Assembly (NCBI RefSeq): GCF_019697375.1
Contig: NZ_JAHCDI010000004.1
Location: 2,777,324 to 2,841,323, forward strand
From: Micromonospora tarapacensis
GTDB lineage: Bacteria > Actinomycetota > Actinomycetes > Mycobacteriales > Micromonosporaceae
Direction: 5' to 3'
DNA length: 64,000 bases
Position numbers and translations under genes: made by a program. Below the pieces are notes generated by a model. The model ran no database searches. It saw only the letters and a program-made list of their open reading frames with translations, and was not told the DNA's origin. Below, piece after piece: positions 1-64,000 of this stretch (position 1 is the stretch's first letter; every line of letters starts with the position of its first letter).

Positions 1-485
1 ACAGCCCGGTGCTGGTGGTCCGGGACGAGTCGCGTGCGGACGGGCCGGTCGTGGTCGGCGTCGACGGCTCGGAGTTGTCCCGGGAGGCTGTCGGGTTCGC
101 CTTCGAGGAGGCGGCCTGGCGCGGCAGTGAACTGGTCGCGGTGCACGCCTGGCTCTACCCGACGCCGGTCGGTCCCGGCGACATCCTGCCCCTGGTCTAC
201 GACCTGGACGCGTTTCGTGACGAGGAGGAACGCACGCTCGCCGAGGCGGTGGCCGGTTGGTCCGAGCGCTATCCGGAGGTGACGGTGCGGCAGCGGCTGG
301 TCCGCGGCTCCCCCGCGCGGGCGCTGGTGGAGGAGTCCCGCACCGCCCAGCTCCTGGTAGTCGGTGCGCGGGGTCGTGGGGCGCTGGGCGGGCTGCTGCT
401 CGGCTCGGTCGGCCACGCGGTGCTGCACCACGCCCACTCCCCGCTGGCAATCGTCCGGAAGGTGGGTACGGTCACCAGGAGCTGA
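1..485 (+). CDS. Universal stress protein, 5' end outside window
   Basis: C-terminal UspA domain. The frame is open from base 3 (residues SPVLVVRDES), which corresponds to the end of a first Usp domain, as at the inter-domain junction of the next gene. I therefore read this as the second half of a tandem-Usp protein cut by the window edge, not a short gene starting at the GTG at 9. The ATP-binding signature G-2x-G-9x-G-S is present near the C-terminus (GARGRG...LLGS). The family binds ATP and is linked to stress or dormancy survival. The stop is 18 bases before the next usp start, so the two probably share a transcript. Confidence 0.85.
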   Translation, partial: SPVLVVRDESRADGPVVVGVDGSELSREAVGFAFEEAAWRGSELVAVHAWLYPTPVGPGDILPLVYDLDAFRDEEERTLAEAVAGWSERYPEVTVRQRLVRGSPARALVEESRTAQLLVVGARGRGALGGLLLGSVGHAVLHHAHSPLAIVRKVGTVTRS

Positions 486-503
486 CCGACACTTGGAGGC
501 GTG

Positions 504-1349
504 ATGGACCGACCTGTCGTGGTGGGAGTGGACGGATCACCGCCGAGCCTGGTCGCCGCGGAGCACGCGGCCCAGGCGGCGGTGTGGCGGTCCCGCCCGC
601 TGCACCTGGTGCACGGCTACCTGCATCCGCTCGGCTACGGCGTGCCGATCAACCCGTACGAGGTGGGCCTGCCGGCGGCGTCGGAGGACGGCCGGAAGAT
701 GCTCGAACAGACCGCCGCCGAGCTGGTCGAACGGTGGCCGGGGCTGACGGTCGAGGTGCGTCAGGTGGCCGGTGGGCCCGGTGCGACGCTGGTCGAGGAG
801 TCCCGCCGGACGGAGCTTGTCGTGGTGGGCAGCCGGGGCCTGGGCGGCTTCGCCGGCCTGCTGCTCGGCTCGGTCGGCACCCAGGTCGCCGCGCACGCCC
901 ACTGCCCGGTGCTGGTGGTCCGCCCGCCGGATCGCCCGATCCCGACCGAGGGGCCGGTGCTGGTCGGCGTGGACGGCTCGGAGCCGGCCGAACTCGCCGT
1001 CGGCTGCGGCGCCGAGGAGGCCACCCGCCGTGGTGGCACGCTGCTGCTGGTGCACGTCGCCGACGAGCGGGAGGCCGGCGAGGGCGGGGAGGCCGCGGCG
1101 CTGCTCGCCACGGCCGGCGCGGCGGCGCGGGGCAGCCATCCCGGGCTGACCGTCGAGGAACGGGTGATCGCCGCGCCAAAGCCCGACCAGGCACTGATCG
1201 AGGCGACCGGGGAGGCCGCGCTCGTGGTGGCCGGATCGCGGGGCCGGGGCGGCTTCGCCGGCCTGCTGCTCGGCTCGGTCAGCCAGGCCCTGGTGCAGCA
1301 TGCCCGCTGCCCGGTGCTCATCGCCCACCCGTACGAGCCGGAGCAGTGA
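504..1349 (+). CDS. Universal stress protein, tandem Usp domains
   Basis: A 281-residue protein of two UspA domains, roughly residues 1-145 and 150-281. Each opens with a VVGVDGS or LVGVDGS strand and closes with an ATP-binding G-2x-G-9x-GS loop (GSRGLGG...LLGS and GSRGRGG...LLGS). A GGAGG at 495-499 favours the ATG at 504 over the adjacent GTG at 501, which would leave almost no spacing. It follows another usp gene closely, a paralogous pair as is common in actinobacteria. The specific stress is not deducible from sequence. Confidence 0.9.
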   Translation: MDRPVVVGVDGSPPSLVAAEHAAQAAVWRSRPLHLVHGYLHPLGYGVPINPYEVGLPAASEDGRKMLEQTAAELVERWPGLTVEVRQVAGGPGATLVEESRRTELVVVGSRGLGGFAGLLLGSVGTQVAAHAHCPVLVVRPPDRPIPTEGPVLVGVDGSEPAELAVGCGAEEATRRGGTLLLVHVADEREAGEGGEAAALLATAGAAARGSHPGLTVEERVIAAPKPDQALIEATGEAALVVAGSRGRGGFAGLLLGSVSQALVQHARCPVLIAHPYEPEQ

Positions 1350-1406
1350 GCGGCGGCGACCCGGCGCCTCCCGCCGTCGGGTGCGCCGGTCGCCGACGGG
1401 GTCGGG

Positions 1407-2033
1407 TCAGGTGTCCGGGCCGCGCCGCAGCAGCTGCTCGAAGCTGGTGGTGAGCGCGAACGGGTCGGCCGGCCCGGTCGACGGCGCGGTGCGGTGGACC
1501 TGCTCGGCAAGTTCCCGGCCGGCCCGGCCGATCCGGGCGCGCAGCGCACCGTCCGCGGTGCCGGCGGACCAGTCCTCGGGCGCGGCGAAGACCGCCGTCG
1601 GCACCGTCACCGCCCGGAGGTAGGCGAACATCGGCCGGACCGCGTGTTCCAGGGCCAGGGAGTGCCGCGCCGTGCCCCCGGTCGCCCCGATCAGCACCGG
1701 CCTACCGCCCAGCGCCTCGGCGTCGACCAGGTCGAAGAAGGACTTGAACAGCCCGTTGTAGGAGGCGTTGAAGACCGGGGTGACGGCGATCAACCCGTCC
1801 GCGCCGGTGACCTGCGCCAGCACCTGCCGCAGCGGCTCCGAGGGGAAGCCGGTGAGCAGGTGGTTGACGATGTCGTGGGCGTGCGCGCGCAGCTCGACCG
1901 GGCGCAGCTCGACCTGCTCGCCGCGCCCGACCAGCTCGTCGCGGGTGGCGGTGGCGAGCTGGTCGGCGAGCAGCCGGGTCGACGACGGCTGGCTGAGACC
2001 GGCCGACACCACCGCGAGAGTACGGGAGGTCAT
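1407..2033 (-). CDS. NADPH-dependent FMN reductase (CE1759-type)
   Basis: A 208-residue flavodoxin-fold reductase. It starts with a TLAVVSAGLSQPSSTRLLAD loop that would bind FMN phosphate and contains VTPVFNASYNGLFKSFFDL, typical of the NADPH-dependent FMN reductase family. It is expected to supply reduced FMN to the flavin monooxygenase encoded just upstream. The two genes overlap by one base (TGATG: monooxygenase stop, reductase start), implying translational coupling. The pair matches the conserved CE1758/CE1759 two-component family of Corynebacterium and relatives. The substrate of the pair is unknown. Confidence 0.88.
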   Translation of the reverse strand: MTSRTLAVVSAGLSQPSSTRLLADQLATATRDELVGRGEQVELRPVELRAHAHDIVNHLLTGFPSEPLRQVLAQVTGADGLIAVTPVFNASYNGLFKSFFDLVDAEALGGRPVLIGATGGTARHSLALEHAVRPMFAYLRAVTVPTAVFAAPEDWSAGTADGALRARIGRAGRELAEQVHRTAPSTGPADPFALTTSFEQLLRRGPDT

Positions 2034-3100
2034 CAGGCGGCCAGGAGGGAGGCGTGGGTCGGCGCCGGCGGCACGTGCGCCGGGCGCAGCGAGTCGAACT
2101 CCTTGCGCAGCACCGGCACGACCTCCTCGCCGAGGAGATCGAGCTGCTCCAGGACGGTCTTCAGCGGTAGTCCGGCGTGGTCGAGCAGGAACAGCTGCCG
2201 CTGGTAGTCGCCCACGTAGTCGCGGAAGCCGAGCGTACGGTCGATGACCTGCTGCGGGCTGCCCACGGTCAGCGGGGTCTGCGCGGTGAACTCCTCCAGC
2301 GACGGGCCGTGCCCGTAGACCGGCGCGTTGTCGAAGTACGGCCGGAACTCGCGCACCGCGTCCTGGGAGTTGCGCCGCATGAACACCTGACCGCCGAGTC
2401 CGACGATGGCCTGGTCGGCGGCGCCGTGGCCGTAGTGCTCGAAGCGCTGCCGGTACAGGCCGACCATCCGCCGGGTGTGCTCGGCGGGCCAGAAGATGTG
2501 GTTGGCGAAGAAACCGTCGCCGTAGTACGCGGCCTGCTCGGCGATCTCCGGGCTGCGGATCGAGCCGTGCCAGACGAACGGGGGCACGCCGTCGAGCGGG
2601 CGTGGGGTCGAGGTGAACGACTGCAGCGGGGTGCGGAACTTGCCCTGCCAGTCGACCACGTCCTCGCGCCAGAGCCGGCGCAGCAGGTCGTAGTTCTCGA
2701 TCGCCAGGGGAATGCCGTTGCGGATGTCCTGACCGAACCAGGGGTAGACCGGCCCGGTGTTGCCGCGCCCCATCATCAGGTCGACCCGGCCGTCGGCCAG
2801 GTGCTGCAACATCGCGTAGTCCTCGGCGATCTTCACCGGGTCGTTGGTGGTGATCAGCGTGGTCGCGGTGGACAGCAGCAGCCGTTCGGTGCGGGCGGCG
2901 ATGTAGCCCAGCATGGTGGTGGGCGACGAGGGCACGAACGGCGGGTTGTGGTGCTCGCCGGTGGCGAAGACGTCGAGGCCGACCTCCTCGGCCTTGAGCG
3001 CGATGGCCACCATCGCCTTGATCCGCTCGGCCTCGGTCGGCTCGCGACCGTTGGTCGGGTCGACCGTGACGTCGCCGACGGTGAAGACTCCGAACTGCAT
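2033..3100 (-). CDS. LLM-class FMN-dependent monooxygenase (CE1758-type)
   Basis: A 355-residue luciferase-like monooxygenase, first gene of a two-gene operon with its FMN reductase. The start is the ATG at 3100 (MQFGVFTVGDVT), preceded on the minus strand by a GAGGAG ribosome site; a longer upstream reading frame has no such support. Visible family features are the N-terminal FGVF strand, GEHHNPPFVPSSP, and GRVDLMMGRGNTGP, the flavin phosphate region. The protein should use reduced FMN and oxygen on an unknown small molecule. The 170 bases upstream (3101-3271) hold its promoter and nothing else I recognise. Confidence 0.9.
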   Translation of the reverse strand: MQFGVFTVGDVTVDPTNGREPTEAERIKAMVAIALKAEEVGLDVFATGEHHNPPFVPSSPTTMLGYIAARTERLLLSTATTLITTNDPVKIAEDYAMLQHLADGRVDLMMGRGNTGPVYPWFGQDIRNGIPLAIENYDLLRRLWREDVVDWQGKFRTPLQSFTSTPRPLDGVPPFVWHGSIRSPEIAEQAAYYGDGFFANHIFWPAEHTRRMVGLYRQRFEHYGHGAADQAIVGLGGQVFMRRNSQDAVREFRPYFDNAPVYGHGPSLEEFTAQTPLTVGSPQQVIDRTLGFRDYVGDYQRQLFLLDHAGLPLKTVLEQLDLLGEEVVPVLRKEFDSLRPAHVPPAPTHASLLAA

Positions 3101-3271
3101 CACAGCTCCTCGTGTCGTCCGACCGGGGCGGGATGGCCCCGACGCCACCGACAACATATTTGACGAGTCAACCATTCCGCGAGCCCGCCTCCCGCCAGTG
3201 TCCCCCGTCACGCCCTTCCCATCCCCGGACGAGCAATCGGCCGGTCGCTCACGCTCGTCGCGGGGCGGCAC

Positions 3272-3913
3272 TCAGGTCCGTCGTCGTGGCGCGTGCCGGC
3301 GGTACGGGCTGACGGTCGGGTCGCCGGTGATCCAGAAGCGCCACGGGACGTCGTGGGCGGCGGCCACGCCGACGCGCGGGCCGGCGGAAACGGCCGACGG
3401 CGCGACCGGGCGGGTCGGCGGCGTCAGCAGCAGCGGGCCGGTCCCGTCGAGCATCGAGGTGGCGTTCGCCGTCGCGTCGATGTCCAGGGCCACCACCAGC
3501 CGGGCCGGCCCACGGGCGAGATCGCGGTCGGGTACCTCACCGCGTCGCCTGCTGGCCAGGTCCAGGCCGTCGACCACCTCGCCGGCGCGCAGCAGGACCG
3601 CCGCCGCCTCCCCTTCGCCACCGCAGACGACGTTGAGGCACCAGTGCATCCCGAAGACGAAGTACGTGTACGCGTGGCCGGCCGGCCCGAACATGATCTT
3701 CGTCCGGGGCGTGGGCCCGCGATGGGCGTGCGATGCGGGATCCACACCGGTCCCCGCGTACGCCTCGACCTCGGTCAGCCTGATCCGGACCCCGTTGGCC
3801 GTCACCTCCCACCCGAGCAGGTTCCGCGCGGTCTGCGCGACATCGGCGGCGGGGGCGGTCAGCCAGGGGTGGTCCACCCGTCCAGGTAACCCGGCCCGGA
3901 GCCCGACCGGCAA
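3272..3913 (-). CDS. DNA-3-methyladenine glycosylase, AAG/MPG family
   Basis: A 213-residue monofunctional glycosylase that removes 3-methyladenine and related alkylated purines in base excision repair. Family signatures are TEVEAYAGTGVDPASHAHRG, which includes the catalytic Glu region, then TPRTKIMFGPAGHAYTYFVF and GMHWCLNVV. Length fits bacterial AAG homologues (about 200 residues). It lies alone on the minus strand between the monooxygenase operon and a secreted protein. The exact start is uncertain; a shorter form could begin within the first 20 residues. Confidence 0.9.
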   Translation of the reverse strand: MPVGLRAGLPGRVDHPWLTAPAADVAQTARNLLGWEVTANGVRIRLTEVEAYAGTGVDPASHAHRGPTPRTKIMFGPAGHAYTYFVFGMHWCLNVVCGGEGEAAAVLLRAGEVVDGLDLASRRRGEVPDRDLARGPARLVVALDIDATANATSMLDGTGPLLLTPPTRPVAPSAVSAGPRVGVAAAHDVPWRFWITGDPTVSPYRRHAPRRRT

Positions 3914-3980
3914 CCCGCTGATCCGATCGACCTCGGTCGGCGGCGGCCGAGGTCGATCGGATGGTGATGGGGGTCGGATC

Positions 3981-4508
3981 TCAGCAGTTGCGGATAGACC
4001 AGACCGCGTCCCAGTTTCGGACGAACGCGCCCGTGCTGGTGCTGGACCTCAGAACGTTGCCGTTCTGGGCATAGAAGGTGAAGCGGACACCACCGGTCTG
4101 CGCGTTGTAATAGCCGCCATCGCCGAGCCAGTTGGACAGATAGTACCTGTTGCAGTAGTAGAGATCGAAAACCTTCCACCTCGAAATCGTCGGATCCCAT
4201 ACGGCGGCGCACAGGTTTCCGCTGGGACACGTCGCCTTCTCGTTCTTCGTGAAATGCCGTACCCGCGAGGCCGCGGGCGAGATCGACGGGGAGGCAGCGG
4301 CCGCGGCGACCGCCGCCTCGGCACCACGAGGTGCGGTCGGCAAGCTCCAGACACGGTCTCCGTCTCGCGAGCCGATCTGCTGGGCGGAGGCCGGGGCCAC
4401 CAGGACGAGCACGCTGCCGAGGAGCGCGGCGCTGATCGCGGCGAGCCCACGGGCGAGACTCCTGGTCAGAAAACGCGTTTTGATCTCGTGCGATGATCGC
4501 ATAAGCAC
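3981..4508 (-). CDS. Secreted peptidase inhibitor I36-like protein
   Basis: A 175-residue protein starting at GTG 4508 behind a GAAGGGAAGG ribosome site. Residues 1-42 form a Sec signal peptide: a basic start, a hydrophobic stretch around LAAISAALLGSVLVLV and an APASA cleavage site. The mature part carries an early CPSGNLC pair, one Cys in the YYCNRYYLSNW stretch and a C-terminal Cys, with many aromatic residues. This resembles the beta/gamma-crystallin-like I36 (SMPI) inhibitor fold of Streptomyces. Inhibitory activity is inferred from the family and the target is unknown. The gene is divergent from the MocR regulator. Confidence 0.65.
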   Translation of the reverse strand: MLMRSSHEIKTRFLTRSLARGLAAISAALLGSVLVLVAPASAQQIGSRDGDRVWSLPTAPRGAEAAVAAAAASPSISPAASRVRHFTKNEKATCPSGNLCAAVWDPTISRWKVFDLYYCNRYYLSNWLGDGGYYNAQTGGVRFTFYAQNGNVLRSSTSTGAFVRNWDAVWSIRNC

Positions 4509-4749
4509 ATGGCCTTCCCTTCAGGGCAATCAATTCCCGGTCTACCGCCAACCGGCCGTTGTCGCTAATGAACAAGTCCCACCCATACGCGTCCTGTTGC
4601 GGATGGATAGTGACTGTTCAGCCGCGACATCACATCACCGAGGGTAAGTCCGCCGCCACGCGCGGATCAGGGCCAGATCGATGCCGGTCGTGCTGGGCCA
4701 GTAACCGCCAGATGACGGCCGGCAGCCGCCGGCCAATCGGCGCGCCCGG

Positions 4750-4778
4750 TAGCATCGACTGATGTGGACGTCCACATC
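4750..4778 (+). promoter_or_regulatory. Leaderless promoter and palindromic operator over the mocR start
   Basis: GATGTGGACGTCCACATC at 4761-4778 is a perfect 18-bp palindrome that covers the GTG start codon at 4764. A TAGCAT (-10-like, TAnnnT) lies at 4750-4755, placing transcription start at or next to the start codon, so the mRNA is probably leaderless. A perfect palindrome at the start site is most simply an autoregulatory operator. That role is inference; the palindrome itself is plain in the sequence. Confidence 0.6.
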
Positions 4779-6218
4779 AGTCTTCGCAACCGGCGCGGAC
4801 TGGCCGGGCAGATCCACCGGCAGGTCCGCGCCGCGATCCTCGACGGACGGCTCCGCTCCGGCGAGGCCGTACCCTCCACCCGGGAACTGGCGGCGCGGCT
4901 GATGGTCTCCCGCAACACCGTGACCACGGCGTACGACCGGCTGACGGCCGAGGGCCTGCTGGCAGCGCGACCGGGCGGACGCACCTACGTCGTCGGGCGC
5001 CCGAAGCCAGAGCGGCGGGTAGGCCCACTCGCCGAGCGGCCGATCCGACCACGCCCGATCTGGGCACAGCAGCCCGAGCCGGTGGACATGTCCGCCACGA
5101 ACCCCACCTACGACTTCCGGCCGGGGCTTCCCGATGCGGGCCGCTTCCCGTTCGCCACCTGGCGGACCCTGCTCGCCGACACGTTCCGCAGTATCCCGGG
5201 CCGTTCCGAGGCCTACCACGACCCGGCCGGCGATCCGAGGCTACGGGCCGCGGTCGCCCAACACATCGGCGTCTCCCGATCAGTCCACGCCACTGCGGAC
5301 GACATTCTGATCACCAGCGGCAGTCAACAGGCCGTGGATCTGATCGGCCGGGTGCTGATCGAGCCCGGCGAGGTGGCGGTGGTGGAGAATCCGGGCTGGC
5401 TTCCGCCGCGGACGCTCTGGAGGACGTCCGGCGCCCGGGTGGTCTCCGCCGAGGTGGACCGGGAAGGTGTGGTCGTCGAGGCCCTGCCGGACCAGGCGCG
5501 GGTCCTGTTCGTCAGCCCGTCGCACCAGTTTCCCCTCGGGGTGCCGATGTCCGACCGGCGGCGGCGGGCGCTGCTGGACTGGGCACGGCACAGCGGCGCG
5601 GTGATCGTGGAGGACGACTACGACAGCGAGTTCCGGTACGGTGGTCGGCCGGTGGACCCGCTGCACAGCCTGGATCCCGCAGGTCGGGTAATCTATATCG
5701 GATCGTTCTCCAAGACGCTGCTGCCCACCTTCCGGCTGGGTTTCTGCGTAGCGCCCGCCTCGCTGCAGCCGGCCCTACGCCGCGCGAAGTACGCCATGGA
5801 CTGGCACACCGCCCTGCCCCTGCAGGCAGCCCTCGCCCGCTATCTCGACCAGGGCCTGTTCGCCCGGCACATCCGTCGGATGCGCCGCGTCTATCAGGCC
5901 CGCCGGGACCGCATCGGCCTGCTCCTGGACCGCGACCTCGCCCACCTGCTGGAACCGCTGCCGTCCGTGGCCGGACTACACATGACCGCATGGCTACGAA
6001 CTCCGATGGGTCCGGCGGACGGCGGCGACAGAGCGGCCGACCAGGTGGTGGCGGCGCGCTGCCGCCGCGCCGGCCTCGGCCTGTATCCCGTCTCCGACTT
6101 CGGATCGTCCGGCACGGTCCAGCCGGGCCTGGTCCTCGGCTACGGCGCCATCGACCTGAACCGGATCGACAAGGGTCTCGACCTGCTCCGCCGGTGCCTG
6201 GAGGCGACGCGGCGGTGA
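4764..6218 (+). CDS. MocR/PdxR-type GntR regulator with aminotransferase domain
   Basis: A 484-residue fusion regulator. Residues 1-75 are a GntR winged helix (QIHRQVRAAILDGRLRSGEA, PSTRELAARLMVSRNTV). From about residue 110 it is a fold-type I aminotransferase domain with the PLP lysine near residue 317 in IGSFSKTLLPTFRLGF. In this family the aminotransferase-like domain senses PLP or an amino compound; PdxR members activate pyridoxal synthase genes, others control amine or GABA catabolism. No pdx genes are next to it. The neighbours are a divergent secreted inhibitor and a downstream hydrolase. It is probably autoregulated through the palindrome at its start. Confidence 0.88.
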   Translation: MDVHISLRNRRGLAGQIHRQVRAAILDGRLRSGEAVPSTRELAARLMVSRNTVTTAYDRLTAEGLLAARPGGRTYVVGRPKPERRVGPLAERPIRPRPIWAQQPEPVDMSATNPTYDFRPGLPDAGRFPFATWRTLLADTFRSIPGRSEAYHDPAGDPRLRAAVAQHIGVSRSVHATADDILITSGSQQAVDLIGRVLIEPGEVAVVENPGWLPPRTLWRTSGARVVSAEVDREGVVVEALPDQARVLFVSPSHQFPLGVPMSDRRRRALLDWARHSGAVIVEDDYDSEFRYGGRPVDPLHSLDPAGRVIYIGSFSKTLLPTFRLGFCVAPASLQPALRRAKYAMDWHTALPLQAALARYLDQGLFARHIRRMRRVYQARRDRIGLLLDRDLAHLLEPLPSVAGLHMTAWLRTPMGPADGGDRAADQVVAARCRRAGLGLYPVSDFGSSGTVQPGLVLGYGAIDLNRIDKGLDLLRRCLEATRR

Positions 6219-6244
6219 CGCGTGGTGCGGCGGTGACGCGTGGT
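6209..6244. repeat. 18-bp tandem duplication at the mocR stop
   Basis: GCGGCGGTGACGCGTGGT occurs twice in perfect tandem (6209-6226 and 6227-6244). The TGA stop of the MocR gene lies in the first copy. It looks like a simple replication-slippage duplication. The 205-base gap to the next gene also holds an imperfect hairpin at about 6358-6378 (CGGGTATGCG...GGCGTACCCG), possibly terminating mocR. Confidence 0.8.
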
Positions 6245-6424
6245 GCGTCAGTGCCGTAACCGGCGCGGTCACGCTGCCGATACCCCACGTTCGGCGGCGA
6301 ACTGGATGATCGCCGCCGAAGCGTCCGGGCTGCGGCCAGGCGTTTCATTCTCACCTGACGGGTATGCGGGCGTACCCGCGCCGCCGGCGGGTGAACAGCG
6401 TCCCGGAGTGAGGGAGTACGTGTC

Positions 6425-7138
6425 ATGTCCGATCAGCAGCCCACCATCATCCTGGTCCACGGCGCGTTCGCCGAGTCAGCGAGCTGGAACGGTGTGATCG
6501 AGCGGCTGGGTGCGTACAAGGTGGTGGCCGCCGCCAATCCGCTGCGCAGCCTCCCCGGCGACGCCGCGTACCTGGGGGACGTGATCCGGGGGGTCGGTGG
6601 CCCCGTCGTCCTCGTCGGCCACTCCTACGGCGGCATGGTGATCACGCAGGCTGCGGTCGACAACCCGTCGGTGCGGGCCCTCGTGTACGTCAACGCCCTC
6701 TGCCCGGACACCGGCGAGACCGCGCTGTCGCTGTCCGGACAGTTCCCCGGCAGCACCCTCGCCGACACGCTGGTGCAGTACCCGGTGTCGACCGGTGGCA
6801 ACGAGGTGGCGATCGGCCAGGACGCCTTCCACAAACAGTTCGCCGCCGACGTCTCCGCCGACCTCGCCGCGCTCATGGCCCGGACCCAGCGGCCGATCAC
6901 GGAGCAGGCTCTCAACGACGGTCTCGTCGGCGACGCCCCCTGGCGGTCGGTGCCCAGTTGGTTCGTGTTCGGGGATGCCGACATGAACATCCCGGTCGCC
7001 GCGCACCGGTTCATGGCCGAACGGGCCGACCCGCGAGGTTCGCGCGAGCTTTCCGGTGGCTCGCACGCGATGGCCGTGGCCCGCCCCGGCGAGGTCGCCG
7101 AGACCATCATCGAGGCGGTCAGGGCCGTCGGCGACTGA
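6425..7138 (+). CDS. Alpha/beta hydrolase
   Basis: A 237-residue alpha/beta hydrolase of the EstC/hydroxynitrile-lyase-like group. The oxyanion region is LVHGAFAESASWN, the nucleophile elbow is GHSYGG (Ser), the acid is likely in VFGDADMNIP, and the His in GGSHAMAVARP. All triad elements are therefore present, and there is no signal peptide, so it should be cytoplasmic. A GGGAG lies upstream of ATG 6425. The substrate is unknown. The preceding MocR regulator on the same strand could control it, but the 205-base gap with a hairpin argues for separate transcription. Confidence 0.88.
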   Translation: MSDQQPTIILVHGAFAESASWNGVIERLGAYKVVAAANPLRSLPGDAAYLGDVIRGVGGPVVLVGHSYGGMVITQAAVDNPSVRALVYVNALCPDTGETALSLSGQFPGSTLADTLVQYPVSTGGNEVAIGQDAFHKQFAADVSADLAALMARTQRPITEQALNDGLVGDAPWRSVPSWFVFGDADMNIPVAAHRFMAERADPRGSRELSGGSHAMAVARPGEVAETIIEAVRAVGD

Positions 7139-7213
7139 CCGCCCGCACCGACCCCCGGAACTCCCTCAGCAAACCGATCATCACAAACCTCATGATCGAC
7201 GGATGGGGGTGGG

Positions 7214-7952
7214 TCACAGGCGCAGGGTCGAGACGGCGTCGCCGAGCGTGGCCGCCTGGGCGAGGGGCCGGAGGGCTCCCTCCTCGGCCAGCCAGAGGCG
7301 GCAGCCGATCCGGTTGAACGACGCGGCGACCGGCTGCCCGGCGTAGTGATGGCCGACCCGGCGGATCAGCGCGGTCGGGTCCGGCACCGGCGGGGACGGT
7401 ACGGCCTGTGGGGCGGGCACTGGCTGGTCCGGCTGCCGAGGCACGGTGGCGATCAGGTCGTTGTCCAGGTGGCTCACCTGCCAACGATCGGTCACGGTCA
7501 CCACCACCGCGGCCGGGATCCGCCCGCTGTCCCGGCAGGTGGAGCAGCAGCGCCCGGAGGGGCCAGGCCGGCGCCGGAGCAGTCCGGGCACGCCGGGGCG
7601 GGACCGGAGCGGCCGAGCCGGCAGTCGCAGCGGCGCAGCCGGCTGCCGGGCCGACAGTCCGGGCAGGGCCGGCATGGGATCGGCTCGCCCCACCAGGCCG
7701 GGTCGGGTGGCTCGCTGGCCCGCCGCAGCGACTCCGCGACGTGTCGGACGATCTGCCCGGTCTCCCGCTCGTGCAGCGTCTCGACGCTGCCGACCGGATG
7801 CAGCGCGGTGTGCCACCAGCGCCCGTCCCGCCAGACCGCCTGGGCGCCGGGCGCGTCGCCGGCCAGCTCCGACGATACGTTCCAAGATAGACGCACCGGA
7901 TGCCGCAGGGAACCTCGTGGTCGTCGGCCTGCTCGCAGGTGTGGCAGTACAC
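7214..7952 (-). pseudogene. Zinc-ribbon protein, frame broken twice
   Basis: A single protein can be followed through three frames. It starts with YCHTCEQADDHEVPCG, continues with AQAVWRDGRWWHTALHPVGS and a cysteine-rich centre (CRPCPDCRPGS, CDC, CPDCSGAG) in a second frame, then CCSTCRDSGRI, VVVTVTDRWQVSHLDND and a C-terminus ending STLRL in a third. The breaks lie at about 7865-7890 and 7550-7580, and each is repaired by adding one base, giving about 246 residues. The CxxC pairs resemble DnaJ-type or zinc-ribbon treble clefts. Function unknown. The start is a tentative GTG at 7952 with TACGGT upstream, possibly leaderless. It may be intact in reality. Confidence 0.55.
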
Positions 7953-8004
7953 CGGATCGCAACCGTATTTAAGAAGAACATTCCAAGAATCAGGAGGCGT
8001 GGTC

Positions 8005-8427
8005 GTGACTAAGCTGGGTGACTTGATCCAGTCCATGGCCCGCGGCGACTGGGAGAAGACTGACTCCCTTATAGCGGATCTTGAGCGTGACAGGTGGGCT
8101 GGAGGCCTCCAGGTGATCGGGGCCGCCTTCGCCATCGCCGTCAATCGTCGCTTCGGGCCGGGCACCACGCCCGCGGATGTCGCTCAGTTCGTGGCCACGG
8201 CTCAAGCCAGCTATGAGGAGGGAGACAGTCTTCCCACGCTGGAGACGGAAGGTCTTGTCCGTGCCGCCCTCGGCGAAGCCGAGCTTGCCGACAACATCTC
8301 GCCGGACGTGGCGCTCGGCGCGGAGCTTTTTGTCCTCACAAAGATCCTGCATGACGCCAATATGACGCAGGATCAACTTGACGCCTTCGTCGCCGAGGCG
8401 GAGCAAACCGCTGCCGAGTACATGTAG
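8005..8427 (+). CDS. Hypothetical protein, 140 residues
   Basis: I do not recognise this family. It is a soluble, acidic, mostly helical protein (TKLGDLIQSMARGDWEKTDS, then ELADNISPDVALGAELFVLT) with no signal peptide or membrane segment. GTG 8005 is chosen because AGGAGG at 7992-7997 is spaced correctly; the GTG at 7999 is too close. Its GC content is lower than the flanking core genes. It precedes the EACC1-caspase pair on the same strand and is divergent from the zinc-ribbon gene, so it may belong to the same conflict island. Confidence 0.7.
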   Translation: MTKLGDLIQSMARGDWEKTDSLIADLERDRWAGGLQVIGAAFAIAVNRRFGPGTTPADVAQFVATAQASYEEGDSLPTLETEGLVRAALGEAELADNISPDVALGAELFVLTKILHDANMTQDQLDAFVAEAEQTAAEYM

Positions 8428-8503
8428 ACGGGCGCGTGCCGTACAACCAGGGAAGTGATCAAAGGGTCCTCAGTAGTACGTTGACTCGTCTCGCTTGTGG
8501 ATA

Positions 8504-8874
8504 ATGGCTCCCATGGCGTTGGGTAACGTGTCACTACTCGATGGCAGTCCCCGCGATCTTCATGCCCTGTTCACGTGGCTCCAGCGCGCTGACGAGCTAC
8601 GCGGAAGGGTGAGGACGTTGCCTCGCCAACCCGGCCCCACGACATGGGCGGCGCCGTGGAGATCCTCTCCGTAGCACTCGGCAGCGGTAGCGCGGGGGCC
8701 GTTCTGGCCAGCGCCCTGGGAACGTGGTTACAGACCCGCCGCGCCCGGATCTGCGTGGAGTTCACCGAGAACGAGGCGGGTGAAACTCTCCGGAAGGTGA
8801 AGGTCGATGCCCGTGACGCGGCTTCAGTCAAAGAGTTGTACGGCTTGCTGGCCCCAGACCGGAAGACGCCATGA
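8504..8874 (+). CDS. EACC1 adaptor protein, apparent frameshift
   Basis: Effector-associated constant component 1, a small protein known in actinobacterial NTP-dependent conflict systems next to caspase or other effectors. The N-terminal half (ATG 8504 or 8513; DLHALFTWLQRADELRGRVR) is in one frame up to a TAG at 8672. The C-terminal half (EILSVALGSGSAG, GTWLQTRRARICVEF) is in the -1 frame from about 8638. Both halves match the usual EACC1 order of WL..ADELRGRVR, then VALGSG, then WL..RR. The join lies at CCCC 8635-8638; adding one C gives 123 residues. The stop overlaps the caspase start (ATGA). Confidence 0.7.
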
Positions 8875-10016
8875 GCGCGAGGCTGCCAGATCCACCAACG
8901 TCGCGGGCGCTGCTCATCGGGGCGTCACGGTTCACCAGCGCGGATCTGCATGATCTGCCTGCGGTGGTCAACAACGTGCAGGCTCTGACCGACGTGCTCA
9001 CCGATCCGGTGCACGGTGGCCTCGATCGGTCGAGTTGCCAGGTGTTGACTGATCCGGCAACCCAGCAGCAGGTCGGGGATGCGCCTGCCGCTGCCGTCGA
9101 CGAAGCCCTGGACACGCTCGTGTTGTACTACGCGGGCCACCGGGTGCTCAATCAGCGCGGCCACCTGTTTCTGGCCGTCGAGACCACGAACCCTGATCCG
9201 CGTCGGGTCCACTACTGTGGCGTGCCGATGGAATGGCTCCGGTCCGCGCTGGCGGACAGCCCTGCGCGTAACCGAATCCTGATCCTGGACTGCTGCTTCT
9301 CAGGGCACGCCGCCGAGGCGATGTCAGACACCGCTACAGCGGTCAACGGGAAAGTCAACATCCATGGCACCTACACGCTGGCGTCCGCGCCCGCCCACGA
9401 AACCGCGGTCGCACCGGTCGGTGCGCAGTTCACCGCGTTCACCGGTGAGTTGTTGAACGCGTTGCGGCAGGGCGTTCCGGGTGGCGGACCGCTGCTGACG
9501 CTCAATGACATCTACCCCGCGCTGAGCCAGGCGCTGTTGGCGAGGGGCATGCCTCACCCGCAGCGGCTTGGGACGGGCTTGGCCGACCACATCGCACTGA
9601 CCCACAACCGCGCATACCGGCACCCCACTCGATCCTCCGCCACCCCCCGTCCCGTGCGCGAACAGCGTCGGAGCCCGAGCGTGCCGCCCCGAGCCTCGGA
9701 GGGACATGATCCTCAGGTCGCCGCTGAGTTCCATACCGCCATGTTGGACGGCTACCGCAGGGCCAAGCGGGAGCTGAACTACAACGCCGGCTACTTCCTC
9801 CAGATGGTGCAGGAAGTCGGCGGGGTGGAAGCGGCTCGACCTCGTCGTGGAGGCGGTCGTGCTTCAGGACCGGTTCGCCGGGCTGTTCACCGAGGAGGAA
9901 TGCGACATCGCCCACAACCGGTTGGCCGAGTACGGGTGCTCACCGGCTCAGACCTCGGAGACCTTGACCACCTCGTCGCCGTAGTGGTTGACCACCTTCA
10001 CGGCGATCTTCCCTGA
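8871..10016 (+). CDS. Caspase-like protease, C-terminal domain truncated
   Basis: Residues 1-250 are a C14 caspase/metacaspase domain: RALLIGASRF, the catalytic His in LVLYYAGH (His90, followed by Arg instead of the usual Gly), the catalytic Cys in ILILDCCFSGHA (Cys142) and GTYTLASAPAHETA. After a proline-rich linker, residues 283-322 begin a conserved actinobacterial domain (FHTAMLDGYRRAKRELNYNA, FLQMVQEVGGVEAA). Its second half (RLDLVVEAVVLQDRFAGLFT) follows in another frame at 9832-9940, with about 20 codons missing between. The last 60 residues read here are out of frame. The gene is translationally coupled to EACC1. Likely an abortive-infection type effector, now damaged. Confidence 0.75.
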   Translation: MSARLPDPPTSRALLIGASRFTSADLHDLPAVVNNVQALTDVLTDPVHGGLDRSSCQVLTDPATQQQVGDAPAAAVDEALDTLVLYYAGHRVLNQRGHLFLAVETTNPDPRRVHYCGVPMEWLRSALADSPARNRILILDCCFSGHAAEAMSDTATAVNGKVNIHGTYTLASAPAHETAVAPVGAQFTAFTGELLNALRQGVPGGGPLLTLNDIYPALSQALLARGMPHPQRLGTGLADHIALTHNRAYRHPTRSSATPRPVREQRRSPSVPPRASEGHDPQVAAEFHTAMLDGYRRAKRELNYNAGYFLQMVQEVGGVEAARPRRGGGRASGPVRRAVHRGGMRHRPQPVGRVRVLTGSDLGDLDHLVAVVVDHLHGDLP

Positions 10017-10427
10017 ATCCGGCCGAGGGAACGGGCGCGAGCGGTGGCCGTAGAGGCTGGACCACGCCGACTCGACCGCCTCGCGCTGGCAGAAGAGGAT
10101 CTTGTTGTCCCGCTCCGGATCGCTCCAGTACTCCAGCAGGCGGCGGGTAACCGGCGTGACGTTGGGCCAGTCCGCCTCCCGCCACGCGTCGACGCGTTCG
10201 CGGACGTCGTTGACCTGCTTGTTGAGCTTGATGTCGTCTTCGGTGAAAACCTGCAACTCCAGTTGCTGTCCGCGCTTGCGCGGTCGCGGCACTGGAATGA
10301 AGAAGCTCGACGGTCTCCGCTGTTCCTCGATCCGGTCGGTGATGCCGTCGCGGTCGAAGGCGAAGTGGCGGGTTGGACGCCCGTACGGTGAGTTGATAAT
10401 CGGGTTGTCGATGACCCGGTCACTCAC
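9948..10427 (-). pseudogene. Type III restriction Res-subunit remnant
   Basis: A 159-residue open frame. The first 130 residues match the N-terminus of the large BPTD_3080-type restriction endonuclease (VIDNPIINSPYGRPTRHFAF, then VTPVTRRLLEYWSDPERDNK and ILFCQREAVESA). The family usually has about 900 residues with DEAD helicase and nuclease motifs, all absent here. The last 25 residues (GKIAVKVVNHYGDEVVKVSEV end) resemble a restriction-modification subunit C-terminus. I read this as an internal deletion that kept both ends. It overlaps the tail of the caspase frame on the opposite strand. No methyltransferase is nearby. Confidence 0.65.
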
Positions 10428-10516
10428 CGCTAGACCTCCCGCTTGGAGCCCGACGTTGCAGATTCGAGCGACAGCCTATACCGGGTGTGAGCACGTCTGG
10501 TCACGGCGCCCTGACA

Positions 10517-10582
10517 GGCGCAACTTCGGGGAAACTGCTGCCTCCGAGCTCGCTGAGGCAGCAGTTTCGCCGAAGTTGCGCC
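10517..10582. repeat. Long inverted repeat, 27-bp arms
   Basis: Arms 10517-10543 and 10556-10582 are complementary at 26 of 27 positions (GGCGCAACTTCGG...CTGCTGCCT) around a 12-base loop. The element sits between the restriction remnant and the argH stop (10609, minus strand), so it could terminate argH transcription, but no T-run follows. The length and near-perfection are more like a REP/MITE-type palindrome. No target-site duplication was evident. Confidence 0.85.
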
Positions 10583-10608
10583 GGAATCCGGGCGGGGGCG
10601 CGAACCCC

Positions 10609-12072
10609 TCAGCGGGGGACGACGGTTTCGGCGGACCAGTCGCGCCAGGTGGCTAGCTGGTCGGTGGCAGCCGCCAACTGGTCGGTTACCGGGCCGGGGC
10701 CCGTCGAGCCGGGGGTGGTCCGGGCAGCGAGGGCTGAGCGGACCGAGAGCACGTCGCGTACGGTCGGGTCGAGGTGCTCACTGACCGTGGCCAGGTCGGC
10801 GTCGGAGACCTCGTCGAGGGCGCAGTCCCGGGCGGCGCAGAGCGCCACCAGTTTGCCGGTGATCTCGTGCGCGTCGCGGAACGGCACACCCTTGCGGACC
10901 AGCCAGTCCGCCACCTCGGTGGCCAACGAGAAGCCCACCGGCGCGGCGGCGACCAGGCGGTCGACGCGTACCGTCATCGTGGAGATCATCCCGGCGAGGG
11001 CCGGCAGCAGCAGTCCCAGGGTGTCGACCGCGTCGAAGGCCGGCTCCTTGTCCTCCTGCATGTCCCGGTCGTACGTCATCGGCAGGCCCTTGAGCATGGT
11101 CAGCACGGCGACCAGCCCGCCGACGAGCCGGCCGGACTTGCCCCGGGCCAGCTCGGCGATGTCCGCGTTCTTCTTCTGCGGCATGATCGACGATCCGGTG
11201 GCGAAGGCGTCGTCCAGCTCGACCCAGCCGAACTCCTGCGACGTCCAGAGCACCACCTCCTCGCCGAGGCGGGACAGGTGCACGCCGATCAGCGCGGTGG
11301 TGAAGAGGAACTCGGCGACGAAGTCCCGGTCGGCGACCGCGTCCATCGAGTTGGCGAAGGACGTCCGGAAACCCAGCTCCTTCGACACCGCCACCGGGTC
11401 CAGCGGCAGCCCGGAACCGGCCAGCGCTCCCGCGCCGAGCGGGCTGACCGCGGCCCGGTGGTCCCAGTCCCGCAGTCGCTCCAGGTCCCGCAGCAGCGGT
11501 TGCACATGCGCGAGCAGCCAGTGGCCGAAGGCGACCGGCTGGGCGTGCTGCAGGTGGGTCATGCCGGGCGCGGCCGTGTCGACGTGCCGCTCCGCCTGCT
11601 CGACCAGCGCCTCCGCCAGCTCCACCAGCCGGGCGGCCACGCCCCGGGCGTGATCACGCAGGTAGAGCCGCAGATCGGTGGCGACCTGGTCGTTGCGGGA
11701 CCGGCCGGCACGCAGCTTGCCGCCGAGGCTGCCGAGCCGCTCCAGCAGCCCGCGTTCCAGTGCGGTGTGCACGTCCTCGTCGTCGACGGTGGGGCGGAAC
11801 GCCCCGGAGGCGCAGGCGGCCTCCAGGTCGTCGAGGGCGGCGAGGATCCGGCCCAGTTCCTCCGGGTCGAGCAGGCCGGCGCCGGCCAGCACCCGGGCGT
11901 GCGCGCGGGAGCCGGCGATGTCGTACGGGGCCAGCCGCCAGTCGAACTGCACGCTCACCGACAGCCGGGCCAGCGCCTCCGAGGGGCCACCGGCGAACCG
12001 GCCTCCCCACAGGCTGGTCCGGTTGGCGGTCGCGCTGCTCTCGGTCAGGCTCTTGTCGTCCACCCCGCCCAT
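10609..12072 (-). CDS. argH: Argininosuccinate lyase
   Basis: A 487-residue fumarase/aspartase-superfamily lyase that splits argininosuccinate to arginine and fumarate, the last step of arginine synthesis. The superfamily signature GSSIMPQKKN is present, with TSLWGGRFAGG near the N-terminus and HLQHAQPVAFGHWL carrying catalytic-region residues. The start is ATG 12072 (MGGVDDKSL); the open frame upstream overlaps argR and is not coding. It is the last gene of the argCJBDFR-H cluster, 67 bases after argR. argG is not in the window. Confidence 0.96.
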   Translation of the reverse strand: MGGVDDKSLTESSATANRTSLWGGRFAGGPSEALARLSVSVQFDWRLAPYDIAGSRAHARVLAGAGLLDPEELGRILAALDDLEAACASGAFRPTVDDEDVHTALERGLLERLGSLGGKLRAGRSRNDQVATDLRLYLRDHARGVAARLVELAEALVEQAERHVDTAAPGMTHLQHAQPVAFGHWLLAHVQPLLRDLERLRDWDHRAAVSPLGAGALAGSGLPLDPVAVSKELGFRTSFANSMDAVADRDFVAEFLFTTALIGVHLSRLGEEVVLWTSQEFGWVELDDAFATGSSIMPQKKNADIAELARGKSGRLVGGLVAVLTMLKGLPMTYDRDMQEDKEPAFDAVDTLGLLLPALAGMISTMTVRVDRLVAAAPVGFSLATEVADWLVRKGVPFRDAHEITGKLVALCAARDCALDEVSDADLATVSEHLDPTVRDVLSVRSALAARTTPGSTGPGPVTDQLAAATDQLATWRDWSAETVVPR

Positions 12073-12139
12073 TCTGACGGTCACGGTCGCCGCCCTGTCC
12101 ACCGGGCGTCCCGGGCGGCGGCCATCTCGATCCGCAGGC

Positions 12140-12655
12140 TCATGGTGCGGGGTTCCCTTCGACGTTGTCCTCGCGGCGCGCCCAGCCGGCGAGCCGATCG
12201 CCGAGCGCCGCCCCGCCGTCGGCGTCGCGGGCCACCACCAGGATGGTGTCGTCGCCGGCGATGGTGCCGACGACCTCCGACAGGCCCGCCCGGTCCACCG
12301 CGCTGGCCAGGTAGTGGGCCGCGCCGGGCGGGGTGCGCAGGACCGCGATGTTGCCGCTGGAGTCGACCTCGTTGAGCAGCTCGCGCAGCAGACGCACCAG
12401 GCGGGCCGGTGCCGCCTCGGCGTCGCGCAGCGGGCGGTGGCCGTCCTCCGGGATGACGTAGATGGCCCGGCCGTCACCACCCCGGGCGGTGACCGCGCCG
12501 AGTTCCTTCAGATCCCGCGAGAGGGTGGCCTGGGTGACCTGGACGCCCTCGTCGCCGAGCAGTTCGGCCAGTTCGGTCTGCGACCGGACCGCCTTGTCGC
12601 GGATCAACTCGACAATGCGGGCATGCCGGGCCGCCCGGGTCAGCGGTGCACTCAC
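12140..12655 (-). CDS. argR: Arginine repressor
   Basis: A 171-residue ArgR. An N-terminal winged helix (residues 8-75, [20 protein letters not shown] then [10 protein letters not shown]) binds ARG boxes, and a C-terminal domain ([15 protein letters not shown]) binds arginine and forms hexamers. The start is GTG 12655. It is 52 bases downstream of argF in the arginine operon, so the repressor is part of its own regulon. The two ARG-box-like sites upstream of argC are its probable operators. Confidence 0.96.
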
Positions 12656-12707
12656 GGAGCCAGCCTTTCGTTCGCGACTGCGGGGCTCGCAAGCTCACTC
12701 CTCGCGC

Positions 12708-14904
<2,197 letters not shown>

Positions 14905-14908
<4 letters not shown>

Positions 14909-15798
14909 GACGGGATCACCATGGTTCCGAAGCCTTCCGACGTGAACACTTCCAACAGGGTGGAGTGGGCGACCCGACCGTCGACGACGTGCGCGGCGGG
15001 CACTCCGCCGCTGACGGCCCGCAGGCAGGCCTCCATCTTGGGCACCATGCCCGACTCCAGCGACGGCAGCAGCTTGGCCAGGTCGTCGGCGGTGATCTCG
15101 CTGACCAGGCTGGAGACGTCGGGCCAGTTCGCGTAGAGACCGGCCACGTCGGTGAGCACCACCAGCTTGCGGGCCCGCAGGGCGACGGCGAGCGCGGCGG
15201 CGGCGGTGTCGGCGTTCAGGTTGTGCAGCACCCCGTCGGCGTCCGGCGCCACGCTGGAGATCACCGGGATCCGGCCCGCGCCGATCAGGTCGTCCACGGC
15301 CGAGGTGTCCACCGACTCGACGTCGCCGACCTGGCCGATGTCGACCGGTTGCCCGTCCACGTATCCGGGCCGCCGCACGGCGGTGAACAACCCGGCGTCC
15401 TCGCCGGAGAGGCCGACCGCGAACGGGCCGTGCGCGTTGATCAGCCCGACCAGTTCCCGACCGACCTGCCCGAACAGCACCATCCGGACGACGTCCATCG
15501 CCTCCGGGGTGGTCACCCGCAGACCGCCCCGGAACTCGCTGTCGATGCCCAGCCGGCCGAGCATGGCCGAGATCTGCGGTCCTCCGCCGTGCACCACGAC
15601 CGGCTTGAGGCCCACGTAGCGCAGGAACACCATGTCGGCGGCGAAGGCCCGCTGCAACTCCGGGTCGATCATGGCGTTACCGCCGTACTTGACCACGACC
15701 GTGGAGCCGGAGAACCGGGCCAGCCAGGGCAGTGTCTCGATCAGCGTGGCGGCCTTGGCCTGGGCGAGGGCGAGATCGGAGGTCAGGTTCGCGCTCAT
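14905..15798 (-). CDS. argB: Acetylglutamate kinase
   Basis: A 297-residue amino-acid kinase that phosphorylates N-acetylglutamate, normally the feedback-controlled step. The kinase motifs KYGGNAM and [11 protein letters not shown] are intact. An extra N-terminal helix ([20 protein letters not shown]) is the feature of arginine-inhibited hexameric NAGKs, so allosteric inhibition by arginine is likely. The start is ATG 15798 with an ATGA overlap with the argJ stop. Confidence 0.97.
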
Positions 15799-16967
15799 GT
15801 CGAGTAGGCCGAGTTCTCGTGCACGTAGGCGTGCGAAAGGTCGTTGGTCCACACCGTCGCCGCGGCGGTGCCGGCATGCAGGTCGATCCGGATGGTGACG
15901 TCCCGGCCGGTGAGGTCGACCTTCGACCGGTCCTCGGCCGCCGCACCCGACCGGCAGACCCAGATGCCGTTGACGGCGACGTCGAGCGCGTCCGGGTCGA
16001 ACGCGGCGGCGGTGGTGCCGACGGCGGCGAGGATCCGTCCCCAGTTCGGGTCGTTGCCGAACAGTGCGGTCTTCACCAGGTTGTTGCGGGCCACCGCCCG
16101 ACCCACCTCGACCGCCTCGTCCTCGGTGGCGGCACCGACGACGTCGATGGTGATCTGCTTGGTGGCCCCTTCGGCGTCGGCGAGTAGTTGCTGGGCGAGG
16201 TCGTGGCAGGCGGCGGTGACCGCGTCGGTCAGCTCTGCCTCGCTCGGCGCGATGCCGGACGCCCCGCTGGCCAGCAGCAACACCGTGTCGTTGGTCGACA
16301 GGCAGCCGTCGGAGTCGACCCGGTCGAGGGTGACCCGGGTGGCGGCCCGCAGCGCGGCGTCGAGCGACTCGGGGCCGGCCACCGCGTCGGTGGTGAGCAC
16401 GCAGAGCATGGTGGCCATGGCCGGGGCCAGCATGCCGGCGCCCTTGGCCATGCCGCCGACCGTCCAGCCCTCACCGTTCACCACGGTGGTCTTCGGCCGG
16501 GTGTCCGTAGTCATGATCGCCTCGGCGGCGGCGGGCCCACCGGCGGGCGAGAGCCCGCGCACGGCGGCGCGCACGCCGTGCAGCAGTGCGGGCATCGGCA
16601 GCCGCTCGCCGATCAGGCCGGTGGAGCAGACCGCCACCTCGCCCGCGCCGAGCATCCGGCGCGGACTGCTGGAGGTGAGCGTGGCGGCGGTGTGCTCGGC
16701 GGTGGCGTGGGTGTCCTGGAAGCCGGCCGGCCCGGTGCAGGCGTTGGCGCCACCGGAGTTGAGCACCACCGCCCGGACCACGCCGCCGCGGACGACCTGC
16801 TGGGTCCAGAGCACCGGCGCGGCCTTGACCCGGTTGTTGGTGAAGACCCCGGCGACGCCGGCGTCGGGACCGTCGTTGACCACCAGCGCCACGTCGGGGG
16901 CACCACTGCTCTTGAGCCCGGCGGCCACCCCGGCCGCCCGGAACCCGCGGGGCACGGTGACGCTCAT
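15795..16967 (-). CDS. argJ: Bifunctional ornithine acetyltransferase/NAGS
   Basis: A 390-residue ArgJ that transfers acetyl from N-acetylornithine to glutamate, recycling the acetyl group; many also use acetyl-CoA. The self-cleavage site is visible in [17 protein letters not shown], where cutting before the Thr after MA yields alpha and beta chains with Thr as nucleophile. The start is ATG 16967 behind GGGTGGG; a GTG nine bases upstream is less well placed. It is 55 bases downstream of argC. Confidence 0.96.
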
Positions 16968-17022
16968 CGAACCCACCCTTCGGGCGCGACCGCGCTGCTG
17001 CGTCGCGTTGCGCTGTTGGCAC

Positions 17023-18024
17023 TCACGGCGTGACCCCCCAAACCGAAAGGCCCGTGGTCTCGGGCAGGGCGAACATCAGGTTGGCGTTCTGCACCGCCTG
17101 ACCCGCGGCGCCCTTGCCGAGGTTGTCCAGGGCGGCGACCACGATCAGCCGGCCGGAGTCGACGTCGACGCCCGCCTGTAGGTGGCACGAGTTGCTGCCC
17201 AGCGTCGCGGCGGTGTGCGGCCAGCGCCCCTCGGGCAGCAGATGCACGAACGGGGCGTCCGCGTACGCCTCGGCGAGCACCGCACGGGGGTCGGCCGCGC
17301 CGGTCGGCAGCGCGGTCACCGTGGCCAGGATGCCGCGGGGCATCGGCGCGAGCACCGGGGTGAAGGACAGCCCGGTCGCGCCGGTGGCCTGCTTGATCTC
17401 GGGCACGTGCTGGTGCGCGCCGACCTTGTAGGGCGACAGGTCCCCCATCACCTCGCTGGCCAGCAGGTGCGGCTTGGCGGCCCGGCCGGCGCCGGAGGCG
17501 CCGGAGGCGGCGACGACCACCACGTCGGCCGGCCGGGCGGCACCGGCGGCGATCAGCGGGGCCAGCGCCAGGCTGATCGTCGCGGCGTAGCAGCCGGTGC
17601 TGGCCACCCGGGCCGCGCCGGCGATCAGTTCACGCTGGCCGGGCAGCTCAGGCAGGCCGTAGGTCCACGCGCCGGCGTGCGGGCCGCCGTAGTAGCGGGT
17701 CCACGCGTCGCTGTCGACGAGCCGGTGATCCGCACCGAGGTCGACGACCCGGACACCGTCGGGCAGGTGCGCCGCGATGGCGGCGGACTCGCCGTGCGGC
17801 AGGGCGAGGAAGACCAGGTCGGCCTCGGCCAGCACGTCGGGTGTGGTCGCGGCGAGAGTCAGGTCCAGCCCGGTGAGCTGGGGATGCACCGCGTCGAGCC
17901 GCTGCCCGGCCTGGCTGTGCGCGGTCGCGGCGACCAGGTCGAACTCGGGATGCCCGGCGAGCAGGCGCAGCAGTTCACCGCCGGCGTAGCCACTCGCCCC
18001 GGCGACCGCGACCCGAATCCCCAT
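17023..18024 (-). CDS. argC: N-acetyl-gamma-glutamyl-phosphate reductase
   Basis: A 333-residue NADPH-dependent reductase, first gene of the arginine operon. The dinucleotide loop is VAVAGASGYAGGELL and the active-site Cys is in VASTGCYAATISLAL. The start is ATG 18024 behind GGAGG (minus strand); the longer open frame upstream crosses the promoter and is not coding. Transcription should start near 18075 under ArgR control (see the operator entry). Confidence 0.97.
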   Translation of the reverse strand: MGIRVAVAGASGYAGGELLRLLAGHPEFDLVAATAHSQAGQRLDAVHPQLTGLDLTLAATTPDVLAEADLVFLALPHGESAAIAAHLPDGVRVVDLGADHRLVDSDAWTRYYGGPHAGAWTYGLPELPGQRELIAGAARVASTGCYAATISLALAPLIAAGAARPADVVVVAASGASGAGRAAKPHLLASEVMGDLSPYKVGAHQHVPEIKQATGATGLSFTPVLAPMPRGILATVTALPTGAADPRAVLAEAYADAPFVHLLPEGRWPHTAATLGSNSCHLQAGVDVDSGRLIVVAALDNLGKGAAGQAVQNANLMFALPETTGLSVWGVTP

Positions 18025-18033
18025 ACCTACCTC

Positions 18034-18111
18034 CGCATGACTATGCAATGAAGGGTAGCGCCGCCCGGCGGCGCTTGCAAGTTCATACGGCTTTACGCAT
18101 GACGATGTAAA
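18034..18111 (-). promoter_or_regulatory. argC promoter with two ARG boxes
   Basis: On the minus strand, TTTACA (18106-18111) and TATGAA (18082-18087) with an 18-base spacer form a good sigma-70-type promoter. Two ARG-box-like sites are present: TTGCATAGTCATGCG (18034-18048), between the predicted transcript start and the argC start codon, and TTACATCGTCATGCG (18096-18110), over the -35. They share 13 of 15 bases, and their centres are 62 bp apart, about six helical turns. A 9-bp-stem palindrome (18057-18075) lies between them near the predicted start point. ArgR binding is inferred from the consensus and the presence of argR in the operon. Confidence 0.7.
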
Positions 18112-18178
18112 GCCGATGGCGGGAACATCCCCTCGACGACCACGAGAGAGTCCTGGCCGTCCGCCCGAGGCCGCACGG

Positions 18179-18218
18179 AGAGCCCCTCCCCACGCGGGGT
18201 GGGCCGGGAAGGGGCTCT
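18179..18218 (-). terminator. Hairpin downstream of pheT
   Basis: A 9-bp stem, AGAGCCCCT (18179-18187) with AGGGGCTCT (18210-18218), encloses a second G/C hairpin. It starts about 10 bases after the pheT stop (minus strand). There is no long U-run, which is usual for high-GC terminators. It separates pheST transcription from the argC promoter region. Confidence 0.55.
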
Positions 18219-18228
18219 TCCGCACATC

Positions 18229-20807
18229 TCAGGCGCCGCGGAGGGTGGCGCCGAAACGCTCGGCGGCGCGGGCCACCGCCGCGTCGCGGGCGGCGACCGC
18301 CTCCTCGACGGTCAACGTCCGGTCCGGCGCGCGGAAGGCGAGCTTGTACGCCAGCGACTTGCGCCCGGCGCCGAGCTGCTCCGAGGCGTACACGTCGAAC
18401 AGGCGGACCGACTCCAGCAGCTCGCCGGCGCCCTCGGCGAGCGCCTGCCGCACCGCCTCGGCCGGGACCTGGTCGGACACCACCAGCGCCACGTCGATCA
18501 GCGCCGGCGGAAAACCCGAGACCATGGGCGCGGGTGCGACCGGGGGGGCCGGCAGGGCGTCCAGGTCCAGCTCCATGGCGCAGGTACGCCGCGGCAGCTC
18601 CAGGGTGGCGACGACCGCCGGATGCAGCTCACCGGCGTGCCCGATGACCGTCCCATCGACCAGCAGCGCGGCACAGCGGCCGGGATGCCAGGGGGCGTAC
18701 TCGGTGGCCCGCACCTCGACCCGCCGGTCGGGCACCCCGGCGGCGGCGAGGACCGCGCGGCCCGCCTCGACCGCGTCGGCCCAGGTGGCCGCCCGACCGC
18801 CGCCCCACCAGCCGGCCGGCTCGACGTCGCCGGTCAGCACGACGGCGACGTGCCGGGGCTGGTGCGGCACGAACGCGTCGGCGGCGGTGAACTCCGCGTC
18901 GGTGGGACGCCGGTCGACGCCCATCGCCGGCGGGCTGCCGGCGCCCGGCCTCGGGTGGAAGACCGTGCCGATCTCGTAGAGGGCCAGGTCACGCAGACCA
19001 CGCCCGAGGTTGCGCCGGACGATGCCGAACAGCGGGCCGAGCAGCGTGGTGCGCAGCAACGGCTCCTCCTCCGACAGCGGGTTGGCCAGCCGCACCGCCG
19101 GGCGGCGCGGGTCGTCGGCGGGCAGGCCGAGCTGATCGGCGAGATTCCGGGAGACGAAGGGGTGCGCGAGCACCTCGACGTGGCCCCGCTCGGCCAGCGA
19201 ACGGGCCACGGCCCGGTTACGGCGCTGCTGCCAGGTCAGCCCCCGACCGGGCGGCGCGGTCGGCAGCAGCGACGGCACGTTGGCGTACCCGTCGAGGCGG
19301 ACCACCTCCTCCACCAGGTCGGCCGGGTCGGTCAGGTCGGGCCGCCAGGTCGGCGGAGTGACGCTGAGCGCCTCCCCGCCCACGGCGGAGACCCCCACCT
19401 CCCCGGCTCCTCGGCCAGCCGGTCGGCGCCCCGGGCCACCGTGCAGCCGATCTGTTCCAGCAGGGCGACCACCCGGGCCGGCGGGTACTCCACACCGACC
19501 CGCCGGCTGGGCAGGTCGACCGGCAGCACGATCGGGGTACGCGGCCGGACATGGTCGAGGTCCAGCACCTCGGCGCCGGCGGTGCCGCCGGCGTGCCCGG
19601 TGAGCAGCGCCACCGCCCGGTCCAGGGCGACCAACGGCAGGGCCGGGTCCACCCCCCGCTCCCAGCGCTTCGCCGCCTCGCTGAACAGCTTGTGCCGGCG
19701 GGCGGTGCGCCCGACCATGACCGGATCCCAGTGCGCGGCCTCGAAGAGCACGTTCACCGTGCCCGGCAGGACCTCGCTGGTCTCGCCGCCCATCACGGCC
19801 GCCAGCGAGATCGGGACGCCGGAGCCCTCGCCCGCGAGCGGATTCGGCACCCCGGCGTCGCAGATGACCATGTCCTCCGGCGCCAGCGCGCGGGTCACCC
19901 CGTCGAGCGTGGTCAGCTTCTCGCCCGGCTCGGCGCGCCGGACCACCAGCGGGCCGTTGATCCGGTCGGCGTCGAAGGCGTGCATCGGCTGGCCGAGTTC
20001 GAGCATCACGTAGTTGGTGATGTCCACCGGCAACGAGATGCTGCGGATGCCGGCGACGGTGAGCCGCTGCTGCATCCAGACCGGCGTCTGCGCCGCCGGG
20101 TCGACACCGCGCACCATCCGGGCCGCGAACCGGTCGCAGCCGACCGGGTCGCGCACCTCGACCGGGTACGCCGGCTCGGCCGTGCCGGGCGTCGCGGGCA
20201 TCCGGCCCCGGTCCGAGTAGTCCAGGCCGAGGGCGTGCGCCAGTTCGCGGGCGAGCCCGCGCAGCGACATCTGGTAGCCCCGGTCAGGGGTGATCTCCAC
20301 CTCGACGATGATGTCGTTGAGGCCGACCACCGGACGGGCGTCGTCGCCGGGCTCGGCCACCACGTGCTCGGGCAACACCAGGATGCCGGAGTGGTCGTCA
20401 CCCAGGCCCAGTTCCCTGGCCGAGCAGATCATGCCGTTGGAGTTGCGCCCATACGTCCGGCGGGCGCCGATGGCGAAGCCGCCGGGCAGCACGCCACCGG
20501 GCAGGATCACCACGACCCGGTCCCCCGGGGCGAAGTTGCGCGCCCCACAGACGATCTCCTGCGGCTCGCCGGTGCCGTTGGCGGCGCCCACGTCCACCCG
20601 ACAGAACCGGATCGGCTTCTTGAAGCCGGTCAGCTCCTCGATCTCCAGGACCTCGCCGACCACCAGCTGGCCGGTGACCGTGCCGGACAGGTCCACGATG
20701 GACTCGACCTCGATGCCGAGGTCGACCAGGGCCCGCTCCAGGTCACCGACGGGCAGGGCGGCCGGAAGATCGACGTACTCCCGCAGCCAACTGACAGAAA
20801 CTCGCAT
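18229..20807 (-). CDS. pheT: Phenylalanyl-tRNA synthetase beta chain, apparent frameshift
   Basis: Beta subunit of the alpha2-beta2 PheRS. The N-terminal part (20807 to about 19405) has the tRNA-binding EMAP-like domain, B3/4 editing region and start of B5. The C-terminal part (about 19400 to 18229) resumes in another frame with [20 protein letters not shown] and ends with the anticodon-binding FDX domain. The break maps to the CCCC at 19401-19404; one added C restores 859 residues, the normal length. PheT is essential, so a sequence error is more likely than a pseudogene. It lies 39 bases after pheS. Confidence 0.92.
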
Positions 20808-20846
20808 GACTCGTTACCACCGTCTCCGTGACTCGTACCCGTCGCC

Positions 20847-22061
<1,215 letters not shown>

Positions 22062-22128
22062 CTAAACGAACGCCTTGGCGCGTTCGGCATGGGGCCGCAT
22101 CTCCTTGTCGTGCGCGCGTGACCCGGGG

Positions 22129-22923
22129 TCAGCGCAGAGCTCTCGCCGAAGCGTACAGGCAGACGGCCGCGGCCGCAGCGAGGTTGAGGCTCTCGGCCCG
22201 CCCGTGCAGCGGTACCCGCACCCGGGCGTCGGCGGCATCGGCCAGCTCACCGGGCAAACCGTGTGCCTCGGTGCCGAACAGCCAGGCGGTCGGTGCGGCG
22301 AGCCGGCCGGCGTCGGCCAGCTCGTCCAGATCGTCCTCGCCGTGGCCGGTGGCGGCCAGCACGGTCAGCCCCGCGGCCCGCACCGCGGCGACCACGCTCG
22401 CCGGTTCCCGCTCCCGCACCACGTCGACGTGGAACAGGCTGCCGGCGGAGGCGCGCACGCACTTGCCGTTGTACGGGTCGACCGCGTCCCCGGCGAAGAC
22501 CACCGCCGCGGCGCCCGCGGCGTCGGCGGTGCGCAGCACCGTACCGGCGTTGCCCGGGTCACGGATCCCGGCGAGCACGGCGACCAGCCGTGGGCTGCTC
22601 GCCAGGGCGGCGTCCAGGGGCCCGTCGACGTGCCGGCAGACGGCCACCAGGCCCTGCGGGGCGACGGTCTCGGCGAGGGCCGCGAGGGCGTCGTCGGTCA
22701 CCTCGGTGACGGGTACGTCGGCACCGGCGGCGGCCACGAGGTCGGCGTACCGGTCGAGGCTGGCGGGAGTGCCGAACAGTTCGACGACGGTGCGCGGGCG
22801 GATCAGGGCCTCGCGGACCGCCTGCGGTCCCTCGGCCAGGAACCGGCCGGTGGCCTCGCGCTCCCGGCGGCGCTGGAGCCGGCGGGCGGCGACCACCCGG
22901 GGCGTACGCGGTGTGAAGGGCAT
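22129..22923 (-). CDS. TrmH/SpoU-family RNA 2'-O-methyltransferase
   Basis: A 264-residue SPOUT methyltransferase. An N-terminal substrate-binding domain (residues 1-100) is followed by the knot: motif 1 GIRDPGNAGTVLRTADAAG, motif 2 WLFGTEAHGLP and motif 3 VPLHGRAESLNLAAAAAV. It should methylate a ribose 2'-O of rRNA or tRNA using SAM; such genes often lie between rplT and pheS in actinobacteria, as here. The gap to rplT (22924-22991) holds a hairpin with arms GCGAGGCG and CGCCTCGC. Confidence 0.93.
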   Translation of the reverse strand: MPFTPRTPRVVAARRLQRRREREATGRFLAEGPQAVREALIRPRTVVELFGTPASLDRYADLVAAAGADVPVTEVTDDALAALAETVAPQGLVAVCRHVDGPLDAALASSPRLVAVLAGIRDPGNAGTVLRTADAAGAAAVVFAGDAVDPYNGKCVRASAGSLFHVDVVREREPASVVAAVRAAGLTVLAATGHGEDDLDELADAGRLAAPTAWLFGTEAHGLPGELADAADARVRVPLHGRAESLNLAAAAAVCLYASARALR

Positions 22924-22991
22924 GGTGTCTCACCACACACGCGCGAGGCGCCCCTCGTCGCCGAGGAACGCCTCGCTGCGCGCTGCGGGGA

Positions 22992-23384
22992 TCAGGCGGC
23001 CTGGGCCGCCGCGCCGCCGGTGCCCTCGGCCGCGACCGCGGCGCGGGCCAACTCGACGATCGCCGCGAACGCGGCGGCGTCGTTGACGGCCAGATCGGCC
23101 AGGATCTTGCGGTCGACCTCGATGCCGGCCAGCCGCAGGCCCTGGATCAGGCGGTTGTAGGTCATCCCGTTGGCGCGGGCGCCCGCGTTGATCCGCTGGA
23201 TCCACAGCTGCCGGAAGTCGCCCTTGCGGTCACGACGGTCCCGGTAGGCGTACTGCATCGAGTGCAGCACCTGCTCCTTGGCCTTGCGGTACAGCCGGGA
23301 GCGCTGACCGCGGTAGCCGCTCGCGGTCTCCAGCAGGGTTCGGCGCTTCTTCTGGGCGTTCACAGCCCGCTTGACGCGTGCCAT
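22992..23384 (-). CDS. rplT: 50S ribosomal protein L20
   Basis: A 130-residue bL20, which binds 23S rRNA and is needed for early 50S assembly. The basic N-terminal helix ([20 protein letters not shown]) and the [20 protein letters not shown] motif are typical. The Ala-rich tail is an actinobacterial extension. It is the third gene of infC-rpmI-rplT, 32 bases after rpmI. Confidence 0.98.
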
Positions 23385-23416
23385 CTCAACTCCTTCTTGG
23401 GCTCAGGTGGCGCGCG

Positions 23417-23611
23417 TCAGCGGCCGAGCAGCTTCTTGATGCGCTTGACATCGGCCTTGGCCACCTCGACCACGCCCGTCAGTCGGCGGGTCCGGGTGGA
23501 GGGCTTCTTCTCCAGGAGGTGGCGCTTGTTGGCCTGCTCCTTCATGAGCTTGCCCTTACCGGTCACGCGGACCCGCTTGCCCGTCCCCGTGTGGCTCTTC
23601 ATCTTCGGCAT
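23417..23611 (-). CDS. rpmI: 50S ribosomal protein L35
   Basis: A 64-residue bL35 with the characteristic [20 protein letters not shown] start and [15 protein letters not shown] motif. Second gene of the infC operon, about 20 bases after the corrected infC stop. Confidence 0.98.
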
Positions 23612-23631
23612 GTGGAACGTCTTCTCCCCTG

Positions 23632-24281
23632 TTACTCGCCGCTGTTGTCGGCGACGGTGCCGGTGTCACCGGCCGCTGCGGTCTCGCCGGCCTCCGGGCC
23701 GGCGGAGCCCTCCGCGGCCCGATCCCGGGCCCGCCCCGGGAGGCCGTAGCGGCGACCGCGGCGGCCTTGGTGGCGCGGTGTGGCGCGAGCACCATGATCA
23801 TGTTTCGACCGTCCTGCTTCGGAGCGGCCTCGACGTACCCCAGCTCCGAGATCTCGCTCTCGAGCCGACGCAGGAGCCGATAACCCAGCTCCGGACGGCT
23901 CTGCTCGCGACCCCGGAACATGATCGTCACCTTGACCTTGTCGCCGGCCTTGAGGAACCGCACCACGTGACCCTTCTTGGTCTCGTAGTCGTGCGGGTCG
24001 ATCTTCGGCCGGAGCTTCATCTCCTTGATGACGGTCTGCTGCTGGTTACGCCGCGCTTCGCGCGCCTTCAGTGCGCTCTCGTACTTGAACTTGCCGAAGT
24101 CCATGAGCTTGCACACCGGCGGGCGCGCCATCGGCGCAACCTCGACCAGGTCCAGATCGACGTCCGCGGCCAGCTGAAGGGCTCGCTCCAGCGGGACGAT
24201 GCCCACCTGCTCACCCTCGGGGCCGACCAGTCGGACCTCACGTGCCCGGATCTGCTCGTTCACGCGTGGTTCGACGCTGAT
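23632..24281 (-). CDS. infC: Translation initiation factor IF-3, AUC start, tail frameshift
   Basis: IF-3 binds the 30S subunit, prevents subunit joining and checks the start codon. The N-domain ([20 protein letters not shown]) and C-domain ([37 protein letters not shown]) are complete. The likely start is ATC at 24281 ([13 protein letters not shown]), four bases after GAGGAGG; a non-AUG start is the rule for infC and allows autoregulation. A GTG lies six codons inside. After VAATASR the frame breaks near the CCCC at 23734-23737; adding one base gives an acidic tail ending at TAA 23632 and 216 residues. Without correction the frame runs into rpmI. Confidence 0.9.
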
Positions 24282-24356
24282 GGGGCCTCCTCGAGTCGGT
24301 TCTTCATGCGTGGCCGACCCCTGCGGCTCCCGGTGGGAACCAACCCGGAAAGCAGA

Positions 24357-24570
24357 AGGCCCCGGCAGATGCCAGGGCCTGCTCGACCGGTCGGCACGAT
24401 CACAGGATCGCGCATGCGGGACCGGGACATGCCCGGAACCGGAGACCGGACCCGGCCACCACAGGCGGCGACTCGGGTGGGAGCAGGCGCTCCACTTTCG
24501 TGGCCGCCCGCACGGAGCGGACAGCCTGGTCGACTTGACTACACTACACCCCCGGCCGGCGACCTCTCAA
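24357..24570 (-). promoter_or_regulatory. infC promoter and structured 250-base leader
   Basis: TTGAGA (24565-24570) and TAGTGT (24541-24546) on the minus strand, spacer 18, form a likely promoter with a start near 24533. The resulting leader of about 250 bases before the infC start contains a strong hairpin (arms 24357-24367 and 24370-24380, ten pairs, AGGCCCUGGC with GCCGGGGCCU) followed by a pyrimidine-rich stretch. This is a candidate attenuator or L20-binding site; the role is inferred from infC operons in other bacteria. The sequence does not match the Firmicute L20 leader as I know it. Confidence 0.5.
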
Positions 24571-24622
24571 ATCGGGCAGCCGTGGCCGGCCCACAGCGAC
24601 GATCCTCCCGGCGACCAGGTGC

Positions 24623-25105
24623 TCAGGTGCCCCCGCGGCCGGCGGCCCGCTCGGCGAACGCGGCCAGGTGGTCCTGGTGCAACCGGCGCAGAGCGCGCAC
24701 CCCGTCGACGGCGAGCTGCTTGTCGGCGGCCTGGAGCGCGACCACCGGCAGCAGGTCGTCGTCGTGCAGTTCCAGGGCGGCCCACGGAGCACCCCGGTCG
24801 AACCGGATGCCCCGGACCACCTCCCAGGGCAACTCGTACGAGCCGATCACGTTGCGGACCCGCACGCCCCGCGCGTCCGCCTCCACCCGGGGACGGGTGA
24901 AGAGCAGGGCGCCCAGGGCGAACAGGACGCCGAGCCCGATCATGGCGATCTGGTCGCCACGCTGGAAGGTGCCGTAGCCGTTGCCGGTCGGACCGGCCAG
25001 CGTGGTGCCGATCGCCGCGAACAGGACCACCAGCACGACCGCCGAGACCCAGCAGACCACCCGGATGCGCCGGGGCCGCAGGCGGATCAGCTCGCGCTCG
25101 CTCAT
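24623..25105 (-). CDS. PH-domain membrane protein
   Basis: A 160-residue protein with two membrane helices (VVCWVSAVVLVVLFAAIG at 13-35 and IAMIGLGVLFALGALLF around 53-70). A bacterial PH-like domain follows (RPRVEADARGVRVRNVIGSY, ELPWEVVRGIRFDRGAPWAA). The same gene commonly sits beside hisG/hisE in actinobacteria. Start ATG 25105 (MSERELIRLRP). No function is established for the family; the PH domain probably faces the cytoplasm. Confidence 0.85.
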   Translation of the reverse strand: MSERELIRLRPRRIRVVCWVSAVVLVVLFAAIGTTLAGPTGNGYGTFQRGDQIAMIGLGVLFALGALLFTRPRVEADARGVRVRNVIGSYELPWEVVRGIRFDRGAPWAALELHDDDLLPVVALQAADKQLAVDGVRALRRLHQDHLAAFAERAAGRGGT

Positions 25106-25171
25106 GCCACCAGTCTGCCATCCGTCCCGCGGCGCCCCTGGAGCCGCCACGCGGTCACCCGCCGGCTCACC

Positions 25172-26017
25172 TCACAGCCGACAGGCGTGGATGTTGGTGA
25201 CCAGGATCGCCCGGGCGCCCAGCTCGTAGAGCTCGTCCATGATCCGGTGCACGTCCTCGCGGAGCACCATGGCCTGCACCGCCACCCAACCCTCGCGGTG
25301 CAGCGGTGAGACGGTGGGCGACTCGATGCCCGGGGTCAGCGAGCTGGCCCGGTCCAGCAGCCCGGCCGGCACGTCGTAGGCGAGCATCACGTAGCGGCGG
25401 GCGACCAGCACCCCGTGCAGCCGGCGCAGCAGCTGCTCGGCCTGCGGGTGGGGTGCCGCTCCGGTGCGCCCCACCAGCACCGCCGAGGAGTGCAGCAGCG
25501 GCTCGCCGAAGACCACCAGACCGGCCTGACGCAGGGTGGCGCCGGTCTCCACCACGTCGGCCACCACGTCGGCGACGCCCAGGCGGATGGCGTTCTCCAC
25601 CGCGCCGTCGAGGCGGATCACCTCGGCCTTGACGCCCAACTCGGCGAGGTGCCGCTCGACCAGCCCCGGGTACGCGGTGGCGATCCGGTGCCCGCCGAGC
25701 TCCCGGACGTCGTCCACGTCGTCGGGCCGGGCCGCGAAGCGGAAGGTGGCCCGGCCGAAGTTCAGATCGAGGACCTCCTCCGCCGGCGCACCGGAGTCGA
25801 TCAACAGGTCGCGGCCGGTGACACCCGCGTCCAGGTCACCGGAGCCGACGTAGGTGGCGATGTCCTTCGGCCGCAGGTAGAAGAACTCGAGATCGTTCGC
25901 CTGGTCCCGGCAGACCAGGTCCTTGGGGTCGGTGCGCTGGCGGTAGCCCGCCTCGCGCAGCATCTCGGCGGCCGAGGAGGCCAGGGCGCCCTTGTTGGGT
26001 ACGGCGACACGCAGCAT
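25172..26017 (-). CDS. hisG: ATP phosphoribosyltransferase, long form
   Basis: A 281-residue HisG catalysing the first, feedback-inhibited step of histidine synthesis (ATP plus PRPP). It has the PRPP-binding region VADVVADVVETGATLRQAGL and the C-terminal ACT-like domain (residues 210-281) that binds histidine, so it is the HisZ-independent long form. ATG 26017 follows GGAG. It forms an operon with hisE 44 bases upstream. Confidence 0.97.
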   Translation of the reverse strand: MLRVAVPNKGALASSAAEMLREAGYRQRTDPKDLVCRDQANDLEFFYLRPKDIATYVGSGDLDAGVTGRDLLIDSGAPAEEVLDLNFGRATFRFAARPDDVDDVRELGGHRIATAYPGLVERHLAELGVKAEVIRLDGAVENAIRLGVADVVADVVETGATLRQAGLVVFGEPLLHSSAVLVGRTGAAPHPQAEQLLRRLHGVLVARRYVMLAYDVPAGLLDRASSLTPGIESPTVSPLHREGWVAVQAMVLREDVHRIMDELYELGARAILVTNIHACRL

Positions 26018-26061
26018 GACGGAGTGCTCCTTCGATCGGGACCGGGTCGACGGCGGGGCAC

Positions 26062-26325
26062 TCACAGATGTCGGTAGACGTCCTTCAGTTCGAGACCGCT
26101 GGCCAGCATCAGCACCTGGACCTGGTAGAGCAGTTGGGAGATCTCCTCGGCGGTGCGCTCCGGCCCCTCGTGCTCGGCGGCCATCCACGACTCGGCCGCC
26201 TCCTCGACGACCTTCTTCCCGACGAAGTGCACGCCCTTCTCCAACGCGGCGACCGTGCCCGAGCCGGGGGTGCCGGCCGCGGCCTTGGCCTGCAACTCCG
26301 CGAACAACTCCTCGAACGTCTTCAC
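26062..26325 (-). CDS. hisE: Phosphoribosyl-ATP pyrophosphatase
   Basis: An 87-residue all-alpha NTP pyrophosphatase for the second step of histidine synthesis. The metal-binding helix [18 protein letters not shown] and [17 protein letters not shown] are diagnostic. GTG 26325 ([11 protein letters not shown]) gives the normal length for the family; the upstream extension of the frame is not conserved-looking. First gene of hisE-hisG. Confidence 0.96.
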
Positions 26326-26463
26326 GGAGACGGATTCTCGCAGTCGCCCTCGGTCGCCGGAAGCACCGGGTCGGTGGTGACCGCTGGCCGGGACCGGCAT
26401 TCCCTACCAGGATGATGGGACAAGCCTTCGATCCCCGCCTATGTTGGTCGTACGCTGTCCGCC

Positions 26464-27324
26464 ATGGTCAGCACCCCACGCACCCCCACGCTCGCCACCG
26501 CCGGCATCGTCCTGCTCGCGGTCACCGCCTGCACGCCCCAGGCCCAGCCCGCGCCTATGCCGACCGTGTCGATGGCGTGCACCAAGGACAGCCTGTCCAC
26601 CCAGACTCCGGGCAGGCTCACCATCGCCACCGACGAGCCGGCCGACCCGCCGTGGTTCGTCGACGACAAGCCCGACAACGGCGAGGGCTTCGAGTCCGCG
26701 GTGGCCTACGCGGTGGCGGAGCAGCTCGGCTACGCCCGCGACGACGTCACCTGGATCCGGGTGCGGTTCGACGCCGCCGTCGCGCCCGGGCCGAAGAACT
26801 TCGACTTCGACATCAACCAGTTCGCCGTCACCGAGGAGCGCAAGCAGGCGGTGGACTTCTCCGCCCCGTACTACCTGGTGCGGCAGACGGTGATCGCGCT
26901 GGAATCCTCCAAGATCGCTGGCATGACCGCACTGGCCGACCTGCGCGGCGCCAAGCTCGGCGCACGGGTCGGCACGACCAGCTACCAGGCGATCACCGAC
27001 GTGGTGCGGCCGACGGCCGAACCCCAGGTCTACAACAGCAACGACGACGCGAAGAAGGCACTACAGAACGGGCAGATCGACGGCCTGGTGGTGGACCTGC
27101 CCACCGCGTTCCACATCACCGGCGCGGAGATCGACGACGCGGTGATCGTCGGGCAGCTGCCCCAGGTGGGCACGCCGGAGGCGTTCGGGTTGCTGTTGGA
27201 CAAGGACTCCCCGCTCACCGGCTGCGTCAGCGCGGCGGTCGGGCAGCTCAGCAGCGAGGGCATACTCAAGCAGCTGGAGCAGCAGTGGCTGGCTCAGGTC
27301 GCGGGAGCGCCAGAACTCACGTGA
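26464..27324 (+). CDS. Amino-acid-type ABC substrate-binding lipoprotein
   Basis: A 286-residue family 3 solute-binding lipoprotein. The lipobox LAVTAC gives a lipidated Cys23 after a short signal peptide. The mature protein has the two-lobe SBP pattern: RLTIATDEPADPPWFVDDKP, FDFDINQFAVTEERKQAVDF, SAPYYLVRQTVIAL and GARVGTTSYQAITDVV. It should capture a polar amino acid or similar ligand. No permease or ATPase is adjacent, so it is an orphan binding protein. It is divergent from hisE and abuts the cassette at 27.4-32.8 kb. Confidence 0.9.
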   Translation: MVSTPRTPTLATAGIVLLAVTACTPQAQPAPMPTVSMACTKDSLSTQTPGRLTIATDEPADPPWFVDDKPDNGEGFESAVAYAVAEQLGYARDDVTWIRVRFDAAVAPGPKNFDFDINQFAVTEERKQAVDFSAPYYLVRQTVIALESSKIAGMTALADLRGAKLGARVGTTSYQAITDVVRPTAEPQVYNSNDDAKKALQNGQIDGLVVDLPTAFHITGAEIDDAVIVGQLPQVGTPEAFGLLLDKDSPLTGCVSAAVGQLSSEGILKQLEQQWLAQVAGAPELT

Positions 27325-27406
27325 GCACCGCTCAGCACCACCCCTCGCCCGATGATCGAGGCTGCCGGCGGAGGTCGCGGTTCCGGGCGCGGTGCTGGGG
27401 CGTCGG

Positions 27407-28033
27407 TCAGGCCGCACCGGTGTGCGCGGCCCCGCCCGCGACGCTCACGTTCATCGCCGGGTACGTCATTACGAGGCTCGCCTCGGCTGGCCCGTGCACC
27501 ACCTCGTACCGATGCGGCACATCGGCCGAGAACACCAGGAAATCGCCGGCGCCCGCCTCGTGTAGCGCATCGACCGGTCCGGCCCGCAACACTCCGCGGC
27601 TGACGAGCAGGTATTCCACCGTTCCGGCCGCGTGCGCCGGACTCTCCACGAAATTCCCGGGTTGTTGGATGCGTACCCGCCAGATCTCGGTGAGGACGCC
27701 GGGGCCGATGCGCTGCAACATCTCTTGTCGGCTGTAGTCCGGGGCCGGGGTGCCCCGCTGCAGGCTCGGTGCGCTCGGCACCGAGGTCGGTATGAGGTCG
27801 CCGAGCGGCAACCGCAGGGCAACGGCGATCGCCGCGATGGTCTCGATGGTCGGGTTGCCGAGGCCGGCCTCGAGTCGGGAGAGTGTCCCCTTGCTCACAT
27901 CCGCCCGCCGAGCAAGCTCGGAGACCGACATCCGGCGGGCCTCCCGGAAGCGACGGACTTCCCTACCGACCGCGGCTCCCATCCCGGCCGCGGTGGTCCC
28001 GAAGCTCTCAGCGGCTGTCGTCACGGGGTCCAT
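27407..28033 (-). CDS. XRE-family regulator with cupin domain
   Basis: A 208-residue regulator. Residues 22-75 form a Cro/C1-type helix-turn-helix (VRRFREARRMSVSELARRAD, VSKGTLSRLEAGLGNPTIET). Residues 115-195 form a small cupin (NFVESPAHAAGTVEYLLVSR, GDFLVFSADVPHRYEV), which would bind the effector. ATG 28033 lies inside the 3' end of the exporter gene (26-base overlap), so the two are co-translated. Such regulators often control neighbouring amino-acid export or catabolism genes. The palindrome at 29131-29140 in the divergent promoter is a candidate operator. Confidence 0.9.
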   Translation of the reverse strand: MDPVTTAAESFGTTAAGMGAAVGREVRRFREARRMSVSELARRADVSKGTLSRLEAGLGNPTIETIAAIAVALRLPLGDLIPTSVPSAPSLQRGTPAPDYSRQEMLQRIGPGVLTEIWRVRIQQPGNFVESPAHAAGTVEYLLVSRGVLRAGPVDALHEAGAGDFLVFSADVPHRYEVVHGPAEASLVMTYPAMNVSVAGGAAHTGAA

Positions 28034-29057
28034 TCTCGGGTATTGGTCGGCGAACGTGCCCAGACACGCTACCGTCTGGTGCCACGCCGGCCGCAGGCTG
28101 GCGCCCGGAACTCTCGACAGCCCGCCCGACGAGCGCCGACCCGACCAGCAGCAAGCCACCGAGCGCCTGGACGAGGCCGAGCGACTCGCCAGCCGCGACG
28201 ATCGCGAAGATCGTCGCGAAGATCGGCTCGGTACACAACACCAGCCCGACCCGGGTGGAGCTGGAGAGCCTTGCCGAACGCAGCTGCACGAAGAAGGCGA
28301 AGGCGGTGCCGAGTACACCGAGATAGGCGATGAGCAGCCACGATCGGCCGTCGACATCCCCGGCCACCGACCACACCGGGTCCCCCGTGAGCACCGAGGT
28401 GGATCCCGCCAGCACGATCACCACCACGAACTGGACCGCGGTGAGGTTCTGAATCGACTGGCCCCGTACGTGCCGGCCGAAGAGCGTGATCTGAACAGCT
28501 CGGATCATCGCGGCAGCCAGGATGATCAAGTCACCGGACCGCAGCTGAATGCCGTCGTGCAGCAACAGCAAAGCGCAACCGAGAAGGGCCGCGACCGTGG
28601 CGATGTATACCACCGGGGATTGCGTCCTCCGGCTGACGAATCGCTCCAACACGGGCACCAGCACCACCGAAACGGTGATGAGAAAGCCGGCGTTGGCCGC
28701 GGATGTGTACCGCACACCCACCGTCTCCAGCATGAGGATGCCGTAGAGCATCGTGCCGAAGGCCGCGCCTGTGATCAGCTCCATCCGGTTCAACCGACGC
28801 AGCGACCGAGCGGCCAGCAGGAGCACCACCGGAAGCGCGGTGAGGAAGCGCAACGCCAGGAACGCCGCAGCCGGCACGTGTTCCCCGACGGTCTGCATCA
28901 CGACGTAGCTGGAGCCCCAGATGATCGCCACGAGCAGGATCGACAGATCCGACCACAGCAGGGCGCCCTTGGTCGCGGGGCGGACAGGCCCGGCAGGAGG
29001 TGGGATGCTGGCTGCCGGCTCGGGCGGCGCCGACGTGGTGCCCCTAGGTGCTTGCAT
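28008..29057 (-). CDS. EamA/DMT-family exporter
   Basis: A 349-residue inner-membrane protein with ten predicted helices in two EamA repeats (about 37-165 and 180-315), for example WSDLSILLVAIIWGSSYVVM and FLALRFLTALPVVLLLAA. A Pro/Ala-rich cytoplasmic N-terminus and a polar C-terminus flank them. The family includes the threonine/homoserine exporter RhtA. Here it is next to a threonine-transaldolase-like enzyme and a tRNA deacylase, which suggests export of a threonine analogue; this is inference. First gene of a two-gene operon with the XRE regulator. Confidence 0.9.
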   Translation of the reverse strand: MQAPRGTTSAPPEPAASIPPPAGPVRPATKGALLWSDLSILLVAIIWGSSYVVMQTVGEHVPAAAFLALRFLTALPVVLLLAARSLRRLNRMELITGAAFGTMLYGILMLETVGVRYTSAANAGFLITVSVVLVPVLERFVSRRTQSPVVYIATVAALLGCALLLLHDGIQLRSGDLIILAAAMIRAVQITLFGRHVRGQSIQNLTAVQFVVVIVLAGSTSVLTGDPVWSVAGDVDGRSWLLIAYLGVLGTAFAFFVQLRSARLSSSTRVGLVLCTEPIFATIFAIVAAGESLGLVQALGGLLLVGSALVGRAVESSGRQPAAGVAPDGSVSGHVRRPIPENGPRDDSR

Positions 29058-29125
29058 GATCAGCTTATCCCCTCGAGATTCACCCAGTCAGGACTACAAT
29101 GTCGGAATTGCCCGATCGTCCGTAC

Positions 29126-29155
29126 ATTATAGTGATCACTTTCTAGTACTATACT
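29126..29155. promoter_or_regulatory. Divergent promoters around a palindrome
   Basis: Between the exporter (minus) and the YbaK gene (plus) lies an unusually AT-rich stretch. TATAAT on the minus strand (29126-29131) and TATACT on the plus strand (29150-29155) face outwards, separated by the perfect palindrome AGTGATCACT (29131-29140). No clear -35 boxes were found. One regulator bound at the palindrome could control both operons; the XRE/cupin protein is the obvious candidate. Confidence 0.55.
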
Positions 29156-29223
29156 GAACACGACGGTAGCCGACGCATCACATTCCGCGCTGACCGCGGT
29201 GGTGAAGTACGAGGGGATGACGC

Positions 29224-29727
29224 ATGGAGCACGAGGAGACCTACGATCGCCTGATCGCCCTACTCGACGAGAACGGTGCCACCTACCGGCTGATCGACCA
29301 CCCCGAGGAGGGCCGCACCGAGATCGTCAGCGGATATCGCGGCCACCAGGTCGCGGCTGCGGCCAAGTGCATGATCGTGATGGTCAAGCTCGGCAAGAAG
29401 GTCACGAAGTACGTCCTGGCAGTCGTCCCCGGGGATGCCCGGGTCGACCTGCAGGCGATCAAGAAGTTGTTCGGCGGCACATACATCTCCTTCGCGACGC
29501 CGGAAATCGCCGAACGGCTGTCCGGCTGTGTCGCCGGCACGATCCTGCCATTTCCCTTCAGCGATGAACTGGAACTCATCGCCGACCCGGGGATCAAGGC
29601 GTTTCCCGAGCTGTTCTTCAACGCCGCCCGGTTGGACCGGTCACTCGCACTGACCACCGACGACTACCTGCGAATCACCTCGCCGCGGTTCGAATCCATC
29701 GCGGCAGGCACCGCGATGACGGTCTGA
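29224..29727 (+). CDS. YbaK/ProX-type aminoacyl-tRNA deacylase
   Basis: A 167-residue member of the INS/YbaK superfamily of trans-editing enzymes, which hydrolyse mischarged tRNAs. Seen features are RLIDHPEEGRTEIVSGYRGH, the AAAAKCMIVMVKLGKKVTKY strand with the usual substrate-pocket Lys, and FGGTYISFATPEIAERLSGC. Relatives act on Cys- or Ala-tRNA(Pro), or on Ser/Thr-type mischarged tRNAs (ProXp-ST). Beside a threonine-transaldolase-like gene it could protect translation from a threonine analogue; that is inference. It converges on the isomerase gene with a 9-base gap. Confidence 0.88.
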   Translation: MEHEETYDRLIALLDENGATYRLIDHPEEGRTEIVSGYRGHQVAAAAKCMIVMVKLGKKVTKYVLAVVPGDARVDLQAIKKLFGGTYISFATPEIAERLSGCVAGTILPFPFSDELELIADPGIKAFPELFFNAARLDRSLALTTDDYLRITSPRFESIAAGTAMTV

Positions 29728-29736
29728 GAGCGAGCG

Positions 29737-30759
<1,023 letters not shown>

Positions 30760-30951
30760 CACGATGAACCCCCGGTCTGATGCCACGGACACCCCACGGT
30801 GGCCCATGCCGCTCCTCGGGGCATCGGACGGAAGTCACAGCGCCGGATACGTCAATGGTGCACTCTTGATTCTTCGCTCAGGCACCCACCTGTGCTCGCC
30901 GATCCCCTCTCGTAGATTCCAGACAACATCAGCGGAACGCGGGAGAGGAAC

Positions 30952-32826
30952 ATGTCGGTGCCGCAGGAGCCCATGACACTCGGTCTGATCGAGCGACTGA
31001 TCCAGCAGGAGGAACTCGAGTCGGCCGCGGTCCTCCACCTGACCGCCAACGAGACGCTACTCTCCCCTGCGGCGCAACGGGTCCTGTCGACCCCGCTGTC
31101 CAACCGCTACCTCCTCGAGCACCTGGAGATGCGGGAGGACTCCCCGTCCCGTCTGAACAACTTCCTGTATCGCGGCATGAATCGGATCAACGAGATCGAA
31201 GCGTCCGCCACAGAGGTGTGCCGGCAACTCTTCGGCGCCGAGTACGCCGAATTCCGATGTCTCTCCGGTATCCATGCGATGCAGACCACCTTCGCCGCAC
31301 TCTCCCAGCCGGGCGACAAGATCATGCGTATCTCGACGAAGGACGGCGGCCACTTCCTGACCGAACTGATCTGCCGCACTTTCGGCCGGAGCAGTTGCAC
31401 ATACGCGTACCGGGACATCTCAGAGATCGACCTTGACCGCACCCGCGAGGTGTTCGAGCGGGAACGTCCCACACTGCTGTTCCTCGACGCGATGAACTAC
31501 CTGTTCCCGTTCCCGGTGCGGGAACTGAAGGAGATGTGTGGACCGGTGCCGCTGGTCTACGACGCGTCGCACACGCTGGGCCTCATCGCCGGTGACCAGT
31601 TCCAGGATCCGCTCGGCGAGGGCGCCGACATCCTCCAGGCGAACACCCACAAGACGATGTTCGGGCCGCAGAAGGGCATCATCCTCGGCCGGAGCCGTGG
31701 TCTGATGGAACGCATCAGCTACACCCTGTCCAATGGCCTGGTCAGCAGCCAGCACACCGCGTCCGCGCTGGCGCTGTACATCGCGCTGCACGAGATGTAC
31801 ACCCACGGTCGCGAGTACGCGAGCCGGGTCATCGAGAGTGCCCGGTGTCTCGCCACCGCCCTGCACGACCGGGGTGTACCGATCCTGCAGGCTGACCGAG
31901 GGTTCACCCGCAACCACATGTTCTTCATCGACAGCAGGCCCCTCGGCGCCGGACCGGCCCTGCTGGAACGGCTGTTGCGCGCCGGAATCGCGGTGAACCG
32001 ATCCGTCGCCTTCGAGCAGACCGACACGTTGCGGTTGGGCGTCCAGGAAGTGGTCCGACGCGGGTTCACCAACGCCGACCTCAACCTCGTCGCCGACTGG
32101 TTCGCGCAGGTGCTGCTGCATGACGCGGACCCGGAACCCATCGCCCTCGCCGTGGCCGAGTTGCTCGGTCAGCGCGGCTCGATCAAGTACTGTGAGCCCG
32201 CCCCGGAGGCCACCGCGCCGTCGCCCTCCGGACCGCTCCCACGGCCCGCAACCCGGCGTTGGGCGGACATCGACCTCCGCCGAGAGTCCCTTGAGATCGA
32301 GCGTTCCGCCTTCGACGGCGCACACGCGCTGGGCCGGCTCGCCGGGATCTTCGAACACCAGACCGACTCCGCCGGAAACATCAGTTTCCACCGCGCGGGC
32401 GGTACCTTCGTCACCGCCACCGGCGCCTACATCCGGGATCTGAGGCCCACCGACTTCGTCGAACTGCGGGGCCGCACAGGTACCACGTTGCACTGTCGCG
32501 GTCCCGGTACGCCGTCCGCGGAGTCGTACATGCACTACCTCATGCGCAGCACGGTCCCCGCCGCCTTCGTCGTGCACAACCACTACATTCCCGACGACGA
32601 GGAACTCGACCGCGTGGACGTACTCGTCATCCCACCCAAGGAGTACGGCAGCGTCCAACTCGCCGAGGCCGTCGCCGAAGCGGCCCAGAAGAGTCAGGTG
32701 ATCTACGTCCGCCGACACGGCCTGGTGCTGTGGGGCGAATCCCTGGAGGAAAGCCGTGAGCTTCTCGACCGGCTGGCCTTCGCAGTGCAGGCGGCAAAGG
32801 GCGCAGACCCGGCGTGGTTGAGGTAA
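30952..32826 (+). CDS. Fluorothreonine transaldolase-like PLP/class II aldolase fusion
   Basis: A 624-residue two-domain protein. Residues 1-410 are SHMT-like: GGHFLTE (His134), VYDASHTLGLIAG (Asp204, His207) and the PLP lysine in ILQANTHKTMFGP (Lys234). Residues 435-624 are a class II aldolase domain: GNISFH, PSAES (Glu524), VVHNHY (His542, His544) and RRHGLVLWGE (His589), so zinc ligands and acid are intact. This order is that of 4-fluorothreonine transaldolase of Streptomyces cattleya, which swaps the side chain of L-threonine onto an aldehyde. Inference: the aldolase domain may make the aldehyde from a ribulose-1-phosphate and DHAP leaves. ATG 30952 follows GGAGAGG. Other PLP transaldolases lack the fused aldolase. 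Confidence 0.82.
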   Translation: MSVPQEPMTLGLIERLIQQEELESAAVLHLTANETLLSPAAQRVLSTPLSNRYLLEHLEMREDSPSRLNNFLYRGMNRINEIEASATEVCRQLFGAEYAEFRCLSGIHAMQTTFAALSQPGDKIMRISTKDGGHFLTELICRTFGRSSCTYAYRDISEIDLDRTREVFERERPTLLFLDAMNYLFPFPVRELKEMCGPVPLVYDASHTLGLIAGDQFQDPLGEGADILQANTHKTMFGPQKGIILGRSRGLMERISYTLSNGLVSSQHTASALALYIALHEMYTHGREYASRVIESARCLATALHDRGVPILQADRGFTRNHMFFIDSRPLGAGPALLERLLRAGIAVNRSVAFEQTDTLRLGVQEVVRRGFTNADLNLVADWFAQVLLHDADPEPIALAVAELLGQRGSIKYCEPAPEATAPSPSGPLPRPATRRWADIDLRRESLEIERSAFDGAHALGRLAGIFEHQTDSAGNISFHRAGGTFVTATGAYIRDLRPTDFVELRGRTGTTLHCRGPGTPSAESYMHYLMRSTVPAAFVVHNHYIPDDEELDRVDVLVIPPKEYGSVQLAEAVAEAAQKSQVIYVRRHGLVLWGESLEESRELLDRLAFAVQAAKGADPAWLR

Positions 32827-32836
32827 GCGGGTTCGG

Positions 32837-33337
32837 TCAGGTGGCGAAGCCGAGTCGCTGGTTGGCGGACGCCGCGACCTGGCGGAGGGCCAGGGCGGCG
32901 TCGAGGGCGGCCACCGTCGAGGACCAGCCCTTGTCCTCGGCGGAGCCGGGCAGGCCGGCCCGGTCGCGGGCCTGCTCGATGGTGTCCACGGTGAGCACCC
33001 CGTGGGCCACCGGCTTGCCCTCGTCCAGCGCGATCCGGGTCAGCCCGTCGGTGACCGAGCGGCAGACGTAGTCGAAGTGCGCCGTGGCGCCGCGTACCAC
33101 CACGCCGAGGGCGACCACCACATCGCAGCGCCGGGCCATGGCCTGGGCCACCACCGGCAGTTCCACCGAGCCGGCCACCCGGGCCACCACCACCCGCGCG
33201 CCACACGCCCGCGCGGCGGCCACCGCCCGGTCCAGCATGTTATCGGTCAGCTCACCGTGCCACCGCGCGGCCACCACACCGACGGTCATCCCGCTCGCGT
33301 CGACCGGGGTGGACCCCGGCTCGCCGAAACCCGCCAT
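32837..33337 (-). CDS. ribH: 6,7-dimethyl-8-ribityllumazine synthase
   Basis: A 166-residue lumazine synthase that joins the ribityl-aminopyrimidine with dihydroxybutanone phosphate. It has the motif VVVRGATAHFDYVC (catalytic His) and the ribityl-binding LGVVVRG strand. Last gene of the riboflavin operon, 5 bases after ribBA. It ends 10 bases from the end of the transaldolase-like gene, convergent, with no terminator visible in that gap. Confidence 0.97.
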   Translation of the reverse strand: MAGFGEPGSTPVDASGMTVGVVAARWHGELTDNMLDRAVAAARACGARVVVARVAGSVELPVVAQAMARRCDVVVALGVVVRGATAHFDYVCRSVTDGLTRIALDEGKPVAHGVLTVDTIEQARDRAGLPGSAEDKGWSSTVAALDAALALRQVAASANQRLGFAT

Positions 33338-33342
33338 CGTTC

Positions 33343-34632
33343 CTACGCTCCGATCTCTTTGCCGGCGACCGTACGGCCCATCGGGGCCTCGGCCACCTCG
33401 TCCAGGTCGAGCAGATGTCCCATCCGGTCCCGCTTGGTCCGCAGGTAGCGCACGTTCTCTGGGTGCGGGCGCACCGGCAGGCCCTCCCGGCCGGTGACGG
33501 TGAGCCCGTACCCCTCCAGTCCCGCCCGCTTGGCCGGGTTGTTGGTCAGCAGTCGCATCGACCGCACCCCGAGGTCGTAGAGGATCTGCGCGCCGGTGCC
33601 GTAGTCACGCGCGTCAGCCGGCAGGCCCAGGTCGAGGTTCGCGTCGACCGTGTCGCGGCCCTGGTCCTGGAGCTGGTACGCCTGCAACTTGTGCAGCAGC
33701 CCGATGCCCCGCCCCTCGTGGCCCCGCACGTAGAGCACCACGCCCCGGCCCTCCCGCGCCACCCGGTCCAGCGCGGCGTCGAGCTGCGGACCGCAGTCGC
33801 AGCGCACCGAGGAGAAGACGTCGCCGGTCAGGCACTCGGAGTGCACCCGCACCAGCACGTCGCGGCCGTCGCCGAGGTCACCCATCACCAGGGCCACGTG
33901 CTCGGCCGAGTCGTACTCGCTGCGGTAGCCCAGCGCCCGGAACACCCCGTGCTCGGTGGGCATCCGGGCATCGGCGACCAGTTCCACCTGCTTCTCGGTG
34001 CGGCGCCGGTACGCGATCAGGTCCGCGATGGTGACCAGGGTCAGCGCATGCTCGGCGCAGAACTTCTCCAGATCCGGCAGCCGCATCATGGTGCCGTCGT
34101 CGTTGACCAGTTCGCAGAGCACCCCCGCCGGGCGCAGGCCGGCCAGCCGGGTCAGGTCGACGGTCGCCTCGGTGTGCCCGGGGCGCCGCAGCACACCACC
34201 GGCGCGAGCCCGCAACGGCACCACGTGCCCCGGCCGGGCGAGGTCGGTCGGGCCGGTTCCCGGGTCGGCGAGCAGCCGGATCGTGTACGCCCGGTCGGCG
34301 GCCGAGATGCCGGTGGTCACCCCCTCCCGGGCGTCGACGGTGACGGTGTACGCGGTCTGCCGGCGGTCCTGGTTGGTGTGGTGCATCGGCGGCAGGTCGA
34401 GCCGGTCACACTCGCTCTCGCTGAGCGGGACGCAGATGAACCCCGAGGTGTGCCGCACCATGAAGGCCAGCAGTTCCGGGGTGGCCAGTTCGGCGGCGAA
34501 GATCAGGTCGCCCTCGTTCTCCCGGTCGGCGTCGTCCACCACGACCACCGGCCGGCCGGCGGCGAGGTCCGCCAGCGCCCGCTCGATGTCGGCGAAGACG
34601 GTCGGCCCGCGCTGCTCACTGTGCTCGGTCAT
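33343..34632 (-). CDS. ribBA: DHBP synthase / GTP cyclohydrolase II
   Basis: A 429-residue bifunctional enzyme supplying both precursors of riboflavin. RibB domain (about 12-212): [19 protein letters not shown] and the HTEATVDL loop. RibA domain (about 218-415): zinc cysteines in [18 protein letters not shown] and the catalytic [15 protein letters not shown] 34632 overlaps the ribM stop (ATGA). Confidence 0.97.
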
Positions 34633-35330
34633 GCGACGGCCTCCGAGTAGGTCGACGGGATCGGGGCGGATGCCGGGCGGATGGCCCGCGAGGTGCGCCA
34701 CCAACTGGCGAGGCCCCAGACGCAGAGCCCGCCGTAGACGAGGTACATGGCCGCCGACGGATAGAACCCGCCGCGCAGCAGCAGCGGCACGCCCACGGCG
34801 TCGACCGCGATCCAGACCAGCCAGAAGTCCACCCAGCCGCGGGCCATCCCGTAGGTGGCCAGCAGGCTGCCGACGAGGATCCAGGCGTCGGGCAACGGCC
34901 CCCAGGAGCCGAGCGCCGCCAGCACCGGGTAGGCCAGCGCGGTGCCCACCACGGCGGCGGCGAGCAGACCGAGCCGCTCGGCGCCGGTGGCCCAGCGGGG
35001 CGCGACCGCCGACCCGTCGCCGGTGACGCCGAGGCGGCGGTTACGCGTCCAGCGCCACCAGCCGTAGACGCTCAGGCCGAAGAAGAAGACCTGCCGGCCG
35101 GCCTGCCCGTACAGGTCGTGCGCCTGCGGGGTGGCGAACGCCCCGCCGAGGAAGACGGTGAACAGCAACGCGTTGCCGATCATGCCGACCGGCCAGGCCC
35201 AGACCACCCGGCGCAGGCCGAGCAGCGCCGAGCCGAGCCCGAAGACGTTGCCGACGACCTCCCGCACCAGCACCGGCGACCCGGCCACGTGGAACTCGGC
35301 GCCGAGCAGCCAGCCGAGTGCCCCGGTCAT
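34629..35330 (-). CDS. ribM: PnuC-family riboflavin transporter RibM
   Basis: A 233-residue membrane protein of the PnuC/SWEET-like family with about seven helices. It has [11 protein letters not shown] and [18 protein letters not shown], the Trp-rich ligand-binding signature. In Corynebacterium and Streptomyces the pnuC-like gene inside the rib operon is RibM, a facilitator of riboflavin uptake, and the position between ribE and ribBA under the FMN riboswitch supports that. Both ends overlap neighbours by four bases. Nicotinamide riboside uptake is the alternative. Confidence 0.85.
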
Positions 35331-35986
35331 GACAGCACCGGCCCGGGTGTGGCGACGCCGGGCAGGTCGACCGGCGGTCCGGCGCCGCCGGCGGTCCGGG
35401 CGCCGAGCAGCCGCTCGACGTACTTGGCCAGCACGTCCGTCTCCAGGTTCACCGGGTCGCCCACGGACCGGGCACCGAGCGTGGTCGACGAGAGCGTGGT
35501 GGGGATCAGGCCGACGGCGAACCAGTCGGTGCCGACCTCGGCGACGGTCAGCGAGACGCCGTCGACGGTGATCGAGCCCTTCTCCACCACGTACCGGGAC
35601 AAGGCGGCGGGCAGCCGGAACCGTACGGTCTCCCACCGCTGTGCCGGGTCGCGGGAGAGCACCTCACCCACGCCGTCGACGTGCCCCTGCACCAGGTGCC
35701 CGCCGAGCCGGCTGCCCAGCGTGGCGGCGCGTTCCAGGTTGACCCGGTCGCCGGCGCGCAGCGCGCCCAGTGCCGAACGGCGCAGCGTCTCGCCCATGAT
35801 GTCGGCGGTGAAGACCCCGCCGTCGAGGTCGACGACGGTCAGGCAGACCCCGTTGACCGCGATCGAGTCGCCGTGCCGCGCGTCGGAGGCGACCAGCGGG
35901 CCACGGACGGTGACCAGGGCGGAGTCCTGCGCCGTGCGGGTCACCCCGACGACCTCGCCCAGTTCCTCGACGATGCCGGTGAACAT
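35327..35986 (-). CDS. ribE: Riboflavin synthase alpha chain
   Basis: A 219-residue enzyme that dismutates two lumazines into riboflavin and its pyrimidine. It has two lumazine-binding repeats, MFTGIVEELG...GDSIAVNGVCLTV and HLVQGHVDG...KGSITVDGVSLTV, each about 95 residues. ATG 35986 lies 2 bases after the ribD stop. Confidence 0.97.
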   Translation of the reverse strand: MFTGIVEELGEVVGVTRTAQDSALVTVRGPLVASDARHGDSIAVNGVCLTVVDLDGGVFTADIMGETLRRSALGALRAGDRVNLERAATLGSRLGGHLVQGHVDGVGEVLSRDPAQRWETVRFRLPAALSRYVVEKGSITVDGVSLTVAEVGTDWFAVGLIPTTLSSTTLGARSVGDPVNLETDVLAKYVERLLGARTAGGAGPPVDLPGVATPGPVLS

Positions 35987-35988
35987 GC

Positions 35989-37049
35989 CTAGCCCTCCCT
36001 CTTCCGGGGCAGCGCGGTGATCCGCAGATCGGGACCGACCTGCGTAACGTCGGTGAGTTCCAGATCGATGGCCTCGGTGATGGTGCGCACGCCCGCGTCG
36101 ACCAGGGCGGCGGGTCCGGCGCCGAGCAGCCGGGGAGCGACATAGCCGACGACCCGGTCGACCAGGCCGGCCGAGAGGAACGCCCCGGCGAGCCGCGGGC
36201 CGCCCTCCAGCAGCACCGCCCGGACCCCCGACCGTGCAGGGCCGCCAGCAGCGCGGGCAGGTCGACGCCGCCGTTCGGGGCGGCGCCCACCTCGGCAGCG
36301 GTGGCGACCCAGGTACGGGCGGCGCCGTCGCGGACCCGCGCGCCGGCCGGGGTACGGCCCGCCGAGTCGAGAACCACCCGCAGCGGCTGCCGGATGGCCA
36401 GGCTGCCGTCGCGCAGGTTGCGCACGGTGAGCCGGGGATCGTCGGCGAGTACCGTGCCGATGCCGACGACCACCGCGTCGACGGTCGCCCGCAGCGCGTG
36501 CACGTCCATCCGGGCCGCCTCGGACGTGATCCACATGCTGGTGCCGTCGGCCGCCGCGGAGCGGCCGTCCAGGGTCGCCGCGTACTTCCAGATCACGTAC
36601 GGCCAGCCCCGGCGCATGGCGGTGAGCCACGCCACGTTGCCGCTCTCCGCCTCGGTTCCGCGTACGCCCAGGTCCACCTGGACGCCGGCGGCCCGCAGCG
36701 TGGCGGCGCCGCCGGTGGCGACCGGGTTCGGGTCCGGTACCGCGATGACCACCCGGGCGACTCCGGCCTGGACCAGCGCAGTGCTGCAGGGGCCGGTGCG
36801 GCCGGTGTGGTCACAGGGTTCCAGGGTGACGACCGCGGTCCCGCCCTTCGCCCGCCGGCCGGCCTGTGCCAGCGCGACGATCTCGGCGTGCGGTCCGCCG
36901 GCGTACGCGTGGAAACCCTCGCCGACCACCTCACCATCGGCGTCGAGCAGCACGCAGCCGACTATCGGGTTGGGACTGGTCGTGCCGAGCCCGCGCGCCG
37001 CGAGCTCGATCGCGCGACGCATCGCCTCGTCCACGGAGACGCTCGCCAT
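35989..37049 (-). CDS. ribD: RibD deaminase/reductase, apparent frameshift
   Basis: Bifunctional enzyme for steps two and three of riboflavin synthesis. The deaminase domain (1-145) has the zinc sites GGPHAEIVAL and EPCDHTGRTGPCSTAL; the NADPH-dependent reductase domain starts near WKYAATLDGRSAAADGTS. The frame breaks at CCCCC 36225-36229: before it GVDLPALLAALHGRG, after it in the next frame VRAVLLEGGPRLAGAFLSAG to KREG. One added C gives 353 residues, the usual length. The start is ATG 37049 (MASVSVDEAM). First gene after the FMN riboswitch. Probably intact in reality. Confidence 0.9.
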
Positions 37050-37204
37050 CGCCTGCCCTGCCCTCTCGCTCTTGCGCGCAGGCGGGGAGATCGGCCGGGT
37101 GGCCGCGGGCAGGCAGCGGAAGTCGGGGTACGGCACAGCCGCCCCGGCGGGGCCCGTGCGCGCCGGAGCCCGGCGAGCCACCCGGCCCCTTCCGTCCCGC
37201 GCGC

Positions 37205-37368
37205 TGTCTCCCATCCGGACTGTCTGGGCGCGGACGAACCGCCCCCAACCGTCGGCCCCGGATTCTCACCAGGTCCACCGGGCGGACGAACCGCTCCCGG
37301 GTCGCGGGCTTACCACGGTCGGACCGTGGATCACCGCCGGTTCGGAATTTCACCGAGTCCCGCCAGCG
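37205..37368 (-). ncRNA. FMN riboswitch (RFN element)
   Basis: Read on the minus strand, the conserved RFN core is all present in order: CTCGGTGAAATTCCGAACCG, GGTAAGCCCGCGA, GGTGAGAATCCGGGGCCGAC and AGTCCGGATGGGAGA. The stretch ends about 155 bases before the ribD start, so FMN binding can control the whole ribD-ribE-ribM-ribBA-ribH operon by termination or by blocking translation. The gap to ribD contains G/C-rich hairpin-forming sequence. Confidence 0.95.
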
Positions 37369-37428
37369 CGTGGTGGGTACTGAAGGAAGTCTTACACGCC
37401 CGGCGGGCTGTCGGGCCACCCGGGCGAG

Positions 37429-38409
37429 CTACTTCACATGGCGGTAACCGTGGTCACCGACGCCGCGCCGCCGGTCCACCGCCACGTACGAGCCGGGTTG
37501 GCTCTTGGCGACGGTCTTCATCTCGGAGGCGACCGTCATCGCCTCCAGCGGGTTGGTGATCCGCTTGTCCGTGTCGGAGATCGCGACCCCGATGGAGAGG
37601 GTGACCAGCGCGGCCCGGCGGATGTTGCCCCGCCGGTCCTTCAGCTCCACGTAGCCGCGTTCCCGGTCGGTGGGATCGTAGAGCGCGTCCGCGGCCTTCT
37701 CGAAGTCCGCGGACACCCGGGAGGTGAGCGGCAGGACCTGCTCCGGCGTGCACACGAAGACGAAGTCGTCGCCGCCGACGTGCCCGAGGAAGGCCGGCGG
37801 CAGCGCGACCGAGACCACGGCCCGGTGCAGGCTGCGGGCCAGCGCCGAGATGAAGCCGTCGCCGCGGACGAACCCGTACCGGTCGTTGACACTCTTGAAC
37901 CGGTCGATGTCGATGTAGCCGACGGCGTAGTCGGCACCGCCCCGGACCCGGTCGGCGATCTCCCGGCGGATGCGGCTGTTGCCCGGCAGGCCGGTCAGCG
38001 GGGAGACCTCGCGGAACTCCTTGTTGCGCCGCAGGGTCGAGCTGACCCGGGCCACCAGTTCCGCCGTGTCGAAGGGTTTCACCAGGTAGTCGTCCGCGCC
38101 CGCGCTGAGCCCGTGGACCTTGTCCACGGTCATCCCCTTGGCCGTCAGCATGATCACGGGCAGGGCCGCGGTCATCGGATCGGCGCGCAGCCGCCGGGTC
38201 AGTTCCAGCCCGTCCACCCGCGGCATCATCAGGTCGACCACGGCCAGGTCGGGCCGTTCCCGCTCGATCAGTTCGAGCGCCTCCTGACCGTCGGCGGCGA
38301 GGACCACGTCGAAGCCCTGCAACCGCAGGTTGAACTCGACGAATCGGGCGATGTCCTCGTCGTCGTCGACGACGAGGATCACGTCCCTGCGATCGTCGGA
38401 AGGCTCCAC
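37429..38409 (-). CDS. Response regulator with GGDEF-like domain (GGDDF)
   Basis: A 326-residue protein. The receiver domain is residues 9-125 (DDDED acidic pocket, phosphoacceptor Asp59, Lys111). The GGDEF domain is residues 135-305 with DIDRFKSVNDRYGFVRGD. The signature reads GGDDF (212-216) in place of GGDEF, and no RxxD inhibitory site precedes it. It could be a weak diguanylate cyclase or a degenerate c-di-GMP or GTP sensor. GTG 38409 is one base from the rpe stop, so it is probably co-transcribed with rpe. BldD, which responds to c-di-GMP, is also in this window. No histidine kinase is adjacent. Confidence 0.88.
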   Translation of the reverse strand: MEPSDDRRDVILVVDDDEDIARFVEFNLRLQGFDVVLAADGQEALELIERERPDLAVVDLMMPRVDGLELTRRLRADPMTAALPVIMLTAKGMTVDKVHGLSAGADDYLVKPFDTAELVARVSSTLRRNKEFREVSPLTGLPGNSRIRREIADRVRGGADYAVGYIDIDRFKSVNDRYGFVRGDGFISALARSLHRAVVSVALPPAFLGHVGGDDFVFVCTPEQVLPLTSRVSADFEKAADALYDPTDRERGYVELKDRRGNIRRAALVTLSIGVAISDTDKRITNPLEAMTVASEMKTVAKSQPGSYVAVDRRRGVGDHGYRHVK

Positions 38410-38410
38410 C

Positions 38411-39091
38411 TCAGGCCCCGGCCGCCGCACGCTCCGCCAGGTCGCGGAGCCGGCGCACCGCCTCGGCCGGATCGTCGGCACCGTAGACGGCGGTGCCGGC
38501 GACGAAGGCGTCGGCGCCCGCCGCGGCAGCCTGTTCGATGGTGTCGGCGGCGATGCCGCCGTCCACCTCGATGCGCAGTTCCAGGTGACCGGCGTCGACG
38601 TGGCGGCGCGCGGTGCGCACCTTGTCCAGCAGCTGCGGGACGAACCGCTGGCCACCGAACCCCGCCTTGATGGTCATGATCAGCAGCGTGTCGAAGCTTG
38701 GCAGCAGGTCGAGGTACGGCTCGACCGGCGTGTCCCGGTCGATCGCCAGCCCCGCCTTGGCGCCGGCCGCCCGCAGGTCCCTGGCCAGCGCCACCGGGTC
38801 GTCGCAGGCCTCGGCGTGGAAGGTGACGTTGTACGCCCCCGCGTCCGCGTAGCCGGGTGCCCAGCGGCGCGGATCGGTGATCATCAGGTGCACGTCGAAG
38901 GGCAGCTTCGTGGCGGCCCGCAGGCTCTGCACCACGGGCAGCCCGATGGTCAGGTTGGGCACGAAGTGGTTGTCCATCACGTCGACGTGCAACCAGTCCG
39001 CGGCGTCCTCGACGGCACGGACCTCTTCGGCGAGACGGGAGAAATCGGCGGCCAGGATACTCGGCGCGACGATCGGCGGCGGTACGGTCAC
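38411..39091 (-). CDS. rpe: Ribulose-phosphate 3-epimerase
   Basis: A 226-residue TIM-barrel enzyme of the pentose phosphate pathway. Conserved motifs are [30 protein letters not shown] (metal ligands), [21 protein letters not shown] and IEVDGGI. The start is GTG 39091. It supplies and drains ribulose 5-phosphate, the precursor used by RibB nearby. Confidence 0.97.
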
Positions 39092-39337
39092 AGGGCCAGT
39101 GTACGAACGCGGTCACCAGCCGCGGCAGCATGCCACCAACCGGAACACCCCGTGACCCGGAGGTGACCAGTGGTGCAGAATGGCTCCCCTCGGACCGGTG
39201 CGACGGTACGAAGCGGGGCTTCGACTGGCCAGCCGGCCGAATCACGGCAACACTCCATCGGGGACGGTGACGGTAGCGTGCAGGCCGTTGGGCGCGGGGG
39301 CCGGCAGCCGGGCGACAGCTCCCGGGAGGGGCGGACG

Positions 39338-40225
39338 ATGCGACGGTGGCTCGCGGCGCTGGCGCTGGCCGGCGCGGCTGCGATGGTGCTGAGCGGCTGT
39401 GTGCGGCCGGGTGGAACGGACGGTGATCTCACAAATGACTGGCCCGCGATGCGCCCGGCGACGATGTTCGTGCCGGCCACCGACGCCTGCCTGCCCCGGG
39501 TCACCGCCGTCGTCCAGGCGAGCACCTACGAGACCGTCGACTGCGCCCGCAACCACCTCGCCGAGGCGGTCCACGTCGGCACGTTCACCGGGCCCGCGGC
39601 CGGCAGGCAACGGCCGGAACCGGGATCGGCGGCGCTGCGCACCGCGCGGGCGGAGTGCGACCAGCGGGTCCGGCTGGTGCTCGGCGGCGACTGGCACACC
39701 GCCCGCCTGACGCTCAACATCGCCCTGCCGTCGGCGTCGGCCTGGGACGGCGGCGCCCGGTGGTTCCGGTGCGACCTGAGCGAGACCGACAGCATCGACA
39801 ACACCCGGCCGGTCAACCGCACCGGCAGCCTGCGCGGCGCACTGATCGGCGACTCACCACTGGTGCACCGGTGCTTCGATCCGAAGCTCATCGGCGACAG
39901 CCTGAACTACATGGCCCCGGTGCTCTGCACGGAGCCGCACGGGGCCGAGTTCGTCGGTGTGTACGTCGAGCAGGACATGACCTGGGAGCAGTTCGTGGGT
40001 TCCGCCGGGCAGGCCCATCAGCGCTGTATGGGACTGATCGCCGCGTTCGCCGACGTACCCAACAACTCCGACCTGCCCTACCGCGCCGGCTCCATCTTCT
40101 ACCCGCCGTCGCAGCGGGAGTGGGAGGAGGGCGACCGGGGGGTGCGCTGCATCCTGTGGAGCGACGATCGCAAGCTGACCGGCTCGATGCGCGGGGTCGG
40201 CCCCCGGGGGCTACCCGTGACCTGA
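39338..40225 (+). CDS. Septum-formation-family lipoprotein, copy 1
   Basis: A 295-residue lipoprotein. The signal peptide ends in the lipobox VLSGC (Cys about 20). The mature part is the septum-formation-type domain: repeated Cys residues near TVDCARNHLAEAVHVG, WFRCDLSETDSI, LVHRCFDPK, APVLCTEPHGAEFVGVY, HQRCMG and RCILWSDDR probably form disulfides. ATG 39338 follows GGGAGGGG. The family is actinobacterial; its exact role is not established. It lies next to a close paralogue, so a tandem duplication. Confidence 0.82.
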   Translation: MRRWLAALALAGAAAMVLSGCVRPGGTDGDLTNDWPAMRPATMFVPATDACLPRVTAVVQASTYETVDCARNHLAEAVHVGTFTGPAAGRQRPEPGSAALRTARAECDQRVRLVLGGDWHTARLTLNIALPSASAWDGGARWFRCDLSETDSIDNTRPVNRTGSLRGALIGDSPLVHRCFDPKLIGDSLNYMAPVLCTEPHGAEFVGVYVEQDMTWEQFVGSAGQAHQRCMGLIAAFADVPNNSDLPYRAGSIFYPPSQREWEEGDRGVRCILWSDDRKLTGSMRGVGPRGLPVT

Positions 40226-40358
40226 GCCCGGTGCCGTATGCTGCCGCTCCGTGGCGTGCCGCGACCCGCGCAACGCGGTGCGGTCGGGGGCTTCGACGGC
40301 CGGGTTGGTCCCGCGCCTCGCTCCACTCGCCGGCGGCACGAGCAGGAGGTCGACGGGA

Positions 40359-41243
40359 ATGCGACGGTGGCTGACCGGAGTCGCGTTGGGCGCCGTGGTG
40401 ACGACGGCTCTGCTCGGCTGCACGAGACCGGCCGGAGTCGACGGTGACCTTGTCGACGACTGGGCACCGGTGGCCGCCCCGACGGTGTTCACGCCCGCCT
40501 CCCGAACGTGCCACCCCCAACCCCAGGACGTCGGCTATCTCAGCGCGTACGCGCCGGTGGACTGCGCGCAGCCGCATCGGGCCGAGACGTTGCACGTCGG
40601 AACGCTCACCGACGTGGACGGGGCGAGGCCACCGGCCACCGGCAACGCCGGGATGCGCACCGCGTTCGACGAGTGCGACCGGCAGGCCCGTACGGCGCTG
40701 GGCGGCGACTGGCGTGGCGCTCGGATCGGGCTCATCGTCGTCTTCCCGTCGCCGCGGGCGTGGACCGGTGGGGCGCGCTGGTTCCGCTGCGACGTCCACG
40801 AGTTGCGGGGGCTCGACACCCCGATCCCGGTACGGCGCACGAGCAGCCTCACCGGTTCGCTGGACGGATCGTCGCCGCTGCGGCACGGCTGCTTCAACGC
40901 GGAGACCGAGGGCGACGACGTGACCGAGATGGTCGCGGTCGCGTGCACCGCACGGCATCGGGTCGAGTTCGTCGGGGTCTGGGAGGCCCCGGCGGCCAGC
41001 TATTCGGCGTTCCTGAAGGAGGCCGGACGCGCCCACCGGGGTTGCCGCAGCAGGATCGCCCGCTTCGCCGAGGTGCCGGACGACGGCAACCTTCAGTACC
41101 GCGTCGGCACCATCTTCTACCATCCGTCCGAACGAGAATGGCGCAGCGGCAACCGCGGCGTGCAGTGCTTCCTGTGGAGCAGCGACCGCACCCTGACCCG
41201 GTCGCTGAAGGGCGCCGGCACCCGGGCACTGCCGATCACCTGA
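40359..41243 (+). CDS. Septum-formation-family lipoprotein, copy 2
   Basis: A 294-residue paralogue of the preceding gene with the same layout: MRRWL start, lipobox ALLGC, and six matching Cys positions (for example PVDCAQPHRAETLHVG, WFRCDVHELRG, LRHGCFN, VACTARHRVEFVGVW, QCFLWSSDR). ATG 40359 follows AGGAGGT. The upstream spacer (40226-40358) repeats features of the first copy's leader (for example GGGGCTTCGAC near both), so the duplicated unit includes the promoter region. Extracellular face of the membrane; function unknown. Confidence 0.82.
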   Translation: MRRWLTGVALGAVVTTALLGCTRPAGVDGDLVDDWAPVAAPTVFTPASRTCHPQPQDVGYLSAYAPVDCAQPHRAETLHVGTLTDVDGARPPATGNAGMRTAFDECDRQARTALGGDWRGARIGLIVVFPSPRAWTGGARWFRCDVHELRGLDTPIPVRRTSSLTGSLDGSSPLRHGCFNAETEGDDVTEMVAVACTARHRVEFVGVWEAPAASYSAFLKEAGRAHRGCRSRIARFAEVPDDGNLQYRVGTIFYHPSEREWRSGNRGVQCFLWSSDRTLTRSLKGAGTRALPIT

Positions 41244-41306
41244 GCCGTCCCGCGAGGAATCGCCGCAGGCGCGGCGCGCTCAGGTGATCGGGTCGGGCTC
41301 CGGCGC

Positions 41307-42721
41307 TCAGGTGCGGCGCAGCAGGGCGAGGAACATGGCGTCGGTGCCGTGCCGGTGCGGCCACAGCTGCACCGTCGGCCCGTCGCCGAGCCCCGGCATG
41401 CCGGCCGGCAGCAGCGGCCGGGCGTCGACGAAGTCCACCGGCACACCGCTGCGCCGCGCCGACTCGGTCACCGTCACGTGGGTCTCCACGATGTGGGGTG
41501 AACAGGTCACGTAGGCGACCACCCCGCCGGGGCGGACCGCCCGCAGCCCGGCGGCGAGCAGCTCGCGCTGCAACCGGGTCAGGGCGGACAGGTCCGACGG
41601 CTGGCGCCGCCAGCGCGACTCCGGCCGGCGGCGCAGCGACCCCAGCCCGGTGCACGGCGCGTCGACCAGCACCCGGTCGAAGTGCTCCGCCGGCAGCTTC
41701 GCCTCGGCGCCCACCAGCCGACCGTCGAGGTTCAGCACGGTCACCGGCAGCCCCCGGGTGGCCTGGGCGACCAGCCGGCCCGGTGCTCGGCGACCTCCAC
41801 CGCGGTCAGCCGCGCGTCGCGTTGTGCCGCGAGGGCCCCGAGCAGCCCCGACTTGCCGCCCGGTCCGGCGCAGAGGTCGAGCCAGCGGCCGTCCGGTCCG
41901 TCCACCGGTGCGGTGGCCAGCGCATTCGCCACCAGCTGCGAACCCTCGTCCTGGACGTGGGCGCGACCGTCGATCACCGCCGCCAGCTCGCCCGGCGCGC
42001 CGCCGCCGAGATAGACCGCGTACGGCGAGAAGGCGCCCGGTGCGCCACCGGACTCGTCGGCGAGCTCGACCGGGTCGGCCAGGCCGGGCCGGGCACACAG
42101 GTGCACCGGCGGACGCTCATTGTCCTCCATCAGCAGGCGGGTGGTCTCGCCGACATCGCCGTCGAGCGCCTCGCTGAACGCCCGGATTATCCACTGTGGA
42201 TGGCTGTGGGCCACGGCGAGGTGACCGACCGGGTCGGTCTCCATCGGCGGCGCCAGTCGGGCCACCCAGTCGTCGAGATCGCGGCCGGCCACCTCGCGCA
42301 GCACCGCGTTGGCGAAACCGGTGGCACCCTGGCCGACCACGCGGACCAGGTCGACGGTCGAGGAGACCGCCGCGTGGGCCGGCACCCGGGTGTGCAGCAA
42401 CTGGTACGCGCCGATCCGCAACGCGTCGCGTACCGGCGGGTCGATCCGTTGCACGTCCCGGCCCGCCGCGGCGGTGAGGATCGCGTCGAGCGTGCCGAGA
42501 TGGCGCAGGGTGCCGTAGGTCAGCTCGGTGGCGAAGGCGGCGTCCCGGCCGGTCAGGCCCGCGTCGCGCAGGATCGCCGGCAGCACCAGATTGGCGTACG
42601 CGTCGTCGCGGTGCACCGCCGCGACCGCCTCGTACGCGGCGTACCGCGACCGGTCCACCACCGGCCGCCCAGGGCGCGGCTCGCGCCGCTGGCTGCCCCG
42701 GCTGGGTGCGGTGTCCCTCAC
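41307..42721 (-). CDS. rsmB: 16S rRNA m5C967 methyltransferase RsmB, apparent frameshift
   Basis: An N-terminal NusB-like RNA-binding domain ([20 protein letters not shown]) is followed by a SAM methyltransferase domain. The SAM loop is [18 protein letters not shown], then [20 protein letters not shown] and the catalytic [13 protein letters not shown]. The frame breaks near 41776-41782, just after VEVAEHRA, and resumes with [19 protein letters not shown]. One added base gives 471 residues, normal for the family. GTG 42721 overlaps the fmt stop (GTGA). Likely intact in reality. Confidence 0.88.
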
Positions 42722-43642
42722 GCGAACTCCTCCCCGGCACCGACCCGGACACCGCGTGCCCAGTCGGTCGCCGGCATCGGCCGTTTGCCCGCCGCGCGCA
42801 CCTCGCCCAGACGCACCGGGGCGGTGGCCGTGCCGGCCAGCACCTCGGTCTTGGCGACCAGCAGCTCGCCGGGCTTGAGGGCGGGCGCGTCGGGGCCGGG
42901 GCGACCGGGCCGAGCTTGACCCGCTCGCCCCGGAAGGTCGTCCACGGGCCGGGCGCGGGGTGCAGGCCCGGATCCGCCGGTCCACCGCGAAGGCGGGGTC
43001 GGGCCAGCGCACCCGCGCGTCCTCGACGGTCAGTTTGGGTGCCAGGGTGACCCCGTCGGCGGGCTGCGGCTGCGCCCGGGCGGTGCCGTCGGCGAGCGCG
43101 TCCAGCACCGCCACCAGCAGCCGGGCGCCGCTGTGCGCCAGCCGCTCCAGCAGGTCACCGGAGGTGTCGGTGGAGCGGATCTCGTCGGTGAGCGTGCCGT
43201 AGACCGGGCCCGTGTCCAGCCCTTCCTCCAACTGGAACACACTGGCCCCGGCCAGCTCGTCGCCGTGCAGCACGGCGTGCTGCACGGGTGCGGCGCCCCG
43301 CCACGCCGGCAGCAGCGAGAAGTGCAGATTCACCCAGCCGTGCCGGGGGATCTCCAGCGCCGCCGGCGGCACCAGCGCACCGTAGGCCACCACCGGCACG
43401 CAGTCGGGCGCCAGCTCACGCAGGCGGGCCAGGAACTCCGGCTCGCGCGGGCGCGCCGGGGTCAACACCTCGACGCCACGCTCGTCGGCCCAGGCGCCGA
43501 CCGGCGAACGGACCAGACCACGGCCGCGCCCGGCGGGCGCGTCCGGTCGGGTGACCACGGCGACCAGCTCGTGCCGCGAGTCGGCCACGGCGGCCAGGGC
43601 GGGGACGGCGACGGCCGGCGTACCGGCGAAGATCACACGCAT
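42718..43642 (-). CDS. fmt: Methionyl-tRNA formyltransferase, two apparent frameshifts
   Basis: Formylates initiator Met-tRNA using 10-formyl-THF. The catalytic N-domain is clean: [36 protein letters not shown] and [15 protein letters not shown]. In the C-terminal OB domain the frame breaks twice within 65 bases, near 42954-42957 and at GGGG 42892-42895. Adding one base at each gives a normal end ([27 protein letters not shown]) and 308 residues. It is the middle gene of def-fmt-rsmB. Confidence 0.88.
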
Positions 43643-43647
43643 CGGAC

Positions 43648-44208
43648 TCACCGCCCCAGGCCGAAGGGGCTGCCGGCCGCGTGCGGGCTCAGTTTGACCG
43701 TCGGCGGGGCGGCCATGTCGTACCACGGCGCCTGACGGATCGCCTTCATCGCCTCCTTGCGACCGGCCGGGTCCAGCCGGTCGACGAACAGCACCCCGTC
43801 GAGGTGGTCGGTCTCGTGCTGCACGCAGCGCGCCATCAGCCCGGTGCCGACCATCTGCACCGGGTCGCCGTAGCCGTTGAAGCCCCTGGCGATCACGTTC
43901 TGCCGGCGCCTGGTGTCGAAGTAGAGCCCGGGAATGGACAGGCAGCCCTCCGGGCCGTCCTGCTCCTCGGCGTCGGGGAACTCCAGCACCGGGTTGACCA
44001 GGTGGCCGAGCACGTCGTCGACGTCGAAGGCAAACACCCGCAGGCCCACGCCGAGCTGCGGCGCGGCGAGACCGGCGCCGTTCTGCTCACGCATTGTGTC
44101 GGTCAGGTCGGCGACGAGCTTGCGCAACTCGACGTCGAAGTCGACCACCGGATCGGCCGGCGTGCGCAGCACCGGATCCCCGAACAGACGGATGGGCTGG
44201 ACGGTCAC
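43648..44208 (-). CDS. def: Peptide deformylase
   Basis: A 186-residue iron/zinc deformylase that removes N-formyl from new proteins. All three motifs are present: [16 protein letters not shown] (metal Cys) and QHETDHLDG (metal His pair and catalytic Glu). GTG 44208 is supported by AAGGAG nine bases upstream; a longer Arg-rich N-terminus is possible from upstream starts but lacks support. It is 5 bases upstream of fmt, the functional partner. Confidence 0.95.
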
Positions 44209-44309
44209 GCGGGTTGGCTCCTTAGCGGCGGGACGGGAGTGCCGTACCAGTCTACGGAGTGCCCGGAGCAGATTCGGCCGGCGCACCATGGTCGGCGGCC
44301 GGGACCGGC

Positions 44310-45353
44310 TCACCCACCGTGACCGGCGGCTGGTCGTGCCCCGGCAGGAGGGTCGACCGGTGTCGGCGGCTCAGCCGGCGACGCCGGACTCCCGGCCAGC
44401 ACGGCGTCGCCGCCGAGCAGGGCGTGCTCCGGCAACGGCAGGCGGATGTCGTGGGCCGCCTCCCAGTCGTGGATCAGGCTGGGGCGGACCTGCGCGGCGA
44501 AGTAGTCGATCGCGCTCACGCCGCCCACCACCGGCTCCTCGACCTCGGCGACCAGCCGGCCGGGCACCAGCCGGAACCCGTTCCGCAGCGCGGCGCTGAG
44601 CCGGCGGTGCCCGTCGACCACGAAGAAGTACTCGCCGGTGTAGCCGATCTCGATCGGCTCCAGGCCGGTCTCGCCGCGGGCGGCGACCTCGCCGACGAAC
44701 GTCGAGTCCCAGGCGTCGCGCAGGCCGGTGGCGTCCTCGGTCGGGTAGACCCGGCCCGGATCGAGCAGCAGCAGCGGCGGCGTGCCGCGCAGCACGTCAG
44801 GGGCGAGCCGCCCCTCGTACGCGTCGACGATGCACTCGATCACCTCGTGGGCGCCGGCCCGGGTGGTGTCGCAGATCAGGTCGTAGTTGCGCAGCCGGGC
44901 CTTGTCCACGCCGTACCGGACCAGGAACCGGCCGCGCTCGCTCTCGCTGCGCTCCAGGAGCTTGGCCGTGGCCTCCTCCAGCGAGGCATAGCTCTCCGCC
45001 GGCCCGGACGGACGCAGCAGCACCCGCCGGGCCGCCTCACCCGGCTCGGTGATCATGTGCACCTTCAGCGCGTCGGTGAAGAAGTGCCAGGCCAGCCGGG
45101 AGTCCATGACGAGGCTCTCACCGGAGGCGGCGATGTCGCGCTGGAGCTGGTCGACGTAACCGTCGACGGCCTGGTCCAGCTCGGCGTGCAGATTCAGCTG
45201 GAGCGCGGTCATCTGCCGCTCCTGGGCCATCTTCCGGTAAAGGTCACCGACGCTCACCCGGCGCAGGCCGAGACGCTTGGCGATCTCGACCGAGACGGTG
45301 CTCTTGCCGCTGCCGAGGTCACCGTTGAAGACGATCGACTGACGAACGGTCAC
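44310..45353 (-). CDS. Cytidylate kinase-like ATPase fused to ParB-like domain
   Basis: A 347-residue protein. Residues 1-190 resemble (d)CMP kinase: Walker A FNGDLGSGKSTVSVEIAKRL, then SVGDLYRKMAQER and VMDSRLAWHFFTDALKVHMI. Residues 195-300 look like a ParB/sulfiredoxin-type fold: DPGRVYPTEDATGLRD and FFVVDGHRRLSAALRNGFRL, the DGHRRL motif being the ParB nucleotide/phosphate signature. The tail is Pro/Ala rich. The fusion is unusual; the N-domain may phosphorylate a nucleotide or sense CTP. It lies between def and priA on the same strand. I do not recognise a characterised homologue. Confidence 0.7.
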   Translation of the reverse strand: MTVRQSIVFNGDLGSGKSTVSVEIAKRLGLRRVSVGDLYRKMAQERQMTALQLNLHAELDQAVDGYVDQLQRDIAASGESLVMDSRLAWHFFTDALKVHMITEPGEAARRVLLRPSGPAESYASLEEATAKLLERSESERGRFLVRYGVDKARLRNYDLICDTTRAGAHEVIECIVDAYEGRLAPDVLRGTPPLLLLDPGRVYPTEDATGLRDAWDSTFVGEVAARGETGLEPIEIGYTGEYFFVVDGHRRLSAALRNGFRLVPGRLVAEVEEPVVGGVSAIDYFAAQVRPSLIHDWEAAHDIRLPLPEHALLGGDAVLAGSPASPAEPPTPVDPPAGARPAAGHGG

Positions 45354-45631
45354 GACTGGTCCACCCCTGATCACCGGCTGCTCAAGATCATCAATATCGC
45401 GCCGGACCGACGCGGTTCCGCCGTCGTCGCGCCGGCCTGCGACAACTCCAGCTTGGCCCGGTTGACGCCGCGCCGCGACCTGGAGCCGCCGTGCGTCCCG
45501 GCATGACGGGCGATGCTACCACCCCGAACGAGGCGGTCCCCCGGGACGCGGCCGTGAGCAGGCCCGTCGGTACCGGGTGCCACGATCGGGTCACCCAGTG
45601 CGAACCCGGCCGGCCCCGCCGATCGGGGCCC

Positions 45632-47676
45632 TCAGAACAGCGCCAGCGGGTCGACCTGGATGCGCACCGGGTCGGCCGCCTTGCGCGCACTGCGCACCGC
45701 GGCCGCCGCGTGCAGCGCCTCGGCCAGGGCCGCGGCCCGCGCCCGGGGCACCCGCACCAGCATCCGCTCCCGGTCGCCGTCGGCCGGCACCGGGCCGAGC
45801 AGTTCCGCCCCGTCGGGCAGCCGCGCCTGCGCCAACAGGTCGGCCACCCCGGCGGGCAGGCCGGTCACGCTGGCCATCCGCATGGCCGGCGGGAAACCCA
45901 GTTCCCGCCGCTCGGCCAGTTCCCGGGCGGCGAACCAGCCGGCGTCCCAGCGCAGCAACGCCTGCACCGGCGCGAGAGCGCCGTCGGCGACCACCACGAC
46001 CCGCCCGCCCGCAGCCGCCGGCCGGGCCAACGCGGCCGCCGCCGACCAGCGGCGCAGCGCCTCCTCCCCGGCGCGCAGGTCCGCCCGGGTCAGCAACGCC
46101 CAGCTGTCCAGCAGCAGTACCGCGCCGTAACCGCCGGCTGCGACCGGCTCGGCGCCCGGAGTCGCGATCACCAGGCCGGCACCGCCGAGGACGTCGGCCA
46201 GCACCTCCTCCCGGCCGGAGGTCCGCACCGGCACCCCGGGGAAGGCCCGGCCCAGTTCCTCGGCGGTCCGCCGGGCACCGGTGACCGAGGCACGCAGCCG
46301 CCGCCCGCCGCAGTGCGCGCAGGCGTAGGCGGCGGACACCCGGCCGCACCAGCGGCAGGCCGGCATCCCGCCGGCCGACGGCAACCCGAGCGGCCCGGCG
46401 CAGTGCGGACAGCGGGCCGGGGTCCGGCAGTCGGCGCAGGCCACCGAGGGCAGGTAGCCGCGGCGGGGCACCTGGACCAGGACCGGCAGCTCCGCCCGCA
46501 GCGCCTCCCGGGCGGCGGTCCAGGCCAGGCTCGGCAGCCGCGCGGTCGCCGCGCCCGGATCGCGGGCCAGCTGCGGGTCGTCGCCGGTCGGCACGATCGC
46601 GGGGCGCGCGCCCGCAGCACCGCCCGGTCGGCGACGACCTCGCGGGCCCAGCCGGTCTCCACCAGCAGTTGCGCCTCCGCGGTCCGCGCGAAGCCGCCGA
46701 CCAGCACCCCGGCCTCCGCCAGCTGGGCCCGGATGAGCAGCACCTCACGGGCGTGCGGGTAGGGGGCGCGGGGCTCGGCGTGCAGGTCGTCGCCGTCGTC
46801 CCAGATCGCCACGAATCCCAGCCGGTCGACCGGGGCGAACATGGCCGCCCGGGTTCCGATCACCACCGGCGCGTCGCCCCGGTGGGCGGCGAGGAAGGCC
46901 CGGTAGCGCCGCGCGGGACCGAGCGCGGCGGACAGGCAGACGTGACGGCCCGTCCCGAGGTGTGCGGTCAGCGCGGCGTCGAGCCGGTCCAGATCCCGTC
47001 CGTCGGCCACCACCACCAGGGCACCCCGGCCGGCCGTCACCGTGGCGGCGACCGCGGTGGCGTAGCGCGCCGCCCAGTCCTCCCCGGCAGCGCCGACCAC
47101 ACGGCCCGGGCGCGCGCCCGTCGGCCAGTGCCCGCAGCAGCGCCGGTCCGGCCGGGTACTCCCGCCATCCGCCGGGCTCCGGCGACCCGGCACCGCCACC
47201 CGCCACGCCGCCGGTCACCTCGCCGCCGGTCACTTCCCCGTTCGGCCCGGCCGGCGCGGCGGGTCCGCCGGCCGGCGCGGCCACGGGCGCAGCGGGCGCA
47301 GCTTGGGCGAGGGCCTCCTTCTCCACCCGGGCGTGCCGGGGCGGGACCGCGAGGCGCAGCACGTCGACGAGGCTGCCGGCGTAACGGTCGGCGACGACCC
47401 GGGCCAGCCGGGCCACCTCGGGGTCGAGCACCGGCAGCGGCGACACCACCCGCTCCAGGAAGGCCAGCCGGGGATGGTCGGACCGCTCGGCCCGCTCCAG
47501 CAGCCATCCGTCGACGAGCTGGCCGGCGAAGCGCACCTTCACCCGGACGCCGGGCACCGCGTCGGCGGCCAGTTCCTGCGGCACCAGGTAGTCGAAGGGG
47601 CGGTCCAGGTGGGCCAAGGGCACGTCGACGCAGACACGGGCGACCGGCGACCCGTCAGCGGGCCGCCGGTCGTCAC
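45632..47676 (-). CDS. priA: Primosomal protein N' (PriA), several apparent frameshifts
   Basis: Actinobacterial PriA, the replication-restart protein. The parts in order are VCVDVPLAHLDRPFDYLVPQ (DNA-binding 3'BD), a winged helix, a degenerate helicase core without the GxTGSGKT Walker loop (usual for this group), and a zinc-binding region CADCRTPARCPHCAG...CRWCG...CAHCGG. The frame breaks near 47107-47119, at CCCC 47082-47085 and at GGGG 46601-46604; each is cured by one added base. A fourth near 47654 would join it to the GTG at 47676, so the start is uncertain. Ends VDPLALF. Probably intact in reality. Confidence 0.85.
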
Positions 47677-47688
47677 GCCTGGTGGCTG

Positions 47689-48882
<1,194 letters not shown>

Positions 48883-48981
48883 GGCACTCCTAAGTTCTTG
48901 GACGTCGTTCCGCGGCAGTGTAGTCACCAACCGCCTCCGAGTCCGTCTACGGTCGTGTTGTTGTCCAGCCGTCAGGAGGAG

Positions 48982-50184
48982 TCACCGGCCGAACCGGGCG
49001 ACCACGAGGTCCCACACGCCGTCGGCGAGATCCTCCTTGGACTGTTCGGGCATCCGGATGACCGAACCGTCCGCGCCGATGACGGTGGCCGCGTTGGTCT
49101 CGGCGCCGAAGACCTTGTCCGGCCCGACCTCGTTGACGACGATGAGGTCGGCCCGTTTACGGGCCAGCTTGGCCCGTCCGTTGGCCTCGGCGTCGCCGGT
49201 CTCGGCGGCGAACACCACGAGCACCTGCTCCGGTCGGCGGCGCTGGCCCAGCTCGGCGGCGATGTCCGGGTTGGTGACGAGTTCGATGGTGGGTGCCGCG
49301 CCGTCGTCCGACTTCTTGATTTTGCCAGGCGCGTAGGTCGCCGGTCGGAAATCGGCCGGAGCCGCCGCCATCACGACCGCGTCGGCGCCGGCCGCCGCCT
49401 TCAGCGTCGCCTCCCGCAGCTCGCCGGTGGTGCCGACGCGGACCAGATCCGCACCGGCCGGGTCGGGCAGCGCGACGTTCGCCGCGACCAGCGTGACCCG
49501 GGCGCCGCGGGCGAGGGCGCAGCGGGCGAACGCGTAGCCCTGCTTGCCGGAGGAACGGTTGCCGAGGAAGCGCACCGGGTCCAGGGGTTCCCGGGTGCCG
49601 CCGGCGGTGACCACCACGTGCCGGCCGGTCAGGTCGGCCGGAGCGTCGACGCCGCGGGCCAGGACGCGGCGGGACACCGCGAAGATCTCCACCGGGTCGG
49701 GCAGGCGGCCCTTGCCGGTGTCGGCGCCGGTGAGCCGCCCGACGGCCGGCTCGATGACGCGGACGCCCCGGGCGCGCAGCGTCGCGACGTTGGCGGCGGT
49801 GGCCGGATGTTCCCACATCTCGGTGTGCATGGCCGGCGCCAGCAGCACCGGGCAGCGGGCCGTGAGCAGGGTGTTGGTGAGCAGGTCGTCGGCGAGGCCG
49901 TGGGCGGCCCGGGCCAGCAGGTCCGCGGTGGTGGGCGCGACCACCACCAGGTCGGCCTGCTGCCCGAGGCGTACGTGTGGCACCTCGTGCACGTCGGCCC
50001 AGACGTCCTCGGCGACCGGCTGCCCGGAGAGCGCCGCCCAGGTCGGCGCGCCGACGAAGCGCAACGCGGCGGCGGTCGGCACGACCCGGACCCGGTGACC
50101 GGACTCGGTGAACAGGCGCAGCAACTCGCACGCCTTGTAGGCGGCGATCCCACCGCCCACGCCGAGGATGATCCGGGCGCTCAT
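48982..50184 (-). CDS. coaBC: CoaBC (PPC synthetase/decarboxylase)
   Basis: A 400-residue bifunctional enzyme of coenzyme A synthesis. The CoaC flavodomain (1-175) has ILGVGGGIAAYKACELLR, the active-site His in HEVPHVRLG, and PAMHTEMWEH as the PxMNxxMW-type motif with His in place of Asn. The CoaB domain (185-400) has GGTREPLDPVRFLGNRSSGK and the lysine-rich GKIKKSDDG loop. Start ATG 50184. It lies 13 bases after rpoZ. Confidence 0.96.
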   Translation of the reverse strand: MSARIILGVGGGIAAYKACELLRLFTESGHRVRVVPTAAALRFVGAPTWAALSGQPVAEDVWADVHEVPHVRLGQQADLVVVAPTTADLLARAAHGLADDLLTNTLLTARCPVLLAPAMHTEMWEHPATAANVATLRARGVRVIEPAVGRLTGADTGKGRLPDPVEIFAVSRRVLARGVDAPADLTGRHVVVTAGGTREPLDPVRFLGNRSSGKQGYAFARCALARGARVTLVAANVALPDPAGADLVRVGTTGELREATLKAAAGADAVVMAAAPADFRPATYAPGKIKKSDDGAAPTIELVTNPDIAAELGQRRRPEQVLVVFAAETGDAEANGRAKLARKRADLIVVNEVGPDKVFGAETNAATVIGADGSVIRMPEQSKEDLADGVWDLVVARFGR

Positions 50185-50197
50185 CGCCGCGCGGAGA

Positions 50198-50461
50198 TTA
50201 CGGCTGGTCGGTCGGCTCGGCCGTGAGCAGGCCAGCGTTGATCTCCCGCATGGCGATGGAGAGCGGCTTCTCCTGGGGCGTGGTCTCGACCAGTGGGCCG
50301 ACGTACTCCAGCAGGCCCTCGCCGAGCTGGCTGTAGTAGGCGTTGACCTGGCGGGCGCGCTTGGCCGCGAAGATGACCAGCGCGTACTTGGAGGTGGTCT
50401 TCTCCAGGAGCTCGTCGATCGGCGGGTTGGTGATGCCTTCGGGGTTGGCGATGGATCCCAC
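50198..50461 (-). CDS. rpoZ: RNA polymerase omega subunit
   Basis: An 87-residue omega subunit that helps fold beta-prime. It has [20 protein letters not shown] and [12 protein letters not shown], the conserved core. GTG 50461 start. It is in the standard gmk-rpoZ-coaBC-metK order. Confidence 0.96.
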
Positions 50462-50513
50462 GGATGAACCTCTGCTGTCTGTCGCACGGACCGCGCGAGC
50501 GCGGTGCCGGCGC

Positions 50514-51047
50514 TCAACCGCGCGGACGCGGCCGGGCCGGAGCCAGGAAGGAAGAACCGATGAATCCTACCAGCTCGTCCACGACCCGCTCGATGCGGTC
50601 GTGCGAGACGCTGTGGTCGAAGGCCGACACCGCGGCTGGACCCGGCATCCGGCCGGGTGGATGCAGCAGCACGAGTCGTGCCCGGGGCCAGGTGGCCCGG
50701 ACCAGCAGCGCCCCGTCGAGGTCGAGCGGAAGCAGCACCGGCTGCCCGGCGGCGAGCCGGCCGCGCAGCGGGCCGGTCTCCGTGCCGCGCCGGTACGCGC
50801 CGAGCCGGCTCCACTCCAGCAACTCACCGGCGGCAAGCCGGCGGTCGAACTCCTCCGGCGTGAGGAAGTGCCGGTGGACGCCCTCCAGCTCGCACTCCCG
50901 GCGGGGCCGGGTGGTGACCGAGACGGGCGTCCACACTGACGGAGAACGCGCCCGGACCAGTTCGACGACACTCGCCCTGCCGGCGCCGGATGGGCCGGCC
51001 AGGACAGTGAGCCGAGCCGCCGGGCGCGCCTCGTCATCCAAGCTCAC
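50514..51047 (-). CDS. gmk: Guanylate kinase-like protein, divergent and short
   Basis: A 177-residue Gmk homologue in the normal gmk position. It keeps [10 protein letters not shown] and [14 protein letters not shown] from the GMP site. It departs elsewhere: the Walker A loop reads GPSGAGRAS with Arg in place of the catalytic Lys; the Tyr of the usual DYHF motif is Arg (VHRHF); and about 25-30 residues of the LID region (normally containing RGTE) are missing between LVLLHPPG and [17 protein letters not shown]. Start GTG 51047. It may have reduced or altered activity. Confidence is high for family and low for full activity. Confidence 0.8.
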
Positions 51048-51072
51048 TGCTTGTTTCTACACGCAGTCGCGC

Positions 51073-51390
51073 TCAGTTGGCGGCGAACTCCCCAAGCAGG
51101 GCCTTACGCTGCTGCTCGCCGAGGCCACGCAGGCGACGGCTATCGGCGATCTTGAGCTTCTCCATGATCTGGGTGGCCCGGATCTTACCGATGCCCGGCA
51201 TGGCCTGCAGCACGGCCGACACCTTGAGCTTGCCGACGACATCGTCGGACTCGGCCCGCTCAAGAACGGCACCGAGGGTGGTCTTGCCCTGCTTGAGCTG
51301 CTCCTTCAGCTCGGCACGGGCTTTGCGGATCTCCGCAGCCTTCTCCAGCGCGGCTGCGCGCTGCTCGGGGGTCAGTGACGGGAGCGGCAC
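51073..51390 (-). CDS. mihF: Actinobacterial integration host factor
   Basis: A 105-residue nucleoid protein specific to actinobacteria (mIHF/sIHF). It has an N-terminal basic helix (RAAALEKAAEIRKARAELKE) and a helix-two turns-helix fold with AVLQAMPGIGKIRATQIMEK, which binds DNA. It is essential in mycobacteria and affects development in Streptomyces. The 171 bases upstream (51391-51561) separate it from the pyrF stop and hold its promoter; I did not identify boxes with confidence. Confidence 0.96.
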   Translation of the reverse strand: MPLPSLTPEQRAAALEKAAEIRKARAELKEQLKQGKTTLGAVLERAESDDVVGKLKVSAVLQAMPGIGKIRATQIMEKLKIADSRRLRGLGEQQRKALLGEFAAN

Positions 51391-51561
51391 CAGTTCTCCT
51401 CAGGTCCCTATCGCGACGGGCGGGACGCACCGCCGCATCTGTGAAACGTGGTGTCGCTGTGAACCAAGGGGTTCCCAGCGCGGGGAAAACTAGCGGTCAA
51501 CGGAGCTTTCGGCAACGTGGGCGCGCGGCGATCACCCCAAAGTGACCGAGCAGTCAGTCAG

Positions 51562-52398
51562 TCAGGACGACGTCAGGACCGCCCGGCAGTCGTCCACCGC
51601 CCGGTCCGCCGCGGCCCGCAGCGCCTCCGGGTCGGGGCCGGCGCCCAGCACCTCCCGCGAGTACGAGGGCAACACGGTGGGCAGCGCGGAACCGAAGACG
51701 ATCCGCAGATCCGCCGCCGTGGCGCCCTGCGCGCCGAGTCCCGGCGCCAGCAGTGGACCGTTCACCGCGGACAGGTCGCAGCCGGTCTCGCCGACCGTCG
51801 CACCGACCACCAGACCAAAGCTTCCGAGTGGCTCCGCACCGGCGTTGAGCTGGGAAATCTCGTCGATCACCGTCTGCGCGACGGTGCGCCCGTCGGCGCC
51901 GCGGGCCCGCTGCACGGCGGCTCCCTCGGGGTTCGAGGTGAGCGCCAGGACGAAGACGCCGCCGCCGTGTTCGGCGGCCAACTCGAACATCGGGGCGAGT
52001 GCGCCGACCCCCAGGAAAGGGCTTGCGGTGACCGCGTCGACATATACCGGGCTGGATGGATCGAGGTAGGCCGAGGCGTAGGCGCGGACCGTCGAACCGA
52101 TGTCACCGCGCTTGACGTCGAGCAGAACGAGCGAACCCGATTCTCGTAACTGTCGGATAGTTGACTCAAGTACCGCCACCCCTTGAGACCCGAATCGCTC
52201 GAAGAACGCCGACTGGGGCTTGACCACCGCAACCCGGTCACCGAGCGCTTCCACGACGATCCGTGCGAACCGGCTGAGACCCTGCACATCGTCGGCAAGG
52301 CCCCAGCGGGCCAGCAATGCCGGATGTGGATCGATTCCCACACAGAGCGGGCCTCGCTCGCCGACCGCCCGGTGCAACCGGGCACCGAAGCTCTCCAT
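51562..52398 (-). CDS. pyrF: Orotidine-5'-phosphate decarboxylase
   Basis: A 278-residue type 2 (mycobacterial-like) OMP decarboxylase, last step of UMP synthesis. The catalytic motif is LVLLDVKRGDIGSTVRAYAS, with LCVGIDPHPALLARWG near the N-terminus and FLGVGALAP. Start ATG 52398 (MESFGARLH) behind AGGAGG. It is separated from the rest of the pyr operon by bioA. Confidence 0.96.
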   Translation of the reverse strand: MESFGARLHRAVGERGPLCVGIDPHPALLARWGLADDVQGLSRFARIVVEALGDRVAVVKPQSAFFERFGSQGVAVLESTIRQLRESGSLVLLDVKRGDIGSTVRAYASAYLDPSSPVYVDAVTASPFLGVGALAPMFELAAEHGGGVFVLALTSNPEGAAVQRARGADGRTVAQTVIDEISQLNAGAEPLGSFGLVVGATVGETGCDLSAVNGPLLAPGLGAQGATAADLRIVFGSALPTVLPSYSREVLGAGPDPEALRAAADRAVDDCRAVLTSS

Positions 52399-52456
52399 AC
52401 CGCCAGTGCCTCCTCTCGTCAGACGCCAGCCCAGCCACGCTTTCTGGCGTTCAGGT

Positions 52457-52547
52457 CTACTCAACCCGTCCCGATCATCGAAAACCGGCTACTCAACCCG
52501 CGGTACCCGGCGACTCAACTTCCCGTCGCTCGGGCTCCCGCGCCTAC

Positions 52548-52555
<8 letters not shown>
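52457..52555. repeat. Three direct repeats CTACTCAACCCG
   Basis: CTACTCAACCCG occurs exactly at 52457-52468, 52489-52500 and 52544-52555, with a degenerate copy near 52512 (ACTCAACTTCCCG). The bioA stop codon (52548-52550) is inside the third copy. The cluster lies in the bioA-pyrF spacer. The spacing is irregular (32 and 55 bases). I know no regulator with this site. Confidence 0.8.
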
Positions 52556-53822
<1,267 letters not shown>

Positions 53823-53881
53823 CCGCGCTCCCGTCCGGTGCCGGCCCCGCCCCGGGCGGCCCGCTCCGCCGCCGCACCCGG

Positions 53882-54918
53882 TCACGCTCCCGTCGCGCTG
53901 GGCGCCGGTGCCACCGCCGCGGCGCGGGCGACCGCGCGGGGCAGCGCCGGGCCGTGGTAGATGAAGCCGCTGTAGAGCTGCACCAGGCTGGCGCCGGCGT
54001 CGAACATCCGGGTGGCGTCGTCGGGGTCGACGATGCCGCCCACGCCCATGATCGGCAGCCGTCCGCCCGTCTCGGCGTGGACGAAGGCGACCACCTGCCG
54101 GGCCCGGTCCGCCAGCGGCCGGCCGGACAGGCCACCGGCCTCGCCGGAGCGTGCCCGGTCGGCCGGGGCCAGCCCGTCCCGGCCCAGCGTGGTGTTCGTG
54201 GCGATCACCCCGGCGGCACCCCGGGCCAGGCACACCTCCAGCAGCTCCGCGATGGCCGGTTCGCCCAGGTCGGGGGCGATCTTCACCAGCACCGGCCGCT
54301 CACCCACCAGCGCCGCCAGCAACGCGTCCAGGTGGGCGCGGTCCTGCAACGCCCGCAGCCCCGGCGTGTTCGGCGAGGAGACGTTGACGGCGAAGTAGTC
54401 GCCGTGCCCGCGCAACGCGCGGTACGACGTCCGGTAGTCCTCCACCGCGTCGTCCAGCGCGGTCACCTTGGACTTACCCAGCGAGATGCCCAGCGGTACG
54501 CCGATCGGGCGGGGCAGCGCCGCGAGCCGGGCCGCGAGTGCCTCCGCCCCGGCGTTGTTGAAGCCCATCCGGTTGATCACGGCCTCGCTGTCGGGCAGCC
54601 GGAACAGCCGTGGCCGGGGGTTGCCCGGCTGCGGGTGCGCCGTCACCGTGCCGACCTCGACGAAACCGAACCCCAACGCCGGCCACGCCGGCAGCGCCAC
54701 GCCGTCCTTGTCCATCCCGGCGGCCAGACCGACCGGGTTGGGGAACCGCACCCCGAACACCGTGCGGGGCGCCGGCACCGCGTACCGGGCGCGCAGCGCC
54801 GCCAGCGCGACCGGCATCCGGGCCAGCGCGGCCAGCCGCCGCAGGGTGGACTCGTGCGCCGCCTCCGCGTCGCCGCCGCCGATCCGGAACAGCCCGCGCC
54901 GCACGGTCCGCTCGAAGA

Positions 54919-54922
<4 letters not shown>
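53882..54922 (-). CDS. pyrD: Dihydroorotate dehydrogenase, class 2
   Basis: A 346-residue quinone-linked, membrane-associated enzyme. Catalytic Ser is in [20 protein letters not shown]-binding motifs are [11 protein letters not shown] and [14 protein letters not shown]. The N-terminal 40 residues form the helical quinone tunnel of class 2. GTG 54922 overlaps the carB stop (GTGA). Ends the main pyr operon. Confidence 0.97.
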
Positions 54923-58267
<3,345 letters not shown>

Positions 58268-58275
<8 letters not shown>

Positions 58276-59455
58276 TCGTGCGCCCCTCGCTGTGGGTCCG
58301 GCCCTCGATCAGCTCGGCGAAGCGGTCGAAGAGGTAGTCCGCGTCGTGCGGCCCGGCCGCCGCCTCCGGGTGGTACTGGACGGTGAAGGCGGGCACGTCG
58401 CGCGCCCGCAGCCCCTCGACCACGTTGTCGTTGAGGCAGACGTGCGAGACCTGGACGCCACCGAACTCGGTCTCGATCACCCGGTCGGGCACGACCAGGC
58501 CGGGCCCATCGGCCGCGCCGGGCTCCTGTTCGCCGCCCGGCCAGGCGACGGCGAAGCCGTGGTTGTGGCTGGTCACCTCCACCTTGCCGGTGGCCCGGTC
58601 GAGGACCGGCTGGTTGATGCCCCGGTGGCCGTAGCCGAGCTTGTACGTGCCGAAGCCGAGCGCCCGGCCGAGAATCTGGCTGCCGAAGCAGATGCCGAAC
58701 AGCGGCACCTGGCGGCGCAGCACCTCCCGGGCCAGCGCGACCGGGGCGGCGGCGGTGGCCGGGTCGCCCGGCCCCGGCGAGAAGAACACCGCGTCGGCGC
58801 CGGTGGCCAGCAGCTGCTCGATGGTCGAGTCGGCCGGCAGCACGTGGGTGGTCACGCCGCGGGCGGCGAGTCGGCGCGGCACGTTGCGCTTGATCCCCAG
58901 ATCCAGCGCGGCGACCGTGAACCGGCGCTCGCCCTCGGCGGGGACCACGTACGGCTCCGCGGTGGTCACCTCGGCGGAGAGGTCCGCGCCCAGCATCTGC
59001 GGCGCCTGGCGGACCCGGGCCAGCAGCGCCCGCTGGTCGTCGTCGACGCTGGAGATGCCGACCCGCATCGCGCCGCGTTCACGCAGGTGGCGGGTCAACG
59101 CCCGGGTGTCCACCCCGCTGATGCCGACCACGCCCTCGGTGGCGAGCCGGTCCTCCAGCCCGCCGGTGGCCCGCCAGTTCGAGCTGACCCGGGCCGGGTC
59201 GCGCACCACGTAGCCGGCCACCCAGATCCGCCGCGACTCGTCGTCGGCGGTGTTCACGCCGGTGTTGCCGATGTGCGGGGCGGTCTGCACCACCACCTGG
59301 CGGTGGTACGACGGGTCGGTCAGCGTCTCCTGGTAACCGGTCATGCCGGTGTTGAAGACCGCCTCGCCGAAGGTCTCCCCGACGCTGCCGTACGCCTCGC
59401 CGTGGAACGTGCGCCCGTCCTCCAGGACCAGGATCGCCCCTGCGCGCCTCGTCAT
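58268..59455 (-). CDS. carA: Carbamoyl-phosphate synthase small chain
   Basis: A 395-residue glutaminase subunit. The N-terminal CarA domain begins [17 protein letters not shown]; the class I amidotransferase domain has the nucleophile Cys in [15 protein letters not shown] and the His-Glu in [14 protein letters not shown]. The usual GHQ after the Cys reads GSQ, a mild variation. ATG 59455 shares one base with the pyrC stop (TAATG). Confidence 0.97.
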
Positions 59456-60732
59456 TATTTGACAGCCTTTCCGTCCAGGACCGTCGCCGCGCCACGCAGG
59501 AAGGTCGCCACGATGCGACCCGGCAGCGTCATCCGGGCGTACGGGGTGTTGCGGCTGCGGCTGGCCAACTCCGCCGGCTCGATCGTGCGGCGGGCCGCCG
59601 GGTCGACCAGGGTGAGGTTGGCCGGTGCCCCGGCAGCCGGATCGTGGCCGTGTTCGGTCAGCCCGGCGATCCGGGCCGGGGTGCGCGACATCCGCTCGGC
59701 GATCAGATCCCACTCGGGGCCGAGCACGTCCAGCGCGATCGACAGCGCCGTCTCCAACCCGAGCATGCCCGGCCGGGCGTACGCCCACTCGCACTCCTTG
59801 TCCTCCACCGCGTGCGGGGCGTGATCGGTGGCAATGACGTCGATCACCCCGTCGACCAGCGCGGTGCGCAGGGCGGCGAGATCGGTGGCGGTGCGCAGCG
59901 GCGGGTTGACCTTGTACACCGGGTCGTAGGTCTCGGCGCGGGCGTCGGTGAGCAGCAGATGGTGCGGGGTCACCTCGGCGGTGACGCGCACGCCCCGGGC
60001 CTTGGCCTGGCGCAGCACCTCGACGCTGCCGGCGGTGGAGACGTGGCAGACGTGCAGCCGGCTGCCCACGTGCTCGGCCAGCAGCACGTCCCGGGCGATG
60101 ATCGCCTCCTCGGCCACCGCCGGCCAGCCGGTCAGGCCCAGCCGGGTGGAGACCTCGCCCTCGTGCATCTGCGCGCCCTCGGTGAGTCGGGGCTCCTCGG
60201 CGTGCTGGGCGATGATCCCGCCGAACGCCTTCACGTACTCCAGCGCCCGGCGCATCAGCCGTGGGTCGGCGACGCAGTGCCCGTCGTCGGAGAAGATCCG
60301 CACCCGGGCCGCGGAGTCGGCCATCGCGCCCAACTCGGCGAGGTGCTCGCCGGCCAGGGCGACGGTGACCGCGCCGATCGGCTGCACGTCGACCAGCCCG
60401 GCCTCCCGGCCGAGCCGCCAGACCTGCTCGACCACGCCGGCGGTGTCGGCCACCGGCGAGGTGTTCGCCATCGCGCAGACCGCGGTGTAGCCGCCCAGCG
60501 CCGCCGCCCGGGAACCGGTCTCGACGGTCTCGGCGTCCTCCCGGCCGGGCTCGCGCAGGTGGGTGTGCAGGTCGACCAGGCCGGGCAGGGCTACCAGGCC
60601 GTCGGCGTCGACCACGCTCGCGTCCGGCGCGGTTAGCCCCGGGCCGGTCTCGGCGACGACGCCGTCGCGGATCAGCAGGTCGGTCGGCGCGGCGCCGAGC
60701 ACGCTGACGTTCCTGATCAGGTACGAGTTCAC
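59455..60732 (-). CDS. pyrC: Dihydroorotase
   Basis: A 425-residue type I dihydroorotase that cyclises carbamoyl aspartate. The zinc motif [10 protein letters not shown], the [15 protein letters not shown] metal His region and [11 protein letters not shown] (catalytic Asp) are present. GTG 60732 overlaps the pyrB stop (GTGA). Confidence 0.97.
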
Positions 60733-61655
60733 CGGTTGTTCCCCCCGAGCAGCAGGTAGAGGACGGCCATCCGGACGGATACCCCGTTGGTGACCTGTTC
60801 GACGATGGTGGAGCGGGGCGAGTCGGCGACCTCCGGCGTGATCTCCATGCCCCGGTTCATCGGGCCGGGGTGCATGACGATCGCGTGCTCCGGAAGCCGG
60901 CGCATCCGCGGGCCGTCGAGCCCGTAGCGGCGGGCGTACTCGCGGGCCGACGGGAAGTACGAGTCGTTCATCCGCTCCCGCTGCACCCGCAGCATCATCA
61001 CCACGTCCGAGGACGGCAGCACCGTGTCGAGGTCGTAGCAGACGCCGGTGTCCGGCGCGAGGGCGGCGGCGATGTCGACGGGAATGAGGGTGGGCGGCCC
61101 GACCAGGGTGACCTTGGCACCGAGGGTGGACAGCAGCAGCACGTTGGAACGGGCCACCCGGGAGTGCAGCACGTCGCCGACCACCGTCACCGACAGGCCG
61201 GCCAGCCGGCCCAGCCGGGAACGCATGGTGTACGCGTCGAGCAGCGCCTGGGTGGGGTGCTCGTGGGTGCCGTCGCCGGCGTTGACCACCGACCCGTCGA
61301 CCCAGTCGGCGAGCCGGTGCGGTGCGCCGGAGGCGGGGTGCCGCACGACCACCGCGTCGGCCCCCATCGCCTGCAGGGTCAGCGCGGTGTCCTTCAGGCT
61401 CTCACCCTTGGTGACGCTGGATCCCTTCGCCGAAAAGTTGATCACATCGGCACTGAGCCGCTTGGCCGCCGCCTCGAACGAGATCCGGGTGCGGGTGGAG
61501 TCCTCGTAGAACAGGTTGACCACGGTCCGGCCCCGCAACGCGGGCAGCTTCTTGACCTCGCGGCCGGCCACCGCGGCCATCTCGGCGGCGGTGTCCAGGA
61601 TCTGGATGGCGGTGTCGGCGTCGAGGTCGGCGCCGGAGAGCAGGTGTCTGATCAC
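60729..61655 (-). CDS. pyrB: Aspartate carbamoyltransferase catalytic chain
   Basis: A 308-residue ATCase. The carbamoyl-phosphate loop is [15 protein letters not shown], the Ser/Lys loop is [15 protein letters not shown], and [11 protein letters not shown] and MHPGPMNRG follow. GTG 61655 overlaps the pyrR stop (GTGA). No pyrI is seen, as expected for actinobacteria. Confidence 0.97.
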
Positions 61656-62236
61656 GCGGGATCCTCCCCGTAGAGCCGGACCTCGTCCGCGCCGTCGGTC
61701 TCGGCCAGCGTCACCTTCACGCTCTCGGCGAGCGCGGTCGGGATGTTCTTGCCGACGTAGTCGGCGCGGATCGGCAACTGCCGGTGGCCGCGGTCGACCA
61801 GCACGGCGAGTTGCACCGACGCCGGTCGCCCGAGGTCGCCGAGCGCGTCGAGGGCCGCCCGGACCGTACGGCCGGAGAAGAGCACGTCGTCGACGAGGAT
61901 CACCCGCATGCCGTCGATGCCGTCGGCGGGCAGCTGGGTGGGCCCGACCGCCCGGGTGGCGTTGCGACGCAGGTCGTCGCGGTAGAGGGTGATGTCGAGC
62001 ACGCCGACCGGCACGGAGATTCCCTCGAAGGCGGTGATCCGGGTGGCGAGCCGGCGGGCCAGGGGCGCGCCACGGGTGGGGATGCCGAGCAGCACGGTGT
62101 CCGCCGCGCCCTGGGTCTTCTCGAGGATCTGATGGGCGATCCGGTCGACGACGCGTTGCAGGTCGGCGCTGGTCAGGATCACCTTCACCGAGGGTTGTCG
62201 CGGGGGCGACGACCGGGCAGCCGGTGGGTAGGCCAC
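61652..62236 (-). CDS. pyrR: PyrR pyrimidine regulator
   Basis: A 194-residue RNA-binding regulator with uracil phosphoribosyltransferase fold. The PRPP loop is [20 protein letters not shown]; the RNA-binding surface includes [14 protein letters not shown]. The N-terminus [15 protein letters not shown] is disordered-looking. GTG 62236 sits behind a strong GGAGGT. In mycobacteria PyrR represses translation of the pyr mRNA when UMP is high, and the leader here carries a matching binding loop. First gene of pyrR-pyrB-pyrC-carA-carB-pyrD. Confidence 0.95.
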
Positions 62237-62242
62237 GGCGGA

Positions 62243-62270
62243 CCTCCTTCCCCGCCTCACGGGACGGGTC
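62243..62270 (-). promoter_or_regulatory. PyrR-binding loop next to the pyrR ribosome site
   Basis: The minus-strand RNA reads CCCGUCCCGUGAGGCGGG (about 62251-62268) and then, 7 bases on, the GGAGG of pyrR (62243-62247). UCCCGUGAGG fits the UCCNGNGAGG core of PyrR-binding loops, with CCCG/CGGG pairing around it. PyrR bound here would cover the ribosome site, the translational mechanism described for Mycobacterium smegmatis. The match is seen; binding is inferred. Confidence 0.7.
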
Positions 62271-62467
62271 GTTAAAGGATGTCGGATCCTCCGGGCCGGC
62301 GCAGCCGTCCGGCGGAGGGGCTGCGGCCACGTTACCAGTGGTCGAGGCGCCGACAGCGCTCGGGCACAGGTGTCCCGGGCCACGCCGGGCCGTCATCACC
62401 GCGGATCGGTTCAGCCGACGAAAGGGGACAACTCACCCGGGGTGCCCAACGGGAGGGTAACGGCCAC

Positions 62468-62508
62468 TTGACCAGGTTTACGAATCCCCGTACCGTCACG
62501 CTCCGTAG
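62468..62508 (+). promoter_or_regulatory. bldD promoter and possible BldD box
   Basis: TTGACC (62468-62473) and TACCGT (62491-62496) are 17 bases apart, a good housekeeping promoter. TCACGCTCCGTAG (62496-62508) matches 7 of 9 fixed positions of the BldD consensus TnACnCwGnGTnA and overlaps the -10 and start point, so autorepression is plausible. The rest of the pyrR-bldD gap (62271-62467) shows no further element that I can name. Confidence 0.5.
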
Positions 62509-62549
62509 CGATCGCTGGGAGAACCCCGAGCAGCACTGGGAGTGTCCGA

Positions 62550-63038
62550 ATGCCCTCTGAATACGCCAAGTCTCTGGGCGCCCGTCTGCGCTCCATCCGC
62601 CAGCAGCAGGGCCTGTCCCTGCAGGGGGTGGAGGAGAAGTCGAACGGGCGCTGGAAGGCGGTGGTGGTCGGCTCGTACGAGCGCGGCGACCGGGCCGTCA
62701 CGGTGTCCCGCCTGGCCGAGTTGGCCGAGTTCTACCGCGTTCCGGTCTCGGAACTGCTGCCCGACGGCAGCGGGGTGCGGCACGAACCCACCAGCAAGAT
62801 CGTTCTGGATCTGGAGCGGCTCTACGACGAGGCCAGCGAGGACCTCGCCTACGTCGCCCGGTATGCGCGCGCCATCCAGCAGCAGCGCGGTGACTACAAC
62901 GGCCGGGTGCTGTCGATCCGCGCCGACGACCTGCGCGCCCTCGCCATCGTCTACGACGCCTCGCCGTCCGGCCTGATCGAGCGACTGACCGAGCACGGCG
63001 TGCTGGTCGCCGACCCCCGGGCGTTCTTCGCCTCCTGA
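62550..63038 (+). CDS. bldD: BldD developmental regulator
   Basis: A 162-residue BldD, the c-di-GMP-dependent master repressor of actinobacterial development. The N-domain (1-75) is an XRE-type helix-turn-helix (GARLRSIRQQQGLSLQGVEE, WKAVVVGSYERGDRAVTVSR). The C-domain holds the c-di-GMP signature: RGD at 113-115, eight residues, then RADD at 124-127 (RQDD in Streptomyces). So c-di-GMP dimerisation should work. ATG 62550. Divergent from pyrR. Confidence 0.96.
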   Translation: MPSEYAKSLGARLRSIRQQQGLSLQGVEEKSNGRWKAVVVGSYERGDRAVTVSRLAELAEFYRVPVSELLPDGSGVRHEPTSKIVLDLERLYDEASEDLAYVARYARAIQQQRGDYNGRVLSIRADDLRALAIVYDASPSGLIERLTEHGVLVADPRAFFAS

Positions 63039-63048
63039 GTGCCGATCA

Positions 63049-63088
63049 CGAAAAGGGGCCCGTGCCGGACGGCACGGGCCCCTTTTCG
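63049..63088. terminator. Bidirectional intrinsic terminator, bldD/nusB
   Basis: A perfect 18-bp stem (63049-63066 with 63071-63088, CGAAAAGGGGCCCGTGCC) and GGAC loop. A-run and T-run lie at the two feet, so it serves transcripts from both sides: bldD, which stops 11 bases before, and the nusB operon from the right. Confidence 0.92.
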
Positions 63089-63148
63089 TCGTGCCGGTCG
63101 CCGCAGCCGAGCGGTGGGACCCGCCGGGTGTGCGGGTGCCGGCGCGGC

Positions 63149-63583
63149 TCAGCGGGTGGCGTACTCGGCGATCCGGCCGAGCAGACCGTTGAGGAAGCGG
63201 GGCGAGTCGTCGGTCGACATCTGCCGGGCCAGCTCGACGGCCTCGCTGATCGCCACCGCGTCGTCGATCTCGTCGACGTACAGCAACTCGTAGACCGCGA
63301 TCCGGGCCAGGTTGCGGTCGACCACCGGCATCCGGTCCAGCGTCCAGCCCTCGGCGTAGCTGGAGATCAGCTCGTCGATCCGGTCCAGGTGCCCGGCCAC
63401 GCCCTCGACCAGACCGATCGCGTACCCCAGGTGGTCGGGGCGCGGCTTCTCGATCCGCTCGACGTAGCCGGCGAGCACCTCGACCGGCGGACGATCACGC
63501 AGGTCGGCCTCGAAGAGCACGTCCAACGCCCGCTTGCGCGCCTTGCGACGCGCCGGCATCTGCTGCTTCGGACCCTCGGCCAT
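63149..63583 (-). CDS. nusB: Transcription antitermination factor NusB
   Basis: A 144-residue all-helical NusB that binds boxA RNA with NusE (S10) for rRNA antitermination. It has RRKARKRALDVLFEADLRDR at the N-terminus and the LDRMPVVDRNLARIAVYELL and AISEAVELARQMSTDDSPRF motifs. ATG 63583 shares one base with the efp stop (TGATG). Confidence 0.97.
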   Translation of the reverse strand: MAEGPKQQMPARRKARKRALDVLFEADLRDRPPVEVLAGYVERIEKPRPDHLGYAIGLVEGVAGHLDRIDELISSYAEGWTLDRMPVVDRNLARIAVYELLYVDEIDDAVAISEAVELARQMSTDDSPRFLNGLLGRIAEYATR

Positions 63584-64000
63584 CAGGCGCGGCCGAGGTA
63601 ACGGCCGTCGCGGGTGTCGACCTTGATCTTCTCGCCGGTGGTGATGAAGAGCGGGACCTGCACGGTAGCGCCGGTCTCGACGGTCGCCGGCTTGTTGCCA
63701 CCGGTGGAGCGGTCGCCCTGCAGGCCCGGCTCGGTGTAGGTGATCTCCAACACGACGGAGGTCGGCAACTCGACGTAGAGCGGCACCCCCTCGTGGGTGG
63801 CCACGGTCGCCTCGGCCTCGGGCAACAGGTAGTTGGCCGCCTCACCGACCGTCCCACCCGGCACCATGATCTGGTCGAACGTCTCCATGTCCATGAAGAC
63901 GTAGTCCTCGCCGTCGGCGTAGAGGTACTGCATGGTGCGCTTGTCCACGGTGGCGGTCTCGACCTTGGTGCCCGCGTTGAAGGTCTTGTCGACCACCTTG
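63583..64000 (-). CDS. efp: Elongation factor P, 5' end outside window
   Basis: EF-P rescues ribosomes stalled at polyproline. The 138 codons seen cover the end of domain I ([15 protein letters not shown]), domain II ([20 protein letters not shown]) and domain III ([31 protein letters not shown]). The frame is open to the window end. About 45 N-terminal residues, including the loop with the residue that is modified in some bacteria, lie beyond base 64000; the internal Met near 63996 is not the start. Translationally coupled to nusB. Confidence 0.97.

Follow-up and report, generated by a model that had tools for sequence, protein, structure and literature searches.

Gene content and setting of the block

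The window, a 64,000-nucleotide stretch of Micromonospora tarapacensis DNA, carries five genes that lie between a gene for a solute-binding protein and ribH:

26464..27324, + strand: solute-binding protein, left flank, outside the proposed pathway; permease and ATPase genes are absent beside it
27352..32835, no strand: putatively acquired block, approximate extent (DNA similarity borders, low GC3)
27407..27979, − strand: regulator of the XRE family (PF01381, 50 bits), also matching a cupin profile weakly
28008..29057, − strand: putative FthC-type EamA exporter (PF00892, 103.2 bits)
29224..29727, + strand: putative FthB-type trans-editing deacylase of the INS/YbaK superfamily, aminoacyl-tRNA editing domain (PF04073, 69.1 bits)
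29737..30807, − strand: MtnA-type isomerase (TIGR00512, 349.7 bits, cut-off 279; likely start at residue 17)
30952..32826, + strand: FTase, a fusion of SHMT-like and class II aldolase-like domains (TIGR04506, 1111.5 bits, curated cut-off 650; likely start at residue 8, position 30973)
32837-33337: ribH, right flank

A sequence-only reading had placed five genes of these families here, and frames and profile matches show them all to be open and of full length; the flanks, solute-binding protein to the left and ribH to the right, are also as it described. The XRE gene lies on the strand of the exporter gene, just after it; its start is uncertain (27979 is approximate, and the frame is open to 28357), and the Cupin_2 match of its product, at 23.2 bits, falls below the cut-off of 27.2.

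The third-codon GC of the five genes is 0.80–0.86, against a mean of 0.93 (SD 0.03, lowest 0.82) for the remaining 46 genes called in the window. DNA similarity to related genomes stops at 27317–27351, as read from the three of eight genomes that have the solute-binding gene, and starts again at 32826–32883 in all eight. None of the five genes was found in the 14 kb ribH region of any of these eight relatives. In three of them, genes for an ABC permease and an ATPase come after the solute-binding gene, and the corresponding stretch of the other five gave no match to the solute-binding gene. The best reading of these borders is that the five genes form a small acquired block inserted beside ribH, at a site occupied by the permease and ATPase genes in three of the eight relatives. 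The same five genes recur, in identical order and orientation, in two further genomes, those of Paractinoplanes deccanensis (G021) and G023, and their grouping is, therefore, more than chance.

The fusion protein as a fluorothreonine transaldolase

The fusion comprises an SHMT-like PLP domain (residues ~1–415) and a class II aldolase-like metal domain (residues ~436–615), and the TIGR04506 match extends over residues 8–609. It shares 62% identity with the protein of Streptomyces cattleya and 66% with the FTase of Nocardia brasiliensis. The residues K234, N476, E524, H542, H544, E564 and H589 are all kept; K234 is the PLP lysine, and the A-domain residues N476, H542, H544, E564 and H589 were matched to the numbering of the FTase of Streptomyces sp. 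MA37 by motif only. The phylogeny that had been proposed as a check places the fusion among 29 FTase rows on one side (support 100/99), apart from 13 SHMT-like rows on the other, in a tree in which some SHMT branches are long and from which ObiH, LipK and AbmH are absent; its nearest neighbours are the proteins of P. deccanensis and Actinoplanes N902-109. The TIGR04506 score and the position in the tree speak strongly against a plain SHMT or threonine aldolase. On the other side, the solved chain closest in sequence is the SHMT of Methanocaldococcus jannaschii (181.1 bits), ahead of 7k34 (129.9 bits). The family of the aldolase-like domain was assigned from sequence, and the fold comparison, in which SHMTs make up most of the list, reflects the SHMT domain. 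By profile score and tree, the fusion is a fluorothreonine transaldolase, predicted to turn over fluoroacetaldehyde and L-threonine. Membership of the family does not itself fix the substrate, because the MA37 enzyme is promiscuous in vitro, accepting several aldehydes and forming 4-chloro- and 4-hydroxythreonine (PMC7162832).

Deacylase, exporter, isomerase and regulator

The roles of FTase, FthB and FthC are taken from the literature (PMC7162832; PMC7408626). Over 161 residues, the window deacylase is 71% identical to a protein encoded beside the FTase of S. cattleya, where it has the same neighbours as in the window, and it shares 91 and 89% identity with its counterparts in G021 and G023, respectively. 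Its earlier description as YbaK-type holds at the level of the editing-domain superfamily, as judged by PF04073, but not at that of YbaK proper, the Cys-tRNA(Pro) deacylase, since it reaches 46.1 bits with YbaK_EbsC against a cut-off of 153.25. The relation to FthB, over which doubt had been expressed, is settled as far as sequence allows by the similarity to the S. cattleya deacylase; an enzyme of the FthB type would be expected to hydrolyse fluorothreonyl-tRNA.

The EamA protein is a putative FthC exporter, with 67% identity over 292 residues to an EamA protein encoded near the S. cattleya FTase, and 77 and 72% to its counterparts in G021 and G023. The S. cattleya record is unannotated, so its FthB and FthC genes are inferred from position and family.

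The isomerase is the sole PF01008 member found in the genome. It is 74 and 76% identical to the MtnA proteins encoded beside FTase in G021 and G023, and 50–55% identical to ten other MtnA proteins of Micromonospora, making it an MtnA of the FTase-cluster kind, as in the Actinoplanes relatives, for which 5-fluoro-5-deoxyribose 1-phosphate is the expected substrate. The XRE-cupin protein has a counterpart of 80% identity in G023, in the same place after the EamA gene, and one in two pieces (77–78% identity) in G021.

A fluorinase locus on the same contig

The sequence-only reading had proposed that a DUF62 fluorinase or chlorinase and a nucleoside phosphorylase be sought elsewhere in the genome, and both a fluorinase and a phosphorylase were found. 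The former is encoded at C4:170308-171204, ~2.6 Mb from the block on the same 5.6 Mb contig. The protein (298 amino acids) scores 533.6 bits against the solved chain 1rqp, the 5′-fluoro-5′-deoxyadenosine synthase of S. cattleya, and 172–180 bits against chains of the chlorinase group; its residues 4–295 align to 1rqp with one gap of a single residue, whereas the chlorinase-group chains match in two stretches. By score, the protein is a fluorinase of the FlA type rather than a chlorinase. Its locus also encodes an MTAP-type phosphorylase, MetK, a CPA2 antiporter, APRT and SAH hydrolase, together with a dihydroxy-acid dehydratase, an SDR, a cyclase, an HpaI-type aldolase and a ketopentenoate-hydratase-like protein; the MetK, SDR and MTAP frames open further upstream than their called starts. 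A gene for an FlK-type thioesterase lies ~21 kb from that for the fluorinase. Three matches pass the gathering thresholds across the window and the stretches L037 and L038, and no fluoride riboswitch is among them. Additionally, the genome has another DUF62 protein, at C4:3520207, which, assigned at the level of family, may be a second halide enzyme.

Occurrence in other genomes

Only matches over the TIGR04506 cut-off were counted, loose ones being found in 353 of 354 family genomes and in 14 of 14 controls. FTase then occurs in at least three of the 354 family genomes, all three of which have a fluorinase. In a class-level draw of 394 genomes, FTase at an E-value of 1e-150 was seen, among the candidates scored, only in the window's own genome; both counts are lower bounds, as no more than three first-look candidates were scored per genome. 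Of the 354 family genomes, 4 have a fluorinase, as do 2 of 364 genomes of the order; the window's genome is counted in both. Co-occurrence in relatives, on which the earlier proposal had been made to depend, is seen at two levels: FTase with fluorinase in three genomes, and all five genes together, ~3 kb from the fluorinase, in G021 and G023. A scan of genome contigs with a single protein as the query yielded one relative. In a second Micromonospora, the fluorinase locus closely resembles that of the window's genome and an FlK-type gene is present, but MtnA and FTase are missing. In a fifth fluorinase locus, on a 24.9 kb contig of G884, genes of the FthB and FthC types lie close to that for the fluorinase, but nothing on this contig matches FTase, MtnA, the dehydratase or the HpaI-type aldolase.

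FthB-type matches are more widespread, being present in 26 family genomes, although those of at least 88% identity are confined to the three with both FTase and fluorinase; the other 23 of the 26 have neither an over-cut-off FTase nor a fluorinase match. Among six inspected FthB-type loci of such genomes, an FlK-type gene lies near two and an EamA gene near one; a literature search combining FlK homologues with resistance found no paper.

Proposed pathway and alternatives

Gene content, homology, conserved residues and arrangement, co-occurrence and the insertion site all point to a scheme whose reactions, products and regulation are predicted throughout: the block is very probably an acquired fth module for 4-fluorothreonine that works in trans with the fluorinase locus. 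The fluorinase would convert SAM and fluoride to 5′-fluoro-5′-deoxyadenosine, from which the MTAP/FlB-type phosphorylase would give 5-fluoro-5-deoxyribose 1-phosphate; this would be isomerized by the window MtnA to the ribulose 1-phosphate form, and cleaved by an aldolase to fluoroacetaldehyde. The window FTase would then swap fluoroacetaldehyde for the acetaldehyde unit of L-threonine to give 4-fluorothreonine, for which FthC would provide export, and FthB the clearing of mischarged tRNA; the module is probably regulated by the XRE-cupin protein. The earlier claim that the cassette makes and handles a threonine analogue is supported by the FTase, the fluorinase, the FthB and FthC similarities and the co-occurrence, and its range of analogues (fluoro, chloro, hydroxy or methylthio) narrows to fluoro as the likeliest.

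Another 4-substituted threonine (4-chloro, 4-hydroxy or 4-methylthio), formed via a chlorinase, glycolaldehyde or methylthioadenosine salvage, would accord with the promiscuity of the MA37 FTase (PMC7162832) and with the methionine-salvage family of MtnA; given an FlA-type fluorinase with an FlK-type thioesterase nearby in this genome, and the adjacency of the five genes to the fluorinase in G021 and G023, we consider it very unlikely. Equally improbable is a relic that is silent or serves resistance only, in which FthB and FthC guard against the fluorothreonine of neighbours while the pathway is idle. The 23 genomes with FthB-type matches alone, the FlK-type and EamA genes near some of the six inspected loci, and the silence of N. 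brasiliensis in culture (PMC3999930) are consistent with such a relic, but FTase and MtnA, needless for resistance, are intact here, and the catalytic residues of FTase are kept. That a plain SHMT or threonine aldolase lies among unrelated neighbours with no common function is scarcely credible, being contradicted by sequence, even though the genes occupy both strands in an inferred four or more transcription units and SHMTs dominate the structural matches.

Comparison with known systems

With the fluorothreonine module as the preferred reading, the block and its remote fluorinase locus are a further member of an already known system. As in the window, genes of the FTase, FthB and FthC types are adjacent in S. 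cattleya (Streptomyces/Streptantibioticus), where they lie on the plasmid pSCAT, whereas the window block sits beside ribH on a 5.6 Mb contig. The S. cattleya FTase is implied not to be close to the fluorinase (PMC7162832). No MtnA or XRE-cupin match was found within the 25.7 kb around that FTase, whereas the window block has both. The fl/fth clusters of P. deccanensis (L004, L039 and L040) and G023 (L036) have the five genes at 72–91% identity; each is one cluster, whereas the genes in the window's genome are split by the ~2.6 Mb noted above.

The nob cluster of N. brasiliensis contains genes for FTase, an MtnA-type isomerase, a permease, APRT, fluorinase, a phosphorylase, SAHH and an antiporter (PMC3999930). 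These families are shared with the window's genome, although nob is a single cluster; despite this comparable gene set, no fluorometabolite was detected in culture, and its authors report no FlK homologue, whereas the window's genome has an FlK-type gene (PMC3999930). The FdrB/SalH, FdrC/SalM and FdrD/SalO families have been described, with the MA37 fdr genes remote from its fl cluster (PMC5947533). Taken as families, these dehydratase, SDR and cyclase genes of the MA37 fdr and Salinispora sal sets are also represented in the present fluorinase locus; here, unlike in MA37, they lie inside it, with the HpaI-type aldolase and ketopentenoate-hydratase-like genes.

A second candidate route to fluoroacetaldehyde

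Neither the window nor the fluorinase locus showed a dedicated 5-FDRulP aldolase, which leaves a gap in the route to fluoroacetaldehyde; the corresponding aldolase of fluorometabolite pathways has been called elusive (PMC3999930). One bold idea is that this aldolase activity resides in the A domain of FTase. Separately, though we consider it unlikely, Micromonospora may also supply fluoroacetaldehyde to FTase by a phosphate-free, Dahms-like branch that uses the dehydratase and the HpaI-type aldolase. Here, 5-fluoro-5-deoxyribose would be oxidized to 5-fluororibonate (5-FHPA), a known metabolite of MA37; the dihydroxy-acid dehydratase would convert this to the 2-keto-3-deoxy acid, and the HpaI-type aldolase would release pyruvate and fluoroacetaldehyde. 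If true, this would explain the second Micromonospora, with its fluorinase locus and FlK-type gene but neither MtnA nor FTase. The dehydratase and HpaI-type genes are present in two of the five examined fluorinase loci (G000 and G286) and absent from those of G021, G023 and G884, which counts against a general link to the fluorinase; they are a testable candidate for the elusive step.

Biological fluorination is rare, as the fluorinase counts illustrate, and the window's genome represents a new candidate organofluorine producer; the literature on fluorinase and Micromonospora, as sampled, apparently reports none in the genus. The two Micromonospora that share the fluorinase locus offer a natural comparison: only one of them has the amino-acid module, and the steps before and after fluoroacetaldehyde would, therefore, be separable.

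The five-gene block beside ribH

Between the gene for a solute-binding protein and ribH, the window holds five intact genes, and their families are those named in the sequence-only reading: an XRE regulator (its cupin match is weak), an EamA exporter, an aminoacyl-tRNA editing protein, an MtnA-type isomerase and a fusion of SHMT and class II aldolase domains, the fluorothreonine transaldolase (FTase). The EamA and XRE genes both lie on the minus strand; the gene for the editing protein diverges from the EamA gene and converges on the MtnA gene, the MtnA and fusion genes are divergent, and 10 bases separate the ends of the fusion gene and ribH. Four of the genes have well-supported roles; that of the fifth, the regulator, is likely. 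Near the riboflavin genes there is also an FMN riboswitch (window 37199-37371, minus strand; 73.1 bits).

In eight Micromonospora genomes picked from earlier matches, a stretch of 14 kb around ribH gave no match to any of the five genes. Three of these carry, at ribH, a solute-binding gene followed by permease and ATPase genes (one with two further genes ahead of ribH); around ribH in the other five, the solute-binding gene has no match. On the left of the block, DNA similarity to three genomes stops at window 27317-27351; on the right, similarity to all eight restarts at 32826-32883. Third-position GC is 0.80–0.86 in the five genes, versus a mean of 0.93 (lowest 0.82) in the 46 other called window genes. 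Given the lack of matches at ribH in the eight relatives, the similarity edges and the lower third-position GC, the block was probably acquired in place of the permease and ATPase genes, and the binding protein would be an orphan for that reason.

The sequence-only reading would have the five genes co-occur in related genomes, and they are indeed together in both Paractinoplanes deccanensis (G021) and a further genome, G023, with order and orientation kept, ~3 kb from a fluorinase gene; the clusters continue with antiporter, PfkB, MetK, SAH hydrolase and phosphorylase genes. Across 354 family genomes, the FTase cut-off is passed in three (M. tarapacensis, G021 and G023), and a fluorinase (E 1e-60 or better) is found in these and in Micromonospora sp. 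FIMYZ51 (G286). MtnA is found at E 1e-20 in 20 of 160 genus genomes (18 over the cut-off), and the M. tarapacensis genome has a single PF01008 member. MtnA presumably arrived together with the module, since it is closer to the cluster proteins of G021 and G023 (74% and 76% identity) than to those of Micromonospora (50–55%; ten compared of 19 others). FTase homologues P0011, P0064 and P0072 (53–69% identity) bear names that would place them in a Gemmatimonadaceae MAG, a Micrarchaeota MAG and Candidatus Kentrum.

The fluorinase locus

The sequence-only reading proposed a search of the rest of the genome for a DUF62 fluorinase and a nucleoside phosphorylase, and both are present, at one locus on the contig of the window (C4):

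C4:160501-192200, outside the window: fluorinase locus of M. tarapacensis (stretches L037, L038, L088 and L097)

The DUF62 search gave three matches at two places, among them a 298 aa protein (C4:170308-171204) that aligns with 1rqp, the solved S. cattleya 5'-fluoro-5'-deoxyadenosine synthase, at 533.6 bits; chlorinase-group chains score 172–180 bits. Nearby are genes for an MTAP-type phosphorylase, adenine phosphoribosyltransferase, cyclase-family and YmdB-family proteins, a CPA2 antiporter, dihydroxy-acid dehydratase, PfkB kinase, MetK, a methyltransferase, a 2-keto-4-pentenoate-hydratase-like protein, an SDR, an HpaI-type aldolase, SAH hydrolase, a second EamA protein and IleRS. Past these genes, at C4:191842, lies the gene for an FlK-type thioesterase (109.9 bits to the family, 98.9 bits to PDB FlK), the best of the genome's three FlK-family members. 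Most proteins of the locus are 90–97% identical to those of G286, the FlK-type protein 90%.

With the window at C4:2777324-2841323, the FTase gene lies ~2.64 Mb from the fluorinase gene; in S. cattleya, too, the two are at separate places, as excerpts of PMC7162832 imply. The system is already known; its Micromonospora member is new, and none is apparent in the titles and abstract openings of literature naming both fluorinase and Micromonospora.

The proposed pathway and candidates for its aldolase

Modelled on S. cattleya, MA37 and N. brasiliensis, as described in parts of PMC7162832, PMC7408626, PMC5947533 and PMC3999930, the pathway would most likely run from fluorinase through phosphorylase, isomerase and aldolase to transaldolase, with self-protection by export and tRNA editing. 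Every step has a candidate gene except for a clear 5-fluoro-5-deoxyribulose 1-phosphate aldolase, an enzyme called elusive in an excerpt of PMC3999930. Besides FTase, the genome has three class II aldolase genes (C4:1597173, C4:2028695 and C4:2247180, the last fused to an aminotransferase), none of them near the block or the fluorinase locus. The fusion, of a class II aldolase and a class III aminotransferase (L048:1447-3537), is an unusual pairing of domains.

One possibility is that the class II aldolase-like A domain of FTase itself cleaves the sugar phosphate. For the MA37 enzyme, this domain has been proposed to dehydrate fluoroacetaldehyde hydrate (PMC7162832, in part). Among solved structures, the domain comes closest to L-fuculose phosphate aldolases and other class II aldolases (31.0 bits at best, with a four-sequence profile). 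The phosphate-binding positions of FucA, presumably G28, N29, T43, G44, S71 and S72, are mostly kept in the alignment; all 28 FTases share G475, N476, G491 and S522, and also E524, which takes the place of the presumed catalytic E73. As these positions are largely kept, there is room for sugar phosphate cleavage by FTase.

Fluoroacetaldehyde might also arise by a phosphate-free route, in which 5-fluororibonate would be dehydrated and then split by an aldolase into pyruvate and fluoroacetaldehyde. Dihydroxy-acid dehydratase, SDR, cyclase-family and HpaI-type aldolase genes occur in the fluorinase loci of both M. tarapacensis and G286, the first three matching MA37 fdr genes in family (PMC5947533, in part), and most fluorinase-locus proteins are 91–97% identical between the two species. 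In G286 a fluorinase is present, but TIGR00512 gives no match at E 1e-20 and no FTase passes the cut-off, so the isomerase route appears closed to it by sequence. Among the matches listed, dehydratase and HpaI-type proteins fall on same-sized contigs three times (18,809, 10,164 and 19,983), and an HpaI-type protein and FTase once (38,274; both Amycolatopsis sp. H20-H5), which suggests that these pairs share contigs. Against the route, the dehydratase and HpaI-type genes are without match in the G021, G023 and G884 loci examined. These genes might instead belong to a pathway like that of salinosporamide, making a halogenated building block. The term '2-keto-3-deoxy' was absent from the papers listed for fluoroacetaldehyde, aldolase and fluorinase. 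Two proteins of ~800 aa, P0129 and P0220, join SDR and dihydroxy-acid dehydratase domains, which would put two steps of the putative ribonate branch on a single polypeptide.

Deacylase and exporter

The deacylase had been called YbaK-type, with its kinship to FthB left undecided; it belongs to the INS/YbaK superfamily, but is not YbaK proper (46.1 bits versus a cut-off of 153.25). It is 71% identical to a protein encoded beside the FTase of S. cattleya, in a stretch (L035) found by tblastn in a record without gene annotation there, and the product next but one matches the window EamA protein at 67% identity. FthB is an aminoacyl-tRNA deacylase and FthC exports 4-fluorothreonine, and such loci conserve both (PMC7408626 and PMC7162832, in part). 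As far as sequence identity and position can tell, the window deacylase is the FthB orthologue. FthB-type matches occur in 26 of the 354 family genomes (E 1e-25 or better); the top matches are the three FTase genomes (100, 91 and 88% identity), the next being at 65% or less.

FthB-type deacylases, at 64–67% identity to those of the window and of S. cattleya, adjoin FlK-type thioesterases (FlK scores of 133 and 120 bits) in L091:3804-5185 (genome G339) and L092:3846-5216 (G336). Neither genome has an FTase over the cut-off or a fluorinase match, and these loci may be islands for immunity alone, directed against fluorometabolites that other organisms make. In L095:2145-3646 (G171, with no FTase or fluorinase matches), the gene for an EamA exporter 35–37% identical to FthC-type proteins is directly followed by an FthB-type deacylase gene. 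In L094:4728-5511 and L096:4694-5492, FthB-type deacylase genes come directly after small regulator genes that look, by eye, to be of ArsR type.
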